From: Cyanobium sp. M30B3
GTDB lineage: Bacteria; Cyanobacteriota; Cyanobacteriia; PCC-6307; Cyanobiaceae
Length of the DNA: 64,000 nucleotides
NCBI GenBank assembly: GCA_018399015.1
Contig: CP073761.1
Span: forward strand, 2,790,001 to 2,854,000
Direction of reading: 5' to 3'
Shown: positions 1 through 64,000 of the stretch, in pieces
Layout: each line of letters begins with the position of its first letter
Position numbering within the stretch: position 1 is the first letter of the stretch
Translations under genes and position numbers: made by a program
The notes under the pieces: model-generated
Databases searched by the model: none
What the model saw: only the letters and a program-made list of their open reading frames with translations
What the model was told of the DNA's origin: nothing

Positions 1-2029
1 GGCTGATCAGCGCCAGGGAGCCGGTTTTGGCAAAACCCATGCGCAGCCGGCACACCCGCTCGCTGGCCGGGGCCCGCTGGGGCAGGGCCGGCGGAATCGC
101 TGGCGGCGGGATCACCACGTTGTGGCCCAGCTCGGGCCCGCACACGCCGCAGCTGCTGCAGCCCTCAAAGGAGCAGTCGGGCACCACGGTGGCGTCCAGG
201 GCCCGCTGCAGATCCTCGGCCAGCCAGCGCTTGTCGAGCCCCGCATCGATGTGGTCCCAGGGCAGGCTCTGGCGGCAGAACGCCTCCAGGTCCGCCACCT
301 CCATCGCCTCCACGGCGCTCCAGGCCCCCAGCTCCAGCTGCCGGTAGCGGCCGCCCAATCCCGCAGCCTCGATCGCCCCGGTCCAGGCGGCGTAGCTGCG
401 CTCAGCCGACTCAAACCAGGCGTCCAGGCCCGCCCCGGCCCGCCAGGCGGCCTCGATCACCGGCGCCAGGCGGCGGTCGCCGCGGCCGATGAAGTCTTCG
501 ATGGCCGAGAGGCGCACATCGGTGAAATTGGTCTTGATGCCGCGCAGCTGGCGCAGGGCGGTGCGCAGCAGCTGCTGGCGGCGCCGGAATTCCTCCGTGC
601 TCACGCTGTGCCACTGGAAGGGCGTGTGCGGTTTGGGCGTGAAGTTGGAGATGGTGAGGTTGAGCTCCAGCCGGCCCAGATCGCGGCACTGCTGCTGCAA
701 CCGCGCGCAGGTGTCGGCGATGCCGAGCACATCGGCGTCGGTCTCCCCCGGCAGGCCGATCATGAAGTAGAGCTTCACCTTGCGGTAGCCGCTCGCCATG
801 GCCGTGCGGATGCCGGCCAGCAGCTCGGCGTCGGTGAGCCCCTTGTTCACGATGTCGCGCAGGCGCTGGCTGCCGGCCTCCGGCGCGAAGGTGAGACCGC
901 CCTTGCGGGTGCCACCCAGGATGTGGGCGATGTTTTCATCGAAGCGATCCACCCGCTGGCTGGGCAGGGTGAGGCTCACGTTCTGGTCGGCCAGCCGGTT
1001 GCGCAGCTCCACCCCCACCGCCGGCAGGGCCAGGTAGTCGGAGCAGCTGAGCGACAGCAGCGAGAAATCGCTGTAGCCGGTGCGGCGCATGCCCTCCTCG
1101 ACAGCGTCGATGACGGCCTCGGGCTCCACGTCGCGGGCGGGGCGGGTGAGCATGCCGGGCTGGCAGAAGCGGCAGCCGCGGGTGCAACCGCGGCGGATCT
1201 CCACCGTGAGCCGGTCATGCACCGTTTCGATGTGGGGCACCAGCCCCATGGCGTAGTGGGGCATGGGCGTGGCCGTGCGCCGCTGGATGCGCTCCGGCAG
1301 GCCGGACTCCAGCGGCTCGATCGCCACCCCATCGGCGCCGGGGCCATAGAGCGCGGGCACATACACCCCCGGCACCTGGGCCAGATCGCGCAGCAGCTGG
1401 CGGCGCGGGAGCCCGGCGGCGCGGGCCTCGGCCACCACCAGGCCGATCTCGGGCAGCAGCTCCTCGCCATCGCCCAGGGCGATGAAGTCGAAGAAGGCGG
1501 CGAAGGGCTCCGGGTTGCTGGTGGCGGTGGGGCCGCCGGCGAAGATCAAGGGCGGCGCATCAGGGTGGCTCAGGGGCAGATCGCCCCGCTCGGCCGCGCG
1601 GATCGGGATGCCGGCCAGCTCCAGCATCTCGAGAATGTTGGTGCCGCCCAGCTCGTAGCTGAGCGAGAAGCCGAGGATGTCGAAGGCGGCCAGGGGGCGG
1701 CGGCTCTCCACCGCGAACAGGGGGGCGCCGCGCGCGCGCAGGCGGGCAGCCAGATCCGGCGCCGGCAGGTAGCTGCGGTCGCACAGCTGGCCGGGAACGC
1801 TGTTGAGGATCGAATAGAGAATGATGTGGCCGCTGTTGCTGGCCCCCACCTCGTACACCTCGGGGTAGGTGAGCGCCCAGCGCACCCCGGCGGCGGCCCA
1901 GTCGTGATCCCAGTCGCGCGGCTGCACCCCCAGCTCATTGCCCAGGTAGCGGGCCGGCTTGCTGATGCCCAGATCCACCAGGGCGTCGAAATCGACCGGC
2001 GCTGGGCTGGGGGCTGGACCCACGGGCAT
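1..2029 (-). CDS. B12-binding-type radical SAM protein (TIGR03960-like), 3' end cut by window
   Basis: Leftward gene with no stop before the window edge; 676 codons are visible. The reading frame from ATG at 2029 gives an N-terminal cobalamin-binding-like segment (residues about 20-200, with the FDILGFSLSYELGGTNIL stretch), then a radical SAM core with the 4Fe-4S cluster cysteines C282, C286 and C289 (RRGCTRGCRFC). At the visible end the protein enters a region resembling the start of the DUF2344 domain that follows in this family. Members are common in cyanobacteria; the substrate is not established to my knowledge. Reaction type is inferred from the family only. No second gene shares its strand nearby; the 5' side faces a hairpin and a gene relic. 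Confidence 0.85.
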   Translation of the reverse strand, partial: MPVGPAPSPAPVDFDALVDLGISKPARYLGNELGVQPRDWDHDWAAAGVRWALTYPEVYEVGASNSGHIILYSILNSVPGQLCDRSYLPAPDLAARLRARGAPLFAVESRRPLAAFDILGFSLSYELGGTNILEMLELAGIPIRAAERGDLPLSHPDAPPLIFAGGPTATSNPEPFAAFFDFIALGDGEELLPEIGLVVAEARAAGLPRRQLLRDLAQVPGVYVPALYGPGADGVAIEPLESGLPERIQRRTATPMPHYAMGLVPHIETVHDRLTVEIRRGCTRGCRFCQPGMLTRPARDVEPEAVIDAVEEGMRRTGYSDFSLLSLSCSDYLALPAVGVELRNRLADQNVSLTLPSQRVDRFDENIAHILGGTRKGGLTFAPEAGSQRLRDIVNKGLTDAELLAGIRTAMASGYRKVKLYFMIGLPGETDADVLGIADTCARLQQQCRDLGRLELNLTISNFTPKPHTPFQWHSVSTEEFRRRQQLLRTALRQLRGIKTNFTDVRLSAIEDFIGRGDRRLAPVIEAAWRAGAGLDAWFESAERSYAAWTGAIEAAGLGGRYRQLELGAWSAVEAMEVADLEAFCRQSLPWDHIDAGLDKRWLAEDLQRALDATVVPDCSFEGCSSCGVCGPELGHNVVIPPPAIPPALPQRAPASERVCRLRMGFAKTGSLALIS

Positions 2030-2067
2030 GGTGGCGGCAACGGTCACAGGCGGCGGACGGGTGCCGG

Positions 2068-2110
2068 CGGCGGAGTGCTGCCTGGATCGTATGCAGGCAG
2101 CACTCCGCCG
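2068..2110. repeat. Perfect 17-bp inverted repeat, 9-nt loop
   Basis: Arms CGGCGGAGTGCTGCCTG (2068-2084) and its exact reverse complement (2094-2110) enclose the loop GATCGTATG. It lies 39 bp upstream of the radical SAM start and 37 bp upstream of the ATPase relic. No T-run follows on either strand, so it is not a typical intrinsic terminator. It could be an operator, a palindromic repeat element, or a scar left with the broken genes beside it. Confidence 0.85.
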
Positions 2111-2146
2111 ACGTTAACCGTGCAATTTGACAGTTGGACTGCAGAA

Positions 2147-2557
2147 ATGCACGGTTATCTGCCCAGGCAGGTCCAACTGGCACTCAACAAGGCCCTGAAC
2201 CGGGCAGCGGCGGTGCTGATGCTGGGCCCCCGGCAATGCGGCAAATCCACGCTGGCGCGCCAGCTGCTGGCCGAGCACGGCAATGGCTTGCTGCTCGACC
2301 TGCAGGACCGCGGCGATCGGGCCCGGCTGCAAGAGCCGGAGCTGTTCTTCGAAGCCCATCGGCATCACCTGGTGTGCCTCGATGAGATCCAGCTGCTGCC
2401 GGAGTTCTTCAGCCTGCTGCGCGCCGAGATCGACCGGGACCGCCGGCCCGCAGGCCGAGCAACTGGCGCAGCCGGGCCGGAATCACCAGCTGACCCTTGG
2501 AGGAGAGGGTGGGCAGGGCATCCATCCAGACCCCCATCAAGCCGCTTACCGACCTAA
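2147..2557 (+). pseudogene. Truncated AAA-type ATPase (AAA_14/DUF4143 family) remnant
   Basis: From ATG 2147 the first about 100 residues match the start of the AAA_14/DUF4143 ATPases: Walker [10 protein letters not shown] (residues 27-35) and Walker B LVCLDEIQ (75-82), then [10 protein letters not shown]. Intact members continue with a phenylalanine/leucine-rich sensor strand and are about 380-400 residues. Here homology stops near 2445, and the remaining about 37 residues to the stop at 2557 are the reverse of an AbrB-type antitoxin gene. ATP binding might survive but the DUF4143 half is gone, so this is called a broken gene. A TTGACA box lies at about 2127. Confidence 0.75.
2441..2537 (-). 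pseudogene. N-terminal fragment of an AbrB/MazE-type antitoxin
   Basis: Reading leftward from ATG 2537 (or ATG 2525) gives a SpoVT-AbrB swapped-hairpin start: [19 protein letters not shown] followed by RAG. After that the frame reads the antisense of the ATPase remnant and similarity ends. Intact antitoxins of this class run about 75-90 residues and sit just upstream of a PIN toxin, which is absent here. The two fragments meet at about 2440-2450, so a deletion appears to have joined two genes tail to tail. Confidence 0.6.
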
Positions 2558-2624
2558 GCAAGCCGCCGCCATAGGACAATCACGCCCAGTGTCAACGGGC
2601 CCGGCGGTGGCCCACCCCGCAGCG

Positions 2625-3860
2625 ATGGCCCAGGTGAACGGCAACTATCTCAAGCTCAAGGCGGGCTATCTCTTCCCCGAGATCGCCCGGCGGGTGAAGG
2701 CCTTCAGCGAGGCCAACCCCGAGGCACAGGTGATCCGCCTGGGCATCGGCGACGTGACCGAGCCGCTGCCCGAGGCCTGCCGCGCCGCCATGAAGGCCGC
2801 CATCGACGACATGGGCACCCGCGAGGGCTTCCATGGCTATGGCCCCGAGCAGGGCTACCTGTGGCTGCGCGAGGCGATCGCGACGCACGACTTCCAGGCC
2901 CGCGGCTGCCAGATCTCCGCTGAGGAGATCTTCGTGTCGGATGGCAGCAAGTGCGACAGCGCCAACATCCTCGACATCCTGGGGCCGGACAACCGCATCG
3001 CCGTGACCGACCCGGTGTATCCGGTGTATGTGGACAGCAACGTGATGGCGGGCCGCACCGGCGACGCCGATGACGCCGGCCAGTACGGCGGCCTCACCTA
3101 CCTGCCGATCAATGCCGAGAACGGCTTCACCGCCCAGATCCCCTCGGAGAAGGTGGATCTGATCTACCTCTGCTTCCCCAACAACCCCACCGGCGCCGTG
3201 GCCAGCAGGGAGCAGCTCCAGGCCTGGGTGGATTACGCCCGCGCCAACGGCGCCCTGATCCTGTTTGATGCCGCCTACGAGGCCTTCATCCAGGACCCGG
3301 CGCTGCCCCACTCGATCTATGAGATCGAGGGGGCGCGCGAGTGCGCGATCGAGTTCCGCTCCTTCTCCAAGAACGCTGGCTTCACCGGCACCCGCTGCGC
3401 CCTCACCGTGGTGCCCCGCGGCCTGATGGGCAGCGCCGCCAACGGCGAGCAGGTGGAGCTCTGGGGGCTGTGGAACCGGCGCCAGTGCACCAAGTTCAAC
3501 GGCGTGAGCTACATCGTGCAGCGCGGCGCCGAGGCGGTGTACTCGCCCGAAGGCCAGGCCCAGGTGAAGGGCCTGGTCGCCTTCTACATGGAGAACGCCG
3601 CCATCATCCGCCGCGACCTGAGCGCCGCCGGGTTGGCGGTGTACGGCGGGGAGCAGGCCCCCTACGTGTGGATCAGGACGCCGGACGGCCTGGATTCCTG
3701 GGGCTTCTTCGACCTGCTGCTCAAGCGCGCCAACGTGGTGGGCACCCCCGGCAGTGGCTTCGGCGCCGCCGGCGAAGGCTATTTCCGCCTTTCAGCCTTC
3801 AACAGCCGCGAGAAGGTCATCGAGGCGATGGGCCGAATCAAGGCTGCCCTGGAGGCCTGA
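2625..3860 (+). CDS. dapL: LL-diaminopimelate aminotransferase
   Basis: 411 residues from ATG 2625. It converts tetrahydrodipicolinate to LL-2,6-diaminopimelate with glutamate as amino donor, in the lysine/peptidoglycan pathway used by plants and cyanobacteria. Fold-type I PLP enzyme: the N terminus ([16 protein letters not shown]) is family-typical, PNNPTGA is the cofactor-region motif, and K249 in [13 protein letters not shown] is the expected Schiff-base lysine. The open frame extends upstream to 2283, but that part is antisense to the relic described above; the start at 2625 restores the usual length. Cytoplasmic. Confidence 0.95.
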
Positions 3861-3975
3861 CCTGGACGTGACGCCTGCGGCCTCGCCGGCACCTGAAGGT
3901 TGGCTTCCTAAGCTGGCCGCACTTTCAGAGGCCTTCGCCAACCCGTCGATCGCGCTCTCCAGCCCCCTGATGGCC

Positions 3976-4320
3976 ATGTCTGTTGTTGCCAGCTCCAGCG
4001 CGACCCGCGCCACAGCCACCCCAAGCCGTTCCCCCGGCGGCGCCACCGTGCTGGACAAAGCCCCGGAGCGGGTGCGCCAACCCCAGCGGCGCTACAAGGT
4101 GCTGCTCCACAACGATCCGGTGAACACCATGGAATACGTGGTGACCACCCTGCGCCAGGTGGTGCCGAGCCTGAGTGAGCAGGATGCGATGGCGGTGATG
4201 CTGGAGGCCCACAACACCGGCGTGGGCCTGGTGATCGTGTGTGACATCGAGCCGGCCGAGTTCTACTGCGAGAGCCTCAAGGCCAAGGGGCTCACCAGCA
4301 CGATCGAGCCCGAGGAGTGA
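3976..4320 (+). CDS. clpS: ATP-dependent Clp protease adaptor ClpS
   Basis: 114 residues from ATG 3976 (ATG 3970 is the alternative). ClpS binds N-degron substrates and hands them to ClpC/ClpA. The core begins at RRYKVLLHNDPVNTMEYVV and carries the acidic residues of the amino-end pocket plus the EAHNTGVGLVIV helix; the end, LTSTIEP, is typical of cyanobacteria. The first about 35 residues are a Ser/Thr/Pro-rich variable tail. The stop overlaps the next start (GTGA, 4317-4320), so it is probably co-translated with the CPBP protease gene. Confidence 0.93.
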   Translation: MSVVASSSATRATATPSRSPGGATVLDKAPERVRQPQRRYKVLLHNDPVNTMEYVVTTLRQVVPSLSEQDAMAVMLEAHNTGVGLVIVCDIEPAEFYCESLKAKGLTSTIEPEE

Positions 4321-5186
4321 GCCCACGGCCGCGGGGCACCCTGCTGTACGTGCCCCTCCTCTACGGGGCGGGCTGGCTGCTCTCGCGGCCCCTGGCCCTG
4401 CTGGCTCCCGGCTGGCGGCCCGATCAGCTGGATCTGGCCGGAGCGGGGATCGCGCTGGTTCTGCTGCTGTTCAGCCTGCCGCTGCGGCTGCGGCGGGTGT
4501 GGGGAGAGGCCAAGCCCTGGCATCGGCTCGGGCTGGCGACGGGCAGCCTTGGGGATCGGGCGCGCGGCTTCCTCCAGGGTGTGCTGGTGGCAGGCACTCT
4601 GCTGACAGCAGTGGCCGGCGTGTTGCTGCTGGGCGGCCTGGCCCAGTGGCGCGGTGCCCTCAGCGCGGCCCTGCTGGCCAACGGGCTGGCGCTGCTGCTG
4701 GGGGTGGGCTTTGCCGAGGAGCTGCTGTTCCGGGGCTGGCTGTGGGGGGAGCTGGAGCTGCTGTTGCCTCGGCGGCCGGCGCTGCTGCTGCAGGCGCTGC
4801 TGTTCGCACTGGTGCATCCCTGGCACCGGCTGGCACCGCTCCCAGGACTGGCCCTGCTGGGCGGCCTCACCCTGCTGGGGCTGGCCCTGGCCCTGCTGCG
4901 GCGCCGGCAGAACGGCAATCTCTGGGGGTCGATCGGCCTCCATGGCGGCCTGGTTGGCGGCTGGTTCCTGATCCAGAAGGGACTGCTGAACCTTCAGGCC
5001 CTGGCCCCCAGCTGGCTGGTGGGCCCGGGCGAGGGGGATGTGAACCCGATCGGCGGCCTGCTGGGCTGGCTGGGGCTGGGGCTGCTGCTGCTGGCCCTGC
5101 AGTGGCGTCAGCGCACCGCCGTGGCCAGCGCCCGGCGCCCCTCCACCGGCGCGTGCAGCGCCTCCTCGAGGGGCGCCAGTCCGTAG
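4317..5186 (+). CDS. CPBP family intramembrane metalloprotease
   Basis: 289 residues with a GTG start overlapping the clpS stop. Very hydrophobic, with about 6-8 predicted membrane segments. The CPBP (Abi/CAAX-protease-like) signatures are present: AEELLFRG with the paired glutamates and arginine, and FALVHPWH supplying the metal-binding histidine. Substrate unknown. The last about 26 residues are antisense to the end of the next gene (79 bp convergent overlap) and look low-complexity, so the functional C terminus may lie near LALQWRQR. Confidence 0.88.
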   Translation: MSPRPRGTLLYVPLLYGAGWLLSRPLALLAPGWRPDQLDLAGAGIALVLLLFSLPLRLRRVWGEAKPWHRLGLATGSLGDRARGFLQGVLVAGTLLTAVAGVLLLGGLAQWRGALSAALLANGLALLLGVGFAEELLFRGWLWGELELLLPRRPALLLQALLFALVHPWHRLAPLPGLALLGGLTLLGLALALLRRRQNGNLWGSIGLHGGLVGGWFLIQKGLLNLQALAPSWLVGPGEGDVNPIGGLLGWLGLGLLLLALQWRQRTAVASARRPSTGACSASSRGASP

Positions 5187-6682
5187 TCGCGCTCCAGCAG
5201 GGCCATCACGGTGCGGCCGAAATCGCCTGGGTTGGTGTCGAAGGCCTCCAGGCAGATCCGGCCGAAGGTGCTGCCCATCGGCTCGGGGTTCCAGAGCATC
5301 TTGCGGGCCGTCCAGGGCATCATGCTCATCGGGTTGTAGCCGGGCTGGAGCAGGCCCTGCTCGAAGCCATATTGCTCCAGGTGAGTGTGGGGCTGGAGGC
5401 CGATGAAGAAGATCGCCGGCTCCACCTTGTCGGCCCCGAAGATACGCTCCAGCTCACGGTGATAGGCCACGGTCTGGCGGATGGTTTCCGGCCGCTCGTC
5501 GATCACGTTGAACGAGTAGTTCACCGACACGTGCTCGCTGAAGCCGGCGCGGGCCAGCATGCGGCAGCTCTCCAGAACCGTGCGCAGGTTGTAGCCCATG
5601 CGCATCTTGCGCACGAGCTCCTGGGAGCCGGATGTGATGCCGATCTCGAAATACTCCATACCTGTGGCCACCATCAACTCGGCCAGCTCGGCGTCCAAGT
5701 TGTCGGCGCGGATGTAGGCCGCCCAGCGGATGTCGGTCCAGCCCTCGGCCTGGATGGCCCGCAGCAGGGCCTTGGCGTCCTCGATGTAGCGGCGGGCCGG
5801 GATGAACTGGGCATCGGTGAACCAGAAGCCACGCACGCCGCGCTCGTAGAGCTGGCCCATCTCGGCGATCACCTCCTCCACCGGGTTCACGCGCACGGCC
5901 TTGCCCTCCACCACCGTGTACACGCAATAGCAACAGTTGTGGGGGCAGCCGCGCTTGGTCTGCACCCCCACGTAGAAGTCGCCCGCCTCCAGATACCAGT
6001 CGAGCTGGGGCCAGATCGAGGCGATGTAGTCGTAGTTGCAGGCGGTTTTCTCCATGCCCGCCGGCTGCTCGTGGATCAGGCCGGGCCGGGGCGTCTCGCC
6101 GGCCAGATAGCAGCGCTCACCCGCCAGCGACTCGCCGCGGATCAGCTTCTCCAGCAGCGGTTCCCCCTCCCCCACCGACACCACCGTGCCGCGGGGCAAT
6201 CTGCGGCCCAGCTGCTCGTAGAACACGCTCACGGCGCCGCCGCCGATCACGGCGCGGGCCTCGGGATGGAAGCACCGGGCTCGCTTCACGCCCTGCTTCA
6301 CCAGGCTCAGATTGCGCCAGAGCTCGCCGTAGAACGACGCCATCAGCCCGAGCCCGCCGAAGGCACCGCGCAGGCGCTTGAGCGGATTGCGGGAATAGAA
6401 CACCTCGAACGAGTGCTGCAGCGGGTTGCCGCTGCGGCCGTCCACCGGCGCGTAGATCTGGATGTCGCGCCAGGAGAACACCAGCAAGGTGGGGCGGAAG
6501 GCCTCCACCACCTGGGCCAGCACCCGCTCCACATCGAGCACCGGCACGGCGGCCAGGTCGAGAATGCGCTGGGGCAGGGCCGGGAACTGCTTGTGCAGAT
6601 GATCGGCAAGGTAGATGGGCCCGATCGGGAAGATCGGGTTGCAGGGCAACCGCACCAGCAGCACCCGGTGGTCCACCGCCAT
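5108..6682 (-). CDS. B12-binding-domain radical SAM protein, BchE-like, substrate unknown
   Basis: 524 residues from ATG 6682; an in-frame TTG at 6700 would add six residues. The N terminus (VLLVRLPCNPIFPIGPIYLA) matches cobalamin-binding radical SAM proteins. The cluster motif is KRGCPHNCCYC (CxxxCxxC) with a downstream GFWFTDAQF strand. It broadly resembles the BchE/P-methylase group, but oxygenic picocyanobacteria use an oxygen-dependent cyclase, so a BchE role is not claimed. Only 27 bp separate it from cofG upstream on the same strand, suggesting one transcript diverging from psbA. Confidence 0.82.
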   Translation of the reverse strand: MAVDHRVLLVRLPCNPIFPIGPIYLADHLHKQFPALPQRILDLAAVPVLDVERVLAQVVEAFRPTLLVFSWRDIQIYAPVDGRSGNPLQHSFEVFYSRNPLKRLRGAFGGLGLMASFYGELWRNLSLVKQGVKRARCFHPEARAVIGGGAVSVFYEQLGRRLPRGTVVSVGEGEPLLEKLIRGESLAGERCYLAGETPRPGLIHEQPAGMEKTACNYDYIASIWPQLDWYLEAGDFYVGVQTKRGCPHNCCYCVYTVVEGKAVRVNPVEEVIAEMGQLYERGVRGFWFTDAQFIPARRYIEDAKALLRAIQAEGWTDIRWAAYIRADNLDAELAELMVATGMEYFEIGITSGSQELVRKMRMGYNLRTVLESCRMLARAGFSEHVSVNYSFNVIDERPETIRQTVAYHRELERIFGADKVEPAIFFIGLQPHTHLEQYGFEQGLLQPGYNPMSMMPWTARKMLWNPEPMGSTFGRICLEAFDTNPGDFGRTVMALLERDYGLAPLEEALHAPVEGRRALATAVR

Positions 6683-6709
6683 GGCCTTGGACGCCGGCAA
6701 AAGCGGACG

Positions 6710-7708
6710 CTAACAAGCATCTGCCAGCGTCTGGGCCGCTTGCCACACCCTCCGGGCCAGCGGGCGCGGCAAGCGGGGAATCCAGGCGCCATGGACGCAG
6801 AGGCGGGGCCGCAGCGTCCAGCCGGCCTCGGCCAGCCGCCGTTGCAGCAGCAGAGGCAACGGCTGGGGGTAGGCGGGGTTGATCACGTCCTGCCCATCGA
6901 TGCCGCCCAGGTCGTCGATACCGGCCTCCAGGGCCTCGGGCAGGGTGTCGAGGGGCCAGAGGTTGGGGGGCAGCTGCAGGTGCACCTCCGGCGGCAGGAT
7001 CGCCCGCGCCTCGCTGATCGTGGCCAGCAGCTCCTGCTGCGCGGCCCGGCCGAGGGGTTGGGCGGCCGCACCATCCGGGCGGTACGGCTGCAGGATCACT
7101 TCCTGTATGTGCCCCCAGGTGTGCTGCAGCAGGGCGATCAGCTCCAGGGCGTCGCGGCGCTGCGCCGGCGTTTCCCCCAGCCCCAGCAACAGGCCGGTGG
7201 TGAAGGGAATGCCCAGGCGTCCGGCCTGCTCCAACTGGCCGAGGCGCAGCTCCAGCCGCTTGCTGGGTGCCTGGCGGTGCCAGCGCTCCACGGCCGGGCC
7301 CAGGCCCTCCAGCATCAGCCCCATCGAGGGGTTGAGGCGCCCCAGGGCCGCCATCTCGCTCCGGCTGAGCGGCCCGGCATTGGTGTGGGGCAGGCAACCC
7401 TGGGCCAGGGCGAGGCGGCTGAGGGCGAGCAGCCGGGCAAACCAGGGGCCACGGGCCGGCGAATCCGGCGGCACCTCGCCGCTGAGCAACAGCACCTCGC
7501 GGGCCTCAGGCCGGGCCCGCATCCGGGCCAGGGCTTCCGGGTCGCCCAGCAGGGCGGGCGCAGCGGGGCCATCCACTCCGCTTTCCGCCAGCGGCCTGCG
7601 AAAACCGCAGTAGCCACAGGCGTTGAAGCAGGCGCGGGCAGGCACCAGGGTGAGGCTGGGACTCCAGGTGACGACCCGGGATCGCAACGCCGGCACAGAA
7701 ACGGACAT
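6710..7708 (-). CDS. cofG: 7,8-didemethyl-8-hydroxy-5-deazariboflavin (FO) synthase subunit 1
   Basis: 332 residues from ATG 7708. CofG is the radical SAM half of FO synthase; with CofH it makes the deazaflavin chromophore, which cyanobacteria use mainly as a photolyase antenna. The cluster motif is ACFNACGYCGF (CxxxCxxC), near residues 27-36. GLLLGLGETPAQRRDALE and DLGGIDGQDVINP are family-typical segments. CofH is not in this window. It begins 161 bp from psbA on the opposite strand, so the two promoters share one intergenic region. Confidence 0.9.
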   Translation of the reverse strand: MSVSVPALRSRVVTWSPSLTLVPARACFNACGYCGFRRPLAESGVDGPAAPALLGDPEALARMRARPEAREVLLLSGEVPPDSPARGPWFARLLALSRLALAQGCLPHTNAGPLSRSEMAALGRLNPSMGLMLEGLGPAVERWHRQAPSKRLELRLGQLEQAGRLGIPFTTGLLLGLGETPAQRRDALELIALLQHTWGHIQEVILQPYRPDGAAAQPLGRAAQQELLATISEARAILPPEVHLQLPPNLWPLDTLPEALEAGIDDLGGIDGQDVINPAYPQPLPLLLQRRLAEAGWTLRPRLCVHGAWIPRLPRPLARRVWQAAQTLADAC

Positions 7709-7713
7709 CCCCC

Positions 7714-7743
7714 TTCACAAACCCCGCAATGTTCTGTTACAGT
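7714..7743 (+). promoter_or_regulatory. Candidate psbA promoter
   Basis: TTCACA (7714-7719), an 18-bp spacer, then TACAGT (7738-7743). This is a plausible sigma-70-type pair in the intergenic region. It would put the transcription start near 7750 and leave a leader of about 120 nt before the psbA ATG. The call rests on the sequence match only. Confidence 0.4.
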
Positions 7744-7869
7744 CACTGGCGACGGGATTCCGTCCCCGGCGGTTCCCCCCTGTGGGTTCCCGTCTTACTT
7801 ACCCCGGCTGAGCGGGGCTCCTGATTCGTTCAGGGGCATCCACCAAGCCACCACCCCTTTCTCGTTCTC

Positions 7870-8949
7870 ATGACCACCACTCTCCAGCAGCGCTCCGGCG
7901 CTAACAGCTGGCAGCAGTTCTGTGAGTGGATCACCTCCACCAACAACCGCCTCTATGTGGGCTGGTTCGGTGTGCTGATGATCCCCACCCTCCTGGCTGC
8001 CACCATCTGTTTCGTTGTGGCGTTCATCGCCGCTCCCCCCGTCGACATCGACGGCATCCGTGAGCCCGTGGCCGGCTCCCTGCTCTACGGCAACAACATC
8101 ATTTCCGGTGCTGTTGTGCCCTCTAGCAACGCCATCGGCCTGCACTTCTACCCCATCTGGGAAGCCGCCAGCCTCGACGAGTGGCTGTACAACGGCGGTC
8201 CCTTCCAGCTGGTGATCTTCCACTTCCTGATTGGCATCTACGCCTACATGGGTCGTGAGTGGGAACTCTCCTACCGCCTCGGCATGCGCCCCTGGATCTG
8301 CGTCGCCTACAGCGCCCCTGTAGCCGCTGCCAGCGCCGTGTTCCTGGTATATCCCTTCGGTCAGGGTTCCTTCTCGGATGCCATGCCCCTGGGTATCAGC
8401 GGCACCTTCAACTACATGTTGGTGTTCCAGGCTGAGCACAACATCCTGATGCACCCTTTCCACATGCTGGGCGTGGCCGGTGTGTTCGGCGGCAGCCTGT
8501 TCTCCGCCATGCACGGCTCGCTGGTGACCAGCAGCCTGGTGCGTGAGACCACCGAGAGCGAGAGCCAGAACTACGGCTACAAGTTCGGCCAAGAGGAAGA
8601 GACCTACAACATCGTGGCTGCTCACGGTTACTTCGGTCGCCTGATCTTCCAATACGCCAGCTTCAACAACAGCCGCAGCCTTCACTTCTTCCTGGCTGCC
8701 TGGCCTGTGATTGGCATCTGGTTCACCGCCCTGGGCGTGAGCACGATGGCGTTCAACCTGAACGGCTTCAACTTCAACCAGTCGATCCTGGATTCCCAGG
8801 GTCGGGTGCTGAACACCTGGGCCGACGTGCTGAACCGCGCTGGTCTGGGTATGGAAGTGATGCACGAGCGCAACGCTCACAACTTCCCCCTCGACCTGGC
8901 TGCTGCAGAAGCCACCCCCGTGGCTCTGACCGCCCCTGCTATCGGCTGA
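7870..8949 (+). CDS. psbA: Photosystem II D1 protein, Glu130 form
   Basis: 359 residues. D1 carries the redox tyrosine, the Mn-cluster ligands and the QB site in the thylakoid membrane. Five membrane helices are evident. Residue 130 is Glu ([15 protein letters not shown]), which in cyanobacteria marks the D1:2 high-light type; the D1:1 form has Gln there. The oxygen-evolving region QGSFSDAMP and the [11 protein letters not shown] stretch are intact. The C-terminal extension after NFPLDLA is removed by CtpA. Codon use is more biased and less GC-rich than neighbours, as expected for a very highly expressed gene. There is no Shine-Dalgarno motif before the ATG. Confidence 0.98.
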
Positions 8950-8980
8950 GGCCAACAGCCCAGCTGAGGCCAACAGCCCG
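8945..8980 (+). repeat. 18-bp tandem duplication at the psbA stop
   Basis: GCTGAGGCCAACAGCCCA (8945-8962) is followed directly by a copy with one changed base (8963-8980). The first copy contains the psbA stop codon. It looks like a recent short slippage duplication in the 3' leader of the terminator region. Confidence 0.8.
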
Positions 8981-9030
8981 GCTGAAGTTCAGGACTCCAG
9001 CCTCCGGCTGGGCTCAAGACGGAATCCCGA

Positions 9031-9059
9031 AAGCCCTCGCCTCGCGGCGGGGGCTTTTT
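9031..9059 (+). terminator. Intrinsic terminator of psbA
   Basis: AAGCCCTCGCC (9031-9041), loop TCGC, and GGCGGGGGCTT (9046-9056), paired with one G-U wobble, running into a T-run at 9055-9059. It lies 82 bp after the psbA stop with no gene between. Confidence 0.85.
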
Positions 9060-9167
9060 GTTGCTGAACACCTGCCTGGATTGCTCCGCCTGGCCGCCGT
9101 TGCAAGATGGCCGCCTGGCACGTGCTGCCGGTGCTGCTCGGTAGGCTCGGCCCAGCGCACAACCGCC

Positions 9168-10256
9168 ATGGGCAGCAGCTTCGGCCAGCTCTTTCGCATC
9201 AGCACCTTCGGCGAATCCCACGGCGGCGGCGTGGGCGTGATCGTGGAGGGCTGTCCGCCACGGCTTGCGCTCGATCTCGCAGCGATTCAGGCCGAACTGG
9301 ATCGGCGCAAGCCCGGCCAGAGCAGGATCACCACCCCCCGCAAGGAAGACGACCGGGTGGAGATCCTCAGCGGTCTGCTGGATGGGGTGACCCTCGGCAC
9401 GCCGATCGCCATGGTGGTGCGCAACAAGGACCAGCGACCCCAGGATTACAGGGAGATGGAGGTGGCCTTCCGCCCCTCCCACGCCGATGCCACCTACCAG
9501 GCGAAATACGGCATCCAGGCCCGTAGCGGCGGTGGTCGGGCCTCCGCCCGGGAAACGATCGGCCGCGTTGCCGCCGGTGCCATCGCCAAACAGCTGCTGG
9601 CCAGGGCCCACGACACCGAGGTGCTGGCCTGGGTGCAGCGCATTCACACGATCGAGGCCGCCGTGGATCCAGCGGCGGTGAGCCTGGAGGCGATCGAGAG
9701 CAACATCGTGCGCTGCCCCGATGCCGCCAGCGCCGAGCGCATGATCGAGCGGATCGAGGCGATCGGCCGCGAGGGCGACTCCTGCGGTGGCCTGATCACC
9801 TGCGTGGTGCGCCGGCCGCCGGTGGGACTGGGCATGCCGGTGTTCGACAAGCTCGAGGCCGACCTGGCCAAGGCGGTGATGTCGCTGCCGGCCACCAAGG
9901 GCTTTGAGATCGGCTCGGGCTTCGGCGGCACCCTCCTCAAGGGCAGCGAGCACAACGACGCCTTCCTGCCCACCGTTGATGGCTCCCTGCACACCGCCAC
10001 CAACAACTCCGGCGGCATCCAGGGCGGCATCAGCAACGGCGAGGACATCGTGATCCGGGTGGCCTTCAAGCCCACCGCCACGATCCGCAAGGAGCAGGCC
10101 ACGATCAACGCCGCAGGCGAAGCCACCACCCTGGCCGCCAAGGGCCGCCACGATCCCTGTGTGCTGCCGCGGGCCGTGCCGATGGTGGAGGCGATGGTGG
10201 CCCTGGTGCTGGCCGACCACCTGCTGCGCCAGCAGGGCCAGTGCAGCCTGTGGTGA
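9168..10256 (+). CDS. aroC: Chorismate synthase
   Basis: 362 residues from ATG 9168. It catalyses the FMNH2-dependent 1,4-elimination of phosphate from EPSP, giving chorismate, the last step of the shikimate pathway. The start [19 protein letters not shown] carries the FGESHG signature. Later signatures are GRASARET and [13 protein letters not shown]. The frame is open to 9081, but the Ser-Phe-Gly start is invariant in the family, so 9168 is chosen. The end overlaps an inverted repeat shared with the converging toxin gene. Confidence 0.96.
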
Positions 10257-10290
10257 GGGAGCTCGGCGAACAGAGCCCTCACCACAGGCT
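10245..10290. terminator. Inverted repeat spanning both converging stop codons (bidirectional terminator-like)
   Basis: AGCCTGTGGTGAGGG (10245-10259) and its exact reverse complement (10276-10290) are separated by 16 nt. Each arm is coding: in aroC and, on the other strand, in the PIN toxin gene, the arm reads Ser-Leu-Trp-stop. No T-run follows either arm. A role in transcription termination or mRNA 3'-end protection for both genes is likely but inferred. Confidence 0.7.
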
Positions 10291-10698
10291 GCGCACATGG
10301 GCATAGGAGCGGATCTTGCTGTCGGCACTGACCAGCGGAATCGCCAGCGCTCGTGCCTGAGCCACCAGAAACCGGTCGGCCGGATCCGCATGAAACGGCT
10401 CCGGCAGGCGCGTCGCCGCTGCGGCCACGGCGGGATCCAGAGCGACGAGCCGAACCGCCGGGTGGGCGGCCAGCAGCGCAAGCCAGCGCTCCACATCAAG
10501 GCTGAGGGCGAGGCGTCCGCGATTCACCAGCATCGCCACCTCCCAGCAGCTGATCGCCGAGACAAGCAGCCCGGATGTCCCACCAGGGAGGCGGACGCTG
10601 TCGATCTCCTGATCGATGGCCTCCCGTGCCGCCGCGGAGAGGCGCTGATGATCCCCACCGGCCCACCAGATCACGGCATGGGTGTCGAGCAGGATCAC
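10279..10698 (-). CDS. PIN-domain toxin (VapC-like ribonuclease)
   Basis: 139 residues. PIN-domain toxins are Mg-dependent ribonucleases neutralised by a partner antitoxin. The acidic active-site residues fit the family: Asp in LLDTHAVIWW near the start, Glu in SAISCWEVAML, and the DPADRFLVAQA motif near residue 108, followed by LVSADSKIRSY. Its start overlaps the antitoxin stop by 4 bp (ATGA). The pair sits between aroC and eda; in related picocyanobacteria I recall those two adjacent, suggesting insertion. Confidence 0.88.
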   Translation of the reverse strand: MILLDTHAVIWWAGGDHQRLSAAAREAIDQEIDSVRLPGGTSGLLVSAISCWEVAMLVNRGRLALSLDVERWLALLAAHPAVRLVALDPAVAAAATRLPEPFHADPADRFLVAQARALAIPLVSADSKIRSYAHVRSLW

Positions 10699-11000
10699 GC
10701 CAGGGCTTCCCAGTCGTTCTCCCCAACCGACTCGAACGGTTCGTCAAAGCGGAGCACCGAGCCGCGCAACAGCTCGAGAGGATCAGTGTCGGAGTACCCA
10801 GCCGGCCGATAGGGCCGCACCTCGATGCTGGGCCGGCCGTGATCCGTCACCACCAGGGGCTCACCGCTTGCCTCCACCTGCCGGAACAGTTCCAGGGCAT
10901 GGGCCTTGAAGTGGGATTTGGAAACCTGCCGCGGCGACCCGCTCACCATCGAGGCGGGGGATGGCGTAGCTGGGGATGGCGTAACGGGGGATGGGTCCAT
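10695..11000 (-). CDS. Phd/YefM-type antitoxin
   Basis: 101 residues from ATG 11000, or 84 from ATG 10949. The conserved part, RQVSKSHFKAHALELFRQVE then GEPLVVTDHGRPSIEV, is the DNA-binding fold of Phd/YefM antitoxins; the tail (DPLELLRGSVLRFDEPFE) would wrap the PIN toxin. The extra N terminus is a short Pro-Ser-Pro/Thr repeat encoded by near-identical GATGGCGTA units, so 10949 may be the real start. It is the first gene of the two-gene operon and probably autoregulates it. Confidence 0.85.
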   Translation of the reverse strand: MDPSPVTPSPATPSPASMVSGSPRQVSKSHFKAHALELFRQVEASGEPLVVTDHGRPSIEVRPYRPAGYSDTDPLELLRGSVLRFDEPFESVGENDWEALA

Positions 11001-11173
11001 CCAGCCAGAGAATGACCATGGTCACAAGACTAGGTCAGACTGGTCAGACCATCCCATCCATCGTTGATCCAGCGCGGCGGTCCTGCTCCGCCCCGGAAAG
11101 CGCAGTCCTTGCAAGAGCAGAGAGGTAGAGGGGAGTGGTCGAACGGCAAGGCGCCGCTCCCCACACCAGATGC

Positions 11174-11833
11174 TCAGGCCTGCCGCTCGGCCAAGGACGT
11201 GAGACGCGCCAGCAGCTCCCGCCAGCCAGCAGACTCCTCCAGCGCCGATCCCAGACCGGAGCCCAGGGCCACCGCATCCACGCCGGCAGCCAGCCAGGGC
11301 TGCACGTCCGCCGGGGTGAGTCCGCCAGCCGCGATGCAGAAGGGCAGCGGGGCGCCGAGGGGATCGCGCAGCCGGCGCCAGTGGTGGCGGCCGACGCTCA
11401 CGGCCGGGAACAGCTTCACGATCCGGCAGCCCAGCTGCCGAGCCCGGTGCACCTCGCTGGCCGTCATCACTCCGGGCACCAGGAGCAGGCCTCGCCGCAG
11501 AGACTCCTGCAGCAGCTCCGGATCGAGCACGGGAGACACCGCGTAGCGGCAGCCGGCAGCGGCGGCAGCGGCCACGCCCCGGGGATCGCAGAGCGAGGCC
11601 GCGCCGAGCTGCAGCCGGGGAAAGCGGTGGAGCAGCTCGGCCATCTGCTCAGCCCAGCCAACCTGCGGCTGCCAAGCGATCTCAACATGGATCAGCCCCA
11701 GGCTTTGCAGCCGCTCCAGCATGGGAATGGCGAGCAGAGGTTCGCTTGGGCGAAGCACCACCAGCAAGGGCTGGCGGCGCAGGGAACGGATCAGGGTGTC
11801 AGCGCAGCCATCCCCTGATCCTGAATCGCCCAT
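11174..11833 (-). CDS. eda: 2-keto-3-deoxy-6-phosphogluconate (KDPG) aldolase
   Basis: 219 residues. It cleaves KDPG to pyruvate and glyceraldehyde-3-phosphate, the second Entner-Doudoroff step. TIM-barrel class I aldolase: general-base Glu in HVEIAW, Schiff-base Lys in RIVKLFPA, phosphate-loop GGLTPADVQPWLAAGVDAVALGSG (read as two shorter segments, GGLTPADV and VDAVALGSG). It follows ftsH by 17 bp on the same strand. The dehydratase edd is not in this window. The extreme N terminus (DSGSGDGCAD) is not conserved, and a later start is possible. Confidence 0.88.
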   Translation of the reverse strand: MGDSGSGDGCADTLIRSLRRQPLLVVLRPSEPLLAIPMLERLQSLGLIHVEIAWQPQVGWAEQMAELLHRFPRLQLGAASLCDPRGVAAAAAAGCRYAVSPVLDPELLQESLRRGLLLVPGVMTASEVHRARQLGCRIVKLFPAVSVGRHHWRRLRDPLGAPLPFCIAAGGLTPADVQPWLAAGVDAVALGSGLGSALEESAGWRELLARLTSLAERQA

Positions 11834-11850
11834 GCTGAACCGATCGAGAT

Positions 11851-13695
11851 TCAGACGTACTCGGCCACGCGTACTTCGCTGCGTACCAGCAGCTCCTGAA
11901 GCTCCTCTGCATCCACCGTCTCCTTCTCCACCAGCATCTCGGCCAGCTCATCGAGCACGCTGCGGTTGTTGCTGAGCACGTCGGTGGCGCGGCGGTAGGC
12001 CTCCTCCACCAGCTGGCTTACCTCCTCATCGATGGTGGCGGCGGTCTCCTCGGAGAAGTCGCGCTCGGCGGCGATGTCGCGGCCGAGGAACATGCCCCCC
12101 TGGCTGCGGCCCAGAGCCACCGGACCAAGCTTTTCGCTCATGCCGAAACGGGTGACCATCTGGCGCGCCACCCGGGCCACCTGCTGCAGGTCGTTGGAGG
12201 CGCCGGTGGTGACTTCGTCCTCCCCGTAGACAATCTCCTCAGCCACGCGTCCGCCCAGGGCCACGGCCATCTGGTTCTGCAGGTAGGCGCGGGAGTAGAG
12301 ACCCGATTCCATCCGCTCCTCAGAGGGGGTGAAGAAGGTGAGGCCGCCGGCGTTGCCGCGGGGAATGATCGAGATCTTCTGCACCGGGTCGTAGTCGGGC
12401 ATCAGGGCACCCACCAGGGCATGGCCGGCCTCGTGGTAAGCCACCAGGCGCTTGCGCTTCTCGCTCATCACCCGGTCCTTTTTCTCCGGGCCGGCCATCA
12501 CCCGTTCGATGGCGTCGTTCACCTCATCCATCGAGATTTCGGTGAGCTGGCGGCGGGCGGCCAGGATCGCCGCCTCGTTGAGCAGGTTGGAGAGATCGGC
12601 GCCGGTGAAGCCGGGGGTGCGGCGCGCCACCTTGTCGAGGTCGACGTCCTTGGCCAGGGTCTTGCCACGGGCATGCACCTCGAGAATCTGCAGCCGGCCG
12701 CTGTAGTCGGGCCGGTCCACCACCACCTGGCGGTCGAAACGGCCGGGACGCATCAGCGCCGCATCCAGCACATCGGGGCGGTTGGTGGCCGCCACGATGA
12801 TGATGCCGGTGTTGCCCTCGAAGCCGTCCATCTCGGTGAGCAGCTGGTTGAGGGTCTGCTCGCGCTCGTCGTTGCCGCCGCCGAGTCCAGCCCCGCGCTG
12901 ACGGCCCACGGCGTCGATCTCGTCGATGAACACGATGCAGGGGGCGTTCTTCTTGGCGTTCTCGAACAGGTCGCGCACCCGGCTGGCGCCGACGCCCACG
13001 AACATCTCCACGAACTCCGAGCCGGAGATCGAGAAGAAGGGCACGCCCGCCTCACCGGCCACGGCCTTGGCCAGCAGGGTCTTGCCGGTGCCCGGGGGGC
13101 CCACCAGCAGCACACCCTTGGGGATCTTGGCGCCGACAGCGGTGAAGCGATCGGGATTCTTGAGGAAATCCACCACCTCGGTGAGCTCCAGCTTGGCCCC
13201 TTCGATGCCGGCCACATCGCCGAAGGTCACCTGGGTCTGGGGCTCCATCTGCACCCGCGCCTTGCTCTTGCCGAAGCTCATCGCCGGGTTGCCGCCGCCG
13301 CCCTGGGCGCGGCGCAGCAGGAAGAACAGGCCACCCAGCAACAGCAGCGGGAAGAACAGGCTGCCCACCGCCTGCTGCCAGGCCGCCGGTTCGCGGCTGG
13401 GCTGCACGGCGATGTCCACGTTGTGGTCGGTGAGGATCTTGAGCAGGTCCTTGTCCGGAGCGAGGTTCACCAGGGCCCGCTGGCCGCTGTTCTCCACCAC
13501 CTGGGCGGTGCCCCGGTCCGGGGAGATCAGCACGCGCGAGATCTCGTTGGCTTGGACAGCCTCCACGAAGTCGCTGTAGCGCAGGGTGCGGGGGGCGTTG
13601 GCCGGATCGGGACGATCCAGGAAGGCCGAGCCCACGGCGATCATCACGATCACCAGCAGCACGTAAAGCCCCGCGTTGCGCCAGCGTTTGTTCAC
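11851..13695 (-). CDS. ftsH: ATP-dependent zinc metalloprotease FtsH (FtsH3-type)
   Basis: 614 residues. A membrane-anchored hexameric AAA protease; in cyanobacteria FtsH complexes remove damaged D1. Two N-terminal membrane helices (about 8-26 and 108-128) flank a lumenal domain. Walker A is GPPGTGKT (199-206), the SRH is in the [18 protein letters not shown] region, and the zinc site is HEAGH (421-425). The N terminus [11 protein letters not shown] matches the Synechocystis slr1604 (FtsH3) class rather than slr0228. It lies 56 bp after sat and 17 bp before eda, probably in one operon. Confidence 0.96.
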
Positions 13696-13751
13696 AGGCC
13701 TCGCCTCAGCTGAGTAAGAAGTAACAGAATGTTAACCGGGACCCGGCCGCC

Positions 13752-14930
13752 TCAGGCGGCGGCGCGCAGCACCTCCACCACACTACGGAAGGCGAACCAC
13801 TCGGGGATCTCCTCGCCGCCACGGAGCATCTGGCGGAACTGGGTGCCGCTGAGCTTCTTCACATGCAGGCCGCGGGCCTCGGCATGCTCGGCGGTGACGT
13901 AGCCCTCCTCTTCGGTGAACACCAGATTCAGGGAGGGCACCGTCTCCATGCCCAGCTCGGTAGCGTTGTCGCGGGCGAAGTCCTGGGCCTGATAGGGGCC
14001 GTAGAAGTCGTCGCCGCTGAGGGAGCTCTTGCAGCCGGCCATGTCGCGGCCAATGATGAAGTGGGTGCAGCCGTAATTCTTGCGGATGATCATGTGCTGC
14101 AGGGCCTCGCGCGGGCCGGCCATGTGCATCGAATAGGGCAGGTAGGCCCAGCGGATGCGCGGATTGGCCACCTCCTCGGCCAGCCGTTCATACGTCTGGA
14201 AGCGCACTTCGCCGGCGATGTCGTCCTCCTGGGTGGGGCCGCAGGTGGGATGCACCAGCACCACCCCGTTCTCACTCACATTGTCGGCGTGGAGGGCGCG
14301 GGTGAACAGTTCGTAGTGGGCCCGGTGGATCGGGTTGCGGCACTGGAAGGCCACCACGCTCTCCCCGGCCGGCAGGCTGGAGCGCACCTCCGCCGGCGTC
14401 TTGCAGGGGAACACCCGCTGGGGCAGCTCCAGCCCCTGCACGCTGCCACCGAGATAAAAGCGGCCACGCTCGCCGCTGATCATGCGCACGGCGGGATGTT
14501 CGATCGAGGTGGTGCCGTAGCAGCCCTGGGCTTCACGGGCCTTGTCCGGCTCCCACTTGCTCTCCACCGTGAGCACCGCCAGCTCCTGGCCCCGGTAGGT
14601 GAGCAGCAGCCGTTCACCGATGCCGATCGTGTCGTCGTCGCTGTCGAACACGATCGGCAGGCCGAACAGCAGGCCGCTGCTGGTGCGGTTGCCGGCGACG
14701 ACGGCGTCATAGTCCTCCTGGTGCATGAAGCCGCGCAGGGGCGAGAAGCCGCCCACCACCAGCAGCTCCACATCACAGGCGTTGCGGTGGCTGCACTCGA
14801 CGCGCCGATCGGCACTGGCCTTCACAGCCTCCCGCTCCGCCACCGGCACCATCAGGTCCACCAGGGTGCCGCCATGGGGAGCAATCAGCCCGGCATGGAT
14901 GGTCTCAAGGCTGGTTTCCACAGCGGTCAT
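13752..14930 (-). CDS. sat: Sulfate adenylyltransferase (ATP sulfurylase)
   Basis: 392 residues from ATG 14930. It makes adenosine 5'-phosphosulfate from ATP and sulfate, the first step of assimilatory sulfate reduction. Homo-oligomeric bacterial/plant-type enzyme: the QCRNPIHRAHYEL stretch holds the nucleotide-binding QxRN and HxxH motifs, and GRDMAGC follows. An upstream in-frame ATG at 15041 would add 37 residues reading through the psbO terminator; it is rejected. It lies between psbO and ftsH on the same strand. Confidence 0.95.
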   Translation of the reverse strand: MTAVETSLETIHAGLIAPHGGTLVDLMVPVAEREAVKASADRRVECSHRNACDVELLVVGGFSPLRGFMHQEDYDAVVAGNRTSSGLLFGLPIVFDSDDDTIGIGERLLLTYRGQELAVLTVESKWEPDKAREAQGCYGTTSIEHPAVRMISGERGRFYLGGSVQGLELPQRVFPCKTPAEVRSSLPAGESVVAFQCRNPIHRAHYELFTRALHADNVSENGVVLVHPTCGPTQEDDIAGEVRFQTYERLAEEVANPRIRWAYLPYSMHMAGPREALQHMIIRKNYGCTHFIIGRDMAGCKSSLSGDDFYGPYQAQDFARDNATELGMETVPSLNLVFTEEEGYVTAEHAEARGLHVKKLSGTQFRQMLRGGEEIPEWFAFRSVVEVLRAAA

Positions 14931-14998
14931 CGGTGGTACAGAAGCAATTGGGCCAAATTCTCCCAGACAGGCCGCAGGGCTTCGCCTGCCACGCCAGC

Positions 14999-15022
14999 AA
15001 AAAGGGGCCCTTGGCGGGCCCC
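14999..15022 (-). terminator. Intrinsic terminator of psbO
   Basis: Read leftward: GGGGCCC (15022-15016), loop GCCAA, GGGCCCC (15010-15004), then five T (15003-14999). It lies about 60 bp after the psbO stop and before the sat start, so psbO is probably a separate transcript from sat-ftsH-eda. Confidence 0.88.
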
Positions 15023-15082
15023 ATGCAACTGCAACAACCACAGATGGAGGGGAGGACGCCAGGATCCAGACCCCAGAAGGCC

Positions 15083-15904
15083 TCAGGCCTGCTCCAGACG
15101 GCCATACACCTGGCCGGTGATCTTCACGTCCAGGGGGTCCTTGGAGCCCATGTCGGTGTCGGAGGGCTGGATGGCGGTGAACACGCCGGCAAACTCACCG
15201 GTGCTGGCGTCGACCTTGGTGATTGAGATCTCCATCTCGCCGGTGCCGTCCACATAGCGCTTGATGTTCTCGCGCTCCAGGCCTTCGCTGTCGGCGCCAA
15301 GACCGATCAATCCCTGGGTGTACTCCACACCGGTGGTCAGACCGCGACCTTTGGGATCGAGGAAGTTGGAGGTGCGGTAGCTGGGAACCCGATAGCTGCC
15401 CTTGAAATCAGTGCTGGTGCTGATCGCCGCCCCCTCTGCGGTGGCATTGAGCTCCTTGCTGGAGAAGGTGAAGGGCACCTCCTCCCCGCCTGGCAGCAGC
15501 ACGGTGATGATCTGGAAGTCGATGCCGCCTTCCTCCTTGAACTGGAGGCCGTCGGAGGTCACGGCCAGACCGCCAGAGACCTGGTCGAGGCTGGTGGTGA
15601 AGCGGGTGAGGATCTTGCCGGCCACGAACTGGGCTTCCTGGCGCTTGTTCGCCGGCTCACCCTTCACAGACACCTCGGCGGGATGCATGCAGATCTCCCG
15701 CAGCTGGTACTGGCCGCCGGGCGTGAGGGCAATCGAGCCGCGGGCGGAATCCGGGAGGGTGGGGCAGTCGTTGGCCAGGCCGGTGTTGTGGATGTCGTCG
15801 TAGGTGAGCTGGGAGCGATCCACGGCCTTGGCCCCACCGCTGCAGGCGGTCACCAGGGTCAGACACAGCGCCAGCACGAGGGCCAGCAGAGGACGAAAAC
15901 GCAT
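15083..15904 (-). CDS. psbO: Photosystem II manganese-stabilizing protein PsbO
   Basis: 273 residues from ATG 15904. Extrinsic 33-kDa subunit on the lumenal face of PSII that stabilises the Mn4CaO5 cluster. Conserved segments are LTYDDIHNTGLANDCP near the mature start, the two cysteines (in NDCPTL and REICMHPAE), and GGRGDEEEL-region equivalents of the barrel. The N terminus is a signal peptide ending LVTAC-SGG, which satisfies a lipobox, so it may be lipid-anchored in the lumen. ATG choice: the longer frame to 16249 is antisense to the next gene. Confidence 0.95.
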   Translation of the reverse strand: MRFRPLLALVLALCLTLVTACSGGAKAVDRSQLTYDDIHNTGLANDCPTLPDSARGSIALTPGGQYQLREICMHPAEVSVKGEPANKRQEAQFVAGKILTRFTTSLDQVSGGLAVTSDGLQFKEEGGIDFQIITVLLPGGEEVPFTFSSKELNATAEGAAISTSTDFKGSYRVPSYRTSNFLDPKGRGLTTGVEYTQGLIGLGADSEGLERENIKRYVDGTGEMEISITKVDASTGEFAGVFTAIQPSDTDMGSKDPLDVKITGQVYGRLEQA

Positions 15905-16043
15905 GGAAGAACGCCGCAGAGGGGAGTTGATGACTGGGCTGCAGCGGATCTTACCGGTGCAAAACCCCGATTCCCCGTACCATGGCCGCGCTCTCAACAA
16001 CCTGTATGCCAGAGCTACACCCCCGACAGGAGAACGGCAGGCG

Positions 16044-16352
16044 ATGGGTCTGAACGAGGGCCAGCAGCAGAAACTCGCGGGCGTGCTCGGCCAGCTCGAC
16101 CAGCTGGCGGCCGAACTGGACGGCGATCCGGAGGCCCTGCTGGCGCTGCTGCGCCAGGTGGAGCATCTGCACCGCCGCATCCAGGACGGGCCGTTCCGCA
16201 GCAGCCTGCCGGCCGACCGCAACCACCTGTTCACCCTGCTGCAGGGCATGGAGAAGAGTGGCGGCTGGCCCTACATCCCCCGGCTGCAGCTGCGCACCTT
16301 CATGGATCTGCTCCAGGGGGACGATCAGGCTGAGCATCCGCTGGCGGCCTGA
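16044..16352 (+). CDS. Conserved hypothetical protein, helical, about 102 aa
   Basis: From ATG 16044, with AGGAGAA placed 13-15 bp upstream as a plausible ribosome site. Mostly alpha-helical with Leu/Gln-rich heptad-like segments (LGQLDQLAAEL, LLALLRQVEHLHRRI) and a conserved-looking end, GGWPYIPRLQLRTFMDLL. No named domain recognised. Divergent from psbO and overlapping the coaBC 3' end by 53 bp. Confidence 0.7.
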   Translation: MGLNEGQQQKLAGVLGQLDQLAAELDGDPEALLALLRQVEHLHRRIQDGPFRSSLPADRNHLFTLLQGMEKSGGWPYIPRLQLRTFMDLLQGDDQAEHPLAA

Positions 16353-17607
16353 GCAGCGCCCCCACAGCCGACAGGAGACGGTGTGCCAGCGCCAGCTTGC
16401 CGGCGGACTCCAGCCGCTGCACCTGCTCGCCCGGGCCCAACAGCCAGCCCTGGTTGCTCTCGCTGGCAAAGCCCGCGCCGGGCTGGTCGATCGGATTGGC
16501 GAACAGCAGGTCGCAGCCCTTGCGCCCCCACTTGGCGCGGGCCTGGCTGAGCACGTCGCCCGACTGGGCCGCAAAACCGAGAATCACCTGGCCGGGCTCC
16601 CGGGTGTGCACCAGTCCCGCCAGCAGATCCGGCACCGGCTCCCAGCCGCCGGCGAGGCTGGCCTCCAGTTCCGTCTTGGTGAGCTTCTCGGCCAGGGGAT
16701 GGGCGCGGCGGTGGTCGGCCACGGCGGCCGCCATGGCGATCGCCGAGGCCGCGGGCTGGGCCTGGCCCAGGGCCCGCTCCATCTCGGCGGCGCTGGTGAC
16801 CGGCCAGCAGGCCAGCCCCTCCAACCAGGCGGAGGGAACGGCGAGGGGGCCATGCACCAGGGTGACCTCGGCCCCCCGCAGGCGCGCGGCCTGGGCCAGC
16901 AGCACCCCCATCCGCCCGGTGCTGGGGTTGGTGAGGCAGCGGGCGGGATCGAGCCATTCGCGGGTGGGGCCGGCACTCACCAGCAGGTGCCGGCCCTGCC
17001 AGTCGCGCTGACAGCCCCAGAGGGCCAGGCTCTCCAGGGCCAGCAGCAGCAGCTCCGGCTCTGCCATGCGGCCATCCCCCTGGCGATCACAGGCCAGCAC
17101 TCCGGCCGCCGGCCCCAGGGGCAGCACCCCCGGCCAGCGCTGCAGCTCTCGCCAGTTCGCCCGCACAGCCGGGGCCGACCACATGCTGGTATTCATCGCC
17201 GCCGCCGCCAGCACCGGGGCCTCACAGGCCAGCAGGGTGCTGGCCAGCAGGCTGTCGCCCAGGCCATGCACCCAGCGGGCCAGGCTGGTGGCGCTGAGGG
17301 GAGCCAGCAGCACCAGCTCCGCCCACTCGGCCAGCTCCACATGCAGGGGCCGGGGCGCCTGGGGACTCCACTGGTCGGCGTCCAGATGGCAGGGGTGGCG
17401 GCTGAGGCAGGCCAGGGCCTCGGCACTCACCAGCCGGGCCGCGCTGGGGGTGAGCACACAGCGCACCTGGGCCCCGCGCTGGGCCAGGGCACTCACCACC
17501 AGCGGCAGCTTCACCGCGGCGATGCTGCCGCAGATGCCCACGAGGATCCGCCGCCCGGCCAGGGGATCGGCGGGCTTGGCGCTGGCCGGGGTTGGCTCAG
17601 TGCGCAT
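16300..17607 (-). CDS. coaBC: Bifunctional phosphopantothenoylcysteine decarboxylase / phosphopantothenate-cysteine ligase
   Basis: 435 residues. CoaBC performs two steps of coenzyme A synthesis. N-terminal CoaC flavoprotein (about 15-190): GICGSIAAVKLP is the FMN-binding start and AAAMNTSMW is the substrate-clamp PxMNxxMW-type motif. C-terminal CoaB (about 200-420): SAGPTREWLDPARCLTNPSTG is the nucleotide region (ends in SSGKMG-like NPSTGRMG), followed by AAAVADHR and KLTK. The last about 15 residues overlap the opposite gene. Preceded by the DUF2555 gene, 35 bp away. Confidence 0.93.
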   Translation of the reverse strand: MRTEPTPASAKPADPLAGRRILVGICGSIAAVKLPLVVSALAQRGAQVRCVLTPSAARLVSAEALACLSRHPCHLDADQWSPQAPRPLHVELAEWAELVLLAPLSATSLARWVHGLGDSLLASTLLACEAPVLAAAAMNTSMWSAPAVRANWRELQRWPGVLPLGPAAGVLACDRQGDGRMAEPELLLLALESLALWGCQRDWQGRHLLVSAGPTREWLDPARCLTNPSTGRMGVLLAQAARLRGAEVTLVHGPLAVPSAWLEGLACWPVTSAAEMERALGQAQPAASAIAMAAAVADHRRAHPLAEKLTKTELEASLAGGWEPVPDLLAGLVHTREPGQVILGFAAQSGDVLSQARAKWGRKGCDLLFANPIDQPGAGFASESNQGWLLGPGEQVQRLESAGKLALAHRLLSAVGALLRPPADAQPDRPPGADP

Positions 17608-17642
17608 CGGTGGTGCCGGACGGCTTGGCGGGGCCGGGCGGA

Positions 17643-17858
17643 TCAGTCTTCATCGAAGGGTTCCTGGTCCACCAGATGGAGGTAGGGCCTGGCCAATTCG
17701 GGACGGTGGATCGCCAGGGCCCGCATCAGGTGCCAGTCGGCCAGGCCGTCGAAGGGGCTGGGGTAGTCGTCCTCATCCAGCCGGCGGGCCAGCTCGGCGG
17801 TGCTGGCCTCGTCAAAGGCGGCCAGCTGATCCGGGGTGATGGACACGGACATCGACAC
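17643..17858 (-). CDS. DUF2555 family small protein
   Basis: 71 residues. The segment LARRLDEDDYPSPFDGLADW followed by HLMRALAIHRPEL and HLVDQEPFDED is characteristic of a short soluble protein family found across cyanobacteria (DUF2555 by my recollection). Function unknown; no signal or membrane segment. It precedes coaBC on the same strand and is likely co-transcribed. Confidence 0.8.
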   Translation of the reverse strand: MSMSVSITPDQLAAFDEASTAELARRLDEDDYPSPFDGLADWHLMRALAIHRPELARPYLHLVDQEPFDED

Positions 17859-18060
17859 AGGGCGACGCGGGAACGGCGGCGGGGCGGCAGCGGACAGACG
17901 CCAGCCCCACGATCATGAATCAGGCCTGCGGCAGCCGGGGTGATCACCACAACCCTGGATTGGACGGCCAGGGCGGCCCGGTCAGGATCCAGACCCCTTG
18001 GTCCCGCGGAACCAGGGTGCTGCACAAAGCCCGGGTGGCCCTGCAGAATGGCCCCATCCA

Positions 18061-18133
18061 GGGGAATTAGCTCAGCTGGTAGAGCGCTGCGATCGCACCG
18101 CAGAGGTCAGGGGTTCGAGTCCCCTATTCTCCA
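18061..18133 (+). tRNA. tRNA-Ala (anticodon CGC)
   Basis: 73 nt. It folds as a standard cloverleaf: acceptor GGGGAAT/ATTCTCC, D arm GCTC/GAGC, anticodon stem CTGCG/CGCAG with anticodon CGC at 18094-18096, and the TTCGAGT T loop. The third acceptor pair is G-U, the alanine identity element. 3' CCA is not encoded. Confidence 0.97.
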
Positions 18134-18171
18134 TTCGATCAACCGGCAACCAGGCTTCGACCTGGCAGGCG

Positions 18172-18333
18172 ATGAACTGGACAGAGGCTGCCCAGGCCCG
18201 TCTCAAGGAGATTCCCTTTTTCGTGCGACCGGCCGTGCGCCGACGCATCGAGAGCCTGGCCGTGGAAGCCAGTCTGCAGACCATCGACGAGGCCTTCTAC
18301 GAGCAGGCCAAGGCCCGGTTCGGGCAGAAGTAG
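18172..18333 (+). CDS. Free-standing PCP-reductase-domain protein
   Basis: 53 residues from ATG 18172. MNWTEAAQARLKEIPFFVR, then RIESLAVEA, matches the PCP_red domain, found as the C-terminal tail of the light-independent protochlorophyllide reductase subunit ChlB and as short separate proteins in cyanobacteria. The domain alone has no catalytic site that I can point to; a role in protein contact is an inference. It begins 39 bp after the tRNA-Ala. Confidence 0.82.
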   Translation: MNWTEAAQARLKEIPFFVRPAVRRRIESLAVEASLQTIDEAFYEQAKARFGQK

Positions 18334-18375
18334 ACCGCTGATGGGGTAAAAGGGAAGCAACCTTGAACCTCCTTC

Positions 18376-18573
18376 ATGTCGCAGTCGAAACGCGAACAGG
18401 TGGTGAGCCACCTCCGGTACATCCGCCAGGAACTCCGGGAAATGCATCAGGGGGTGATGGACGATGGCCTGCTGCCGGAGGCCGGTGAGGTGCGTGGTGT
18501 GATGGCCCAGATGGAAGCTCTGCTGGAGCTCTTGGAGGGCAAGACCAGCCGCAAGAAGGGCAGCGAGGGCTGA
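18376..18573 (+). CDS. Conserved hypothetical helical protein, 65 aa
   Basis: Starts at ATG 18376. Charged, all-helical, with likely coiled-coil segments (SHLRYIRQELREMHQ and VMAQMEALLELLEG) and a basic tail (KTSRKKGSEG). No family recognised. It lies 42 bp after the PCP-reductase-domain gene in the same direction and upstream of a terminator, so the two may be one transcript. Confidence 0.68.
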   Translation: MSQSKREQVVSHLRYIRQELREMHQGVMDDGLLPEAGEVRGVMAQMEALLELLEGKTSRKKGSEG

Positions 18574-18668
18574 GCGGCCAGCCCGGGCCGTCAAGTCCCC
18601 ACTGGGACGCTCTCCAAAACGGCCCGCCCCCCTTGCCGCAGCAGATCCTCAGCGCTTTGCTTGCGAGG

Positions 18669-18801
18669 TCCCCATCACCCGGCCCGGGCCTTGAGCTCCG
18701 GGCTTTTTTATTGGAATCCCCTATCTGTAGCGGTCTTTTGCTGCCGAAACTCCAGAGATGGTGTAGACAGTTGTCGGCAGGGCCTGGCCGGGTGATGGGG
18801 A
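18669..18801. repeat. 16-bp inverted repeat, arms 101 bp apart
   Basis: TCCCCATCACCCGGCC (18669-18684) and its exact reverse complement (18786-18801). It brackets the intergenic stretch between the hypothetical gene and DUF565; the intrinsic terminator lies inside, and no gene does. A large stem with internal structure is possible, as is a remnant of a small palindromic element. Confidence 0.8.
18682..18709 (+). terminator. Intrinsic terminator
   Basis: GCCCGG (18682-18687), a 10-nt loop, CCGGGC (18698-18703), and six T (18704-18709). It ends the PCP-reductase-domain / hypothetical transcript. Confidence 0.8.
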
Positions 18802-18855
18802 TCACCTTTTCCTGACCCTGCCACCCCTTTCCCCGAGCAGGCAGTCCTCCGGTCG

Positions 18856-19245
18856 ATGCAATCGCCCCCCGGCATGACCTCCAGCCTGGAGCGCTCCGCC
18901 CGGCACCGGCCTCCCTTCCAGCAGACCCGCTTCCAGCGACAGCTGGTGAACGCCGGCGACCAGCTGGTGCTCTGGGCAGGCAATCCCTGGCGACGCTGGT
19001 CTCTGCAGCTGATCATCCTGCTGCTGAGCTTTTCTCTGGGCGGCGTGGTGGCCTCCATTTCCGGCCAGATCGGCCAGATCGATCCGGTGGGGGCCCTGCT
19101 GTGCGTGCTCACGATGGAGTGGGCCGTGCGGGCCCGGGGGCCACTGCGCCGGCGCCAGGGCGACCGGCTGCCGCTGCAGCTGCTGGACATGGCCCGGATC
19201 GGCCTGCTCTATGGCCTGTTGCTGGATGGCTTCAAGCTGCTGTGA
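18856..19245 (+). CDS. DUF565 / Ycf20-like membrane protein
   Basis: 129 residues from ATG 18856 (ATG 18874 is an alternative). Two or three membrane segments: [32 protein letters not shown] and [15 protein letters not shown]. The order and the GFKLL end resemble Ycf20/DUF565 proteins of cyanobacteria and plastids; the plant homologue affects non-photochemical quenching, but the function here is not shown. It converges with pyrB with a 14-bp overlap. Confidence 0.82.
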
Positions 19246-20254
19246 GGCCGCCCGCCAGCAGATAGAGCAGGGCCATGCGCACCGGAATGCCGTTGCGCAC
19301 CTGTTCCTCCACCAGGCTCAGCTGTGGATCCGCCAACAGAGCACCGGTGAGCTCAACGCCCTGGTTCACCGGCCCCGGATGCAACACCGGCACCGGGCGG
19401 CCGCACAGCGCCAGTTGCCCATGGCTCAGCCCGTACTGGGCGTGATAGCTGGCCAGGGAGGTGAGCAGATGCTGGTGCATGCGCTCCTTCTGCAGCCGCA
19501 ATGTCATCACCGCATCGGCGCCGGGCAGGGCCTCCTCCAGGCTGCGCACCAGCCGCACCGGGCCGCGCTGGGCCACGGGGTCGCGGCTCTGGCCAGGCGG
19601 CGGGGCCAGCACGAAATCGGCGAAGGCCTCCGGCAGCAGGGTGGGCGGACCACAGAGCACCACCTCCGCCCCGCAGGCGGTGAGGGCCCAGAGGTTGGAG
19701 CGGGCCACCCGGGAGTGCAGCACATCGCCCACGATCACCACCCGCTTGCCGCGCAGGGCCTCGGGCGTGGGTGCCTCGGGACTGAAATGGCGGGCCAGGG
19801 TGAACAGATCCAGCAGCCCCTGGCTGGGGTGGCTGTGCAGTCCATCGCCGGCATTGAGCACCGCCACCCGCTCACCGGCAGCGTCCAGCTGCTCCGCCAG
19901 GCTCTGGGGCACGCCGGCGCAGCGGTGGCGCACCACCAGCAGTTCGGCCCCCATCGCCACATAGGTGCGGGCGGTGTCGAGCAGGCTCTCGCCCTTGCTC
20001 AGGGAACTGGACGACGGCGCGAAATTCTGGACATCGGCCGAGAGCCGCTTGGCCGCCAGCTCGAAGCTGCTGCGGGTGCGGGTGCTGGGTTCAAAGAACA
20101 GGCTGGTCATCAGCCGGCCCTGCAGGGCCGGCAGCTTGCGCGCGCCAGCGGTGGGCATCACCCGGAAACGCTGGGCCAGCTCCAGCACGGTGGCGAAGTC
20201 CGCGAGCGAGAAGGCCGCCAGATCGATCACATGGCGGTGACTCCAGTTGCTCAA
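19232..20254 (-). CDS. pyrB: Aspartate carbamoyltransferase catalytic chain
   Basis: 340 residues. It condenses carbamoyl phosphate with aspartate, the committed step of pyrimidine synthesis. [19 protein letters not shown] contains the carbamoyl-phosphate STRTR motif; HPSQGLLDL and the C-terminal [11 protein letters not shown] are family hallmarks. Cytoplasmic trimer; no regulatory chain gene is nearby. Confidence 0.96.
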
Positions 20255-20280
20255 GGCACGCCGGTGGGAACAGCTGCAGG

Positions 20281-20940
20281 CTAGTGGGAGGGGCTGCCCC
20301 AGGCACCCTCGGGGGCCGCCGGCTGGCGGTCGCCCCGGGCCCGGCGGCTCACACTGCGGCTGGCCCGCAGGTACCAGCGCCAGGGCAGCTCCTGGCCCCG
20401 GCTGATGCCGATGCGGCTGGTCTGGACCAGATCGCCGGGGCCGAGGCCGGCGAGGTGTTCCGGGCGTGGCGCCAGCCAGAGCCCCTGTGCGGGATCGGCT
20501 GGCCGGCCGTCAGCGCCGCGATCGATGCCGAAGCGCCGCGCCAGCAGCGCCGGGCCGGCCGCCACCCGTCCATCCTCGCCGGGCAGTGCTGCGGCCCGCA
20601 GCAACACGCCGTTGGCCCACCCGGCGCGATCGGTCACCACATTCACGCAGTGGTGAATGCCGTAACTCACATAAACATAAAACCGCCCTGGCTCGCCAAA
20701 CAGCGTTTCGTTGCTGGGGGAGCGGCGGCGATAGCCGTGGCAGGCGGGCTCCTCCTGGGAATACGCCTCCGTCTCCACAATCACCCCCCAGAGCAGCTCG
20801 CCAGTGGTTTGGCGTTTCACCAGCAGGCAGCCGATCAGCTCGGGGGCGACCTGCTCGGCGGGCCGGCGGAAAAAGCTGCGGGGGAGGGCGGGTGGTGTCC
20901 GGCCGTGACCCAAGGCGCAACGCCGCCGCTGACAAGGCAT
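20281..20940 (-). CDS. 3-methyladenine DNA glycosylase (AAG/MPG family)
   Basis: 219 residues. Removes alkylated purines from DNA. The family core runs from [10 protein letters not shown] through [17 protein letters not shown] (the catalytic Glu lies in ETEAY) to the [19 protein letters not shown] strand and VLLRAA. About 20 N-terminal and 20 C-terminal residues are not conserved, so a later start is possible. It lies 26 bp upstream of pyrB on the same strand. Confidence 0.92.
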
Positions 20941-21010
20941 TCGCGACTATCCTCCAGGCAATGGACAATGGGCGCATGACCAGCATCCACGACACGGAGG
21001 CCTGAGGTCC

Positions 21011-21148
21011 ATGGAAAGCGGTGGTTTCAACCTGGGCACCGTGCTGGTGTTCGGCAGTGGCCTGTTCGTGCTGGCCACCCTGTTCTTCGGCACCAAGGGG
21101 GGCTACTACGACACGGACGACTACGACGGCAACGGCACGGCCCACTGA
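21011..21148 (+). CDS. Small single-span membrane protein, 45 aa
   Basis: ATG 21011 to TGA 21146-21148. One membrane helix (TVLVFGSGLFVLATLFFG) followed by a short tail rich in Gly, Tyr and Asp (GGYYDTDDYDGNGTAH). The size and layout resemble small subunits of thylakoid complexes, but it is not recognised as any named Psb, Psa, Pet or Ndh subunit. Between the glycosylase and the DUF6679-like gene, both on the other strand. Confidence 0.68.
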   Translation: MESGGFNLGTVLVFGSGLFVLATLFFGTKGGYYDTDDYDGNGTAH

Positions 21149-21169
21149 ACCGGGCCCTGAATCGGCCCC

Positions 21170-21460
21170 TCAACCGCTGAGGCGCTCGGCCTCCGGGCAG
21201 TCATCGGCGGTGGGCAGCTCCTCACCCGGGCTGCGGCACACATAGGAGAGGCGCGTGCTCACGGCACCGATCGAATCGAGCCGCACACTCTCTTCCCAGC
21301 TGTGGCTCTCGTCGTCGTCCTCGGCGTCGTAGCGCAGGGTGACCAGATCGCCCTCGATCTCCACCACCAGCGCCTCCTCGATCCAGCGCTGCTGGTCGCG
21401 CAGAAACACCCACACCGGACGGCGCTCCGCATGGAACTGATAGAGCTTGCGGTGCAGCAT
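21170..21460 (-). CDS. Conserved cyanobacterial protein (DUF6679-like)
   Basis: 96 residues from ATG 21460. It starts MLHRKLYQF, then PVWVFLRDQQRWIEEA and GDLVTLRYDAEDDDE, with a C-terminal RLSYVCRSP. It looks like a small beta-barrel-type soluble protein of cyanobacteria; the DUF6679 name is from memory. The frame is open further upstream to 22270 but that part is antisense to the creatininase gene. Confidence 0.75.
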   Translation of the reverse strand: MLHRKLYQFHAERRPVWVFLRDQQRWIEEALVVEIEGDLVTLRYDAEDDDESHSWEESVRLDSIGAVSTRLSYVCRSPGEELPTADDCPEAERLSG

Positions 21461-21574
21461 GGGCGCCACGGGCTCAGCTCGCTCATTGAACTCTAGGCAG
21501 CACCCGGCCGGGTGCCGCTGTTCAGAATGATCCGTTGGCGCCAGCCCGTCATCCCGCTCCCCATCCCGCCCGCC

Positions 21575-22357
21575 ATGGCCTGCGACACCGAAGCGATCCG
21601 CCTGCAGCTGCGCAGCTGGCCTGAGGTGGAGGACTACCTCAGCCACTGCAAGGGGGTGATCGTGCCCCTGGGTTCCACGGAACAGCACGGGCCCACCGGC
21701 GCCATCGGCACCGACGCCCTCACCGCCGAGGCCGTGGCCCTGGAGGTGGGTCGCCGCAGCGGTGTGCTGGTGACCCCCGCCCAGGCCTTCGGCATGGCGG
21801 AGCACCACCTGGGTTTCGCCGGCACGATCAGCCTGCAGCCGGCCACCCTGCTGGCGGTGGTGCACGACCTGGTGCTGTCCCTGGCAGGCCATGGCTTCGA
21901 GCGGGTCTTCTTCATCAACGGCCATGGCGGCAACATCGCCACCACCAAGGCCGCCTTTGCCCAGGCCTACGCCAGCGCCGCCATCCGCGGGCTGCCCCAG
22001 GCGGGTCGGCTGCGCTGCCGCCTGGCCAACTGGTTCATGGCCGGGGCAGCGATGAACCTGGCCCGCGAGCTCTATGGCGATCGGGAAGGGCACCACGCCA
22101 CCCCCAGTGAAATCGCCGTCACCCTGCACCTCGAACCAAGCCTGCTGGCCAAGCAGCGTCCCCTGCCCGAACCGGCACCCGCCGGCCCGATCCACGGCCC
22201 GGCGGACTTCCGCCGCCGCCACCCCGATGGTCGGATGGGCTCCGACCCCTATCTGGCCCAGCCAGACCATGGCGCCCGCTTCCTGGACGTGGCCGCCACG
22301 GCGCTCAGCCAGGATCTGCAGCGCTTCCTGGCCGAGGATGCCGACGGGCCGGCCTGA
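21575..22357 (+). CDS. Creatininase-family amidohydrolase
   Basis: 260 residues from ATG 21575; ATG 21527 is an alternative. Metal-dependent amidohydrolase fold: PLGSTEQHGP (metal ligands Glu and His), IGTDALTAEAVA (Asp), FINGHGGNIATT, and HHATPSEIA with the catalytic-region Glu. The family includes creatininase and cyclic-amide hydrolases; the physiological substrate in cyanobacteria is unknown. It lies 49 bp before gatC. Confidence 0.88.
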   Translation: MACDTEAIRLQLRSWPEVEDYLSHCKGVIVPLGSTEQHGPTGAIGTDALTAEAVALEVGRRSGVLVTPAQAFGMAEHHLGFAGTISLQPATLLAVVHDLVLSLAGHGFERVFFINGHGGNIATTKAAFAQAYASAAIRGLPQAGRLRCRLANWFMAGAAMNLARELYGDREGHHATPSEIAVTLHLEPSLLAKQRPLPEPAPAGPIHGPADFRRRHPDGRMGSDPYLAQPDHGARFLDVAATALSQDLQRFLAEDADGPA

Positions 22358-22406
22358 GCCACTGGAGCGCTAGCTTCAGGCCTCCCTCTCCCCCCCAGGC
22401 TGCCGG

Positions 22407-22706
22407 ATGAGCAAGATCAGCGCCGAGGACGTGCGCAAGGTGGCCCATCTGGCCCGCCTTGACCTACCTGAGGAGAAGATCGCCACCTACACCGGCCAGC
22501 TGGAGCGGATCCTGGAGTATGTGGCCCACCTGGAAGCGGTGGACACCGAAGGGGTCCCTCCCACCACCCGGGCCGTGGAAGTGGTGAACGTGACCCGGGA
22601 CGACCGGATCGAGCCCACCCCCGTGCGCGAGCGGCTGCTGGATCTTGCGCCCCAGCGGGAGGGGGATTTCTTCCGGGTGCCCCGCATCCTCGGCGAGCAG
22701 GGTTGA
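22407..22706 (+). CDS. gatC: Glu-tRNA(Gln)/Asp-tRNA(Asn) amidotransferase subunit C
   Basis: 99 residues. The small subunit of GatCAB, which converts Glu-tRNA(Gln) to Gln-tRNA(Gln). [18 protein letters not shown], then [22 protein letters not shown], then RDDRIEPT, are all family landmarks; the end [20 protein letters not shown] is typical. GatA and GatB are elsewhere. Confidence 0.94.
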
Positions 22707-22712
22707 GCCGGC

Positions 22713-23702
22713 TCAGCGCTGGGGCGAGACCGCCGTGCGGTGCAGCAGGTGCAACACCCGGCGGCGGGCTGGGCGGGACGGCATCAGGGCAGCCAGAGGC
22801 CGCAGTTTGCTGCGACGCTTCTTGTGGCTGCGCACCCCCAGCAGGATGTCGTAGAGGAAGTTGAAACCATCGCTGCGGGATTCAAACAATCCCAGCCGCT
22901 GCGGAGATCCCTTGGCATCGAGGAGATGCTTGGTGGCGTGGTAGGCGGGCTGGTACTCAAACCAGGGGATGGAGGGCCAGAGATGGTGCACCAGGTGATA
23001 GTTCTGACCCATGATCAGCAGGTTCATCAAGCGGCCGGGATACACCCGGGCGTTGTGCCAGCGGTTGCGTGACTGGAAGGGGCGGTGGGGCAGATAGTCG
23101 AAGAACAGGCCCAGGGTCACACCCACCATCAGGGCCGGGGCAAACCAACAGTTGAACACAAACGGCAGAAATTCATAGCGCGCCGCAGCAATCACGATGG
23201 CAATGAATACACCGCGGGCAATCCCCCACTCCAATAGCTCATAGCGGCGCCAGAGGCGGCGGCGGAAGAAGAAAACCTCGTGATAAAAAAAGCGAGGTGC
23301 GATCAGCCAGAGAGGGCCGAAGGTGCTCACGATGTGATCAGGATCGTTCTTCGGATCGTTCACATGGGCGTGGTGTTGCAGATGCACCCGGGTGAACACC
23401 GGGAAGGAGAAGCCCAGCAAAAGAGCTGCCCCATGGCCCATGAAGGCGTTCCAGAAGCGGTTGGGGTGGGCGGCGTTGTGGCAGGCGTCGTGGATCACCG
23501 TGCCCTCCAGATGGAGCGCCAGGAACCCGGTGAGCAGCAGCACCGGCAGGGGCCACTGGGCCACGAACCAGCCCCAGATGGTGAGGCCGGCCAGGCCGTA
23601 GCCGATCAGGAACAGCCCCACCGTGGGGTTCCAGGGCCCTGGGGGATCGAGGAACTCCCGGGGCACCGAGCGGGATGGGGCTGCAACCGAAGCCTGAGAC
23701 AT
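22713..23702 (-). CDS. crtR: Beta-carotene hydroxylase (fatty-acid-desaturase-type)
   Basis: 329 residues. It hydroxylates beta-carotene rings to make zeaxanthin; membrane-bound di-iron enzyme. The three histidine boxes are present: HDACH (71-75), HLQHH (107-111), and HHLWPSIPW late in the protein near NYHLVH. Membrane helices surround them. Leftward gene, converging with gatC with a 6-bp gap. Confidence 0.92.
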   Translation of the reverse strand: MSQASVAAPSRSVPREFLDPPGPWNPTVGLFLIGYGLAGLTIWGWFVAQWPLPVLLLTGFLALHLEGTVIHDACHNAAHPNRFWNAFMGHGAALLLGFSFPVFTRVHLQHHAHVNDPKNDPDHIVSTFGPLWLIAPRFFYHEVFFFRRRLWRRYELLEWGIARGVFIAIVIAAARYEFLPFVFNCWFAPALMVGVTLGLFFDYLPHRPFQSRNRWHNARVYPGRLMNLLIMGQNYHLVHHLWPSIPWFEYQPAYHATKHLLDAKGSPQRLGLFESRSDGFNFLYDILLGVRSHKKRRSKLRPLAALMPSRPARRRVLHLLHRTAVSPQR

Positions 23703-23787
23703 GGAGCCGGTGAAGCCGCCGAGGCCGAAACGACATGCAACTTAGGCAAGGCGCTGATCCCGGCGGGAGAGCAGCCCCCCAAGCCCA

Positions 23788-23869
23788 TGCCCACCGGGGG
23801 ACTTGAACCCCCACGACCGAAGCCACTGGTACCTAAAACCAGCGCGTCTACCAATTCCGCCAGGTGGGC
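23788..23869 (-). tRNA. tRNA-Leu (anticodon UAG)
   Basis: 82 nt. Class II tRNA with a variable arm (GGCTTCGGTC region). Acceptor GCCCACC/GGTGGGC, anticodon TAG at 23835-23833, T arm GGTTCAAGT. 3' CCA is not encoded. Confidence 0.96.
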
Positions 23870-23915
23870 AGCAGCTGAACTCTAGGCATCGCCCCAGAAT
23901 GGGGCCCATCCGCTG

Positions 23916-24584
23916 ATGGCCATGCTGGCGACTCTGGGAGGTGCTCTCGCCCTGGTGATCGGCCTGGCGGTGCTGCTGCTGCCCCTGTTGCTGCCGGAGC
24001 TGAGTCGGGCCCGCGATGCCGTGTGGGGTGCGGTGGTGCTGCTGCTGGGTCTGGTGCTGGTGACCAGCGCCGAGCGGCTGCGGGGGGCACCGATGCTGGG
24101 CGTGCTCTGCGGCGGCCTGCTGATCGGCCGGCTGAGCGTGGAGGTGGCCCAGTCGCGCTGGCGCCAGCTGAGTGACCAGGAGCAGCAGCGGCTCTGGTCG
24201 CCGGAACGCTGGCAGACCGCCCTTCAGCAGTTCAGCGCCACCACCGCCCGGCTGCCCGCGCTGGTGGTGCAGGCCAGCCAGGGCCTGCTGGAGTGGCTTC
24301 AGGAACGCAGGCAGCCCAAGGTGAGCGGCAAGCGCTGGGTGCGTCCGGAGCCCACAGCCGAACTTCAGTCCCAACCCCAGCCCGAAGCCCAGCCCAAAGC
24401 CCAGGCCGAATCGGATTCCGGCCTCGAGCAGCCCACGGAGCCTGGGATCGCGGAGGATGGGAAGGATGGGTGCGTCGGGGGGGCGGCAGCGGCTGCGGTG
24501 GTGGCGTCGTTCGACGAGATCGACGAGCTGATCAGCGCCGCCAGTGGGGAGGCGTCACCAGCCCCCACCAGCGAGGCGGGATAA
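23916..24584 (+). CDS. Ycf66-like membrane protein
   Basis: 222 residues from ATG 23916 (ATG 23922 is possible). The first about 85 residues contain two to three membrane helices and resemble the Ycf66 N-terminal domain of cyanobacteria and plastids (for example LLPLLLPELSRARDAVWGAV). The C-terminal half is hydrophilic and low-complexity, with a Gln-Pro repeat (PQPEAQPKAQAES) and an acidic end. Function is unknown in the family. It lies 24 bp upstream of ileS. Confidence 0.72.
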   Translation: MAMLATLGGALALVIGLAVLLLPLLLPELSRARDAVWGAVVLLLGLVLVTSAERLRGAPMLGVLCGGLLIGRLSVEVAQSRWRQLSDQEQQRLWSPERWQTALQQFSATTARLPALVVQASQGLLEWLQERRQPKVSGKRWVRPEPTAELQSQPQPEAQPKAQAESDSGLEQPTEPGIAEDGKDGCVGGAAAAAVVASFDEIDELISAASGEASPAPTSEAG

Positions 24585-24608
24585 TCGCCCCTTGCTGCCT
24601 CCGGCGCC

Positions 24609-27611
<3,003 letters not shown>

Positions 27612-27612
27612 G

Positions 27613-28152
27613 GTGGCTCACCCCGTCAGCGCCACTGAGCTGATCCGGCAGCTGAAGCTGCTGCCCCACCCGGAAGGCGGCCACTACCGCGAGACCCACC
27701 GGGCCAGCCTCACGCTGCCGACCCCCTGGGGGCCGCGCTCGGCCAGTACCGCCATTCACTACCTGCTCCAAGCCGAGGAGTGGTCGTGCTGGCACCGGAT
27801 CCGCTCCGATGAGGGCTGGCATCACCATGGCGGCGGCCCCCTGCTGCTGTACGAAGTCAGTCCAGATGGCAGGGCAGGGCTCTGCCGGCTGGGGCTGGAT
27901 CTGGCGGCCGGTGAGCGTCCCCAGCACGTGGTGGCCGCCGGCAGCTGGTTCGCGGCCACCCCAGCCCCCGGCAGCGCCTGGAGTCTGTTGAGCTGCACGG
28001 TGGCACCGGGCTTCGACTTCGCCGATTTCGAGCTGGCCAGCGCCGCCCAGATGGCCGGCGGCAGGGCGGCGCTCGAGGCCCTCTGCCCCCACTGGCGCCG
28101 CTATCTGGCTGAATCCCCGGGGCAAGCCCAGGCGCACTCAGAGCCAGGCTGA
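27613..28152 (+). CDS. Cupin-family protein (DUF985)
   Basis: 179 residues with a GTG start 1 bp after ileS. LPHPEGGHYRETHR, then STAIHYLL, WHRIRSDEGWHHHGGGPLLL and AAGSWFAA give the DUF985 cupin pattern, with the histidine cluster as likely metal or ligand site. Cupins of this group bind nucleotide sugars or small ligands, but no activity is assigned. Its end overlaps the next gene on the other strand by 15 bp. Confidence 0.82.
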   Translation: MAHPVSATELIRQLKLLPHPEGGHYRETHRASLTLPTPWGPRSASTAIHYLLQAEEWSCWHRIRSDEGWHHHGGGPLLLYEVSPDGRAGLCRLGLDLAAGERPQHVVAAGSWFAATPAPGSAWSLLSCTVAPGFDFADFELASAAQMAGGRAALEALCPHWRRYLAESPGQAQAHSEPG

Positions 28153-28455
28153 GGGCTGCAGATAGGCCTGCGGATCGCTGCCGGCGGCCAGCACCTGCTC
28201 CGCCGCAGGATTGAGCGGGCCAGCCAGCAACTCGGCCGTGCGCAGCTCCACCCCCTCGGGCAGCACCTGCTGATCCGGATCGAAGCCGGTGGGGTGGGTG
28301 GTGCTGCTGGAGAAGCCCCGGAAGATCAGCAGCTCGTAGGGCTCCTCAGCCGCGCCAGCGGGGGCGACGCCACCGCGCAGGCGCAGCACCCGGTCGGGGC
28401 GGCCGCGGCTGATCGCCTCCAGTCCGGCCAGCAGATCGTTGGCGGATGGTTGCAT
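28138..28455 (-). CDS. Conserved hypothetical protein, 105 aa
   Basis: ATG 28455 overlaps the stop of the DUF3177 gene by one base (TGATG), so the pair is translationally linked. Soluble, with the segment LLIFRGFSSSTTHPTGFDPD as the most distinctive part, and an Asn/Pro-rich C terminus. Not recognised as a named family. It may belong to a small family of picocyanobacterial proteins that travel with DUF3177. Confidence 0.72.
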   Translation of the reverse strand: MQPSANDLLAGLEAISRGRPDRVLRLRGGVAPAGAAEEPYELLIFRGFSSSTTHPTGFDPDQQVLPEGVELRTAELLAGPLNPAAEQVLAAGSDPQAYLQPSAWL

Positions 28456-29072
28456 CAGAACTCCCCGGCCACCCGACCGAACTTGGGCAGACGCACCAGC
28501 AGCCACTGCAGCAGGCCCACCACGTAGGCCAGCAGGCCCACGTAGCCGATGAAGGCGGCCACGGCCGGCGTCCACTGGCCACCGAACACGAAGTCGAACA
28601 CCGTTTCCAGGTGCTGGTGCAGTGCAGACGGCGGCTGCAGCCACACCGCACAACGGGGGCTGTCCATGCGGGCGGCCGCCATGCAGCCGAGGGCGGTGGC
28701 AGCGAGGGCGGCGCCACTCACCGCCCAGAAGCTCACCCCCCAGCGCCAGATGCGCAGTGTGAGGGGCAGGGGGCGCCAGGGCGGCAGGTCGGCGAGTTCC
28801 TCATTCAGATCCACCCAGAACCACAGGCTCAGCACCACCAGCAACGGCGCCAGCACCAGCAGCACGAAGCCGATCGGGCGGCGGTCGCTGAGCAGCAGAT
28901 CGGCGATCAGCAGCAGGCTGGCCACCTTCCAGTAGATCGAGAGCAGGCGCACCAGCGCCGCCTCCCGCTTCATCGCCGCCCACACCAGCAGCACCAGGGG
29001 CACCCCCACGGTGAACAACACCGCGACGTGCAGGGCGATCCACACCAGGGATCGATAGAGCGGGTCCGGCAC
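28455..29072 (-). CDS. DUF3177 family membrane protein
   Basis: 205 residues, about five membrane helices in this order: LVWIALHVAVLFTVGVPLVL, then two paired helices near residues 45-90, one near 115-135, and AAFIGYVGLLAYVVGLLQWLL at the end. It matches my recollection of the cyanobacterial DUF3177 family; function unknown. Divergent from the FIST gene. Confidence 0.78.
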   Translation of the reverse strand: MPDPLYRSLVWIALHVAVLFTVGVPLVLLVWAAMKREAALVRLLSIYWKVASLLLIADLLLSDRRPIGFVLLVLAPLLVVLSLWFWVDLNEELADLPPWRPLPLTLRIWRWGVSFWAVSGAALAATALGCMAAARMDSPRCAVWLQPPSALHQHLETVFDFVFGGQWTPAVAAFIGYVGLLAYVVGLLQWLLVRLPKFGRVAGEF

Positions 29073-29133
29073 GGCTGGGGGTACGGGAAGTCGCCATTAT
29101 CCGCACGCCACCGCAGGCGATAGGGTCCAGGTC

Positions 29134-30438
29134 ATGGCTGCATTCCCCCTGCCCGACTGGCTCAGGCGTCCCGCCGCCGCACCCCAGGCCTGGTGCCGCA
29201 CCGCCCTGGCCAGCGAACCCTCGCTGGAAGCCTGTGTGGACGCCGTCCAGAAGCAGCTCGGCGGCGCTGAAGCGGCCGACCTGGCCGTGGTGTTCGTGTC
29301 GGCGAGCTTCGCCAGTGACCTGCCCCGCCTGCTGCCCCTGTTGCGCCAGCGGCTTGAGGCCAGCCACTGGCTGGGCTGCGTGGCCGGCGGCGTGATCGGC
29401 ACGGTGCCCCAGCAGCCGCCCCGGGAGCTGGAGCAGCAGCCGGCCCTGAGCGTGGCCCTGCTGCGCCTGCCCGGCGCCCGGATCCAGCCCTTCGCGATTG
29501 CACCCGACAGCTGGCCGGATCTGGACGGTCCGGCCGATCCCTGGCGGGCGCTGGTGGGGGCTGCCGCCACCAGCAACCACCACTCGATGCTGCTGCTGAT
29601 CGATCCGGGCTGCGAGGGCATCAACGACCTGATCGCAGGTCTGGATTACGCCTGCCCGGCAGCGGTGAAGCTGGGGGGCATCGCCTGTCCCCACAGCGCC
29701 CCGCACCACTCCCTGCTGTTCGACCAGGGGGTGTGCGGTGGCGCCGTGGGCTGCCTGATCGATGGCGCCTGGGGCCTCGATCCGGTGGTGGCCCAGGGCT
29801 GCCGGCCGATCGGGCCGGTGTTCGAGGTGGAGCAGGCCGAGCGCAACGTGGTGCTGGAGGTGAGCGTCGGCAACCAGCGCCAGTCCCCTGTGGCGGCCCT
29901 GCAGGCGATCCTCACCGACCTCACCCCCCAGGAACGGGAGCTGGTGAAGAACTCCCTGTTCCTGGGGGTGGGCCGCAACAGTTTCAGCCTGGAGCCGGGC
30001 CAGGAGGAGCAGGCCTCGGCGTTCCTGGTGCGCAACCTGGTGGGGGTCGATCCCCGCAACGGAGCCGTGGCCGTGGCCGAGCGGATGCGCGTGGGCCAGC
30101 AGGTGCAGTTCCAGCTGCGCGATGGCGCCACCTCCAGCCAGGAGCTGCGCCAGTTGCTGCGCCGCCAGCAGCAGGCGCGGCCTGCGCCCCTGGCGGGCCT
30201 GCTGTTCGCCTGCCTGGGGCGGGGCAGGGGGCTCTACGGCCACGCCGACGGGGACGTGGGCGTGTGCCGGGAGCTGTTCGGCGATCTGCCGGTGGCCGGT
30301 GCCTTCTGCAACGGCGAAGTGGGTCCGGTGGCCGGTGCCACCCACCTGCATGGCTACACCGCCAGCTGGGCCTTCGTGGTGCCCCGTGAGCTGCCTGAAC
30401 AGGCCCCGCCCGGCGTACCCGCCAACGCACCCGCCTGA
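29134..30438 (+). CDS. FIST-domain (FIST_N / FIST_C) protein
   Basis: 434 residues. The FIST module is a small-ligand sensory domain; here it stands alone with no histidine kinase or GGDEF partner. The N-terminal half (about 35-235) carries [20 protein letters not shown] and KLGGIACPH; the C-terminal half (about 240-400) carries LFLGVGR and [13 protein letters not shown] with HLHGYTAS. The stop overlaps the trmB start by 1 bp (TGATG). Confidence 0.85.
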
Positions 30439-31130
30439 TGGTGCGCCAGCACGTCAATCCGCTCAGCCGCTTCTACCAGCAGCCCCTGCAGCTGCCCCCT
30501 CCCGAGCAGCTGTTTGCCCAGCCGCAGCGGCCGATTCACCTGGATATCGGCTGCGCCCGCGGCCGCTTCCTGCTGGCCCTGGCCCAGGCCGAACCCCAGC
30601 GCAACTACCTGGGGGTGGAGATCCGCCGGGCCCTGGTGGCCGCGGCCGAGGCCGACCGCCAGGCCCTGGAGCTCGCGCATCTCCGCTACCTGTTCTGCAA
30701 CGCCAACGTGAGCCTGGAGCAGTGGCTGGGCCAGCTGCCCGCTGGCCGGCTGGAGCGGGTGTCGATCCAGTTTCCCGATCCCTGGTTCAAGGCGAAGCAC
30801 CACAAGCGGCGGGTGCTGCAACCGCAGCTGCTGCTGGCCCTGGCCTCGGCCCTGGCCCCCGGGCGGGAGCTGTTCCTGCAGAGCGACGTGCCGGCGGTGA
30901 TCGAGCCGATGGTGGCACTGGTGGAGGCCAGCGCCTGCTTTGAGCGGCCGCCACAGGACGAGCGCCCCTGGCGCGCCAGCAACCCCCTGCCCGTGCCGAC
31001 GGAACGGGAGAGCTACGTGCTCAGCCAGGGGCTGCCGGTGTTCCGGGTGCTCTACAGACGCAACGAACTGCCGCCGCCGCCGCTGGCGGCGCTGGAGGAA
31101 CGGCTCAGGCACGCCGATAATCCCGGCTGA
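30438..31130 (+). CDS. trmB: tRNA (guanine-46-N7)-methyltransferase
   Basis: 230 residues. SAM-dependent methylation of G46 in tRNA variable loops. Rossmann start [16 protein letters not shown], then [12 protein letters not shown], and the catalytic-region strand [20 protein letters not shown], which is diagnostic for TrmB. Overlaps the FIST stop by 1 bp. Confidence 0.94.
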
Positions 31131-31147
31131 AGCCAGCCAGGCCATCC

Positions 31148-32458
31148 GTGGGCGATTCCGCCGTGTCCTCCTCTCCACCCCTGCTGCTTCGCTGGCAGGG
31201 TCTGCTGGCGGCAGCGTCTGCCGGCCCCCTCAGCAGCCATCTGCTCACCATCAGCGGCGTGGTGCTCTGCGCCCTGATGGCGGGCCTGGCGGTGGTGACC
31301 CGCTCGGGGCTGAGCCTGCTGATCGCGGCCTGCGGCCTGCTGTGGCTGCTGCTGGCGCTGCGCCGGCCGGCCGGGGCCATCGCCGGCATCAACGGCTGGA
31401 TCCTGGCCATCCTGGCCATCTCACTGCTGGCCACGGGGTTTTCACCGGTTCCCAGCGCCGCGCTCAAGGGGTTGCTGAAGCTGGCCAGCTATCTCTCGGT
31501 GTATGCCCTGATGCACGAGCTGTTGCGCGCCGCTCCCCGCTGGTGGGACCGGATCGTGGCGTCGCTGCTGGCCGGCTCCCTGCTCACCTCGGTGATTGGC
31601 CTGCGCCAGCTCTATCAGGACACGGATGCCCTGGCCCGCTGGGTGGACCCCAATTCCGTGGCCAAGGGCACGGTGCGCATCTACAGCACGCTGGGCAATC
31701 CCAACCTGCTGGCGGGCTACCTGCTGCCGATCCTGCCCCTGGCCGTGGTGGTGCTGCTGCGCTGGCGGCGGCCCCTGCCCCGGCTGTTCGCCGCCACCAG
31801 CCTGGCGATGGGCGGAGCAGCCCTGGTGCTCACCTACAGCCGGGGGGCCTGGATGGGCCTGGTGGCGGCCGCCGCCGTGCTCGCCGTGCTGCTGGCCCTG
31901 CGCTGCACCCGCAGCTGGCCACCGCTGTGGCGGAAGGTGATCCCCATGGCGGTGCTGCTCGGCGGCGCGGCCCTGCTGGCGGTGCTGGTGTGGCAGGTGG
32001 AGCCCCTGCGGGTGCGGGTGCTGAGCCTGGTGGCCGGACGGGGCGACAGCTCCAACAACTTCCGCATCAACGTGTGGCTGGCCGTCCTGGACATGATCCA
32101 GGCCCGCCCCTGGCTGGGCATCGGCCCCGGCAACGACGCCTTCAACCTGATCTACCCGCTCTACCAGCAACCCCGTTTCAATGCCCTGAGCGCCTACTCG
32201 ATCCCGCTGGAACTCACCGTGGAGGCGGGCATTCCCGGCCTGCTGGCCGGCGTGGGTCTGGTGCTGGCCAGCCTGCGTCAGGGGTGGCGGCTATGGCGCG
32301 GCGATGGCCCCTGGGCCCTGCCGGCCATGGGGGTGCTGGCGGTGATCGCCGCCCTGGGCGTGCAGGGCCTCACCGACACGATCTTCTTCCGGCCGGAGGT
32401 GCAACTGATCGGCTGGTTCTGCCTGGCCACCCTGGCAGCCGCGCCCAGGCGCGCCTGA
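31148..32458 (+). CDS. ictB: IctB-family membrane protein (O-antigen-ligase-like fold)
   Basis: 436 residues, GTG start at 31148. About 11 membrane helices with a loop carrying RIYSTLGNPNLLAGYLLPIL and a later GRGDSSNNFRINVW and GIGPGNDAFN; the end TDTIFFRPEVQLIGWF is typical of the cyanobacterial IctB/TIGR00947 group. Named as an inorganic-carbon-transport protein in Synechococcus, though its direct role is disputed. The next gene starts 8 bp downstream. Confidence 0.85.
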   Translation: MGDSAVSSSPPLLLRWQGLLAAASAGPLSSHLLTISGVVLCALMAGLAVVTRSGLSLLIAACGLLWLLLALRRPAGAIAGINGWILAILAISLLATGFSPVPSAALKGLLKLASYLSVYALMHELLRAAPRWWDRIVASLLAGSLLTSVIGLRQLYQDTDALARWVDPNSVAKGTVRIYSTLGNPNLLAGYLLPILPLAVVVLLRWRRPLPRLFAATSLAMGGAALVLTYSRGAWMGLVAAAAVLAVLLALRCTRSWPPLWRKVIPMAVLLGGAALLAVLVWQVEPLRVRVLSLVAGRGDSSNNFRINVWLAVLDMIQARPWLGIGPGNDAFNLIYPLYQQPRFNALSAYSIPLELTVEAGIPGLLAGVGLVLASLRQGWRLWRGDGPWALPAMGVLAVIAALGVQGLTDTIFFRPEVQLIGWFCLATLAAAPRRA

Positions 32459-32466
32459 GAGGGGCC

Positions 32467-33417
32467 GTGATTGCACTGCTCGCCGGCTTCGACGCAGGCC
32501 AGACCCACACCACCTGCCGGCTGGCCGAAGCCGCAACGGGCCGTGTGCTGGCCGAAGCCGATGGCCCAGGGGTGCGCCACCTGGCCAGCCCAGGCGGTGA
32601 GGAGGCCTTCCGCCAGGCCCTGCGGCAGAGCCTGGCGGCGGCCCAGCGCACCCTCCTGGCCAGCGGCAGCGTGCTGGCAGCCGGGGTGGGAGCCAGCGGC
32701 ATCGAGCAGGGCAGCCCGGTGCAGCAGCAGGGCCAGCGGCTGGCCTGCAGTGCCCTGGGCCTGCCGGACGATCGGGTGCAGGTCACCGGCGATGAGCGCA
32801 CGGCCCTGCGCGGTGCCATGGGCGACCGCAGCGCCGAGGGCGTGCTGCTGATCAGCGGCACCGGCACGATCGCCGTGGGCCGCAACCGCCAGGGCGCCGA
32901 ACATCGCTGTGCCGGCTGGGGCTGGCTGCTGGATGGCGCCGGTTCGGCCATGGACATCGGCCGGGATGGGCTCAGCGCCAGCCTGGCCATGGCCGATGGC
33001 CGCCGTGCCGATTCCCCCCTGCGGGCCGCCCTCTGGCAGTGCCTGGGGGTGGACCCGCAGCACAGGACTGCGGCGGCGGCGATCAAGGCCCTGGTGGTGC
33101 AGAGCGATTTCGGTGCGGCCGGTTTCGCCCGCCTGGCCCCCGTGGTGGCCGCAGCGGCGGCTGATGGGGATGCCACGGCCCAGGCCATCGTGGCGCGCAA
33201 CGCCCGGGCCCTGGCCGAGATGGCCGTGGCGATCAGTGCTGCACTGCAGCTCCAGGCGCCTCCGGTCTGGGCCATGGGCGGGGCCCTGGAGCATCTGGCA
33301 CCGCTGCGCCAACAGCTGGAGCGGCAGCTGGCCGGGCTGTTGCCCGCGGCCCAGCTGGCGCCCCCCGCTGGCGATGGCTGCGATGGTGCCCTGCTGCTGG
33401 CCCGCAGCTGTCTCTGA
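32467..33417 (+). CDS. BadF/BadG-type ATPase, probable N-acetylglucosamine kinase-like
   Basis: 316 residues, GTG start at 32467. ASKHA (sugar kinase/actin) fold: AGFDAGQTHTTCRLA is the phosphate-1 loop, VLLISGTGTIAVG is phosphate-2, and CAGWGWLLDGAGSAMDIGRDGL is the GlcNAc-kinase-like substrate region. The position next to glmM (converging) fits a role in amino-sugar salvage but that is inference. Confidence 0.82.
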   Translation: MIALLAGFDAGQTHTTCRLAEAATGRVLAEADGPGVRHLASPGGEEAFRQALRQSLAAAQRTLLASGSVLAAGVGASGIEQGSPVQQQGQRLACSALGLPDDRVQVTGDERTALRGAMGDRSAEGVLLISGTGTIAVGRNRQGAEHRCAGWGWLLDGAGSAMDIGRDGLSASLAMADGRRADSPLRAALWQCLGVDPQHRTAAAAIKALVVQSDFGAAGFARLAPVVAAAAADGDATAQAIVARNARALAEMAVAISAALQLQAPPVWAMGGALEHLAPLRQQLERQLAGLLPAAQLAPPAGDGCDGALLLARSCL

Positions 33418-33448
33418 GATCAGGCCGAAGCGCTGATCAACAGGAGTG

Positions 33449-34849
33449 TCAGGCGGCGTTGAGGTGGCGGTCGGCGGTGGCCGCCAACTCGCTGGCCCAG
33501 TGCTGCACCACGGCATCATCGGCCGCCTCCACCATCACCCGCAGCAGGGGCTCGGTGCCACTGGCCCGCACCAGCACCCGGCCCTGGCCGGCCATCTCGC
33601 TCTCCGCCTGCTCCACGGCCCGCCGCAGCGGGTCGCACTGCTGCCACTGCTGGCGGCGGGCACGATCCACCACGCGCACGTTCACCAGGGTCTGGGGGTA
33701 GGGACGGAAGCTGCCGTCCAGCCAATCGGCCAGGGTCTGGCCCTGGGCATGGAGCAGGGTGGCCACCTGCAGGGCCGAGAGCAGGCCATCGCCACTCATG
33801 CCATGGCGGGCCGAGAGGATGTGGCCCGACTGCTCACCCCCCAGACCGGCTCCGAACGCCTCCATCGCCCGGTGGACGTACTGGTCGCCCACCGCCGTGC
33901 GCTCCAGCACGCCGCCCCGGGCCTGCCAGGCGCGCTCGAAGCCCAGGTTGGACATCACCGTGGCCACGATCCGCGCCTCCGGCAAGGTGCCGGCCTCCAG
34001 CAACGCTGATCCCCAGAGGTAGAGGATCTGATCGCCGTCCACGCAGCGGCCGCGGCCATCCACGGCCAGCATCCGATCGGCATCGCCGTCGAAGGCAAAG
34101 CCCATGGCCGCGCCCCGGTCCAGCACCGCCTGGCGCAGGGCCTCGAGGTGGGTGCTGCCGCAGTCCACGTTGATGCGGCGGCCATCGGCCTGGCCATGCA
34201 ACACGGTGACCTCGGCACCGAGGGCGCGGAACACGGCCTCACCACAGGCCGTGGCGGAGCCGTGGCAGAGATCGAGCACCACGCTGCAGCCATCGAGGCG
34301 GCGACCCTCGACACTGTCGATCAGGCTGCTGCGGTACTCATGGAGCAGGTCGCCGCGGGCGAGGGCGGCGCCATGGCCATCGAAGGCTGGCGCGCTGGCC
34401 TGGCCGGCCAGGCCGGCTTCGATGGCCTGCTGCTGCTCCGGGGCCAGCTTGGCGCCGGAGGGACCAAACACCTTGATGCCGTTGTCCCCGGGTGGATTGT
34501 GACTGGCGGACACCATCAGGCCGCCGGCGGCCCCGCAGCGGCGGATCGCACCGGGCACGGCGGGGGTGGGGCAGATCCCCAGCTGCCACACCTCCCGACC
34601 GGCGGCGGTGAGGCCCGCGGTGAGGGCCGCCACCAGCATCGGCCCACTGCTGCGGCTGTCCATGCCGATCAGCACCGGGCCCTCCGGTGGCAGCACCACC
34701 CCACACCAGTAGCCCACCTGCAGGGCCAGGGCCGGCGTGACCTGGCTGCCCACCGCGCCCCGGATGCCATCGGTTCCGAAGCCGGCCACCGCATCCCCGA
34801 GGGGTTGGCCGACGGGGTGACAGTCCAGCCCGGGGTGCGCCACAGCCAT
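33449..34849 (-). CDS. glmM: Phosphoglucosamine mutase
   Basis: 466 residues from ATG 34849; ATG 34885 would add 12 residues. It converts glucosamine-6-P to glucosamine-1-P for UDP-GlcNAc. FGTDGIRG opens the fold, S116 in SASHNP is the phosphoserine site, the metal loop is FAFDGDADRM, GGEQSGH is the sugar loop, and RASGTEPLLRVM is the phosphate loop. It converges on the kinase gene with a 31-bp gap. Confidence 0.94.
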   Translation of the reverse strand: MAVAHPGLDCHPVGQPLGDAVAGFGTDGIRGAVGSQVTPALALQVGYWCGVVLPPEGPVLIGMDSRSSGPMLVAALTAGLTAAGREVWQLGICPTPAVPGAIRRCGAAGGLMVSASHNPPGDNGIKVFGPSGAKLAPEQQQAIEAGLAGQASAPAFDGHGAALARGDLLHEYRSSLIDSVEGRRLDGCSVVLDLCHGSATACGEAVFRALGAEVTVLHGQADGRRINVDCGSTHLEALRQAVLDRGAAMGFAFDGDADRMLAVDGRGRCVDGDQILYLWGSALLEAGTLPEARIVATVMSNLGFERAWQARGGVLERTAVGDQYVHRAMEAFGAGLGGEQSGHILSARHGMSGDGLLSALQVATLLHAQGQTLADWLDGSFRPYPQTLVNVRVVDRARRQQWQQCDPLRRAVEQAESEMAGQGRVLVRASGTEPLLRVMVEAADDAVVQHWASELAATADRHLNAA

Positions 34850-34926
34850 GAACAGTCCCTTGGTGGCCCCAAGGTTACGCGCCATCACAAGGGCGCTTGA
34901 CGGGCAGTCCCCGCAGACTCTCGATT

Positions 34927-35142
34927 TCAGCGCCAGCGCTGGGGACGCCAGGTCCAGCGCAGCAGCTCCAGCAGGGCCCAGAGCACCAGAGCCCCCACCA
35001 CCCAGCCCGGCAACAGCTGGAACGGCGGCCAGGGACGCAGCAGCCAGGTCAGCCCTGCCAGGGCCAGCAGCTGCAGCGCCCGCTGGCGCTGGCGGCTGCC
35101 CGGCAGGCTGGTGGGTGGGGGGGGCAGCAGGGGCCAACGCAC
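34927..35142 (-). CDS. Small membrane protein, 71 aa
   Basis: From ATG 35142. A basic N terminus, then two hydrophobic segments (LQLLALAGLTWLL and WVVGALVLWALLELLRW) and an Arg/Trp-rich end. No family recognised. It lies 40 bp from the divergent lytic transglycosylase start. Confidence 0.6.
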   Translation of the reverse strand: MRWPLLPPPPTSLPGSRQRQRALQLLALAGLTWLLRPWPPFQLLPGWVVGALVLWALLELLRWTWRPQRWR

Positions 35143-35181
35143 CGGGAGCGCCGCAGGGGGTGTTCCCCAGAATGCCCGTCA

Positions 35182-37194
35182 GTGCTCCGGCCTGCACCCT
35201 TGCGTCGCCTCCCCCTTCTTCTGGCTGTCACCTGCCTGGGCAGCGGCGGCCTGCTGCTGCTGGGTCGCCAGCTCCTGCAGCTGAGGCCGCCCCTCACCCC
35301 CCGGCTGGAGGCGGGCGAGCTGCGCCGCATCCGGCGGCTGGATCCCGACCCGCAGCGCCGCCGGGAGGCCGCCCTGCTGCTCAGCCGGGACAGGGGCGGT
35401 CCGGAGGGAGGCGATCCCCGGCGGCAGCTGGACTGGCTGAAGAACCAGGGCTGGGGGGGCGATCCCCTGGCGGCCCTGGTGCTGAAGCGCCAGGCCGAGG
35501 CCACCCGCACGCTGGGGGACAGCGACGGCGCGAAGGCCCTGTGGGCTGACCTGCTGAACCGCTTCCCGAGCGATCCCGCCAGCGCCGATGCCCTCTACGC
35601 CCTGGGCCGGGATCAGCCCGACCTGCGCCATCAGCTGCTGGATCGCTTCCCGGCCCACCCGGCCGCCCTGGCCGCGGCCCAGGAGCAGGGCAGCGCCGGA
35701 GCCCTGCACCTGGCCCGCTGGGGCCCCCGCTGGCCCGGGGCTGCCGCGGCCCTGCGCGAGCGCTGCGGCGCCAGGCAAGCGCCACTCCAGACCGGCGAGC
35801 GCGAGCAGCTGGCCGCCGGCCTGGCCCAGCTCGGCCTGGTGGAGCCGGCGCTCCAGTGCCTGGGCAACCGCCCGGCCAGCCCAGACACCCAGCTGGCCCT
35901 GGCCCGGGCGCTGCTGCGCGACCCCGAGCAGGAGGCCGCCGCTGAAGCCCGCCTGCTGGCCATCGCCCGCCAGGCCCCCAGCAGCCCCAGCGCCGTGGAG
36001 GCGGTGCGGCTGCTCAGCGAGGGAACCAGCGCCACCAGCCTGGAGGCGCTCAGGCAGTTGCCCGCCGCGCTCCAGGACAGCGCAGCGGTGCAGGCGCGCC
36101 TGGCGCGGGAGAGCACGAGCCCGGACGCCACCCTGGCGGTGCTGCGCCGCTGGCCGGCGGATCCGGCCAGCTGGGACCTGCAATGGCAGCGGGCCCGGGC
36201 GCTGGCCCTGGAGGGCAACTGGAGCGCCAGCCTGCAACTGCTGGGCGAACCGGCCCTGGCCGGGCAGCTGCCCACTCCGCTGGAGGCCCGGCGCTGGTTC
36301 TGGCAGGGACTGGCGGAATGGCAACTGGGCCGGCGACAGGAGGCCAGGCAGATCTGGCAGGAGCTGCTGGAACGCCTCCCCGGCGGCTATTACGGCTGGC
36401 GGGCCGCCGACCGGTTGGGACAGGGCAGCCTCAACCTGCGCGGCGACGACACCACCCTGGCGCAGGCGCAGTGGACCCCCCTGAACAGCGGCGTGGGCGC
36501 CATCGATCGCCTCTGGCGCCTCGGCCAGCCGCTGGAGGCCTGGGAGCAGTGGCGCATCCAGACCAAGGGGGTGAGTCCAACGGAGCCGTCCCAGCTGGCC
36601 GTGGAGGGGCGGCTGCGGCGGGCCGTGGGCGACCACTGGCTGGGGCTGGGCCAACTGGAGCAGGCCAGCCTGCGGCTGCCAGCGGGGCAGTGCCGACTGG
36701 CCGGCGACCTGGAGCGGGAGTTGCACACCCCGGCCTACAGCAGTGAACTGGAACAGGCCGCCGGCCAGGCCGGGCTGGCGGCCCCGCTGCTGGCGGCGAT
36801 CGCCAAGCAGGAATCACGCTTCAGTCCCGGCGTGCGCTCACCGGTGGGGGCGGTGGGGCTGTTGCAGCTGATGCCGGACACCGCCGCCGAAGTGGCCGGC
36901 AGCCCGGTGGCTGAGGCCGAGCTGGAGCAGCCCGGGCGCAACGCGGAGCTGGGGGCCCGCTATCTGAAGCAGATGCTCAGCCAATGGCAGGGCAATCCCG
37001 TGCCGGCGGTGGCGAGCTACAACGCCGGCCCGGGGGCCGTGGCGGGCTGGATCGATCCGCGCCTCAGCGAGCAGCCCGAGGTGTGGGTGGAGGCGATCCC
37101 CTATCCGGAAACCCGCCTCTACGTGAAGAAGGTGCTGGGAAACCTCTGGAGCATGGCGGCTCCCCGGCCGCCCGCCTGTCCGCCGGAGGGCTGA
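35182..37194 (+). CDS. Soluble-type lytic murein transglycosylase (Slt70-like)
   Basis: 670 residues from GTG 35182; the frame is open upstream but only antisense to the small membrane gene. A signal/anchor helix (LPLLLAVTCLGSGGLLLLG) is followed by a long helical TPR-like superhelix rich in Leu/Ala (about 90-470). The catalytic domain at about 525-660 has the SLT motif AIAKQESRFSP with catalytic Glu544, then GAVGLLQLMPDTA and VASYNAGPGAV. Cleaves peptidoglycan glycan strands to 1,6-anhydro products. Periplasmic. Confidence 0.9.
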   Translation: MLRPAPLRRLPLLLAVTCLGSGGLLLLGRQLLQLRPPLTPRLEAGELRRIRRLDPDPQRRREAALLLSRDRGGPEGGDPRRQLDWLKNQGWGGDPLAALVLKRQAEATRTLGDSDGAKALWADLLNRFPSDPASADALYALGRDQPDLRHQLLDRFPAHPAALAAAQEQGSAGALHLARWGPRWPGAAAALRERCGARQAPLQTGEREQLAAGLAQLGLVEPALQCLGNRPASPDTQLALARALLRDPEQEAAAEARLLAIARQAPSSPSAVEAVRLLSEGTSATSLEALRQLPAALQDSAAVQARLARESTSPDATLAVLRRWPADPASWDLQWQRARALALEGNWSASLQLLGEPALAGQLPTPLEARRWFWQGLAEWQLGRRQEARQIWQELLERLPGGYYGWRAADRLGQGSLNLRGDDTTLAQAQWTPLNSGVGAIDRLWRLGQPLEAWEQWRIQTKGVSPTEPSQLAVEGRLRRAVGDHWLGLGQLEQASLRLPAGQCRLAGDLERELHTPAYSSELEQAAGQAGLAAPLLAAIAKQESRFSPGVRSPVGAVGLLQLMPDTAAEVAGSPVAEAELEQPGRNAELGARYLKQMLSQWQGNPVPAVASYNAGPGAVAGWIDPRLSEQPEVWVEAIPYPETRLYVKKVLGNLWSMAAPRPPACPPEG

Positions 37195-37198
37195 GGCC

Positions 37199-37645
37199 TC
37201 AGCGCACGATCCAGCGTCCCAGGGCAGCACCAGCCAGCACCAGGCTGGTGAGCGCGGTGGACAGCACCAGCGGATGGGGAGCCACCCGGATCCGGGCCAG
37301 ATCGAGCCGGGCCAGCAGCACCGCCGCAGCCAGGATCAGCACGTTGGCCAGCACCCGCAGGTGGAGCAGATACAGACCACCCACGGTGACCAGCAACAAC
37401 GTGACCACCAGGCTCACCACCCGGCTGGCGGCCATCGCACTGGAGACCTGCTGGAGGAGCAGGTCGGGCATGGTGCAGACCAGCACCACCACCACCGCCT
37501 GGAGACACTCCAGCACCCAGGCCAGGGACAGCTCGGTGGCTGCACCGTTCCAGTGGATGCCCTCGTAGACGGCCACTGCCAGCAGCAACAGCAGCAGCGG
37601 CGCCCGCAGCGGCAGCACAACTAGTCGCAGCAAGGCAGTGATCAC
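37199..37645 (-). CDS. Multi-span membrane protein, 148 aa
   Basis: A GTG at 37645 places the start 16 bp after the stop of the NIL-domain gene; the open frame to 37789 is antisense to it. Four hydrophobic stretches: LRAPLLLLLLAVAVYEGI, LECLQAVVVVLVCTMPDLLL, VVSLVVTLLLVTVGGLYLLHL and LSTALTSLVLAGAAL. No family recognised; possibly an ion-channel or small-transporter-like protein, not established. Confidence 0.65.
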   Translation of the reverse strand: MITALLRLVVLPLRAPLLLLLLAVAVYEGIHWNGAATELSLAWVLECLQAVVVVLVCTMPDLLLQQVSSAMAASRVVSLVVTLLLVTVGGLYLLHLRVLANVLILAAAVLLARLDLARIRVAPHPLVLSTALTSLVLAGAALGRWIVR

Positions 37646-37661
37646 AGACACAGATGGGGAC

Positions 37662-38090
37662 TCAGCGGCCGGAGACGCCACCGGGATCGAGCACGAGGGA
37701 GATGGCGGAGAAGGGACAGCTGGGGATGCACTGCTCACACACCAGACAGCGTTGCGCAGCAAAGCTGAGTTGCCAAGCGGGAGCCGCACAGCTCAGGGCG
37801 CCACTGGGGCACACGCTCGTGCAGATCCCGCAGTCGACGCAGCGCTGCCGGTCGATGGCGATCTGGCCGGGCGCCCGGTTGAGCGCCAGGCCCTGGCTCT
37901 CCAGCCAGCTCTCGGCGGCGTCGAGTTCATCGATATCGCCGGAGAGCTCCACCACCATGGTGCCGCTCTGGTTCGGGGCGATCTGGGCGCGCAGGATCTT
38001 GGCGGCGATGTCGAAGTCCACGGCCAGCCGGTAGGTGATCGGCTGGTGCACCGCTTCCCGCGGGAAATGGAGGGTGAGTCGGCGCTTCAC
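37662..38090 (-). CDS. NIL-domain protein with two 4Fe-4S clusters
   Basis: 142 residues from ATG 38090. N-terminal NIL domain (about 1-75, RRLTLHFPREAVHQP and GTMVVELSGD), a ligand-binding fold otherwise seen in methionine ABC transporters. Two ferredoxin motifs follow: CVDCGICTSVCP and CLVCEQCIPSCP. Electron partner unknown. In cyanobacteria such proteins are conserved; assigned functions vary, so none is given here. Confidence 0.88.
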   Translation of the reverse strand: MKRRLTLHFPREAVHQPITYRLAVDFDIAAKILRAQIAPNQSGTMVVELSGDIDELDAAESWLESQGLALNRAPGQIAIDRQRCVDCGICTSVCPSGALSCAAPAWQLSFAAQRCLVCEQCIPSCPFSAISLVLDPGGVSGR

Positions 38091-38194
38091 GGGGACAGCG
38101 GGCGGAGAGCAGAGAAAGGGGTGAAGGGCGGAGGGCGGAGCACTGCCAGAGTGCTGGCAGCCCAGTGCCCTCAGCCTGGGGCATCCAGCCCTGA

Positions 38195-38764
38195 ATGACC
38201 ATGAACAGCCCCGCCCCAGCGGCTGGCCCCGGACCCCGCGAGAAGCTCATCCTGCTCACGATTGCCGCCCTGCTGGCGGGGGCGGTGCTGTGGCTGCGCG
38301 GCGGCCTGCAGCCCCAGGCCCCCCTGGAGGCCCTGGCCAGGCGCTCGCCGGAGCTGGGGGTGGCCCTGGCCAATGGCCGGCCCACGCTCGTGGAGTTCTA
38401 CGCCGACTGGTGTGAGGCCTGCCGCAGCATGGCCCCGGCCCTGGAGGCCGTGGAGAGCCGCCAGCGCGAGCGGCTGAATGTGGTGCTGCTGAACGTGGAC
38501 AACCCCCGCTGGCAGCCCGAGATCGACCGGTACGACGTGAATGGCATCCCCCACCTGGAGCTGTTCAACAGCAGCGGTACCGACGTGGGTCGCTCGATCG
38601 GCGCGCGCAGCCGGGTGGAGCTCGACAGCCTGACGACGGCCCTGATCGAAGACCAGCCGCTGCCGGTGCTGGCCGGCGTGGGCGCCACCAGCAGCCTGGC
38701 CACCCCGCCGCCCCTGGAGGTGAGCCCAGCAGCCACCCAGGCCGGACCGCGCAGCCACGGCTGA
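38195..38764 (+). CDS. txlA: Thioredoxin-like membrane protein TxlA
   Basis: 189 residues. One N-terminal membrane helix (LILLTIAALLAGAVLWL), then a thioredoxin domain with the redox motif WCEAC (72-76). TxlA/HCF164-type proteins carry reducing power across the thylakoid membrane for cytochrome maturation and photosynthesis. The C-terminal about 40 residues are low-complexity (Ala/Thr/Pro). Confidence 0.87.
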   Translation: MTMNSPAPAAGPGPREKLILLTIAALLAGAVLWLRGGLQPQAPLEALARRSPELGVALANGRPTLVEFYADWCEACRSMAPALEAVESRQRERLNVVLLNVDNPRWQPEIDRYDVNGIPHLELFNSSGTDVGRSIGARSRVELDSLTTALIEDQPLPVLAGVGATSSLATPPPLEVSPAATQAGPRSHG

Positions 38765-38880
38765 GCCGCCTTGGGTCGTCCAGCGGGGTGCGGCCCATCC
38801 CTGCCTCCCCTAGCTTCAGCACTCGCCAGCCAGCTCCCCTGCCTGCCACCTGCTTCGCCCTCCTGCCTGCTTCGCCCGCG

Positions 38881-39606
38881 ATGGATCCCCGTTTCCAGGT
38901 TGCCTGCCTCAGCGCCACGCCGAATCCCCAGCAGTGCGTGTACGCCGCGATGCACCAGGACTACAGCGAGGGCTTCGTGGCGGCAGACCGGGCCGACTGG
39001 CCGGATGAGCAGCGCGCCGGCGAGATCTGCGTGAAGCGGTTGCTGGCCGGCGAGCGCGGCCATTACGGCCCGCTGGAGCACGCCCAGATCGTGCTCAACG
39101 TGGGCTGGTTCCCCCATTCGGTGATGCAGCAGGCCCGCACCCACAGGGTTGGAGTTTCCTTTGATGTGCAATCGATGAGGTATACAGGCGAGCGCATCTG
39201 CCGCGCCGCCCGAGGTGACTTAGAGCTGGAAGAAGTGTTCTATCTGCGGCCCGTGGGCGACTACAGCGACCGCCAGGGCAAGAAATATCACTATTCGATC
39301 GAACAACGGGCCATCGATCTCGATCTCTGCCGCGCCGCCGCCGAGCGCTACCGCGACCTGCTCGCCGCCGGCTATGCCGAGGAGCACGCCCGCGGCATCC
39401 TGCCGTTCGACTACCGCCAGCACTTCGTGGTGAGCTTCAGCCTGCGGGCCTTCCTGCACTTCCTCGACCTGCGCGCCAAGCTCGACGCCCAGCAGGAGAT
39501 CCGCGCCCTCTGCGACCTGATGTGGCCCCACCTGCAGAGCTGGACGCCGCAGTTCGCTGAGTGGTATGAGAAGAGCCGGCTGCATAAGGCCCGGCTGGCA
39601 CCGTAA
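38881..39606 (+). CDS. thyX: FAD-dependent thymidylate synthase
   Basis: 241 residues from ATG 38881. ThyX uses NADPH and FAD to methylate dUMP. The signature is R86-T-H-R-V-G-V-S93, the cyanobacterial form of the ThyX motif, followed by SMRYTGER; later HARGILPFDYRQHFVVSF and EIRALCDLMWPHL. In related genomes I recall dcd and ntcA following thyX; here accessory genes follow, so this marks the start of the variable region. Confidence 0.93.
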   Translation: MDPRFQVACLSATPNPQQCVYAAMHQDYSEGFVAADRADWPDEQRAGEICVKRLLAGERGHYGPLEHAQIVLNVGWFPHSVMQQARTHRVGVSFDVQSMRYTGERICRAARGDLELEEVFYLRPVGDYSDRQGKKYHYSIEQRAIDLDLCRAAAERYRDLLAAGYAEEHARGILPFDYRQHFVVSFSLRAFLHFLDLRAKLDAQQEIRALCDLMWPHLQSWTPQFAEWYEKSRLHKARLAP

Positions 39607-39673
39607 CTCCCACTCGGCCAACCGCTCCTGGAGCCTGAGACAGCGGCGGGAGCAAGCAGCCCCGAGGGTCTAT

Positions 39674-39690
39674 ATTCGCTATCCGCGAAT
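39674..39690. promoter_or_regulatory. Palindromic candidate operator of the AbiE-like pair
   Basis: ATTCGC-TATCC-GCGAAT: perfect 6-bp arms with a 5-nt spacer, ending 21 bp before the GTG start of the HTH gene. The region is locally AT-rich (TATATT just upstream). An autoregulatory operator is inferred from the position and symmetry. Confidence 0.6.
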
Positions 39691-39711
39691 GCCGAATGGC
39701 CTGGCCGGACA

Positions 39712-40257
39712 GTGGCCCGCTCGCCTTCCAATCCCCAGCTCGTCCTGCGCCCGCAGGATCTGGTGGTGCTGCTGCGACTGGCTCTGGAGCCAGGCCCGGC
39801 CCCCACCTATGCGGCCCTCGGCGCCGAGCTGGGCCTGACGGCCTCCGAGGCCCATGCGGCGGTGGAGCGTGCCGTGGCCGCCAGGCTGGCGATCAAGGAT
39901 GAGGCAGGCAAGCCCACAGTTCTTCGCTCCGCCCTGAGGGCTTTCGTGCAGCACGGAGCCCGCTACTGCTTCCCGGCCACGCAGGGCGGGCTCAGCCGCG
40001 GTGTTCCCACTGGCTACGCCGCCTCCCCACTCAGCGAGCAGATCCGGCCGGGCAACGACCCACCACCGGTGTGGCCATGGAAGAAGGGAACGGCCCGCGG
40101 CATCGCCTTCCATCCGCTCTATCCCAGCGTCCCTGAGGCGGCGCAGCGCAACCCGGCTCTGGGGGAGCTGCTGGCCCTGTTCGACGCGGTGCGCGGCGGC
40201 AGCGCCCGTGAACAGGCCCTGGCGCTGGCCCTGCTGGAGGAGCGGCTGCAACCATGA
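39712..40257 (+). CDS. Winged-helix-type regulator, antitoxin partner of nucleotidyltransferase
   Basis: 181 residues from GTG 39712. N-terminal HTH (about 10-65: LVVLLRLALEPGPAPTYAALG and LTASEAHAAVERAV), then a family-specific region (FVQHGARYCFPATQGGLSRG, VPTGYAASPLSEQI, HPLYPSVPEAA). Proteins of this type are regularly followed by AbiEii/DUF6036-type nucleotidyltransferases, in the manner of a type IV toxin-antitoxin pair. The stop overlaps the next start by 4 bp (ATGA). Confidence 0.75.
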   Translation: MARSPSNPQLVLRPQDLVVLLRLALEPGPAPTYAALGAELGLTASEAHAAVERAVAARLAIKDEAGKPTVLRSALRAFVQHGARYCFPATQGGLSRGVPTGYAASPLSEQIRPGNDPPPVWPWKKGTARGIAFHPLYPSVPEAAQRNPALGELLALFDAVRGGSAREQALALALLEERLQP

Positions 40258-40964
40258 ACCCCAACGACCCCAACCTCTCCTTGCTGGAGCGGGCTGCTGA
40301 GCAATTGGGCGCTGTCCTGCTCGAGCAACTGGTCTTCGTCGGCGGCGCCGTGGCCGGTGTGCTGATCACGGATCCGGCGATGCCGGAGATCCGGCCCACC
40401 CAGGACGTGGATGTGATCTGCCGGGTGCTCGCCAGGTCTGATTACCACCAGCTGGGGAGGCAGTTGCGGCAGCGGGGCTTCCAGGAGGACAGCCGGCCAG
40501 GGGCACCCCTGTGCCGCTGGTGCACACACGACGTCGTTCTCGATCTGATGCCAACCCAGGGCGAGATCCTGGGCTTCTGCAACCGCTGGCATCCACTCGC
40601 CCTGGAGACCGCCCAGCAGCAAGCTCTACCAAGCGGGCGCTCGATTCGGCTCGTGACGGCCCCGGTGTTCCTGGCCACCAAGCTGGAGGCCTTTCGTGGT
40701 CGCGGCCAGGGCAATGTTCTCTTCAGTCACGACCTGGAGGACCTGATGGCCGTCGTCGACGGACGTACCTCGCTGCTGGAGGAATGCAGGCACAGCCCGC
40801 CTGAGTTGCGGAATGATCTGGCGGCTCAGTTTCTTGAGCTGTTGAACACCTCTGCCTTCCTCGAAGCGTTGCCTGCGTTCCTGCCGCCGGATCAGGCAAG
40901 CCAGCAGCGACTGCCGGATTTGCTGGAGACCCTGCGGGCGATCACTGCTCTGGCTGAGCCTTGA
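40254..40964 (+). CDS. Nucleotidyltransferase, AbiEii/DUF6036-like probable toxin
   Basis: 236 residues. The nucleotidyltransferase core is visible: FVGGAVAGVLITD (GG motif) followed by RPTQDVDVI (DxD metal ligands), and later APVFLATKLEAFRGRGQGN with the conserved K..A..R.. segment. AbiE-type enzymes transfer nucleotides to tRNA or other acceptors and are toxic unless balanced by the partner; here this is inference. 4-bp overlap with the upstream regulator gene. Confidence 0.8.
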   Translation: MNPNDPNLSLLERAAEQLGAVLLEQLVFVGGAVAGVLITDPAMPEIRPTQDVDVICRVLARSDYHQLGRQLRQRGFQEDSRPGAPLCRWCTHDVVLDLMPTQGEILGFCNRWHPLALETAQQQALPSGRSIRLVTAPVFLATKLEAFRGRGQGNVLFSHDLEDLMAVVDGRTSLLEECRHSPPELRNDLAAQFLELLNTSAFLEALPAFLPPDQASQQRLPDLLETLRAITALAEP

Positions 40965-41153
40965 TCGCCAGCTCGGGGTAATCGGTGGCTGGATCCAGCT
41001 CCCTCTTGGCAGGGCTGCAGCGCCAAGGAATCCCATTCACGTTATGGGCCCCTGTGCGGAGCTGGTGAACAGTCCCCACTGGGCGAGAGAGATGGCGCGG
41101 TCGGTTTTGATCAGGCCCTCTACGTCCTCCAGTAGCCGCCAGCCCGGCCCGGC

Positions 41154-41588
41154 TCAGGGGTTGAGCAGAACCAACTGACGGGCCGGCAGCAGGGGGACGA
41201 AATTCCGATCGAAGGTCGCCAGGCATTCGCGGCGGGCCAGCACGGCAGCGGCGATCCAGCCATCGGCGATGGCATTGCCCACCAGCCCGTGCTGCAGGCA
41301 GAGCGGCTCCAGCAGGGGCCATTCGCCGCCGAGCGGCAGCAGCTCCACACCATCGGCGCTGAGCAGGGCCGCCAGAAAGGCCTGGGCGCCAGCCAGTGGC
41401 GTGGGCTCCACGAACACCCGTGGATGGGTGACCAGCCGCAGGAAGCCGGCGCCCACCATCGGCAACAAGCGCAGGCGGTCACCCCGGGCGGCAGCGGCAA
41501 GGGCTCCTGCCAACCAATCCATAGCGCTGTGGTGGTGTGGATGGTCGGAGCGGGAGGCCGCCACCAGCACGTTCACGTCGGGGGTCAC
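41154..41588 (-). CDS. PIN-domain toxin (VapC)
   Basis: 144 residues. MTPDVNVLVAASRSDHPHH is the canonical VapC start with the first active-site Asp; GNAIADGWIAAAVLARRE supplies the third/fourth acidic positions, and LATFDRNFVPLLP closes the fold. Its ATG overlaps the antitoxin stop by 4 bp. To its left, 40965-41153 holds no gene; a short leftward frame there (LEDVEGLIKTDRAISLA) may be debris. Confidence 0.9.
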   Translation of the reverse strand: MTPDVNVLVAASRSDHPHHHSAMDWLAGALAAAARGDRLRLLPMVGAGFLRLVTHPRVFVEPTPLAGAQAFLAALLSADGVELLPLGGEWPLLEPLCLQHGLVGNAIADGWIAAAVLARRECLATFDRNFVPLLPARQLVLLNP

Positions 41589-41839
41589 GACGGCATCCAG
41601 CCATCGGCGGCATCCAGCAGGGCGCGATTGCTGAGCGGGTCGGCCACGGCAGGGCCCAGCCCCCCCCGACCCTGATGCACCGGCAGCGGCAGCGGGGCGG
41701 CGGCTGATGGGCGCATTCCTTGCCGCAGGCGCAGGGCAAGCCCCTCCTCAATCAGGCGGGTGAGCGTGAGCTTCTCCCGGCCTGCAAAGGCCTTGGCCTC
41801 GGCCAACAGATCGTCGTTGAGGTTGAGCGTGGTGCGCAC
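41585..41839 (-). CDS. VapB-type antitoxin (DUF2191-like)
   Basis: 84 residues from GTG 41839. VRTTLNLNDDLLAEAKAFAG then REKLTLTRLIEEGLALRL is a ribbon-helix-helix N terminus of VapB antitoxins; the Pro-rich C terminus wraps VapC. An ATG at 41869 would add 10 residues but sits inside a perfect palindrome, so GTG 41839 is preferred. First gene of the operon. Confidence 0.82.
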   Translation of the reverse strand: MRTTLNLNDDLLAEAKAFAGREKLTLTRLIEEGLALRLRQGMRPSAAAPLPLPVHQGRGGLGPAVADPLSNRALLDAADGWMPS

Positions 41840-41853
41840 CGGATCGCCGCAAC

Positions 41854-41869
41854 ATGCAGATTTCTGCAT
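41854..41869. promoter_or_regulatory. Palindromic candidate VapB operator
   Basis: ATGCAGA-TT-TCTGCAT, perfect 7-bp arms around 2 bp, 14 bp upstream of the antitoxin GTG and 40 bp upstream of the divergent decayed gene. Position and symmetry fit autoregulation by VapB(C). Confidence 0.65.
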
Positions 41870-41909
41870 TCTACGTGAGCTGGGCGCTGCCCGCCGGGAA
41901 GCCACCCGA

Positions 41910-42195
41910 TGCTGGAGCCCCTGACCCCGCCAACCACGGATCAGGAACTGGCCCTGCTGCAGCCGCTGGCGGCTCGGCTGATCTGGTGGCAATCCCCCGA
42001 GCAGTCGCTGCGCCACCCCGATTGCCCGATCGCGTGATCGCCCAGGTGATGGAACTCGGCGACTTCGACAGCGTGCTGCAGCGGGCCCAGCCGGGTTGGT
42101 TTTCGCCCCGCTCCTGGACCTACTGGCAACGCAAGCTCGCCCTGGCCCCCTCCGGCACGGTGCCGCCCCTGCCCCAGCGCCGCTTCGGGGCTTGA
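41910..42195 (+). pseudogene. Frameshifted small partner gene of an AbiE-like pair
   Basis: The first frame reads MLEPLTPPTTDQELALLQPL then AARLIWWQSPEQSLRHPD and stops at a TGA at about 42037; the protein resumes in the next frame as RVIAQVMELGDFDSVLQ, WFSPRSWTYWQRKLAL and PPLPQRRF. One C is apparently missing from the C-run near 42015-42020: adding it joins the frames into one protein of about 95 residues. The family is a short partner encoded before AbiEii-type nucleotidyltransferases. Confidence 0.75.
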
Positions 42196-42805
42196 AGGCC
42201 TTCTGCCCCCGCCTGGAGATCCTGCCGGAAGGGCAATGCAGCCTTTGGCCAACGCTGGCAGCTCTCGCCCCGCTCGGGTGGGTGCTCTATGGGGGCACCG
42301 CCATCGCCTTGCGTTACGGCCATCGCGTGTCGGTGGATTTTGATTTCTTCAGTGCCCAGCCGCTGCATCGGCAGGAGCTGGCGCTGGCACTGCCCTGGCT
42401 GGCCTCAGCAGTGGTGCTGCAGGAGCAGCCCGAAACACTCACGCTGCGATCCCGAGATCAGCAACGACGGCGTTGCCCAGGTGGCCTCGCCCCTGGATCT
42501 GCTCGCCACCAAGCTGAAGGTGCTGTTGCAGCGGGCTGAACGCAAGGACGATCTCGATGTGGCCACCCTGCTTGAAGCCGGACTGTCGCTGGCCGATGGC
42601 CTGGCTGCCGCCAATGCGCTCTACGGTTCATCGTTCCCGCCAGAGGAAGCCCTCAAGGCGCTCGTGACCTTCGCCGACGGCGACCTGCCCTGAGCTTCCG
42701 ATTTCCATCCAGCGGCGCCTGGAGGCGGCGGCGCTGGCGGTCGATGCTCTGCCACCCTGCCAGCGCTCTGCCCTGGACCTCAGTGGGTTCTCCCCAAACG
42801 CCTGA
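42192..42805 (+). pseudogene. Decayed AbiEii-type nucleotidyltransferase
   Basis: It would start at TTG 42192, overlapping the previous stop. Frame A reads WVLYGGTAIALRYGHRVSVDFDFF (given here in full form as YGGTAIALRYGHR and VSVDFDFF), the GG and DxD motifs, to about 42455. Frame B resumes at ISNDGVAQVASPLDLLATKL, then VLLQRAERKDDLDVATLLEAG, ending at a stop at 42693. A third frame restores the usual C terminus (LPISIQRRLEAAALAVDALPP) to 42805. The middle strand segment that normally joins the first two parts is missing, so deletion plus two frameshifts are indicated. Confidence 0.78.
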
Positions 42806-43183
42806 AGCCGTCAGGTGCCGGGAAGCTTGGAGATCTGCGTCGGTGGCTGACCAAGGCGTGGTTCAGGGGCCCAAGCGGAGGTGTGGTTTCTGGGTCACGT
42901 GCTCCAGCTGAGCCAGTGCGCCGCAGAACGCGTACAGGGCGGGGGATGTGGCGCCGACCGGTCGCTTATTTCCCACGGCGCAAGCCGCCTGAACGCGCGG
43001 GCAGGCGGAGACGAGCCAAATGGCAACGCCGGACACAGCTCCAGCTATGCAGTTCTTGCATGAAACTCGCCTGAGCCTTCAGATCCACTGCGCCACAATG
43101 GATGACCCGAGCTATAGATTCACAGGGAGGTCTGTTACACCCACGCAACCAGTGAGCCACAACAATGCCCAACGACTAGCAGG
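42806..43183. other. Gene-free stretch between decayed gene and bluetail gene
   Basis: No supported reading frame in either direction; short open frames lack family-like sequence. Base composition falls toward the right end, where the low-GC bluetail gene begins. A possible promoter element TATAGAT lies near 43113. No repeat, tRNA or attachment-site duplication was visible. Confidence 0.6.
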
Positions 43184-43702
43184 GTGAGCCTGCGCATCCT
43201 GCTGCCATTCCTTATCCTATTAGCAGGGGATCCCAGCGAACCAAGCAAGCGAAGGCCAAACATCATTCGAGCAACAGCCGATATCGATAGCCTTACCGGT
43301 ACACCCCAGAAAGATACTTTCCTATTCAAAGGGGTTCAATCAACCTCTAGGCGCAAGAATGTAGGGTTTGATACGATCATCGACTTCCAAGGGCGCGACC
43401 GAATTCGAATCCGCAACTTCAAGCAGACAGTGATCAGCAATCCCGGCAATAGAAAGATCAATGCGCTTCAGGGAACAGCCAGCGAGCTGAGCTTTGACGC
43501 GATCAACAAGACGCTTGGCAAAGATTTCAGGGGGCAAGCCATTGGCGCCTTTGAAATTGATGGCTTCAGCGGTACTTTTCTCGCCATCAATGGTGGGCGC
43601 CGAAAAGTCGAAGGCGGACGGCCTGGCTTCGATCGACGAGATATGCTGCTGTTCCTTGAGGATTACGACCTTGGTCAACAAGGCCCGATCGTGCTGGCTT
43701 GA
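43184..43702 (+). CDS. Bluetail-domain (RTX-type C-terminal domain) orphan protein
   Basis: 172 residues, GTG start at 43184. A short hydrophobic N terminus (LRILLPFLILLAG) is followed directly by a single domain: IDSLTGTPQKDTFLFKGV, then DTIIDFQGRDRIRIRNF, and GTFLAINGGRRKVE with a C-terminal DMLLFLEDYDL. This is the pattern of the bluetail/serralysin-like C-terminal domain of cyanobacterial surface proteins. No large N-terminal domain precedes it. GC content is far lower than neighbours, consistent with a foreign origin or a remnant of a larger gene. Confidence 0.72.
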   Translation: MSLRILLPFLILLAGDPSEPSKRRPNIIRATADIDSLTGTPQKDTFLFKGVQSTSRRKNVGFDTIIDFQGRDRIRIRNFKQTVISNPGNRKINALQGTASELSFDAINKTLGKDFRGQAIGAFEIDGFSGTFLAINGGRRKVEGGRPGFDRRDMLLFLEDYDLGQQGPIVLA

Positions 43703-43707
43703 TCAAG

Positions 43708-44964
43708 TCACGTCCCAGCCTGGATAGAAGGCCCCACACGCGGGCGGGCCAGGCGCTCAACCAGCGCGATCTGCTGCGGCAGACAGACGCTGCTCAGGTC
43801 GTAGCGGCTGATCACGGTGCTGCGGGCGGCATCGGCAAGGGGGCGGTGGCCTGCCCGATCGGCCAGCACCTGGGCAATGCGTTGGGCCAGCTCCTCGCCG
43901 GCGAAGAAATCCACCAGCAGCCCGTTGGTGCCGTTGTCGATCACCTCCTGCACAGGCGGCGTGGCTGAGCCGATCACCACAGCCCCGCAGGCCATCGCCT
44001 CCAGCAGGCTCCAGCCGAGCACGAAGGGATAGCTCAGGTACACATGACAGGCGGTGACCCGGAACAGATCGTGGAGCACGGAGTGGGGCACCTGCCCCAC
44101 GAAGTGGATGCGGCTGAGATCGAGACGTCCCGCCAGCTCCCTGAGCAGCATCTCCCGCCAGCTGCCGCCGCCGGCCGGAGCAGTTCCATAGCTCACCCCA
44201 TCTCCCCCCACGATCACCACATGGCATCGGGGGCGCAGTGACTGCAACAGCGGCAGCATCCTCATGAACACGTGAAATCCGCGATAGGGCTCAAGGTTGC
44301 GTGCCGCGAAGCTCACCAGCTCGTCACCGGGATGGAAGGTGAGGCCGGCTTTGCGCAGAGTCACCGAGCACCCGGAGGCCGGTGAGATCCGCCGGGTATC
44401 GATGCCTTCGTGGATCACGCTGATCCGTTCACGGAACTCCTGCGGTGCTGTGGACGCCTGCCAGTGGGTGGGAGCCAGCCCCCAGTCGAGGTCGTGAAAG
44501 GGGATCAGCTGGGGTGCTCGCCGCAGACGCAGCTGCGTGCGTGGCCGCCAACCGCTGCGGGTGAACTCTGGATCGAAGCCGGCGTCCCCGCCTTCCATCT
44601 GGTACACAAACTCCACCTGATGCAGCACCGGCGTGGAGGGGAGCAGGTCCTTGATGGCCAGCAACTCTCCCCAGCCGGGATGGCCCACCACGAGGTCCAC
44701 GGCAAGGCCGCCCTGCAGCAGGTGCTCCAGCAGCAGGCCCACGGCCTCGGCTCGCAGGCACTTCGCCTGGAAATCGGCAGCCCAGCCATGGCAGGGGGGG
44801 ACACCCTCTGCCGGCCGGGGGTCGTAGCGGTGGAGCTCAATGCCCGGCAGCGTTCGCGCCGTGGCACCGCCGATCGCCACGATCCGCTCCCCCCGCTCGC
44901 GCAGGGCTGCTGCCAGGTGGAGGTACTGGCCAGGAAAGTTCTGATGCACGAACAGAATCACCAT
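43708..44964 (-). CDS. Glycosyltransferase family 4-type
   Basis: 418 residues from ATG 44964. GT-B fold: MVILFVHQNFPGQYLHLA is the N-terminal Rossmann start of the Glyco_trans_4_3 group, ISVIHEGIDT the linker, and FVLGWSLLEAMACGAVVIGS the nucleotide-sugar site with the usual Glu. Probably transfers a sugar to a surface polysaccharide or glycoprotein. Divergent from the DUF6447 and giant genes, 200 bp away. Confidence 0.88.
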   Translation of the reverse strand: MVILFVHQNFPGQYLHLAAALRERGERIVAIGGATARTLPGIELHRYDPRPAEGVPPCHGWAADFQAKCLRAEAVGLLLEHLLQGGLAVDLVVGHPGWGELLAIKDLLPSTPVLHQVEFVYQMEGGDAGFDPEFTRSGWRPRTQLRLRRAPQLIPFHDLDWGLAPTHWQASTAPQEFRERISVIHEGIDTRRISPASGCSVTLRKAGLTFHPGDELVSFAARNLEPYRGFHVFMRMLPLLQSLRPRCHVVIVGGDGVSYGTAPAGGGSWREMLLRELAGRLDLSRIHFVGQVPHSVLHDLFRVTACHVYLSYPFVLGWSLLEAMACGAVVIGSATPPVQEVIDNGTNGLLVDFFAGEELAQRIAQVLADRAGHRPLADAARSTVISRYDLSSVCLPQQIALVERLARPRVGPSIQAGT

Positions 44965-45164
44965 GGTTCGGCTCCTGATCCCCCAGCCGTCCGTCCGGCT
45001 GCTCCCATCCTGGCTGCGTCCTCCTCCCCTCCTGCCGAACGGGGCCGGCTATCCGGGTGAGGGTTGCTTGGCATCAGGGGGAGCAGAGTTGGGAATTTTC
45101 GTAAGGGATTGGAGGCTTTCCCGCGGATTCGGCCTAATTTTGCAGCGTTCATGATGTACCCGGC

Positions 45165-45467
45165 TTGGATAGTTCCACTCCCGCCGCCACTCCCCCGTCG
45201 GACCCGGCTCCGGCTGACGCTGCCAACCCCACCATCACCCTGGCGGGAAAGCAATACGCCTACGACACCCTCTCGGAGCCGGCCCGCCAGCTGGTGGCAG
45301 CCATCCGCGCCTCCGAGGAGGAGATGAAGAGCATCCGCAACCAGCTGGCGCTGATGGATGTGGGCCGGCGCGCCCTGGTGGCCCAGTTGCGCCTGGCCGT
45401 GGAGAACCCTGAGGCCTTCCAGCGCCTTCAGAACCCCGACTCTGCCAATCCGCCGGACCCGGCGTGA
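45165..45467 (+). CDS. DUF6447-like small protein
   Basis: 100 residues from TTG 45165; ATG codons at 45151 and 45154 are in another frame. A Pro/Ser/Ala-rich lead is followed by the family-like core: ITLAGKQYAYDTLSEPARQL, then EEEMKSIRNQLALMDVGRRA and LVAQLRLAVE. The name DUF6447 is from memory. Members are small, soluble, and often near surface-protein genes. It is 91 bp before the giant gene, same direction. Confidence 0.7.
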   Translation: MDSSTPAATPPSDPAPADAANPTITLAGKQYAYDTLSEPARQLVAAIRASEEEMKSIRNQLALMDVGRRALVAQLRLAVENPEAFQRLQNPDSANPPDPA

Positions 45468-45558
45468 TTGTTCACCCGCTGCACCGCTCCTGAGCTGATC
45501 TGGGGTCGATCGCAGCCCATTCTTCCCCCCCCCGAGCCGTTTCCCCGGCCCCCTCACC

Positions 45559-48500
45559 ATGACCGCCAGCCTTCCGCGCCTGAGCAGCCTCGAGAGCCGG
45601 CTGGCGGCTGCGGGGGATCTTGCCGCCACTTGGCTGGCCACCCTCTGGGGCGAGCGCCCGCAGGAGTTTGAGCGGCTGTTGTGCGAGGCCTTCGATCTCA
45701 ACCCGGCCGGCCAGCCGCCCGGAGCCCTGCTGCGCCAGCTCACCCGCGGCGGAGCCGACATCTTTGATGTGGTGCTCGCCACGGAGCTCCCCGCCGCCTT
45801 GCGGGAAGGCGGTGTGTTGCGGGCCGCGCGCACGATCGGGGGGCCAGTGAAGATTGAGGATATTTTTCCTGGTCTGTCCTCAACTGCCGACGGCCAACCG
45901 GCGGTTCTCGGCTTCGAGCGGGTGTTTGAAGACCGCTTCTCCGGCTTCACCGCCGGCTGGGCGGGCGACGGCAGCGGCGACGGCCAGCTGCTGCTCAACC
46001 GCGCCTGGGCCGAGCACGCCCCGGTGGTCGACCTGGCCGAGATGCTGCTGGAGAAGGCCGGGCACTGGTTGCAGGAGCGCCTGGGCCTGCCGGAGCCCAG
46101 GGGCGATGAGGGCAAGATCTTCGCCGAGGGCATCCTGCGCCTGCAGGCAGGTCTGGTGCCGGAGGGCGCCACCCGGGTGGTGCCGGAAGGCACCGTGGCG
46201 GCCCTGCGCCAGCGCGACGACACGGGCTATCTGTTCGCCGATGGTTCCAGCGCCCTGCTTTCCCTGGAGCTGGGGGAGCTCAGCGATCAGTTCTTCGAGC
46301 GCTTCACCCGGGTGCTGGCCAATGGCGAGGTGCCCCTGCTCGACCTCAGCGCCGGGGCGGCAGAGGCCGTGCGGGTGGCCTTCCGCTTCGACGCCACCGG
46401 TCTGATCAACGCCGCTCCCGCAGTGGAGCGGGATTCCTACGCCAGCCGGGTGCTGGATGGCACGCGGGTCTACGCGCAGGAACACAGGCTGACGCTCAGC
46501 AGCGACCTGATCGATGGGGAAGCCAACTTGCTGCGGCTCACCCCCGAGCCCCCCCCCGAGGAGGTGTCCCCCGGCCAGCTGCCCGACCCTGGGAGCTGGA
46601 ACCGCAACGACTTCGGCTTCCAGCTTGGCCCCGAGAATCAAACCAGGTTGTCCCAACCGCTGGTGCTCAGCCTGGAGAGCAAGGGCGATGGCGCGGGCGC
46701 CCAGGTGACGATCACCCGGCCCAACGACGACACGACCCTGCATGGCACTGGGGTCGACCCTGCGCAGCTGCACCTCTACGCCGTTCCCTTCTGGACCGCC
46801 GCCGACCCGGGCGTGCTGCTGGGCTACAAGCTCTTTGATGAGGCGCCGGCGGCCCTGGCGCTGTTCCGTGCCCTTACGGCTGTGGTGCCGGAGCAGGACG
46901 CCATCGACGCGGCTGCTGCATCGGCCCTGCGCCTGGGCGCCGTTCCAGGTGATGCCGATCCGGCGGCCGCCGATGAGCTGGTGCTTGAACCCCATCGCCT
47001 CTACGGCCTCTGGGGCTGGCAGCCGGAAACGATCGGCGACCACCTGCGCATTGAGGCGATCTACGGGGTCACGGCGGAGAGCGAGCGCAGCGAGGCAAGC
47101 GATCCCTTCGGGGAAACCTCCCCCAGCGGCTTCATGGCCAGCCATGCGGTGCTGCAAGGCACCGGCACGCTCACCCCCACCGGCGCGCCCCTGCCCGCCG
47201 CTAACGACGACTCTTGGATGGTGCGGCCCGCCAGCCACTATCCGATCCTGGCCTTCCAGGGCACCGACAACCTCGAAGGCGCGCTCGACGACGCCAACCC
47301 CCTCGGGGTGGGCATCATCCAATACCTCACGAACGTCGGCCAGATCATGGCCGATCTCACGGCCCGGACCCTGCCCGGCCTGGCCGACGGCAGCATGGCG
47401 CCGCCGAGCTTCACCGGCAACAGCCTGGGCGCCGCCCTGGCCCAGCAGTTCGCCCTCACCGCCCTCGATCCGCTTGGCACCCTGGCCGGGATCGAGGCCA
47501 ATCTGCTCAGCGGCCCCCTGGCCTCGCTGGCCACCACCCTCACCAACCTGGCGGGCCAGCCGATCACGGCCGACAACTGGCTGGGTCTGCTGGGCGCCGG
47601 CGTGAATATCGCCATCCTGGCCGATCTGCTCAGCGACGACGAGGAGGCTGGCGGTGGGGCAGGCGAAGGGCCCGACCTCAGCGATCAGCTCGCCGCTCTC
47701 GGTGCCGACCTGGTGGCCAGCCTCCAGGGCTATGCCCAGGCGATCGCCAACCTCACCGCCGCCGGCGCCGATGGCACCGGCCTGCCGGTGTATCGGGTGG
47801 TGGCTCTGCACGCCCCCGGCATCCAGGACTGGCAGTTCGATGCCCTGCGCCGCCCCTGGGACAGCCAGCGGATCGCCGATGTGTCGTTCCAGCTCTCGAT
47901 CGGTGATGTGGTGGGCCTGGCGGGCGATCTGCACCTGCCGGGCGAGGTGAGCTTCCGCGGCTTCGATCCCCTCCGCAACGCCCCCCACCTGCCCCGGGAT
48001 CTCGATGCCCTGCTCAGTGGTCTGATCAACCTGCACAGCAACCTCGCCTTCCATCCGGTGGGGCTCACCGCCTATTCCGGCCTGGCGGAGGCGGCGGGCG
48101 AACAGCTGATCCAGCTGATCGACAACCAGCTCCCTTTGCGCCTGGAGCCGTTGCCGGCGCCGGAGCTCGAAGCGCCGGATGAGGTGCGGGGCATCCAGCG
48201 CATCGGTGTGCTGCCTGCGGCAGATGCTGATGCTGATTCCCCCGCCGGCCTGATCGCCGGTTTCGGCAGCTCCGCCGGCAACTTCGACGACAGCGCCGAT
48301 CTCAACTGGCTGCTGCACCGCCAGCAGTTGCTGCATGTGGTGGGGATGGTCGACGACTTCGTCGCCCTGCTGCGCCGCCTGATGGAAGCGCCCCCGCAAG
48401 CCGGCGATGGCGAGGTCAGCGTCACCCCCCGCACCGCCAGCATCGATCTGGGCGCCTTCAACACCCGCACCGATCTGCTGCGCATCGACGACGCCGCCCT

Positions 48501-51500
48501 GCGGGCCCATATCGGAGCCGGCCGCAGCCTGGCCTTCAGCCTCGCCGCCGGCACCCGCCTGCCCAGCCTCGCCGCCGGCAGCCCCGTGCCCCGCGGCTGG
48601 CATGAGGGGCGGCCCCAGGCTCTCTATCTGCGGCCGAGCGCGCCGGGCAGTGATCTGTTCGAGGTCTACGCCGGCACGGATGCCGGCGGTCGCCCCGTCG
48701 GTCGGCTCGATTTCGACAGCCAGCTGGAGATCCTGCCCCACATCCAGCGCGATTTCCTCAATTCGGGGGCCTTCCTGCTGCCACCGGCGGAGCGGGCCGA
48801 ACTGGATCGGCTGGTGGCCTCGATCGCCGCCGGCAACCAGACGGTGGCTGGTTTGCGCATCAGCGCCTCCACCGACCCGGAGCCGCTCAGCGCCAACCTG
48901 GCCAACAACCTGGCCCAGCTGGGCTACGAGGGCAGCAACCGCGGCCTGGCGGTGGCCCGGGCCGAGGCCATGCGCAGCTACCTGCTCGAGCAGCTGGCCG
49001 AGCTGCCCGGCATGGATCCGGCCCAGCTGGCCGCCCTGCTGCCGCCCGTGCCCCGCCGGCCGGAGGCCAATGCCGGCGCCCGCCGCTACAGCGATGCCAC
49101 CTACACCCTGGCCTGGGAGCAGGGTTCGGCGCCCCAGGACCCCTCCGCCCGCTTCGTGGAGGCCAGCTTCCAGCTGGAACGCCGCCTCCTGGGAGAGGGC
49201 AGCCTGCTCACCAGCTGGACCACCAGCGAGCGGCAGCCCAGCGATGCGGAGGGGCTGAATCTGGATCTGGGCGACCTGCTCTGCCGCTTCACCGCCTCCT
49301 ACGGGGTGCAGGATCTGCGCCTGCTCTACAACCTCCTGTTCCCCGAGGCCGACCAGGGCGCTGCCGATGACAGCCCGTTCTGGGAGGGGGCCAGCGGTGA
49401 GGCCCTGGCGGCCGGGCTGCTGCTCTGGGGCTACGACAACGCCCTGCAGTCGGCCGGTGATCGCGGCATGTTCAGCCGCATCCTCGACCGCATTCCCAAC
49501 CTGGAGGACCTGCTGCGCCAGGCCCTCTCCAGCCGCGAGCAGACGGAGCTGGTGCGCAGCGGCGCCATCCCCGGCATCACCGGCGAGCTGCTGGCGGCCC
49601 TGAGCGATCCGGCCGTGTCGCTGCTGCCGCTCTGGCTCGCTCCGGAGGACGGCTTCCGCTTCAACAGCATCGGCAACAGCATCGCCAGCGCCGCTGCCCT
49701 TGCAGCCACCCCCGGCGTACTGCTCGATCTCTACAACCTGATCGAGCGCACCAGCTTCGATCTCGACCTCTGCGACCTGATCTGCGCCATCGACCTGTTC
49801 GATGGCCTGCCGCCGCTGCTGGCCGATCCCGCTGCCCGGGCCACCGCCGCCACCCTGCTGGCCGAAAACGAGGCGCTGGCCGGCTGGTTCTTCGATCTGG
49901 CCAAGGCCCCCAGCGATCGGATCCTGCGCCTCGATCCCCAGGCCTGGCCGATCCTCGACGCCTTCAACCACAGCGACCTCAGCCAGTGGCAGCAGCTCGC
50001 CGATCTCAGCCCCCAGGTGTGGACCGCGATCCGCCGCTTCGATTTCGACGACTACGGCCGCCAGGTGCTGGAAGCGATCCGCGATGGCGATGCCCCTGCC
50101 CTGGCCGGCCTCACCAGCTGGGATCTCTCCAGCCTGCGCTGCGTGCTCGCCGGCCTGGCCCTGTTCACCGACGCGGTGGCCGACCAGCTGGAGAGCAGCC
50201 TGCTGGACTCGGCGACCCTCGCCCCCCTGCTCAGTGAGGCCGAGCGGCAGCGCTACGCCGCCAGCCTCAGCCAACCCCTGCGCGATCTGCAGAGCGAGCT
50301 GCTGCAGATGGGTCCCCTGCTGCCCCAGCAGCTGGTGCAACAGCTGCAGCAGCTGCTCGACCAGACCATCAACACCCCCCTCGAGCTCTCCGACGACCAG
50401 CGGGTGGTGGCGCGCGGCAGCCTGCCCAGCCTTGCGGAGCTGTCTGCCGGCGGGGGCACCGCTCCCCATTGGCTGGAGCTGGATTTCAGCGGCCTGCGCA
50501 CCAGCGTGTCGCTGCCCCTGCCGATCGACGCTCTGATCTCCTCCGCCCTCGGCGTGGCTCCCGCCGACCTGCCGGTGCTCAGCGCCGAGCTCACGGCCCA
50601 GCTGCAGGGCGGCCTGCGCTTCGGCATCGACCTGGCCACCGCCGTTCCCTCCCAGGCGCTCCTGCTCGACACCAACGGCACTCTGGAGGCCTTCGACGGC
50701 ACCCGGGCCGAACTGCTGGCCGGCTTCAGCGCCACGCTCTCCCTCGATCCGGCCTACAGCCCACCGGAGTGGTTGGCGGGCATCAACCTCGCCGAGCTGG
50801 TGCGCCTCGATGGGGATGCCTACCTGGATCTGGTGCGCATGGGCCAGGATCTGGAGCTGCGGGGTGACGCCGCCCTCAGCCTGCGCTTTGCCCGCGATGG
50901 CAATGCCGCGGAGCTGTTCGAGAGATTCAGCCAGGCAGTCAGCGACCAGCTGTCGGAGCTCGGCAACGCCCTCGACATCGGTTCTCCAGGTGCCTGCCCT
51001 GCCGCCTGGCTGGCGTTCGTCGACCGCTTCATCGGCCTGGTGACCACCCTGTCCGGGCGGGTCGACCAGCTGCCGGCCCTGCCGGCCTGGCTGCCAGTGG
51101 AGGCCACTGCCGCCTCCCGCGGCCTGGCCACGGGCCTGCGCCAGGTGGCCGGCCAGCTGGAGCGCTTCCGCTTCCAGGTGCTCGATGCCAACAACTTCGT
51201 GGGCCTGGTGAACGGCCTGTTCGCCGATGCCGGCCTCAGCCTGCGGCTGCGGCTGCTGGCGCGACCCACCAGCCTGGAGCCGGGCTGCTGCGACCAGCCC
51301 CCCGCCGAGCTGGCGCCGCCCAGCCTGCTGCGCAGCCTCGATCTCACGGCACCCGAGAGCAGCATCGGCGCCGATGGCACCCTGCGCCTCACCCTGCCCG
51401 CCGGGTTGGCCGCCGATGCCCAGCTGGAGGTGCATCGCCTCGATGCCGCCACCCTGCGGGATGCCGGCGGCAGCGCCCTGGCGCCCTTCCTCAACCGCGC

Positions 51501-54500
51501 GGCCACCGCCGCCGGCGGCCAGCGGCTGGAGCTGCAGCTTGCCGATCTCGACGCTGACAGCAGCACCCTCGACCCGGGCCGCTTCCTGGTGCTGGTGGAA
51601 GGCCGCACCGTGATCCCCGAGCGGGTGAGCTTCAAGGCAGGCAGCAACATCACCACCGTGGTGCTGGAGCTGCCCGCCGGCACGCTGCGCAGCGGCCAGA
51701 GCGGCCTGGTGAGCTACCTGGCCCCCGCCGGCGAGCTCGAGCTGAGCCGCGACGGCGGCACCACCTGGCAGCCCTTCAAGGCCAGCGAAACCTTCAGGTT
51801 CATCAACGTGCCCGCAGCGGAGGGCCAGCCGGCCGAGATCCAGCTGCGCTCGGGCGAAAAGGATGTGCAACTGCGCCTGGCCGGCGAGGCCGTTCCGCCC
51901 TCGGTGCCGCTGCAGACGATCCGCGGCACCTACGAGAGCGGTGGCTATCTCCTCAGCGAGGCGGAGCGCACCCTGCTGCGCCAGCAGGCCCTGCCCTTCG
52001 CCCAGCTGCCGGGGGCGCAGCGACGCATCCTGATCACCGCCTCCACCGACGACCAGGGCGTCTCCGCCCGCCTCACCGCCCGCCTCACCGCCGAGATCGC
52101 CGCGCTCGCCGACGCCCCCGCCGGCAGCGTGAACGCCCTGCTGCACACCCTGCTGCAGCGGGCCCTGCGCGAGTGGGAAGACGCCGATGTGCCCGGCGAG
52201 GCTGATGGCACCCTGGGCGACGAGGCCAACAAGCTGCTGGCCCAGGCCCGCGCCCTCTCCGCGCTCCAGGAGCTGTTGGCCAGCGGCGCCCTCCATGAAG
52301 CTGATCTCCAGGCGGCCATTAACCGCTTCCACAATCCCGATGGCAGTGAACGGCCGGAAAGCGATCTGATCCTCGGCGCCTCCGCGGGCAGCGGCCTGCA
52401 CCTGCGGCTCCTGCCCGAAAACGAACGGGGCTTCACCGGCCGGCCCGCCGCCCAGCACCGCTTCGTGCAGGTGGAGCTGGAGCTCACACCCGGCAGCCCG
52501 GTGGAACTGCTGGTGCGGCCACCCGCCCCGGAGGGCTGCGATCCGGCGCTCTACATCTACGAGCTGGCCTTCGCCGAAGGGGCGGAGCTGGATGGGCGCT
52601 TCGGCCTCGACAGCGGCGATCTGGTGCGGCTGCTCGGCGGCGTCAGCGGCGATCTGGCGCGGGCGGTCGAGACCGCTCTCTCCCTGGTGGATGCCGATCT
52701 GCAGGGATCGTTCGGCCTCAACCTCGACATCGACGGCCGGCTGGTGTTCGGCTACGACGCCCGCAGCACCAGCTTCGAGCAGTTTCTCTACGTCGACACC
52801 ATCGGCCTCGACCGGCCCCGGGCCGACTGGCCGGATGGCGATCCGGCCGCCGGCCACACCCTCAGCTTCAGCGTCGGCGACGCCCTCGATCCCACCAACG
52901 CCGAGATCACCGCCCAGCTGCTGCTGCAGCTCGAGGAGCTGGTGCTCTCGGCCGGGGTGCCGGGTCTCACCGAGATCCGCTCCCTGCAGTTGGCCGATCC
53001 GCAGGCGGTGCTGCGCCTCAACGCCGGCGCCGCCCTCGATCTGCAGCAGCCCGACGGCGATGGTGCAGCCCCCCCCGATTCCCTGGTGCTGCTCTCCGAT
53101 CCCGGGCTCAGCGGCGCGGTGGGCCTGCGGCTCGATCTGGATCTCGATGGAGAGCCGCTGCTCGATCTGGTGACGGATCTGGCGGGGCTGCTGGGCGGCG
53201 ACCTGCGCGCTCAGGTGGCGGACCTGTTCGAGGGCCTGGCCCTGCCCAGCGCCGAGGAGCTGGCCTGCTGGCGCACCCTGCTGCCGGCGATCGCCGATCT
53301 GGTCGCCAGCGCGGGCAACCGCCTGCAGGCCGGTGAAGACCTGCTCAACCGTCTGCCCGCCTGGGTGCCGGACCAGCCCGGTGATCTGCTGGGCGGCATC
53401 GGCGGCGGCCTGGTGGAGATCAGTGCCGCGATCCGGGCCTTCCAGGACTCCTACCTGGAGCCGGCGGCGCTGGTGGCCCGGGTGAACGGCCTGTTCCGCG
53501 GGGCGGACCTGCCCTTCGTGCTGGTGCACAGCCGCGTTGGCGCCGGCGCCGAGGACCGCTGGGAACTGCGCCCCACCGCCGATCTGCAGCTCAGCCGCAG
53601 CTTCTCCCTCGATGCCGCCGGCTTCGCCCAGGCCCTCGCCGGCCACGGCAGCCAGGTGGGGTCGGTACTGGAGGGCCTCCTCGGGCTCACCCTCGGCAAT
53701 CTCACCGCCAGCTTCCAGTTCGATCTGGCGGCCGGCGGCAGTATCGCCATTCTGGAATCGTGCGAGCAGGGCATTCGCCTGCTCGACACCAATGCCGCCC
53801 TGCCGCCGGCCCTCTGGCCGGCCTTCGACGAGCCGCATGTCCTTTCCTTCGCCCTGCCGGGCGGCACCACCCCCAGCGACGCCGACCAGGAGCTGGCGAT
53901 CGCCGCCGCCCTGCGTCTCAGTGAGCTCAGCTTCTCCAGCCCCCTGCTGCTCGAGCCCGATGGCACCGCTCGCACCTATCTGCTCAGCACCTTCGGCGAC
54001 CCGGTCCAGACATTCGGCCTGCAACTGGGCCTGGGCCTGGATCTGATCGGCGAAAACCCGCCCGCCGGGGCTGTTGCCCTGGCCGATCTGGAGGCACCCC
54101 AGCTGCAGGGTGGCCTCACCCTCGACCTCAGCGAAGAGGCCCTGCTCGAGCTGGCGGGGGCGGTGGGCGGCGACATCCGCAATGCCGGCCTGGCCCTGGC
54201 CGGCGAGATCGACCTGCTGCTCGAGGGCTTCAACGATCTGGCCCTGCCGAAATGCGTGGCCGGTTGGTTCGCCTTCGTGGACGGCTTCATCGACACCATC
54301 GACCGGCTGGCCGAGCAGCTGGCCCGTCAGGCGAATGCGCTGGAGAGCCGCGCCGCCGCCCTGCCGGCCTGGGTGCCCACCACCTGGCTGGCGGAAGTGT
54401 CCGATCTGGCCGACCGCTTCAACGCCATCACCGATGACGTGGCCGCCTTCCGCGACCGCTGGCTCACGGCCGAGAGCTTCGTGGCCAGCATCAACGCCAT

Positions 54501-57500
54501 CTTCAGCGCCAACGATCTCGACATCCACCTCAGCCTGCTGGCCCAGCCCACCATCCCCTCCACCACCTGCTGTGAAGAGGAGTGCCTGGTGCTGCGCCCC
54601 GAGGTGTTCCTCACCCGGGCCGGCGATTTCGAATCGCGCGATGCCACCCACCCGGATGGCCCCGATTCCTGGATCCGCGTCGCCGATGTGGGCCGCTATC
54701 AGCCCGCGGCCGAGGATGTGGATCTCAGCGTGGCACTGGAGCGTTTCAGCGCCGTGGCGGCCGGTGGCGTGGAGGCCTGGGTGCTCAAGCTGGCGGAGGG
54801 CAACTTCGGTTACGCCGGTGGTCGCTTTGAGGCTGCGATCAGCGATAGCGAAAACGGCCTGATCCTGCGCAATGACGCGGGCACTGCGGTGGCGGAAAAC
54901 CAGGTGTGGCTGGAATGGGATGGCAGCCGCACCGGTTTCGCCCTCTACGACGCCGCCGCAGGGGGCTCGCGCCTTTCGGCCGCGGTGAGTTCCCCCACCA
55001 CCAAGATCGGCCTGCAGGTGAGCGCGGAAGCTCTTCAGAATTCCCTGCGGGTGCGGCTCAGCCAGGTGGATCCGGCCCGGCCCCTGCAGGCCCGCGACGG
55101 CCAGCCCCTCGATGGCCTCTTCTACTTCACGGTGGAAGCCAACGACGGCAGCAGCCCCGGCAAGTTGCGGCTGTTCAGCGATCGAGACCGCACCCAGCAG
55201 CTGCAGTTCTTCCGTCCCACCGCCGGCGACATCACCATCGAGCAGGCGGAGGTGGGTTCGCAGCTGGATTTCGCCAGTGGCCGCTATGCCCTCGATGGCA
55301 ACCGCGCCGTCCAGATCCGCGATGCCTGGGCCCGCTTCAGCACGCCCGGCAGCCTGCGGGCGATCGAGCTGATCGCCTCCACCGACGACCAGTCGATCAG
55401 CGCGGCACTGGAGCGCCAGATGGACGCCGACCTGGCGGCGATGACCACCGGCAGCGCCACTGCCGAAGCCATCGGCACCCTGCTGCGTAGGGCCGAACGG
55501 GAATGGGAGCTCTCCACCGACGCGATGGAGCGCTTCAACGCCGGTGGGCTCAACGAGGCCAACCTGCCTGAGGAGCGCTTCGAGCGGGCCGCCGGCCTGC
55601 AGCCCTCCCAGTTGCACGATGCGGCCAACATCACCCTGGCCAAGCTGCGCCTCGGTGGCGCCCTGCGCGAACTGCTGCGCCAGGGCATCCTCAGCGAGAA
55701 CCAGCTTCAGGCCTTCGCCGCCCACTACGGCGACGATCCCCGCCGCAACCTGGGCGATCCGGATGTGGCGCAGAGCGATGGCGAGTGGGTGATCCTGCTG
55801 CCTGAGGGCAGTTTCGGCGACAGCCTCGGCGATCCGGGCCTGTTCGGCCGCGAGCGGGTGGCGGTGAGCTTCAGTCGCCAGGGCGTGTTCGGCTCTGCCA
55901 GCACCGCCTGGCTGCAATGGGATGCGCCACGGAACGGCTTTGCCGTCTTCGATGCCCCGACAGGCGGCGCCCGCCTGGCGTACACCCCTGGCGCAGAGTT
56001 TCACCTGATCGCCGCGGAACTCAGCGATCAGTTCAGCAACAACCGGGTGCCTGATCCTACTAACGATCAGCTGGCTGGGCTTGATTTCGATCTGCGCATT
56101 CGCATCCTGCCCGAGAACGATCCGCGCAATCTCTACAACCCCACGGATCCAGAGTTGCCTCGTGTGGCTCCGGGTGATCCGCGCCTCAATGTGCAGACCA
56201 ACCGCTTCGTGGCCGTCACCTTCCGCGGGGAGGAGCCCGTGCAGGGCGGCCTGATCGTTGATCCCCCCAGCCTGGAGTGCCCGCCTGATCTCTATGTCTA
56301 CCGGCTGGATTTCGGCGATGGTTTCAATGCCAGCGGCACGGCCAGTCTGCAGCTGAGCGATCTGGTGGCCCTGCTGGGCGAGAGCCCCCTGCTGGGCGAG
56401 AGCCCCCTGCTGGGGGCTGTCGGCTCGGTGGCCGATGGCTATGAGGCCGAGTTCAGCTATGCCTTCGGCATCAACGGCGGCCTGGTGGCCGGCTACGACA
56501 CCCGCACCACCAAGCTCGACGAGTTCTTCTACATCGACACCCGCGGGGTGCTGCCCTTCGCCCAGTGGGTGGAGCGGGCCCCCACCGATCTCTGGGGGTT
56601 CGACACCGCCCCAACGGACTACGACCCGGGCTTCGCCGAAGCGCTGCTGCGCCTGGATGCCGGCCTCGATCGGCTGCAGCGGCCCGATCGCTTCAAGCTC
56701 AGCGGTGCCGCCCTGGGTGGCGACTGGGTGAGCGAGAGAGGCGGCAGTCTCCTCTTCTTCTCCCTGGAGGGCGACGACAATCCCCTTGCCGTCCTGAGCC
56801 TCAAAGGTGGTAATGAGCGACCAGCGAGCCTGCTGCTGGAACTGCAGCCGGTGCTGCCGGCGGGCCATCTGTTTGTGCGCGAGCCGGACGGCTCGGTGGT
56901 GAACGAGCGCGTCACCCTGACGCTTCGCCTCGACAGCACCGATCCCGACGCCCCGGTGTACAGCGCGGCCCTGCCCGCCGGCCTGCGCCTGCGCAGCGAA
57001 GACCTGGCCAACGCCGACCTGCGCGCCACCGCCCTGGTGGAGCTGCCCGATGCCCGCTCCCTGCTGGGCCTGGAGGCCGCCCTGGCCTTCGAGCTGTTCC
57101 ATCGCGAGCTCAATGTGCCCGGCCATCAGGGGCTGGTGCCCCTGAACCAGGTGGTAGCGGACGGCTACGCCGCCGGTGCCCTCAGCCTGCAACTCGATGA
57201 GCTGCTGGCTTTCCTCACGGCGGGCAACCCGCTGGGTGCCACGGCCGATGCGATCGGGGATGCCATCGATGCCGTCACCGATGCGGTTGACGCCGCCCTC
57301 TGCGGCCTCGATGAGGGCGCCCTCTCGCCCGCCAACTGGCTGGCGATGCTCACCGGCCTGGCCGACCGCATCGAACAGCTGCGCGATGCCCTGGTGGGCA
57401 ACCTCGGCTCCGACCCGCTGATCAGCGATGTAGCCGGAGCACTGGGCATCGATTTCGGCGATATCGCCGATGGCTTCGACACCGTCGCCGAAACGGTGCG

Positions 57501-60500
57501 CAGCTTCACTGACACGATCCTGCCCCCCGACGAATGGGCCCGGCGCTTCAACCAGGCCATGGATGAGGCCGGCCTGGGCGAGATCACCCTCACCCTGGTG
57601 GAGCGGGCCAGCCCCGATGCCTTCGCCGGTGAATGCCCCGACCACGATCCGGCGGTGCGCACGCCGTTGCTCTATCTGTTCGAGCTGGATTTCGGCAACG
57701 GCCTCGACTGGAGCGTCGGCGGCGACAACGCCAGCCTGGTTGACCTGATCGATCAGCTGGTCGAGATCAACATCCCCGAGGGTTTCGAGTTCAACATCAA
57801 GGCCGACTGGAGCCTGGGCATCGATGTGGACGCCCGGCTGGGCTTTGGCTTCGACCTCGACGCCCGCTCGGTGGGCGAATTCCTGGTGCTGGACACCGAA
57901 CCGGGTGACAGTCCTTTCAGCCTGCCGGCGGGATTGGATCCGGCCGCCTTCGCCGCGCTCAACGCCGGCGGTACCGAGCTGTTCGCCAGCGCCTGGCTGG
58001 ATGTGTCCGACGTGCAGCTCAGCCTGGCGGGGCTCACGGCCCGCAGCGAAGCCGGCCAGTCGCTCGTGCAGGCCGGCTTCGCCGTGGGCCTGGATCTGCA
58101 GCTGCAGGGCGGCAACGGCGCCAACTACCTGCGGCCGGAGCTGGTGCAAGCCGGCCAGGCCGGCGGTGTGCTGGCGCTGGAAAGCGGCTTCGACGCCGAT
58201 CTGCAGCTCAATCCCGCCCTGCTGCTGCAGCTGGCCGAACAGCTGGGCGACGAAGCTCTCAACACCCTGGCGCCCTTTGAAGACGCCTATGAGCAGGGCC
58301 TGCAGAGCCTGGAAGACGTGGGCGACCTGCTCAATTGCAGCGGCTTCGGCCTGCAGCAGGTGCTGTTCATCCTGGCCCAGCTGGAGCAGACGATCGACAA
58401 CCTGCAAACCGCCATCGAGGCGGGCGTGGCCGACAACCCCCTAATGAAGACCTTCGCCCCCGATCTGGGGGCGGACATCAAGCGCTTCACCGGCAGCTTC
58501 GATACGGCCGAGCAGGCCCTTGCCGATCTGCGCGGGCTCGGTGAACAGATCCTGCCCTGGAATCTGATCCCCACCATCAACGGCGTGCTGCCGGAGTTTC
58601 TCAGCCTCGAACTGCGCTCCCGGCCGATCTTCGACGCCTACTTCTGCGTGGCCGATTCCGGCGACAAGGAGGTGCGGCTCGATACGAGCGCCCGCTACAG
58701 CAACGCCTCAGCCGGCCCCATCATCTACAAGGTGGGGGCATTTGATCCCAAGGGCGAGGATCGCACCACCCATATCTTCCTCGGCGCGGGCGACACGATC
58801 TGGCTGCCGGATGGGTACGAGCAAGTCAACATCCCAGCGCCTCCTGGTCACGAAGTCAATCCATTTGTCATCCTGCAGCGCCTGGATGAGGCCAGCGGCC
58901 ATGAGCACCTGCTGATTCTTGAGCGCATCGATGGCAATGCTGTGGATGCTAACCAGATCCAGAACGCGACCGGAGATAGTGAGCGCACGTTCATCGATGA
59001 GAATGTTGTTTCAGCGCTCGGCAACTTCGAGCGTCTCGGCCCCGACCCAGCCGTGCGCCTCGAGGCCCTGAGGGACTACCTCACCGATGTGTGCGCCGAT
59101 CCCAACCGCCGCGGCGAATACGCCCCCGACTACTACCGCTTTGCCCTCAACCTGGAGGGTCTGGCCACCACCTTCAACCTCGACTTCGACACCAGTCTCG
59201 CCGGCATCCTGGAGCTGAGCGGTGGCTTCGATCTCAACCTCTTCGCCGAGGGCTCGATCGGCTTCGCCTTTGATGCCAACGCCCCCGATCTCGGCTCCAC
59301 CTTCCTGATCGACAGCGCCGCCGGGGTGGGAGCGAACCTCAGCGGCCGCCTGCCCGCCGACATGGCCCGGCTGTTCGGCGCAGGCCCTGGGGACGGCAGC
59401 CCCGAACTGGTGGTGGGCGCCAGCCTGCAGAGCACCCAGCCCCTGCGGGGCCGGCTCGGCTTCCTCGAACTGGAGGCCACCAGCTCCGACACCAACGTGC
59501 TCGGCATCGGCTCCGCCCCCGAGGGCACAGCGCTCGAAGAGCCCACCCACCTGCTTCCCGCCAATGATCCATTCCTCAGTGGCGCCCTGCTGCTCGGCCT
59601 GGATCTGCGCGGTCCGGGCGACGGCCTGGTGCCCCTGGCCGATCTGGGCCAGCTCGAGATTGATCTGAGCGCCAAGGCTGGCTTTGAGATCGATCCGCAG
59701 ATCACCGCTTCGCTGGGCAATGTGATCAGCATCGACGGCGAGATGCTGTTTGGCGGCTATGGCGAGCTTAGCGATTCCGGTTTCGACTTCTCCTTCACGC
59801 CTTTTGTCTTCCGTCCGGGCGAGATCAACGTCAATCTCGGCGAGGAGCTGGCGGCGGCCAGCGGCCCCTTCGCCAAGATCGCCCAGTTCCTCAATGACTA
59901 TTTCCTCGATCCGCTCGAGCCCCTGGTGGATCTGCTGGAGACGGAGTTCTCGATTGCCGGCCTCAATCTGCTCGGCAACGGCAAGCTGCACAACCTCATC
60001 GACCTCGGGGTTGAGAACACCCCCAATGGCGCCGTCACCCAGTGGGTGAATCTCTACAACGGCATCAATTCAGTGGTGGACGCTGTTGCCCGACTGCAGG
60101 ATTCCAGAGAGATCAGCATCCCTTCCTGGTTGTTCCTGGATGACGCTCAGCACACGATCGTCGTCGGTGCCCTCTACGGCGGCCCGAACGAGGCTCACGA
60201 TCCCTTCCGCACCAATAACATCGCCAACGAAACCCGGGGCAGCGTTCCACAGGCGGGATCACCCCAGGGCGTGCTGCAGGACGCGGTGCGCATCCTCACT
60301 GAAGCCATGGGCAATGGCGGTGGCGTGGGGCTCAACACCGACGACTTCAACTCCCCCGATCTGGGCCAAACCGAGGTCACCTTCCCCTTCCTCGATTTCG
60401 CCTACACCTCCCAGCGGCTGGTGAACCTGCTGCTCGGCACCGACCCCGCCAGCCGCTACGAGCTCGACCTGATCCGCCTGCAGATCCAGGGTTTCTCCAC

Positions 60501-63500
60501 CAGCTGGGATTTCAACCAGTCGATCGGGCCGATCTACGCGCCGCCACCGGTGAACATCGAGGTGGGCGCCACGATCACCCCCTACATCCGCCCCACGATC
60601 CTCGGCTACGACCTCACCGGCCTGGCCGGCCTGATCGAGACCGGCGAGCTGATGGCCCTGGCCGATGGCTTCTACGTGCTCGGTGACGAGCCCGGCAACC
60701 TCGTGAACGGCAGCCAGTATCCCGGCGCCGGCGCCGAGGTGCGCATGGAGGTGCGCGGGGGCGTGAGCGTGGGCGTCCCAGGCCTGAAGGTACGTGGCGA
60801 CGCCCGCATCCGCGGCACCCTCGAACTGGAGCTCAACGACCCCAACGGCGACGGCCGGGTGCGCTTCCAGGAGCTGTTTGACAACTTCAGCTACAACCCC
60901 CTGGCGATCTTCGATGCCTCGCTGCGGGTGGCCCTGGCGGCCTCGATCGGGGTGGAGGCCGGTATCGATCCCTTCTCGGTGTCGTTCACCATTTATGAAA
61001 CTCCGGAATTCGAACTGTTCAGCGTCACCATTCCCGGTGGCGCGCCGCCCAAGCCCTATTACGCCTCCGCCCCCGACGACGCCACCGTTCTGCTGCTGAA
61101 CGTGGGTCCGCGGGCCAGCGACCGCAACATCGACCCCAGCGACGGCGCTGAGTCGATGACCCTGCGCATGGATGGCGCCGCCGTGGTGATCGAGGGCCCC
61201 GGCGGCCAGAGCGAAAGCTTCAACGGCATTCAGCGGATCAAGGGCGACACGGGCGCCGGCAACGACGCCATCGATGCCAGCCTGGTGAGCCGCAGCCTGG
61301 AGCTGCGCGGCAGCGCCGGCAACGACACCCTGCTCGGCGGCAGCGGCAACGATCTGCTGCAGGGCGATGAGGGCAACGATCTGCTGCAGGGCAATGGCGG
61401 CGCCGACACCCTGCTGGGCGGCAGCGGCAACGACACGCTCGAGGGCGGCGACGGCAACGATCGCCTCGAAGGCCAGGACGGCGACGACCTGCTGCGCGGT
61501 GATGCCGGCAACGACACCCTGCTCGGCGGCGCCGGCCGGGATCAGCTGGAGGGCGGCGCCGGCGACGACTGGCTCGATGGCGGCCTCGGAGACGACACCC
61601 TGCTCGGCGGCGCCGGCAACGACACCCTGCTCGGCGACCAGGGCAACGACCTGCTCGAAGGCGATGACGGCAACGACCTGCTCGATGGCGGCGCCGGCAA
61701 TGACACCCTGCGCGGCGGCGCCGGCGACGACACCCTGATCGGCGGCGCCGGCGCCGATCTGCTCGAAGGTGGGGCCGGCGACGATGTGCTGGTGGCCGGC
61801 ACCATCGCCGGCAACGGCCCTCTGCCCCTGCAGCAGTTCCGCGCCGGCGACTCCAGCTCCGTGCTCGGCTTTGACGCCGACACCCTGCGCGGCGGCGACG
61901 GCAACGACCTGTTGGTGGGCAATGCCGGCGCCAACCTGCTCAGCGGCGACGCCGGCAACGACACGATCGCCGCCGGTGCCGGCAACGACACCGTGGAGGG
62001 CGGCGCTGGCAACGACCTGATCTTCGGTGAGGCGGGCGACGATCTGCTGCGCGGCGGCGATGGCGACGACCGCATCCACGGCGGCACCGGCAACGACCGC
62101 ATCTTCGGCGATGCGGGCAACGACCAGCTGCATGGTGATCTCGGCGACGACACCCTCGAGGGTGGGGATGGCGACGACCTCCTCCACGGCGGCGGCGGCA
62201 ACGACCTGCTGCGCGGCGGCAGCGGCAACGACACCCTCCACGGCGACGATGGCAACGACACCCTGGAAGGGGGCAGCGGTGAAGACCTGCTCAGTGGTGG
62301 GCAGGGCAACGACCTGCTGCGCGGCGGCACCGGCGACGACACCCTGCGCGGCGATGCCGGCAACGACACCCTGGAGGGTGAGGCGGGCAACGACCTGCTC
62401 GAGGGCGACAGCGGCAACGATCTCCTGCTTGGCGGCAGCGGCAACGACACCCTGCGCGGTGGCACGGGCAACGACACCCTGCTGGGCGGCACTGGCGACG
62501 ACCTGCTGGAGGGTGATGACGGCGACGACCTGCTGCGTGGCGAGAGCGGCAACGATCTGCTGAGGGGCAACGCTGGCAGCGACACCCTCGAAGGCGGCGC
62601 CGGCGACGACCGCCTCGAAGGCGGTGACGGCGACGACCTGCTGATGGGCGGCGTCGACGACGACCACCTGCTCGGCGAGGCCGGCGACGACTGGCTGTTC
62701 GGCGATGAAGGCGATGATCTGCTGGAGGGCGGCGCGGGTGATGACCGCCTGATCGGTGGCGCCGGGGCCGACCTGCTGCGCGGCGGCAGCGGCCACGACC
62801 AGCTGGAGGGCGGCAGTGGCGACGACGAGCTCCATGGCGACGACGGCGACGACCTGCTCTCCGGCTCCGAGGGCGCCGACCAGCTGTTCGGCGGGGATGG
62901 CGCCGATCTGCTGATCGGCGGTTCCGGCAAGGACCAGTTGGTGGGAGGCGACGGCGACGACTGGCTGTTCGGCGACCTCTACGACCAGAGCGAAGCCCTC
63001 GCCGGCTTCGCCGCCCTGCTGGCCCATCGAGGCGGTGGCCCGTTCCAGAGCGCCGAACCGTTCCAGCTCGATGAGATCTTCAGCCTGGCGGTTCTGGAAG
63101 CGGGGGGGGCTCTCCCGCTGGATGCCGGCAGCCAGCCGCCGGCCCTGCGCTGGTTGCAGGAGCGGCTCGGCGTGGGGCACTGGAGCCAGCTCACCGATGC
63201 CCAGTGGCACCTGCTGCGCCTGCTCGATGCCGATCCGCAGGACAACCCGGCCCTGAGCAGCCCCGTCAATGAAGACCGCCTCCAGGGCGGGGCCGGCAAC
63301 GACTGGCTGTTCGGCGGCAGCGGCCCCGACCTGCTGGAGGGCGGCATCGGCGGCGATCTGTTGTTCGGCGGCACTGGCAACGATGTGCTCTACGGCTATC
63401 AGGCCACCATCAACCTGCAGGAGCAATTCCTCGACGGCGATGACGCCCTCTACGGCGGCGATGGCGACGATGAGCTCTGGGGTGGCATCGGCAACGATCT

Positions 63501-64000
63501 GCTGATTGGCGGCGCCGGCAACGACAAGCTCGTCGGCGACGACTCCGACGACCCGATCCTGCTCAGCCGCGCCCGGCCGGGGCAGAACTACGCCGGCCGC
63601 GATGTGCTGGCCGGCGGCACCGGCAACGACACCCTGTTCGGAGGCCTCGGCACCGACGTGCTGTTCGCCGGAGAAGGACCGGAGCGCCCCGACCGGGGTC
63701 CCGACGCGGCCGACAGCTTCGCGCTCTTCACTGAACCTGCCGAGCCCGTCGACCTAGCCGCAGCCAGCTCCGCAGCCCTGGAGTTCCTGCTGGGGCTCAA
63801 CAACACCGCCACCAACGTGCGCTCCCTCGGCTTCGACCGGCTGGTGGGCGGCATCGACAGCGACATCCTGGTGGGCCACCGCCTGCGGCCCGTCGGCGAG
63901 GCCGAGCTGCACACCGCCCTGGAGGCCTGGAAAACTCAGCCGCTCGGCGATGTCAACGAGGACGGCGTTGCTGACACCGCCCAGTCGCTGATCGCCAGCC
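45559..64000 (+). CDS. Giant lipase-like / modular / RTX surface protein, 3' end beyond window
   Basis: One uninterrupted frame from ATG 45559 to the right edge: at least 6,147 codons, no stop. No N-terminal signal peptide, as expected for type I secretion. Order: N-terminal region (1-540); class-3-lipase-like domain (about 540-800) with AFQGTD (565-570), G-N-S622-L-G, D783 and H792; OmpA-like stretch (about 1075-1150, TD1106 and R1134); repeated modules (about 1680-4600); an EF-hand loop [12 protein letters not shown] (5094-5105); RTX repeats (about 5230-5804 and 5905-6035); a further region with a DxNxDxxxD loop near 6131. The size and RTX repeats resemble giant picocyanobacterial surface proteins such as SwmB, but the lipase-like domain is unusual. 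Function inferred only; secretion genes are not in the window. Confidence 0.93.
50600..59350 (+). repeat. Diverged protein-level modules within the giant gene
   Basis: Three kinds of element recur. (A) A strand pair ending in a DT box: [18 protein letters not shown] (about residue 2395), [18 protein letters not shown] (3640), [18 protein letters not shown] (4095), [18 protein letters not shown] (4565). (B) A helical stretch with LPAWVP followed by [20 protein letters not shown] (about 1885), [20 protein letters not shown] (2650), [20 protein letters not shown] (2985), [20 protein letters not shown] (3995). (C) Segments with ASTDDQ then ALREWE/AEREWE (about 2160 and 3275). A cysteine-containing strand ([27 protein letters not shown]) precedes several A elements. 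No DNA-level identity remains, so the copies are old. Confidence 0.7.
61246..62970 (+). repeat. RTX nonapeptide calcium-binding repeat block 1
   Basis: About 1.7 kb of 27-bp units encoding GGxGxDxLx-type nonapeptides (for example [19 protein letters not shown]), interrupted once near 61795-61875 ([13 protein letters not shown]). Some 50 or more units. Such repeats form calcium-bound parallel beta-rolls after secretion. Many near-identical DNA units give room for slippage and assembly errors. Confidence 0.93.
63271..63660 (+). repeat. RTX nonapeptide repeat block 2
   Basis: A second, shorter set of GGxGNDxLFGG-type units after a 100-residue non-repeat linker (62971-63270) that contains a helical region ([17 protein letters not shown]). 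Interrupted by [16 protein letters not shown] and by [18 protein letters not shown]. Confidence 0.88.

Follow-up and report, generated by a model that had tools for sequence, protein, structure and literature searches.

The radical SAM gene slr0320, named for photosystem II acclimation, is retained in cyanobacterial symbionts without photosystem II

The radical SAM gene slr0320 is intact in all six photosystem-II-less or non-photosynthetic cyanobacterial symbionts that we examined, and it is missing from 21 genomes that carry psbA. When tested as a correlate of photosystem II (PSII) presence, slr0320 thus fails in both directions; accordingly, the gene is not dedicated to PSII, and its actual job is probably elsewhere. 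The gene family itself is not new: the new point concerns its function, namely its retention without PSII. In the literature on slr0320 and radical SAM proteins we found no published link between the gene and these symbionts, and the term "radical SAM" is absent from the accessible main text of PMC12903740, whose supplementary tables may list the gene.

Identity and architecture of the radical SAM protein

The window, the whole stretch of 64,000 nucleotides analysed here, comes from Cyanobium sp. M30B3 and carries the locus summarized in Table 1. Judged by sequence, the gene is the already known slr0320: its product scores 967.7 bits (cut-off 775) against NF045585 (rSAM_slr0320, "photosystem II high light acclimation radical SAM protein") over profile positions 2–511 of 511. 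Like Slr0320 of Synechocystis sp. PCC 6803, it is a near full-length member with the two domains of a B12-type radical SAM protein. The open reading frame list starts the gene at TTG 6700 (ORF 5108–6700), and the ATG at 6682 is the better start. With this start the spacing to the cofG stop (6710) is 27 bp, in agreement with the original prediction of two closely spaced leftward genes facing psbA.

Table 1 Features around slr0320 in the window
Feature	Coordinates	Strand	Basis or remark
ORF containing clpS	3754–4320	+	Regular downstream neighbour in the window's family
CPBP/Rce1-type membrane protease gene	4317–5186	+	Convergent with slr0320; regular downstream neighbour of slr0320 in the window's family
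slr0320-family radical SAM gene with N-terminal B12-type domain	5108–6682	-	NF045585; fold match
cofG, FO synthase subunit 1	6710–7708	-	NF004884 profile match
Intergenic region common to cofG-slr0320 and psbA, 161 bp	7709–7869	.	Sequence
psbA, Glu130	7870–8949	+	Profile 783.3 bits (cut-off 596.05); ATG at 7870, divergent from cofG
aroC, chorismate synthase	9081–10256	+	Downstream of psbA

The Pfam radical SAM domain is found at 63.9 bits, while the Pfam B12-binding domain stays below threshold (16.4 versus 32.1 bits). A CX3CX2C motif lies at residues 252–259 of the 530-residue ORF, and its cysteines C252, C256 and C259 are invariant in alignments of 45 and 100 rows. In an AF2 model (mean pLDDT 72.7, pTM 0.76), residues 9–498 match the cobalamin-binding enzyme TsrM with Z 19.7 over 411 residues at 3.7 A (Foldseek, VIA-align). 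Similar ranges match OxsB (Z 17.7), TokK (17.1), CysS (17.1), AprD4 (16.6) and MgmA (16.5); MiaB/RimO-type enzymes have the fold in common at a lower Z of 12–13. According to the model, the protein is thus built like cobalamin-dependent radical SAM methyltransferases, with a B12-type Rossmann-type domain followed by a radical SAM barrel, and the match through both domains supports the B12-type domain that had been predicted from sequence.

Slr0320 shares with TsrM, OxsB, TokK, CysS and MgmA the CX3CX2C motif and, along most of the model, the two-domain fold. It differs from them in sequence (12–18% identity), in a helical insertion of its own in the N-terminal domain (residues about 93–144) and in that they act on other substrates, MgmA being the glutamine C-methylase of methyl-coenzyme M reductase. 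The nearest solved relative by sequence (5.7e-14) is AprD4, a radical SAM diol dehydratase; because it has the same fold, the reaction type of Slr0320 is not readable from the fold. Bound cobalamin, a feature of the TsrM-type enzymes, is putative for Slr0320. EtSB, which also retains metH, reportedly lacks B12 synthesis (PMC5638926) yet keeps slr0320, so the cobalamin dependence of the protein is unproven.

Retention and loss of slr0320

slr0320 is near-universal, exceeding the NF045585 cut-off in 344 of 388 genomes of the class. The six symbionts comprise four Epithemia/Rhopalodia-type endosymbionts (those of Epithemia turgida, Rhopalodia gibberula and Epithemia clementina, and Cyanobacterium sp. 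uoEpiScrs1) and two UCYN-A-like genomes. All six (G354, G384, G632, G633, G598 and G599) carry slr0320 free of stops at 1030.6–1049.7 bits. By contrast, psbA has no match in G598/G599 and is reduced to remnants full of stops in G354/G633. psaA is absent from G354/G633, present as remnants with stops in G384/G632 and intact in G598/G599; PSII loss in G384 and G632 is taken from these psaA remnants together with published reports.

The retained gene is under purifying selection. Its dN/dS is 0.08–0.15 among the Epithemia-type symbionts (0.07–0.28 for neighbour genes) and 0.056 in the UCYN-A-like pair, the second lowest among the 11 genes compared. Of 170 columns invariant in 100 rows from PSII-bearing genomes, 0–2 differ per symbiont, compared to a leave-one-out maximum of 3 among the PSII-bearing rows themselves.

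The 21 genomes without slr0320 are at least 95% complete and have psbA over its cut-off; those in at most five contigs include G079, G157, G300, G323 and G329. A link between atypical D1 genes and the loss of slr0320, looked at in slr0320-lacking genomes, was considered and dropped. No phage copy of slr0320 was found in IMG/VR and only a single partial match of 24% in GenBank phages; no cofG was found in phages.

A role in the shared electron transport chain

The physiology of the Synechocystis slr0320 mutant is described in the accessible part of PMC8065906. The mutant is sensitive to high light and grows normally in normal light. Its PSII amount and DCBQ-supported activity are normal or higher, while the whole-chain rate falls in high light, Fs rises and QA- re-oxidation is slower in the fast and middle phases. 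PSI activity is unchanged, proteomics reports no change in b6f subunits, and the likely site named there is the PSII acceptor side. Diazoplasts retain thylakoids and a complete respiratory chain (PMC11070190, accessible part).

Taken together, the mutant physiology and the genes kept by the symbionts suggest a substrate in the plastoquinone/cytochrome b6f segment. Our preferred reading, tentative but plausible, is that slr0320 encodes a radical modifier, not dedicated to PSII, of an electron-transport component common to photosynthesis and respiration. The enzyme would modify, by radical chemistry and probably through C-methylation, some component of the thylakoid chain in the section that both processes use, the likeliest target being either the plastoquinone pool or the side of a plastoquinone-using complex that reacts with quinone. 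Without the enzyme, native plastoquinone would be poorly handled, QA re-oxidation would slow and high light would become harmful, and PSII would still function normally with an artificial quinone. We infer this placement by intersection, and retention in the six symbionts also allows translation, tRNA, lipids or haem. The unchanged PSI activity and b6f subunits of the mutant, and the published choice of the PSII acceptor side as likely site, speak against it. Since the 21 genomes lacking slr0320 must also run plastoquinone and b6f, the modification would be dispensable or replaced there. A more far-reaching version is more doubtful: that a carrier or complex of the chain common to photosynthesis and respiration receives from Slr0320 a so far unrecognised radical C-modification, which nearly all cyanobacteria keep. 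PSII would only report the loss of this modification, which would still be needed in N2-fixing diatom and haptophyte symbionts without photosynthesis or water splitting.

It is rather unlikely that slr0320 encodes a general housekeeping modifier (of tRNA, rRNA, a lipid or a translation factor) with an indirect effect on electron transport. Near-universality, survival in reduced symbiont genomes and the fold in common with MiaB/RimO-type enzymes are consistent with such a role, as are the expression changes of several small PSII genes in the mutant (PMC8065906, accessible part). Nonetheless, the fold is nearer to cobalamin-dependent enzymes than to MiaB/RimO, and normal growth in normal light and an effect centred on the plastoquinone steps argue against it.

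Methylation of the plastoquinone ring itself is somewhat less probable still. BzaD, which C-methylates an aromatic ring, is among the sub-threshold family matches of slr0320, and the symbionts that retain the gene still respire. The accessible part of PMC8065906 suggests this substrate, and the QA to QB defect with normal activity on an artificial quinone fits it; a 2020 review calls the cyanobacterial plastoquinone pathway incomplete (PMC7133116, accessible part). Against it stand the normal growth of the mutant in normal light and the 21 genomes without the gene. Moreover, the accessible part of PMC13386864 cites a 2026 paper in which plastoquinone was reportedly made heterologously with a cyanobacterial hydroxylase, and another reporting cyanobacterial quinol C-methyltransferases.

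Gene neighbourhood

In the window's family, 37 loci have 2.5 kb or more of upstream sequence (3 of 40 were too short), and in 24 of them psbA stands opposite slr0320, either directly or with cofG in between; cofG lies directly behind slr0320 in 10 of 40. Both adjacencies exceed chance in this family. Outside it, neither psbA nor cofG stands beside slr0320 in any of 60 loci. A Rep27/LPA1-like (Low-PSII-accumulation, PF11998) gene adjoins slr0320 in 14/40 family loci by cluster count; this context is family-specific, not general, and was rejected as PSII evidence. The divergent neighbour in 47 of the 60 outside loci is a DUF1830 gene (cluster count, one member tested). DUF1830 includes the PsbO-binding PirN (PMC13205821, accessible part) and also PirC/CfrA (accessible parts of PMC6603209 and PMC7344720), and the PirN lead was therefore rejected as well.

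The NCBI family name implies that the enzyme modifies a protein of PSII or a step in its assembly, a reading that is improbable. The high-light phenotype, the altered psbL, psbH and psbI of the mutant (PMC8065906, accessible part) and the psbA or PF11998 neighbours in the window's family would fit; intact, constrained slr0320 in genomes without PSII, PSII-bearing genomes without slr0320 and the lack of a psbA neighbour in 60/60 outside loci speak against it.

The identification of the adjacent gene as cofG holds (NF004884, 264 bits, cut-off 209; TIGR03550, 198.7 bits, slightly under 213.35), and a single cofH candidate lies elsewhere in the genome (C1:1472509–1473531, 352.6 bits, under the 374.1 cut-off). 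The psbA gene is one of four copies in the genome, and its Glu130 marks the high-light D1:2 type. The 161-bp region contains two HLR1-like half-sites on the psbA strand, each with one mismatch; psbA-side intergenic regions are rich in HLR1-type half-sites, with exact ones in 11/25 (shuffles 0.84), and these may simply serve psbA. The predicted light link is published for the radical SAM family itself (PMC8065906, accessible part), including an HLR1 box listed upstream of slr0320 (PMC6331805).

According to the original prediction, slr0320 would share its light control with cofG and work with CofG/FO on a tetrapyrrole or photoprotective product, which is very improbable: cofG sits directly behind slr0320 in 11/11 family genomes that have it (11 of 41 tested) and the half-sites are there, but 30/41 family genomes have slr0320 without cofG, 15/19 tested slr0320-lacking genomes have cofG, cofG is broken in EtSB, which keeps slr0320, and adjacency is seen in 0/60 outside loci. 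The two genes are therefore separable, CofG being a different enzyme and merely a neighbour. Of the tetrapyrroles, chlorophyll is an unlikely substrate because EtSB has an intact slr0320 although its genes for chlorophyll are reportedly dysfunctional (PMC5638926). What stands is a gene order that some members of the window's family conserve, so that a lack of conserved adjacency, named in the original prediction as its refutation, is not seen there; cofG behind and psbA facing slr0320 are lineage-specific neighbours with, at most, shared light regulation.

Implications

The NF045585 name ties the family to PSII, and a gene kept without PSII speaks against that tie; "photosystem II acclimation" is probably misleading. 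The symbiont genomes are natural PSII knock-outs, and their content rules out PSII as the source of the Slr0320 substrate. Diazoplasts further rule out photosystem I, chlorophyll (EtSB), phycobilins, phylloquinone and tocopherol. The candidates for the substrate thereby narrow to what Epithemia-type diazoplasts and UCYN-A retain, which opens this highly conserved, uncharacterised enzyme to direct tests in Synechocystis.

Gene content of the locus

The radical SAM gene near psbA belongs to NCBIfam family NF045585 ("photosystem II high light acclimation radical SAM protein"), known in Synechocystis as slr0320. Its ORF lies 27 bp downstream of cofG, which is separated by 161 bp from a psbA gene encoding Glu130. 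The genome (3.18 Mb, one contig) has four psbA genes: the window copy (2797870) and G000:C1:558487 have equal family scores (783.1 bits), the third (1767374) encodes Gln130 and the fourth (2922765) is divergent (714.3 bits). A cofH candidate is found elsewhere in the genome. Further along, two overlapping genes inserted between aroC and the KDPG-aldolase gene are probably a VapBC-type toxin-antitoxin pair.

Features of the window
Feature	Position	Strand	Evidence
slr0320-family radical SAM ORF	5108-6700 (likely ATG at 6682, 524 aa)	-	NF045585, 967.7 bits (cut-off 775)
cofG	6710-7708	-	NF004884, 264 bits (cut-off 209); TIGR03550 slightly missed
psbA	7870-8949	+	NCBIfam family assignment
PIN-domain gene overlapping Phd/YefM-like gene	10279-11000	-	PF01850, 58.9 bits; Phd/YefM-like, 27.5 bits (cut-off 29.8)

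In the AlphaFold2 model of the slr0320 protein (45 sequences, mean pLDDT 72.7, pTM 0.76), a Rossmann-type domain at the N-terminus, carrying a long helical insertion, is followed by a radical SAM barrel and a C-terminal part made of helices. Most of the model's length can be matched to TsrM, OxsB, TokK, CysS, MgmA and AprD4 (Z 16-20), while the next fold group, MiaB/RimO, is clearly lower (Z 12-13). The predicted fold argues for a radical SAM enzyme of the cobalamin type; it does not fix the reaction type, because AprD4, of the same fold group, is a dehydratase. Across 100 sequences from genomes with photosystem II (PSII), 170 columns are invariant, including all three radical SAM cysteines.

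slr0320 and PSII can each occur without the other

The presence of slr0320 and that of PSII come apart both ways. Of 388 genomes drawn from the class, 344 score above the NF045585 cut-off, as do 110 of 121 from the window's own family (Cyanobiaceae) and 30/38, 143/145 and 45/50 from three other families, the class and family draws overlapping. Among genomes at least 95% complete, 21 (18 from one psbA search, 3 from another) have psbA over cut-off and no slr0320 match, the best other matches being weaker than E ~1e-24. Five of them have at most five contigs (G079, G157, G300, G323 and G329). G165 and G232, which lack slr0320 and have psbA in pieces only, were left out of this count.

Among the slr0320-lacking genomes, to which this observation applies, many have an extra atypical D1 gene (~455-605 bits to the psbA model; G012, G029, G079, G082, G091, G161, G203, G300, G323, G329, G347 and G360). 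Some of these genes are clustered with psbD-like genes, as in far-red light clusters. G506 and G540 (genus g235, family f32), which resemble diatom-symbiotic Richelia in size and contig number, are the sole two genomes of 145 in their family without slr0320, and may be a further symbiont lineage that lost slr0320 and kept PSII.

Conversely, full-length slr0320 without stops is found in all six symbiont genomes of the 50-genome family. Two of these, G598 (1,491,611 bp) and G599 (1,443,806 bp), have intact psaA and no match to psbA or psbD, a pattern that, like their size, fits UCYN-A. For UCYN-A, PMC11070190 describes loss of PSII and retention of photosystem I (PSI). The others, matched by identical contig position, are Epithemia-type symbionts (diazoplasts): the Epithemia turgida endosymbiont (EtSB; G354, NZ_AP012549.1), the Rhopalodia gibberula endosymbiont (G384, NZ_AP018341.1), the Epithemia clementina endosymbiont (G632, NZ_CP123991.1) and Cyanobacterium sp. 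uoEpiScrs1 (G633, NZ_OX373462.1). In G354 and G633 psaA is absent and the psbA family survives only as remnants interrupted by stops. For G384 and G632 the search covered psaA, of which stop-containing remnants persist, and PSII loss is taken from papers: the R. gibberula symbiont is reported to be devoid of functional genes for PSI or PSII (PMC5638926), and PMC11070190 describes loss of PSII in Epithemia diazoplasts.

For slr0320, pairwise dN/dS ranges over 0.08-0.15 among Epithemia-type symbionts and is 0.056 for the UCYN-A-like pair, compared to ~0.03 in free-living pairs; the corresponding values for flanking genes of these loci are 0.07-0.28 and 0.03-0.22, respectively. Accordingly, slr0320 is somewhat relaxed in diazoplasts, as are its neighbours, yet clearly constrained. 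At the 170 invariant columns, EtSB has two changes, uoEpiScrs1 one, the UCYN-A-like genomes one each and the other two symbionts none.

Gene order, light regulation and cofG

In the original prediction, conservation of the radical SAM gene, cofG and psbA as a trio would support joint light control. Among 37 family loci with sufficient upstream sequence, slr0320 and psbA are immediate divergent neighbours in 16 and are divergent with cofG between them in 8. On the slr0320 tree (a short search with many weak forks) the psbA neighbourhood is basal in the family; one derived clade and two further rows lack it. Outside the family, neither psbA nor cofG is found within ~7 kb of slr0320 at any of 60 loci, and the divergent neighbour there is usually a DUF1830 gene (47/60). 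HLR1-type half-sites, counted as exact matches to the consensus, are enriched in psbA-side intergenic regions (11/25 compared to 0.84 in shuffles), but most of them lie on the strand of psbA. According to PMC6331805, slr0320 of Synechocystis has an HLR1 motif in its upstream region. A small gene upstream of slr0320 or psbA, with a Low-PSII-accumulation1/Rep27 domain (PF11998, tested in locus L076), occurs by cluster count in 14/40 family loci, including L085, L086, L097 and related loci.

cofG lies behind slr0320 in 10 of 40 family loci; it is over cut-off in 11 of 41 family genomes, and in all 11 occupies that slot. CofG is separable from slr0320, because each occurs without the other: slr0320 alone in 30/41 family genomes and in EtSB, where cofG is broken, and cofG alone in 15 of 19 slr0320-lacking genomes tested. 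Among the symbionts cofG is broken only in EtSB; it is intact in G598, G599, G384, G632 and G633, non-photosynthetic or PSII-less, suggesting that making FO brings a benefit even where photosynthesis has been lost.

Possible site of action

The slr0320 family, its mutant and the link to light are already published; the two-way separation from PSII was not found in the open-licence literature searched. As described in PMC8065906, growth of the insertion mutant is normal under normal light but poor under high light, with PSII amount, assembly and DCBQ-supported activity normal or higher. The same source reports reduced net photosynthesis in high light, raised steady fluorescence, and slowed QA- re-oxidation via bound and free plastoquinone; its authors could not exclude cytochrome b6f and suggested plastoquinone methylation. 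This phenotype reads as trouble with native plastoquinone or later steps, rather than with the PSII core.

According to PMC12903740, rhopalodian endosymbionts have lost PSI, PSII, phycobiliprotein, phylloquinone and tocopherol proteins, and EtSB has also lost chlorophyll and B12 synthesis (PMC5638926); thylakoids and the respiratory chain are described as retained in diazoplasts (PMC11070190). Intersecting the symbiont losses and retentions with the mutant physiology points to the plastoquinone/b6f part of the chain shared by photosynthesis and respiration, which is the best-supported candidate site of slr0320 action; the main alternative is that slr0320 has a general housekeeping target.
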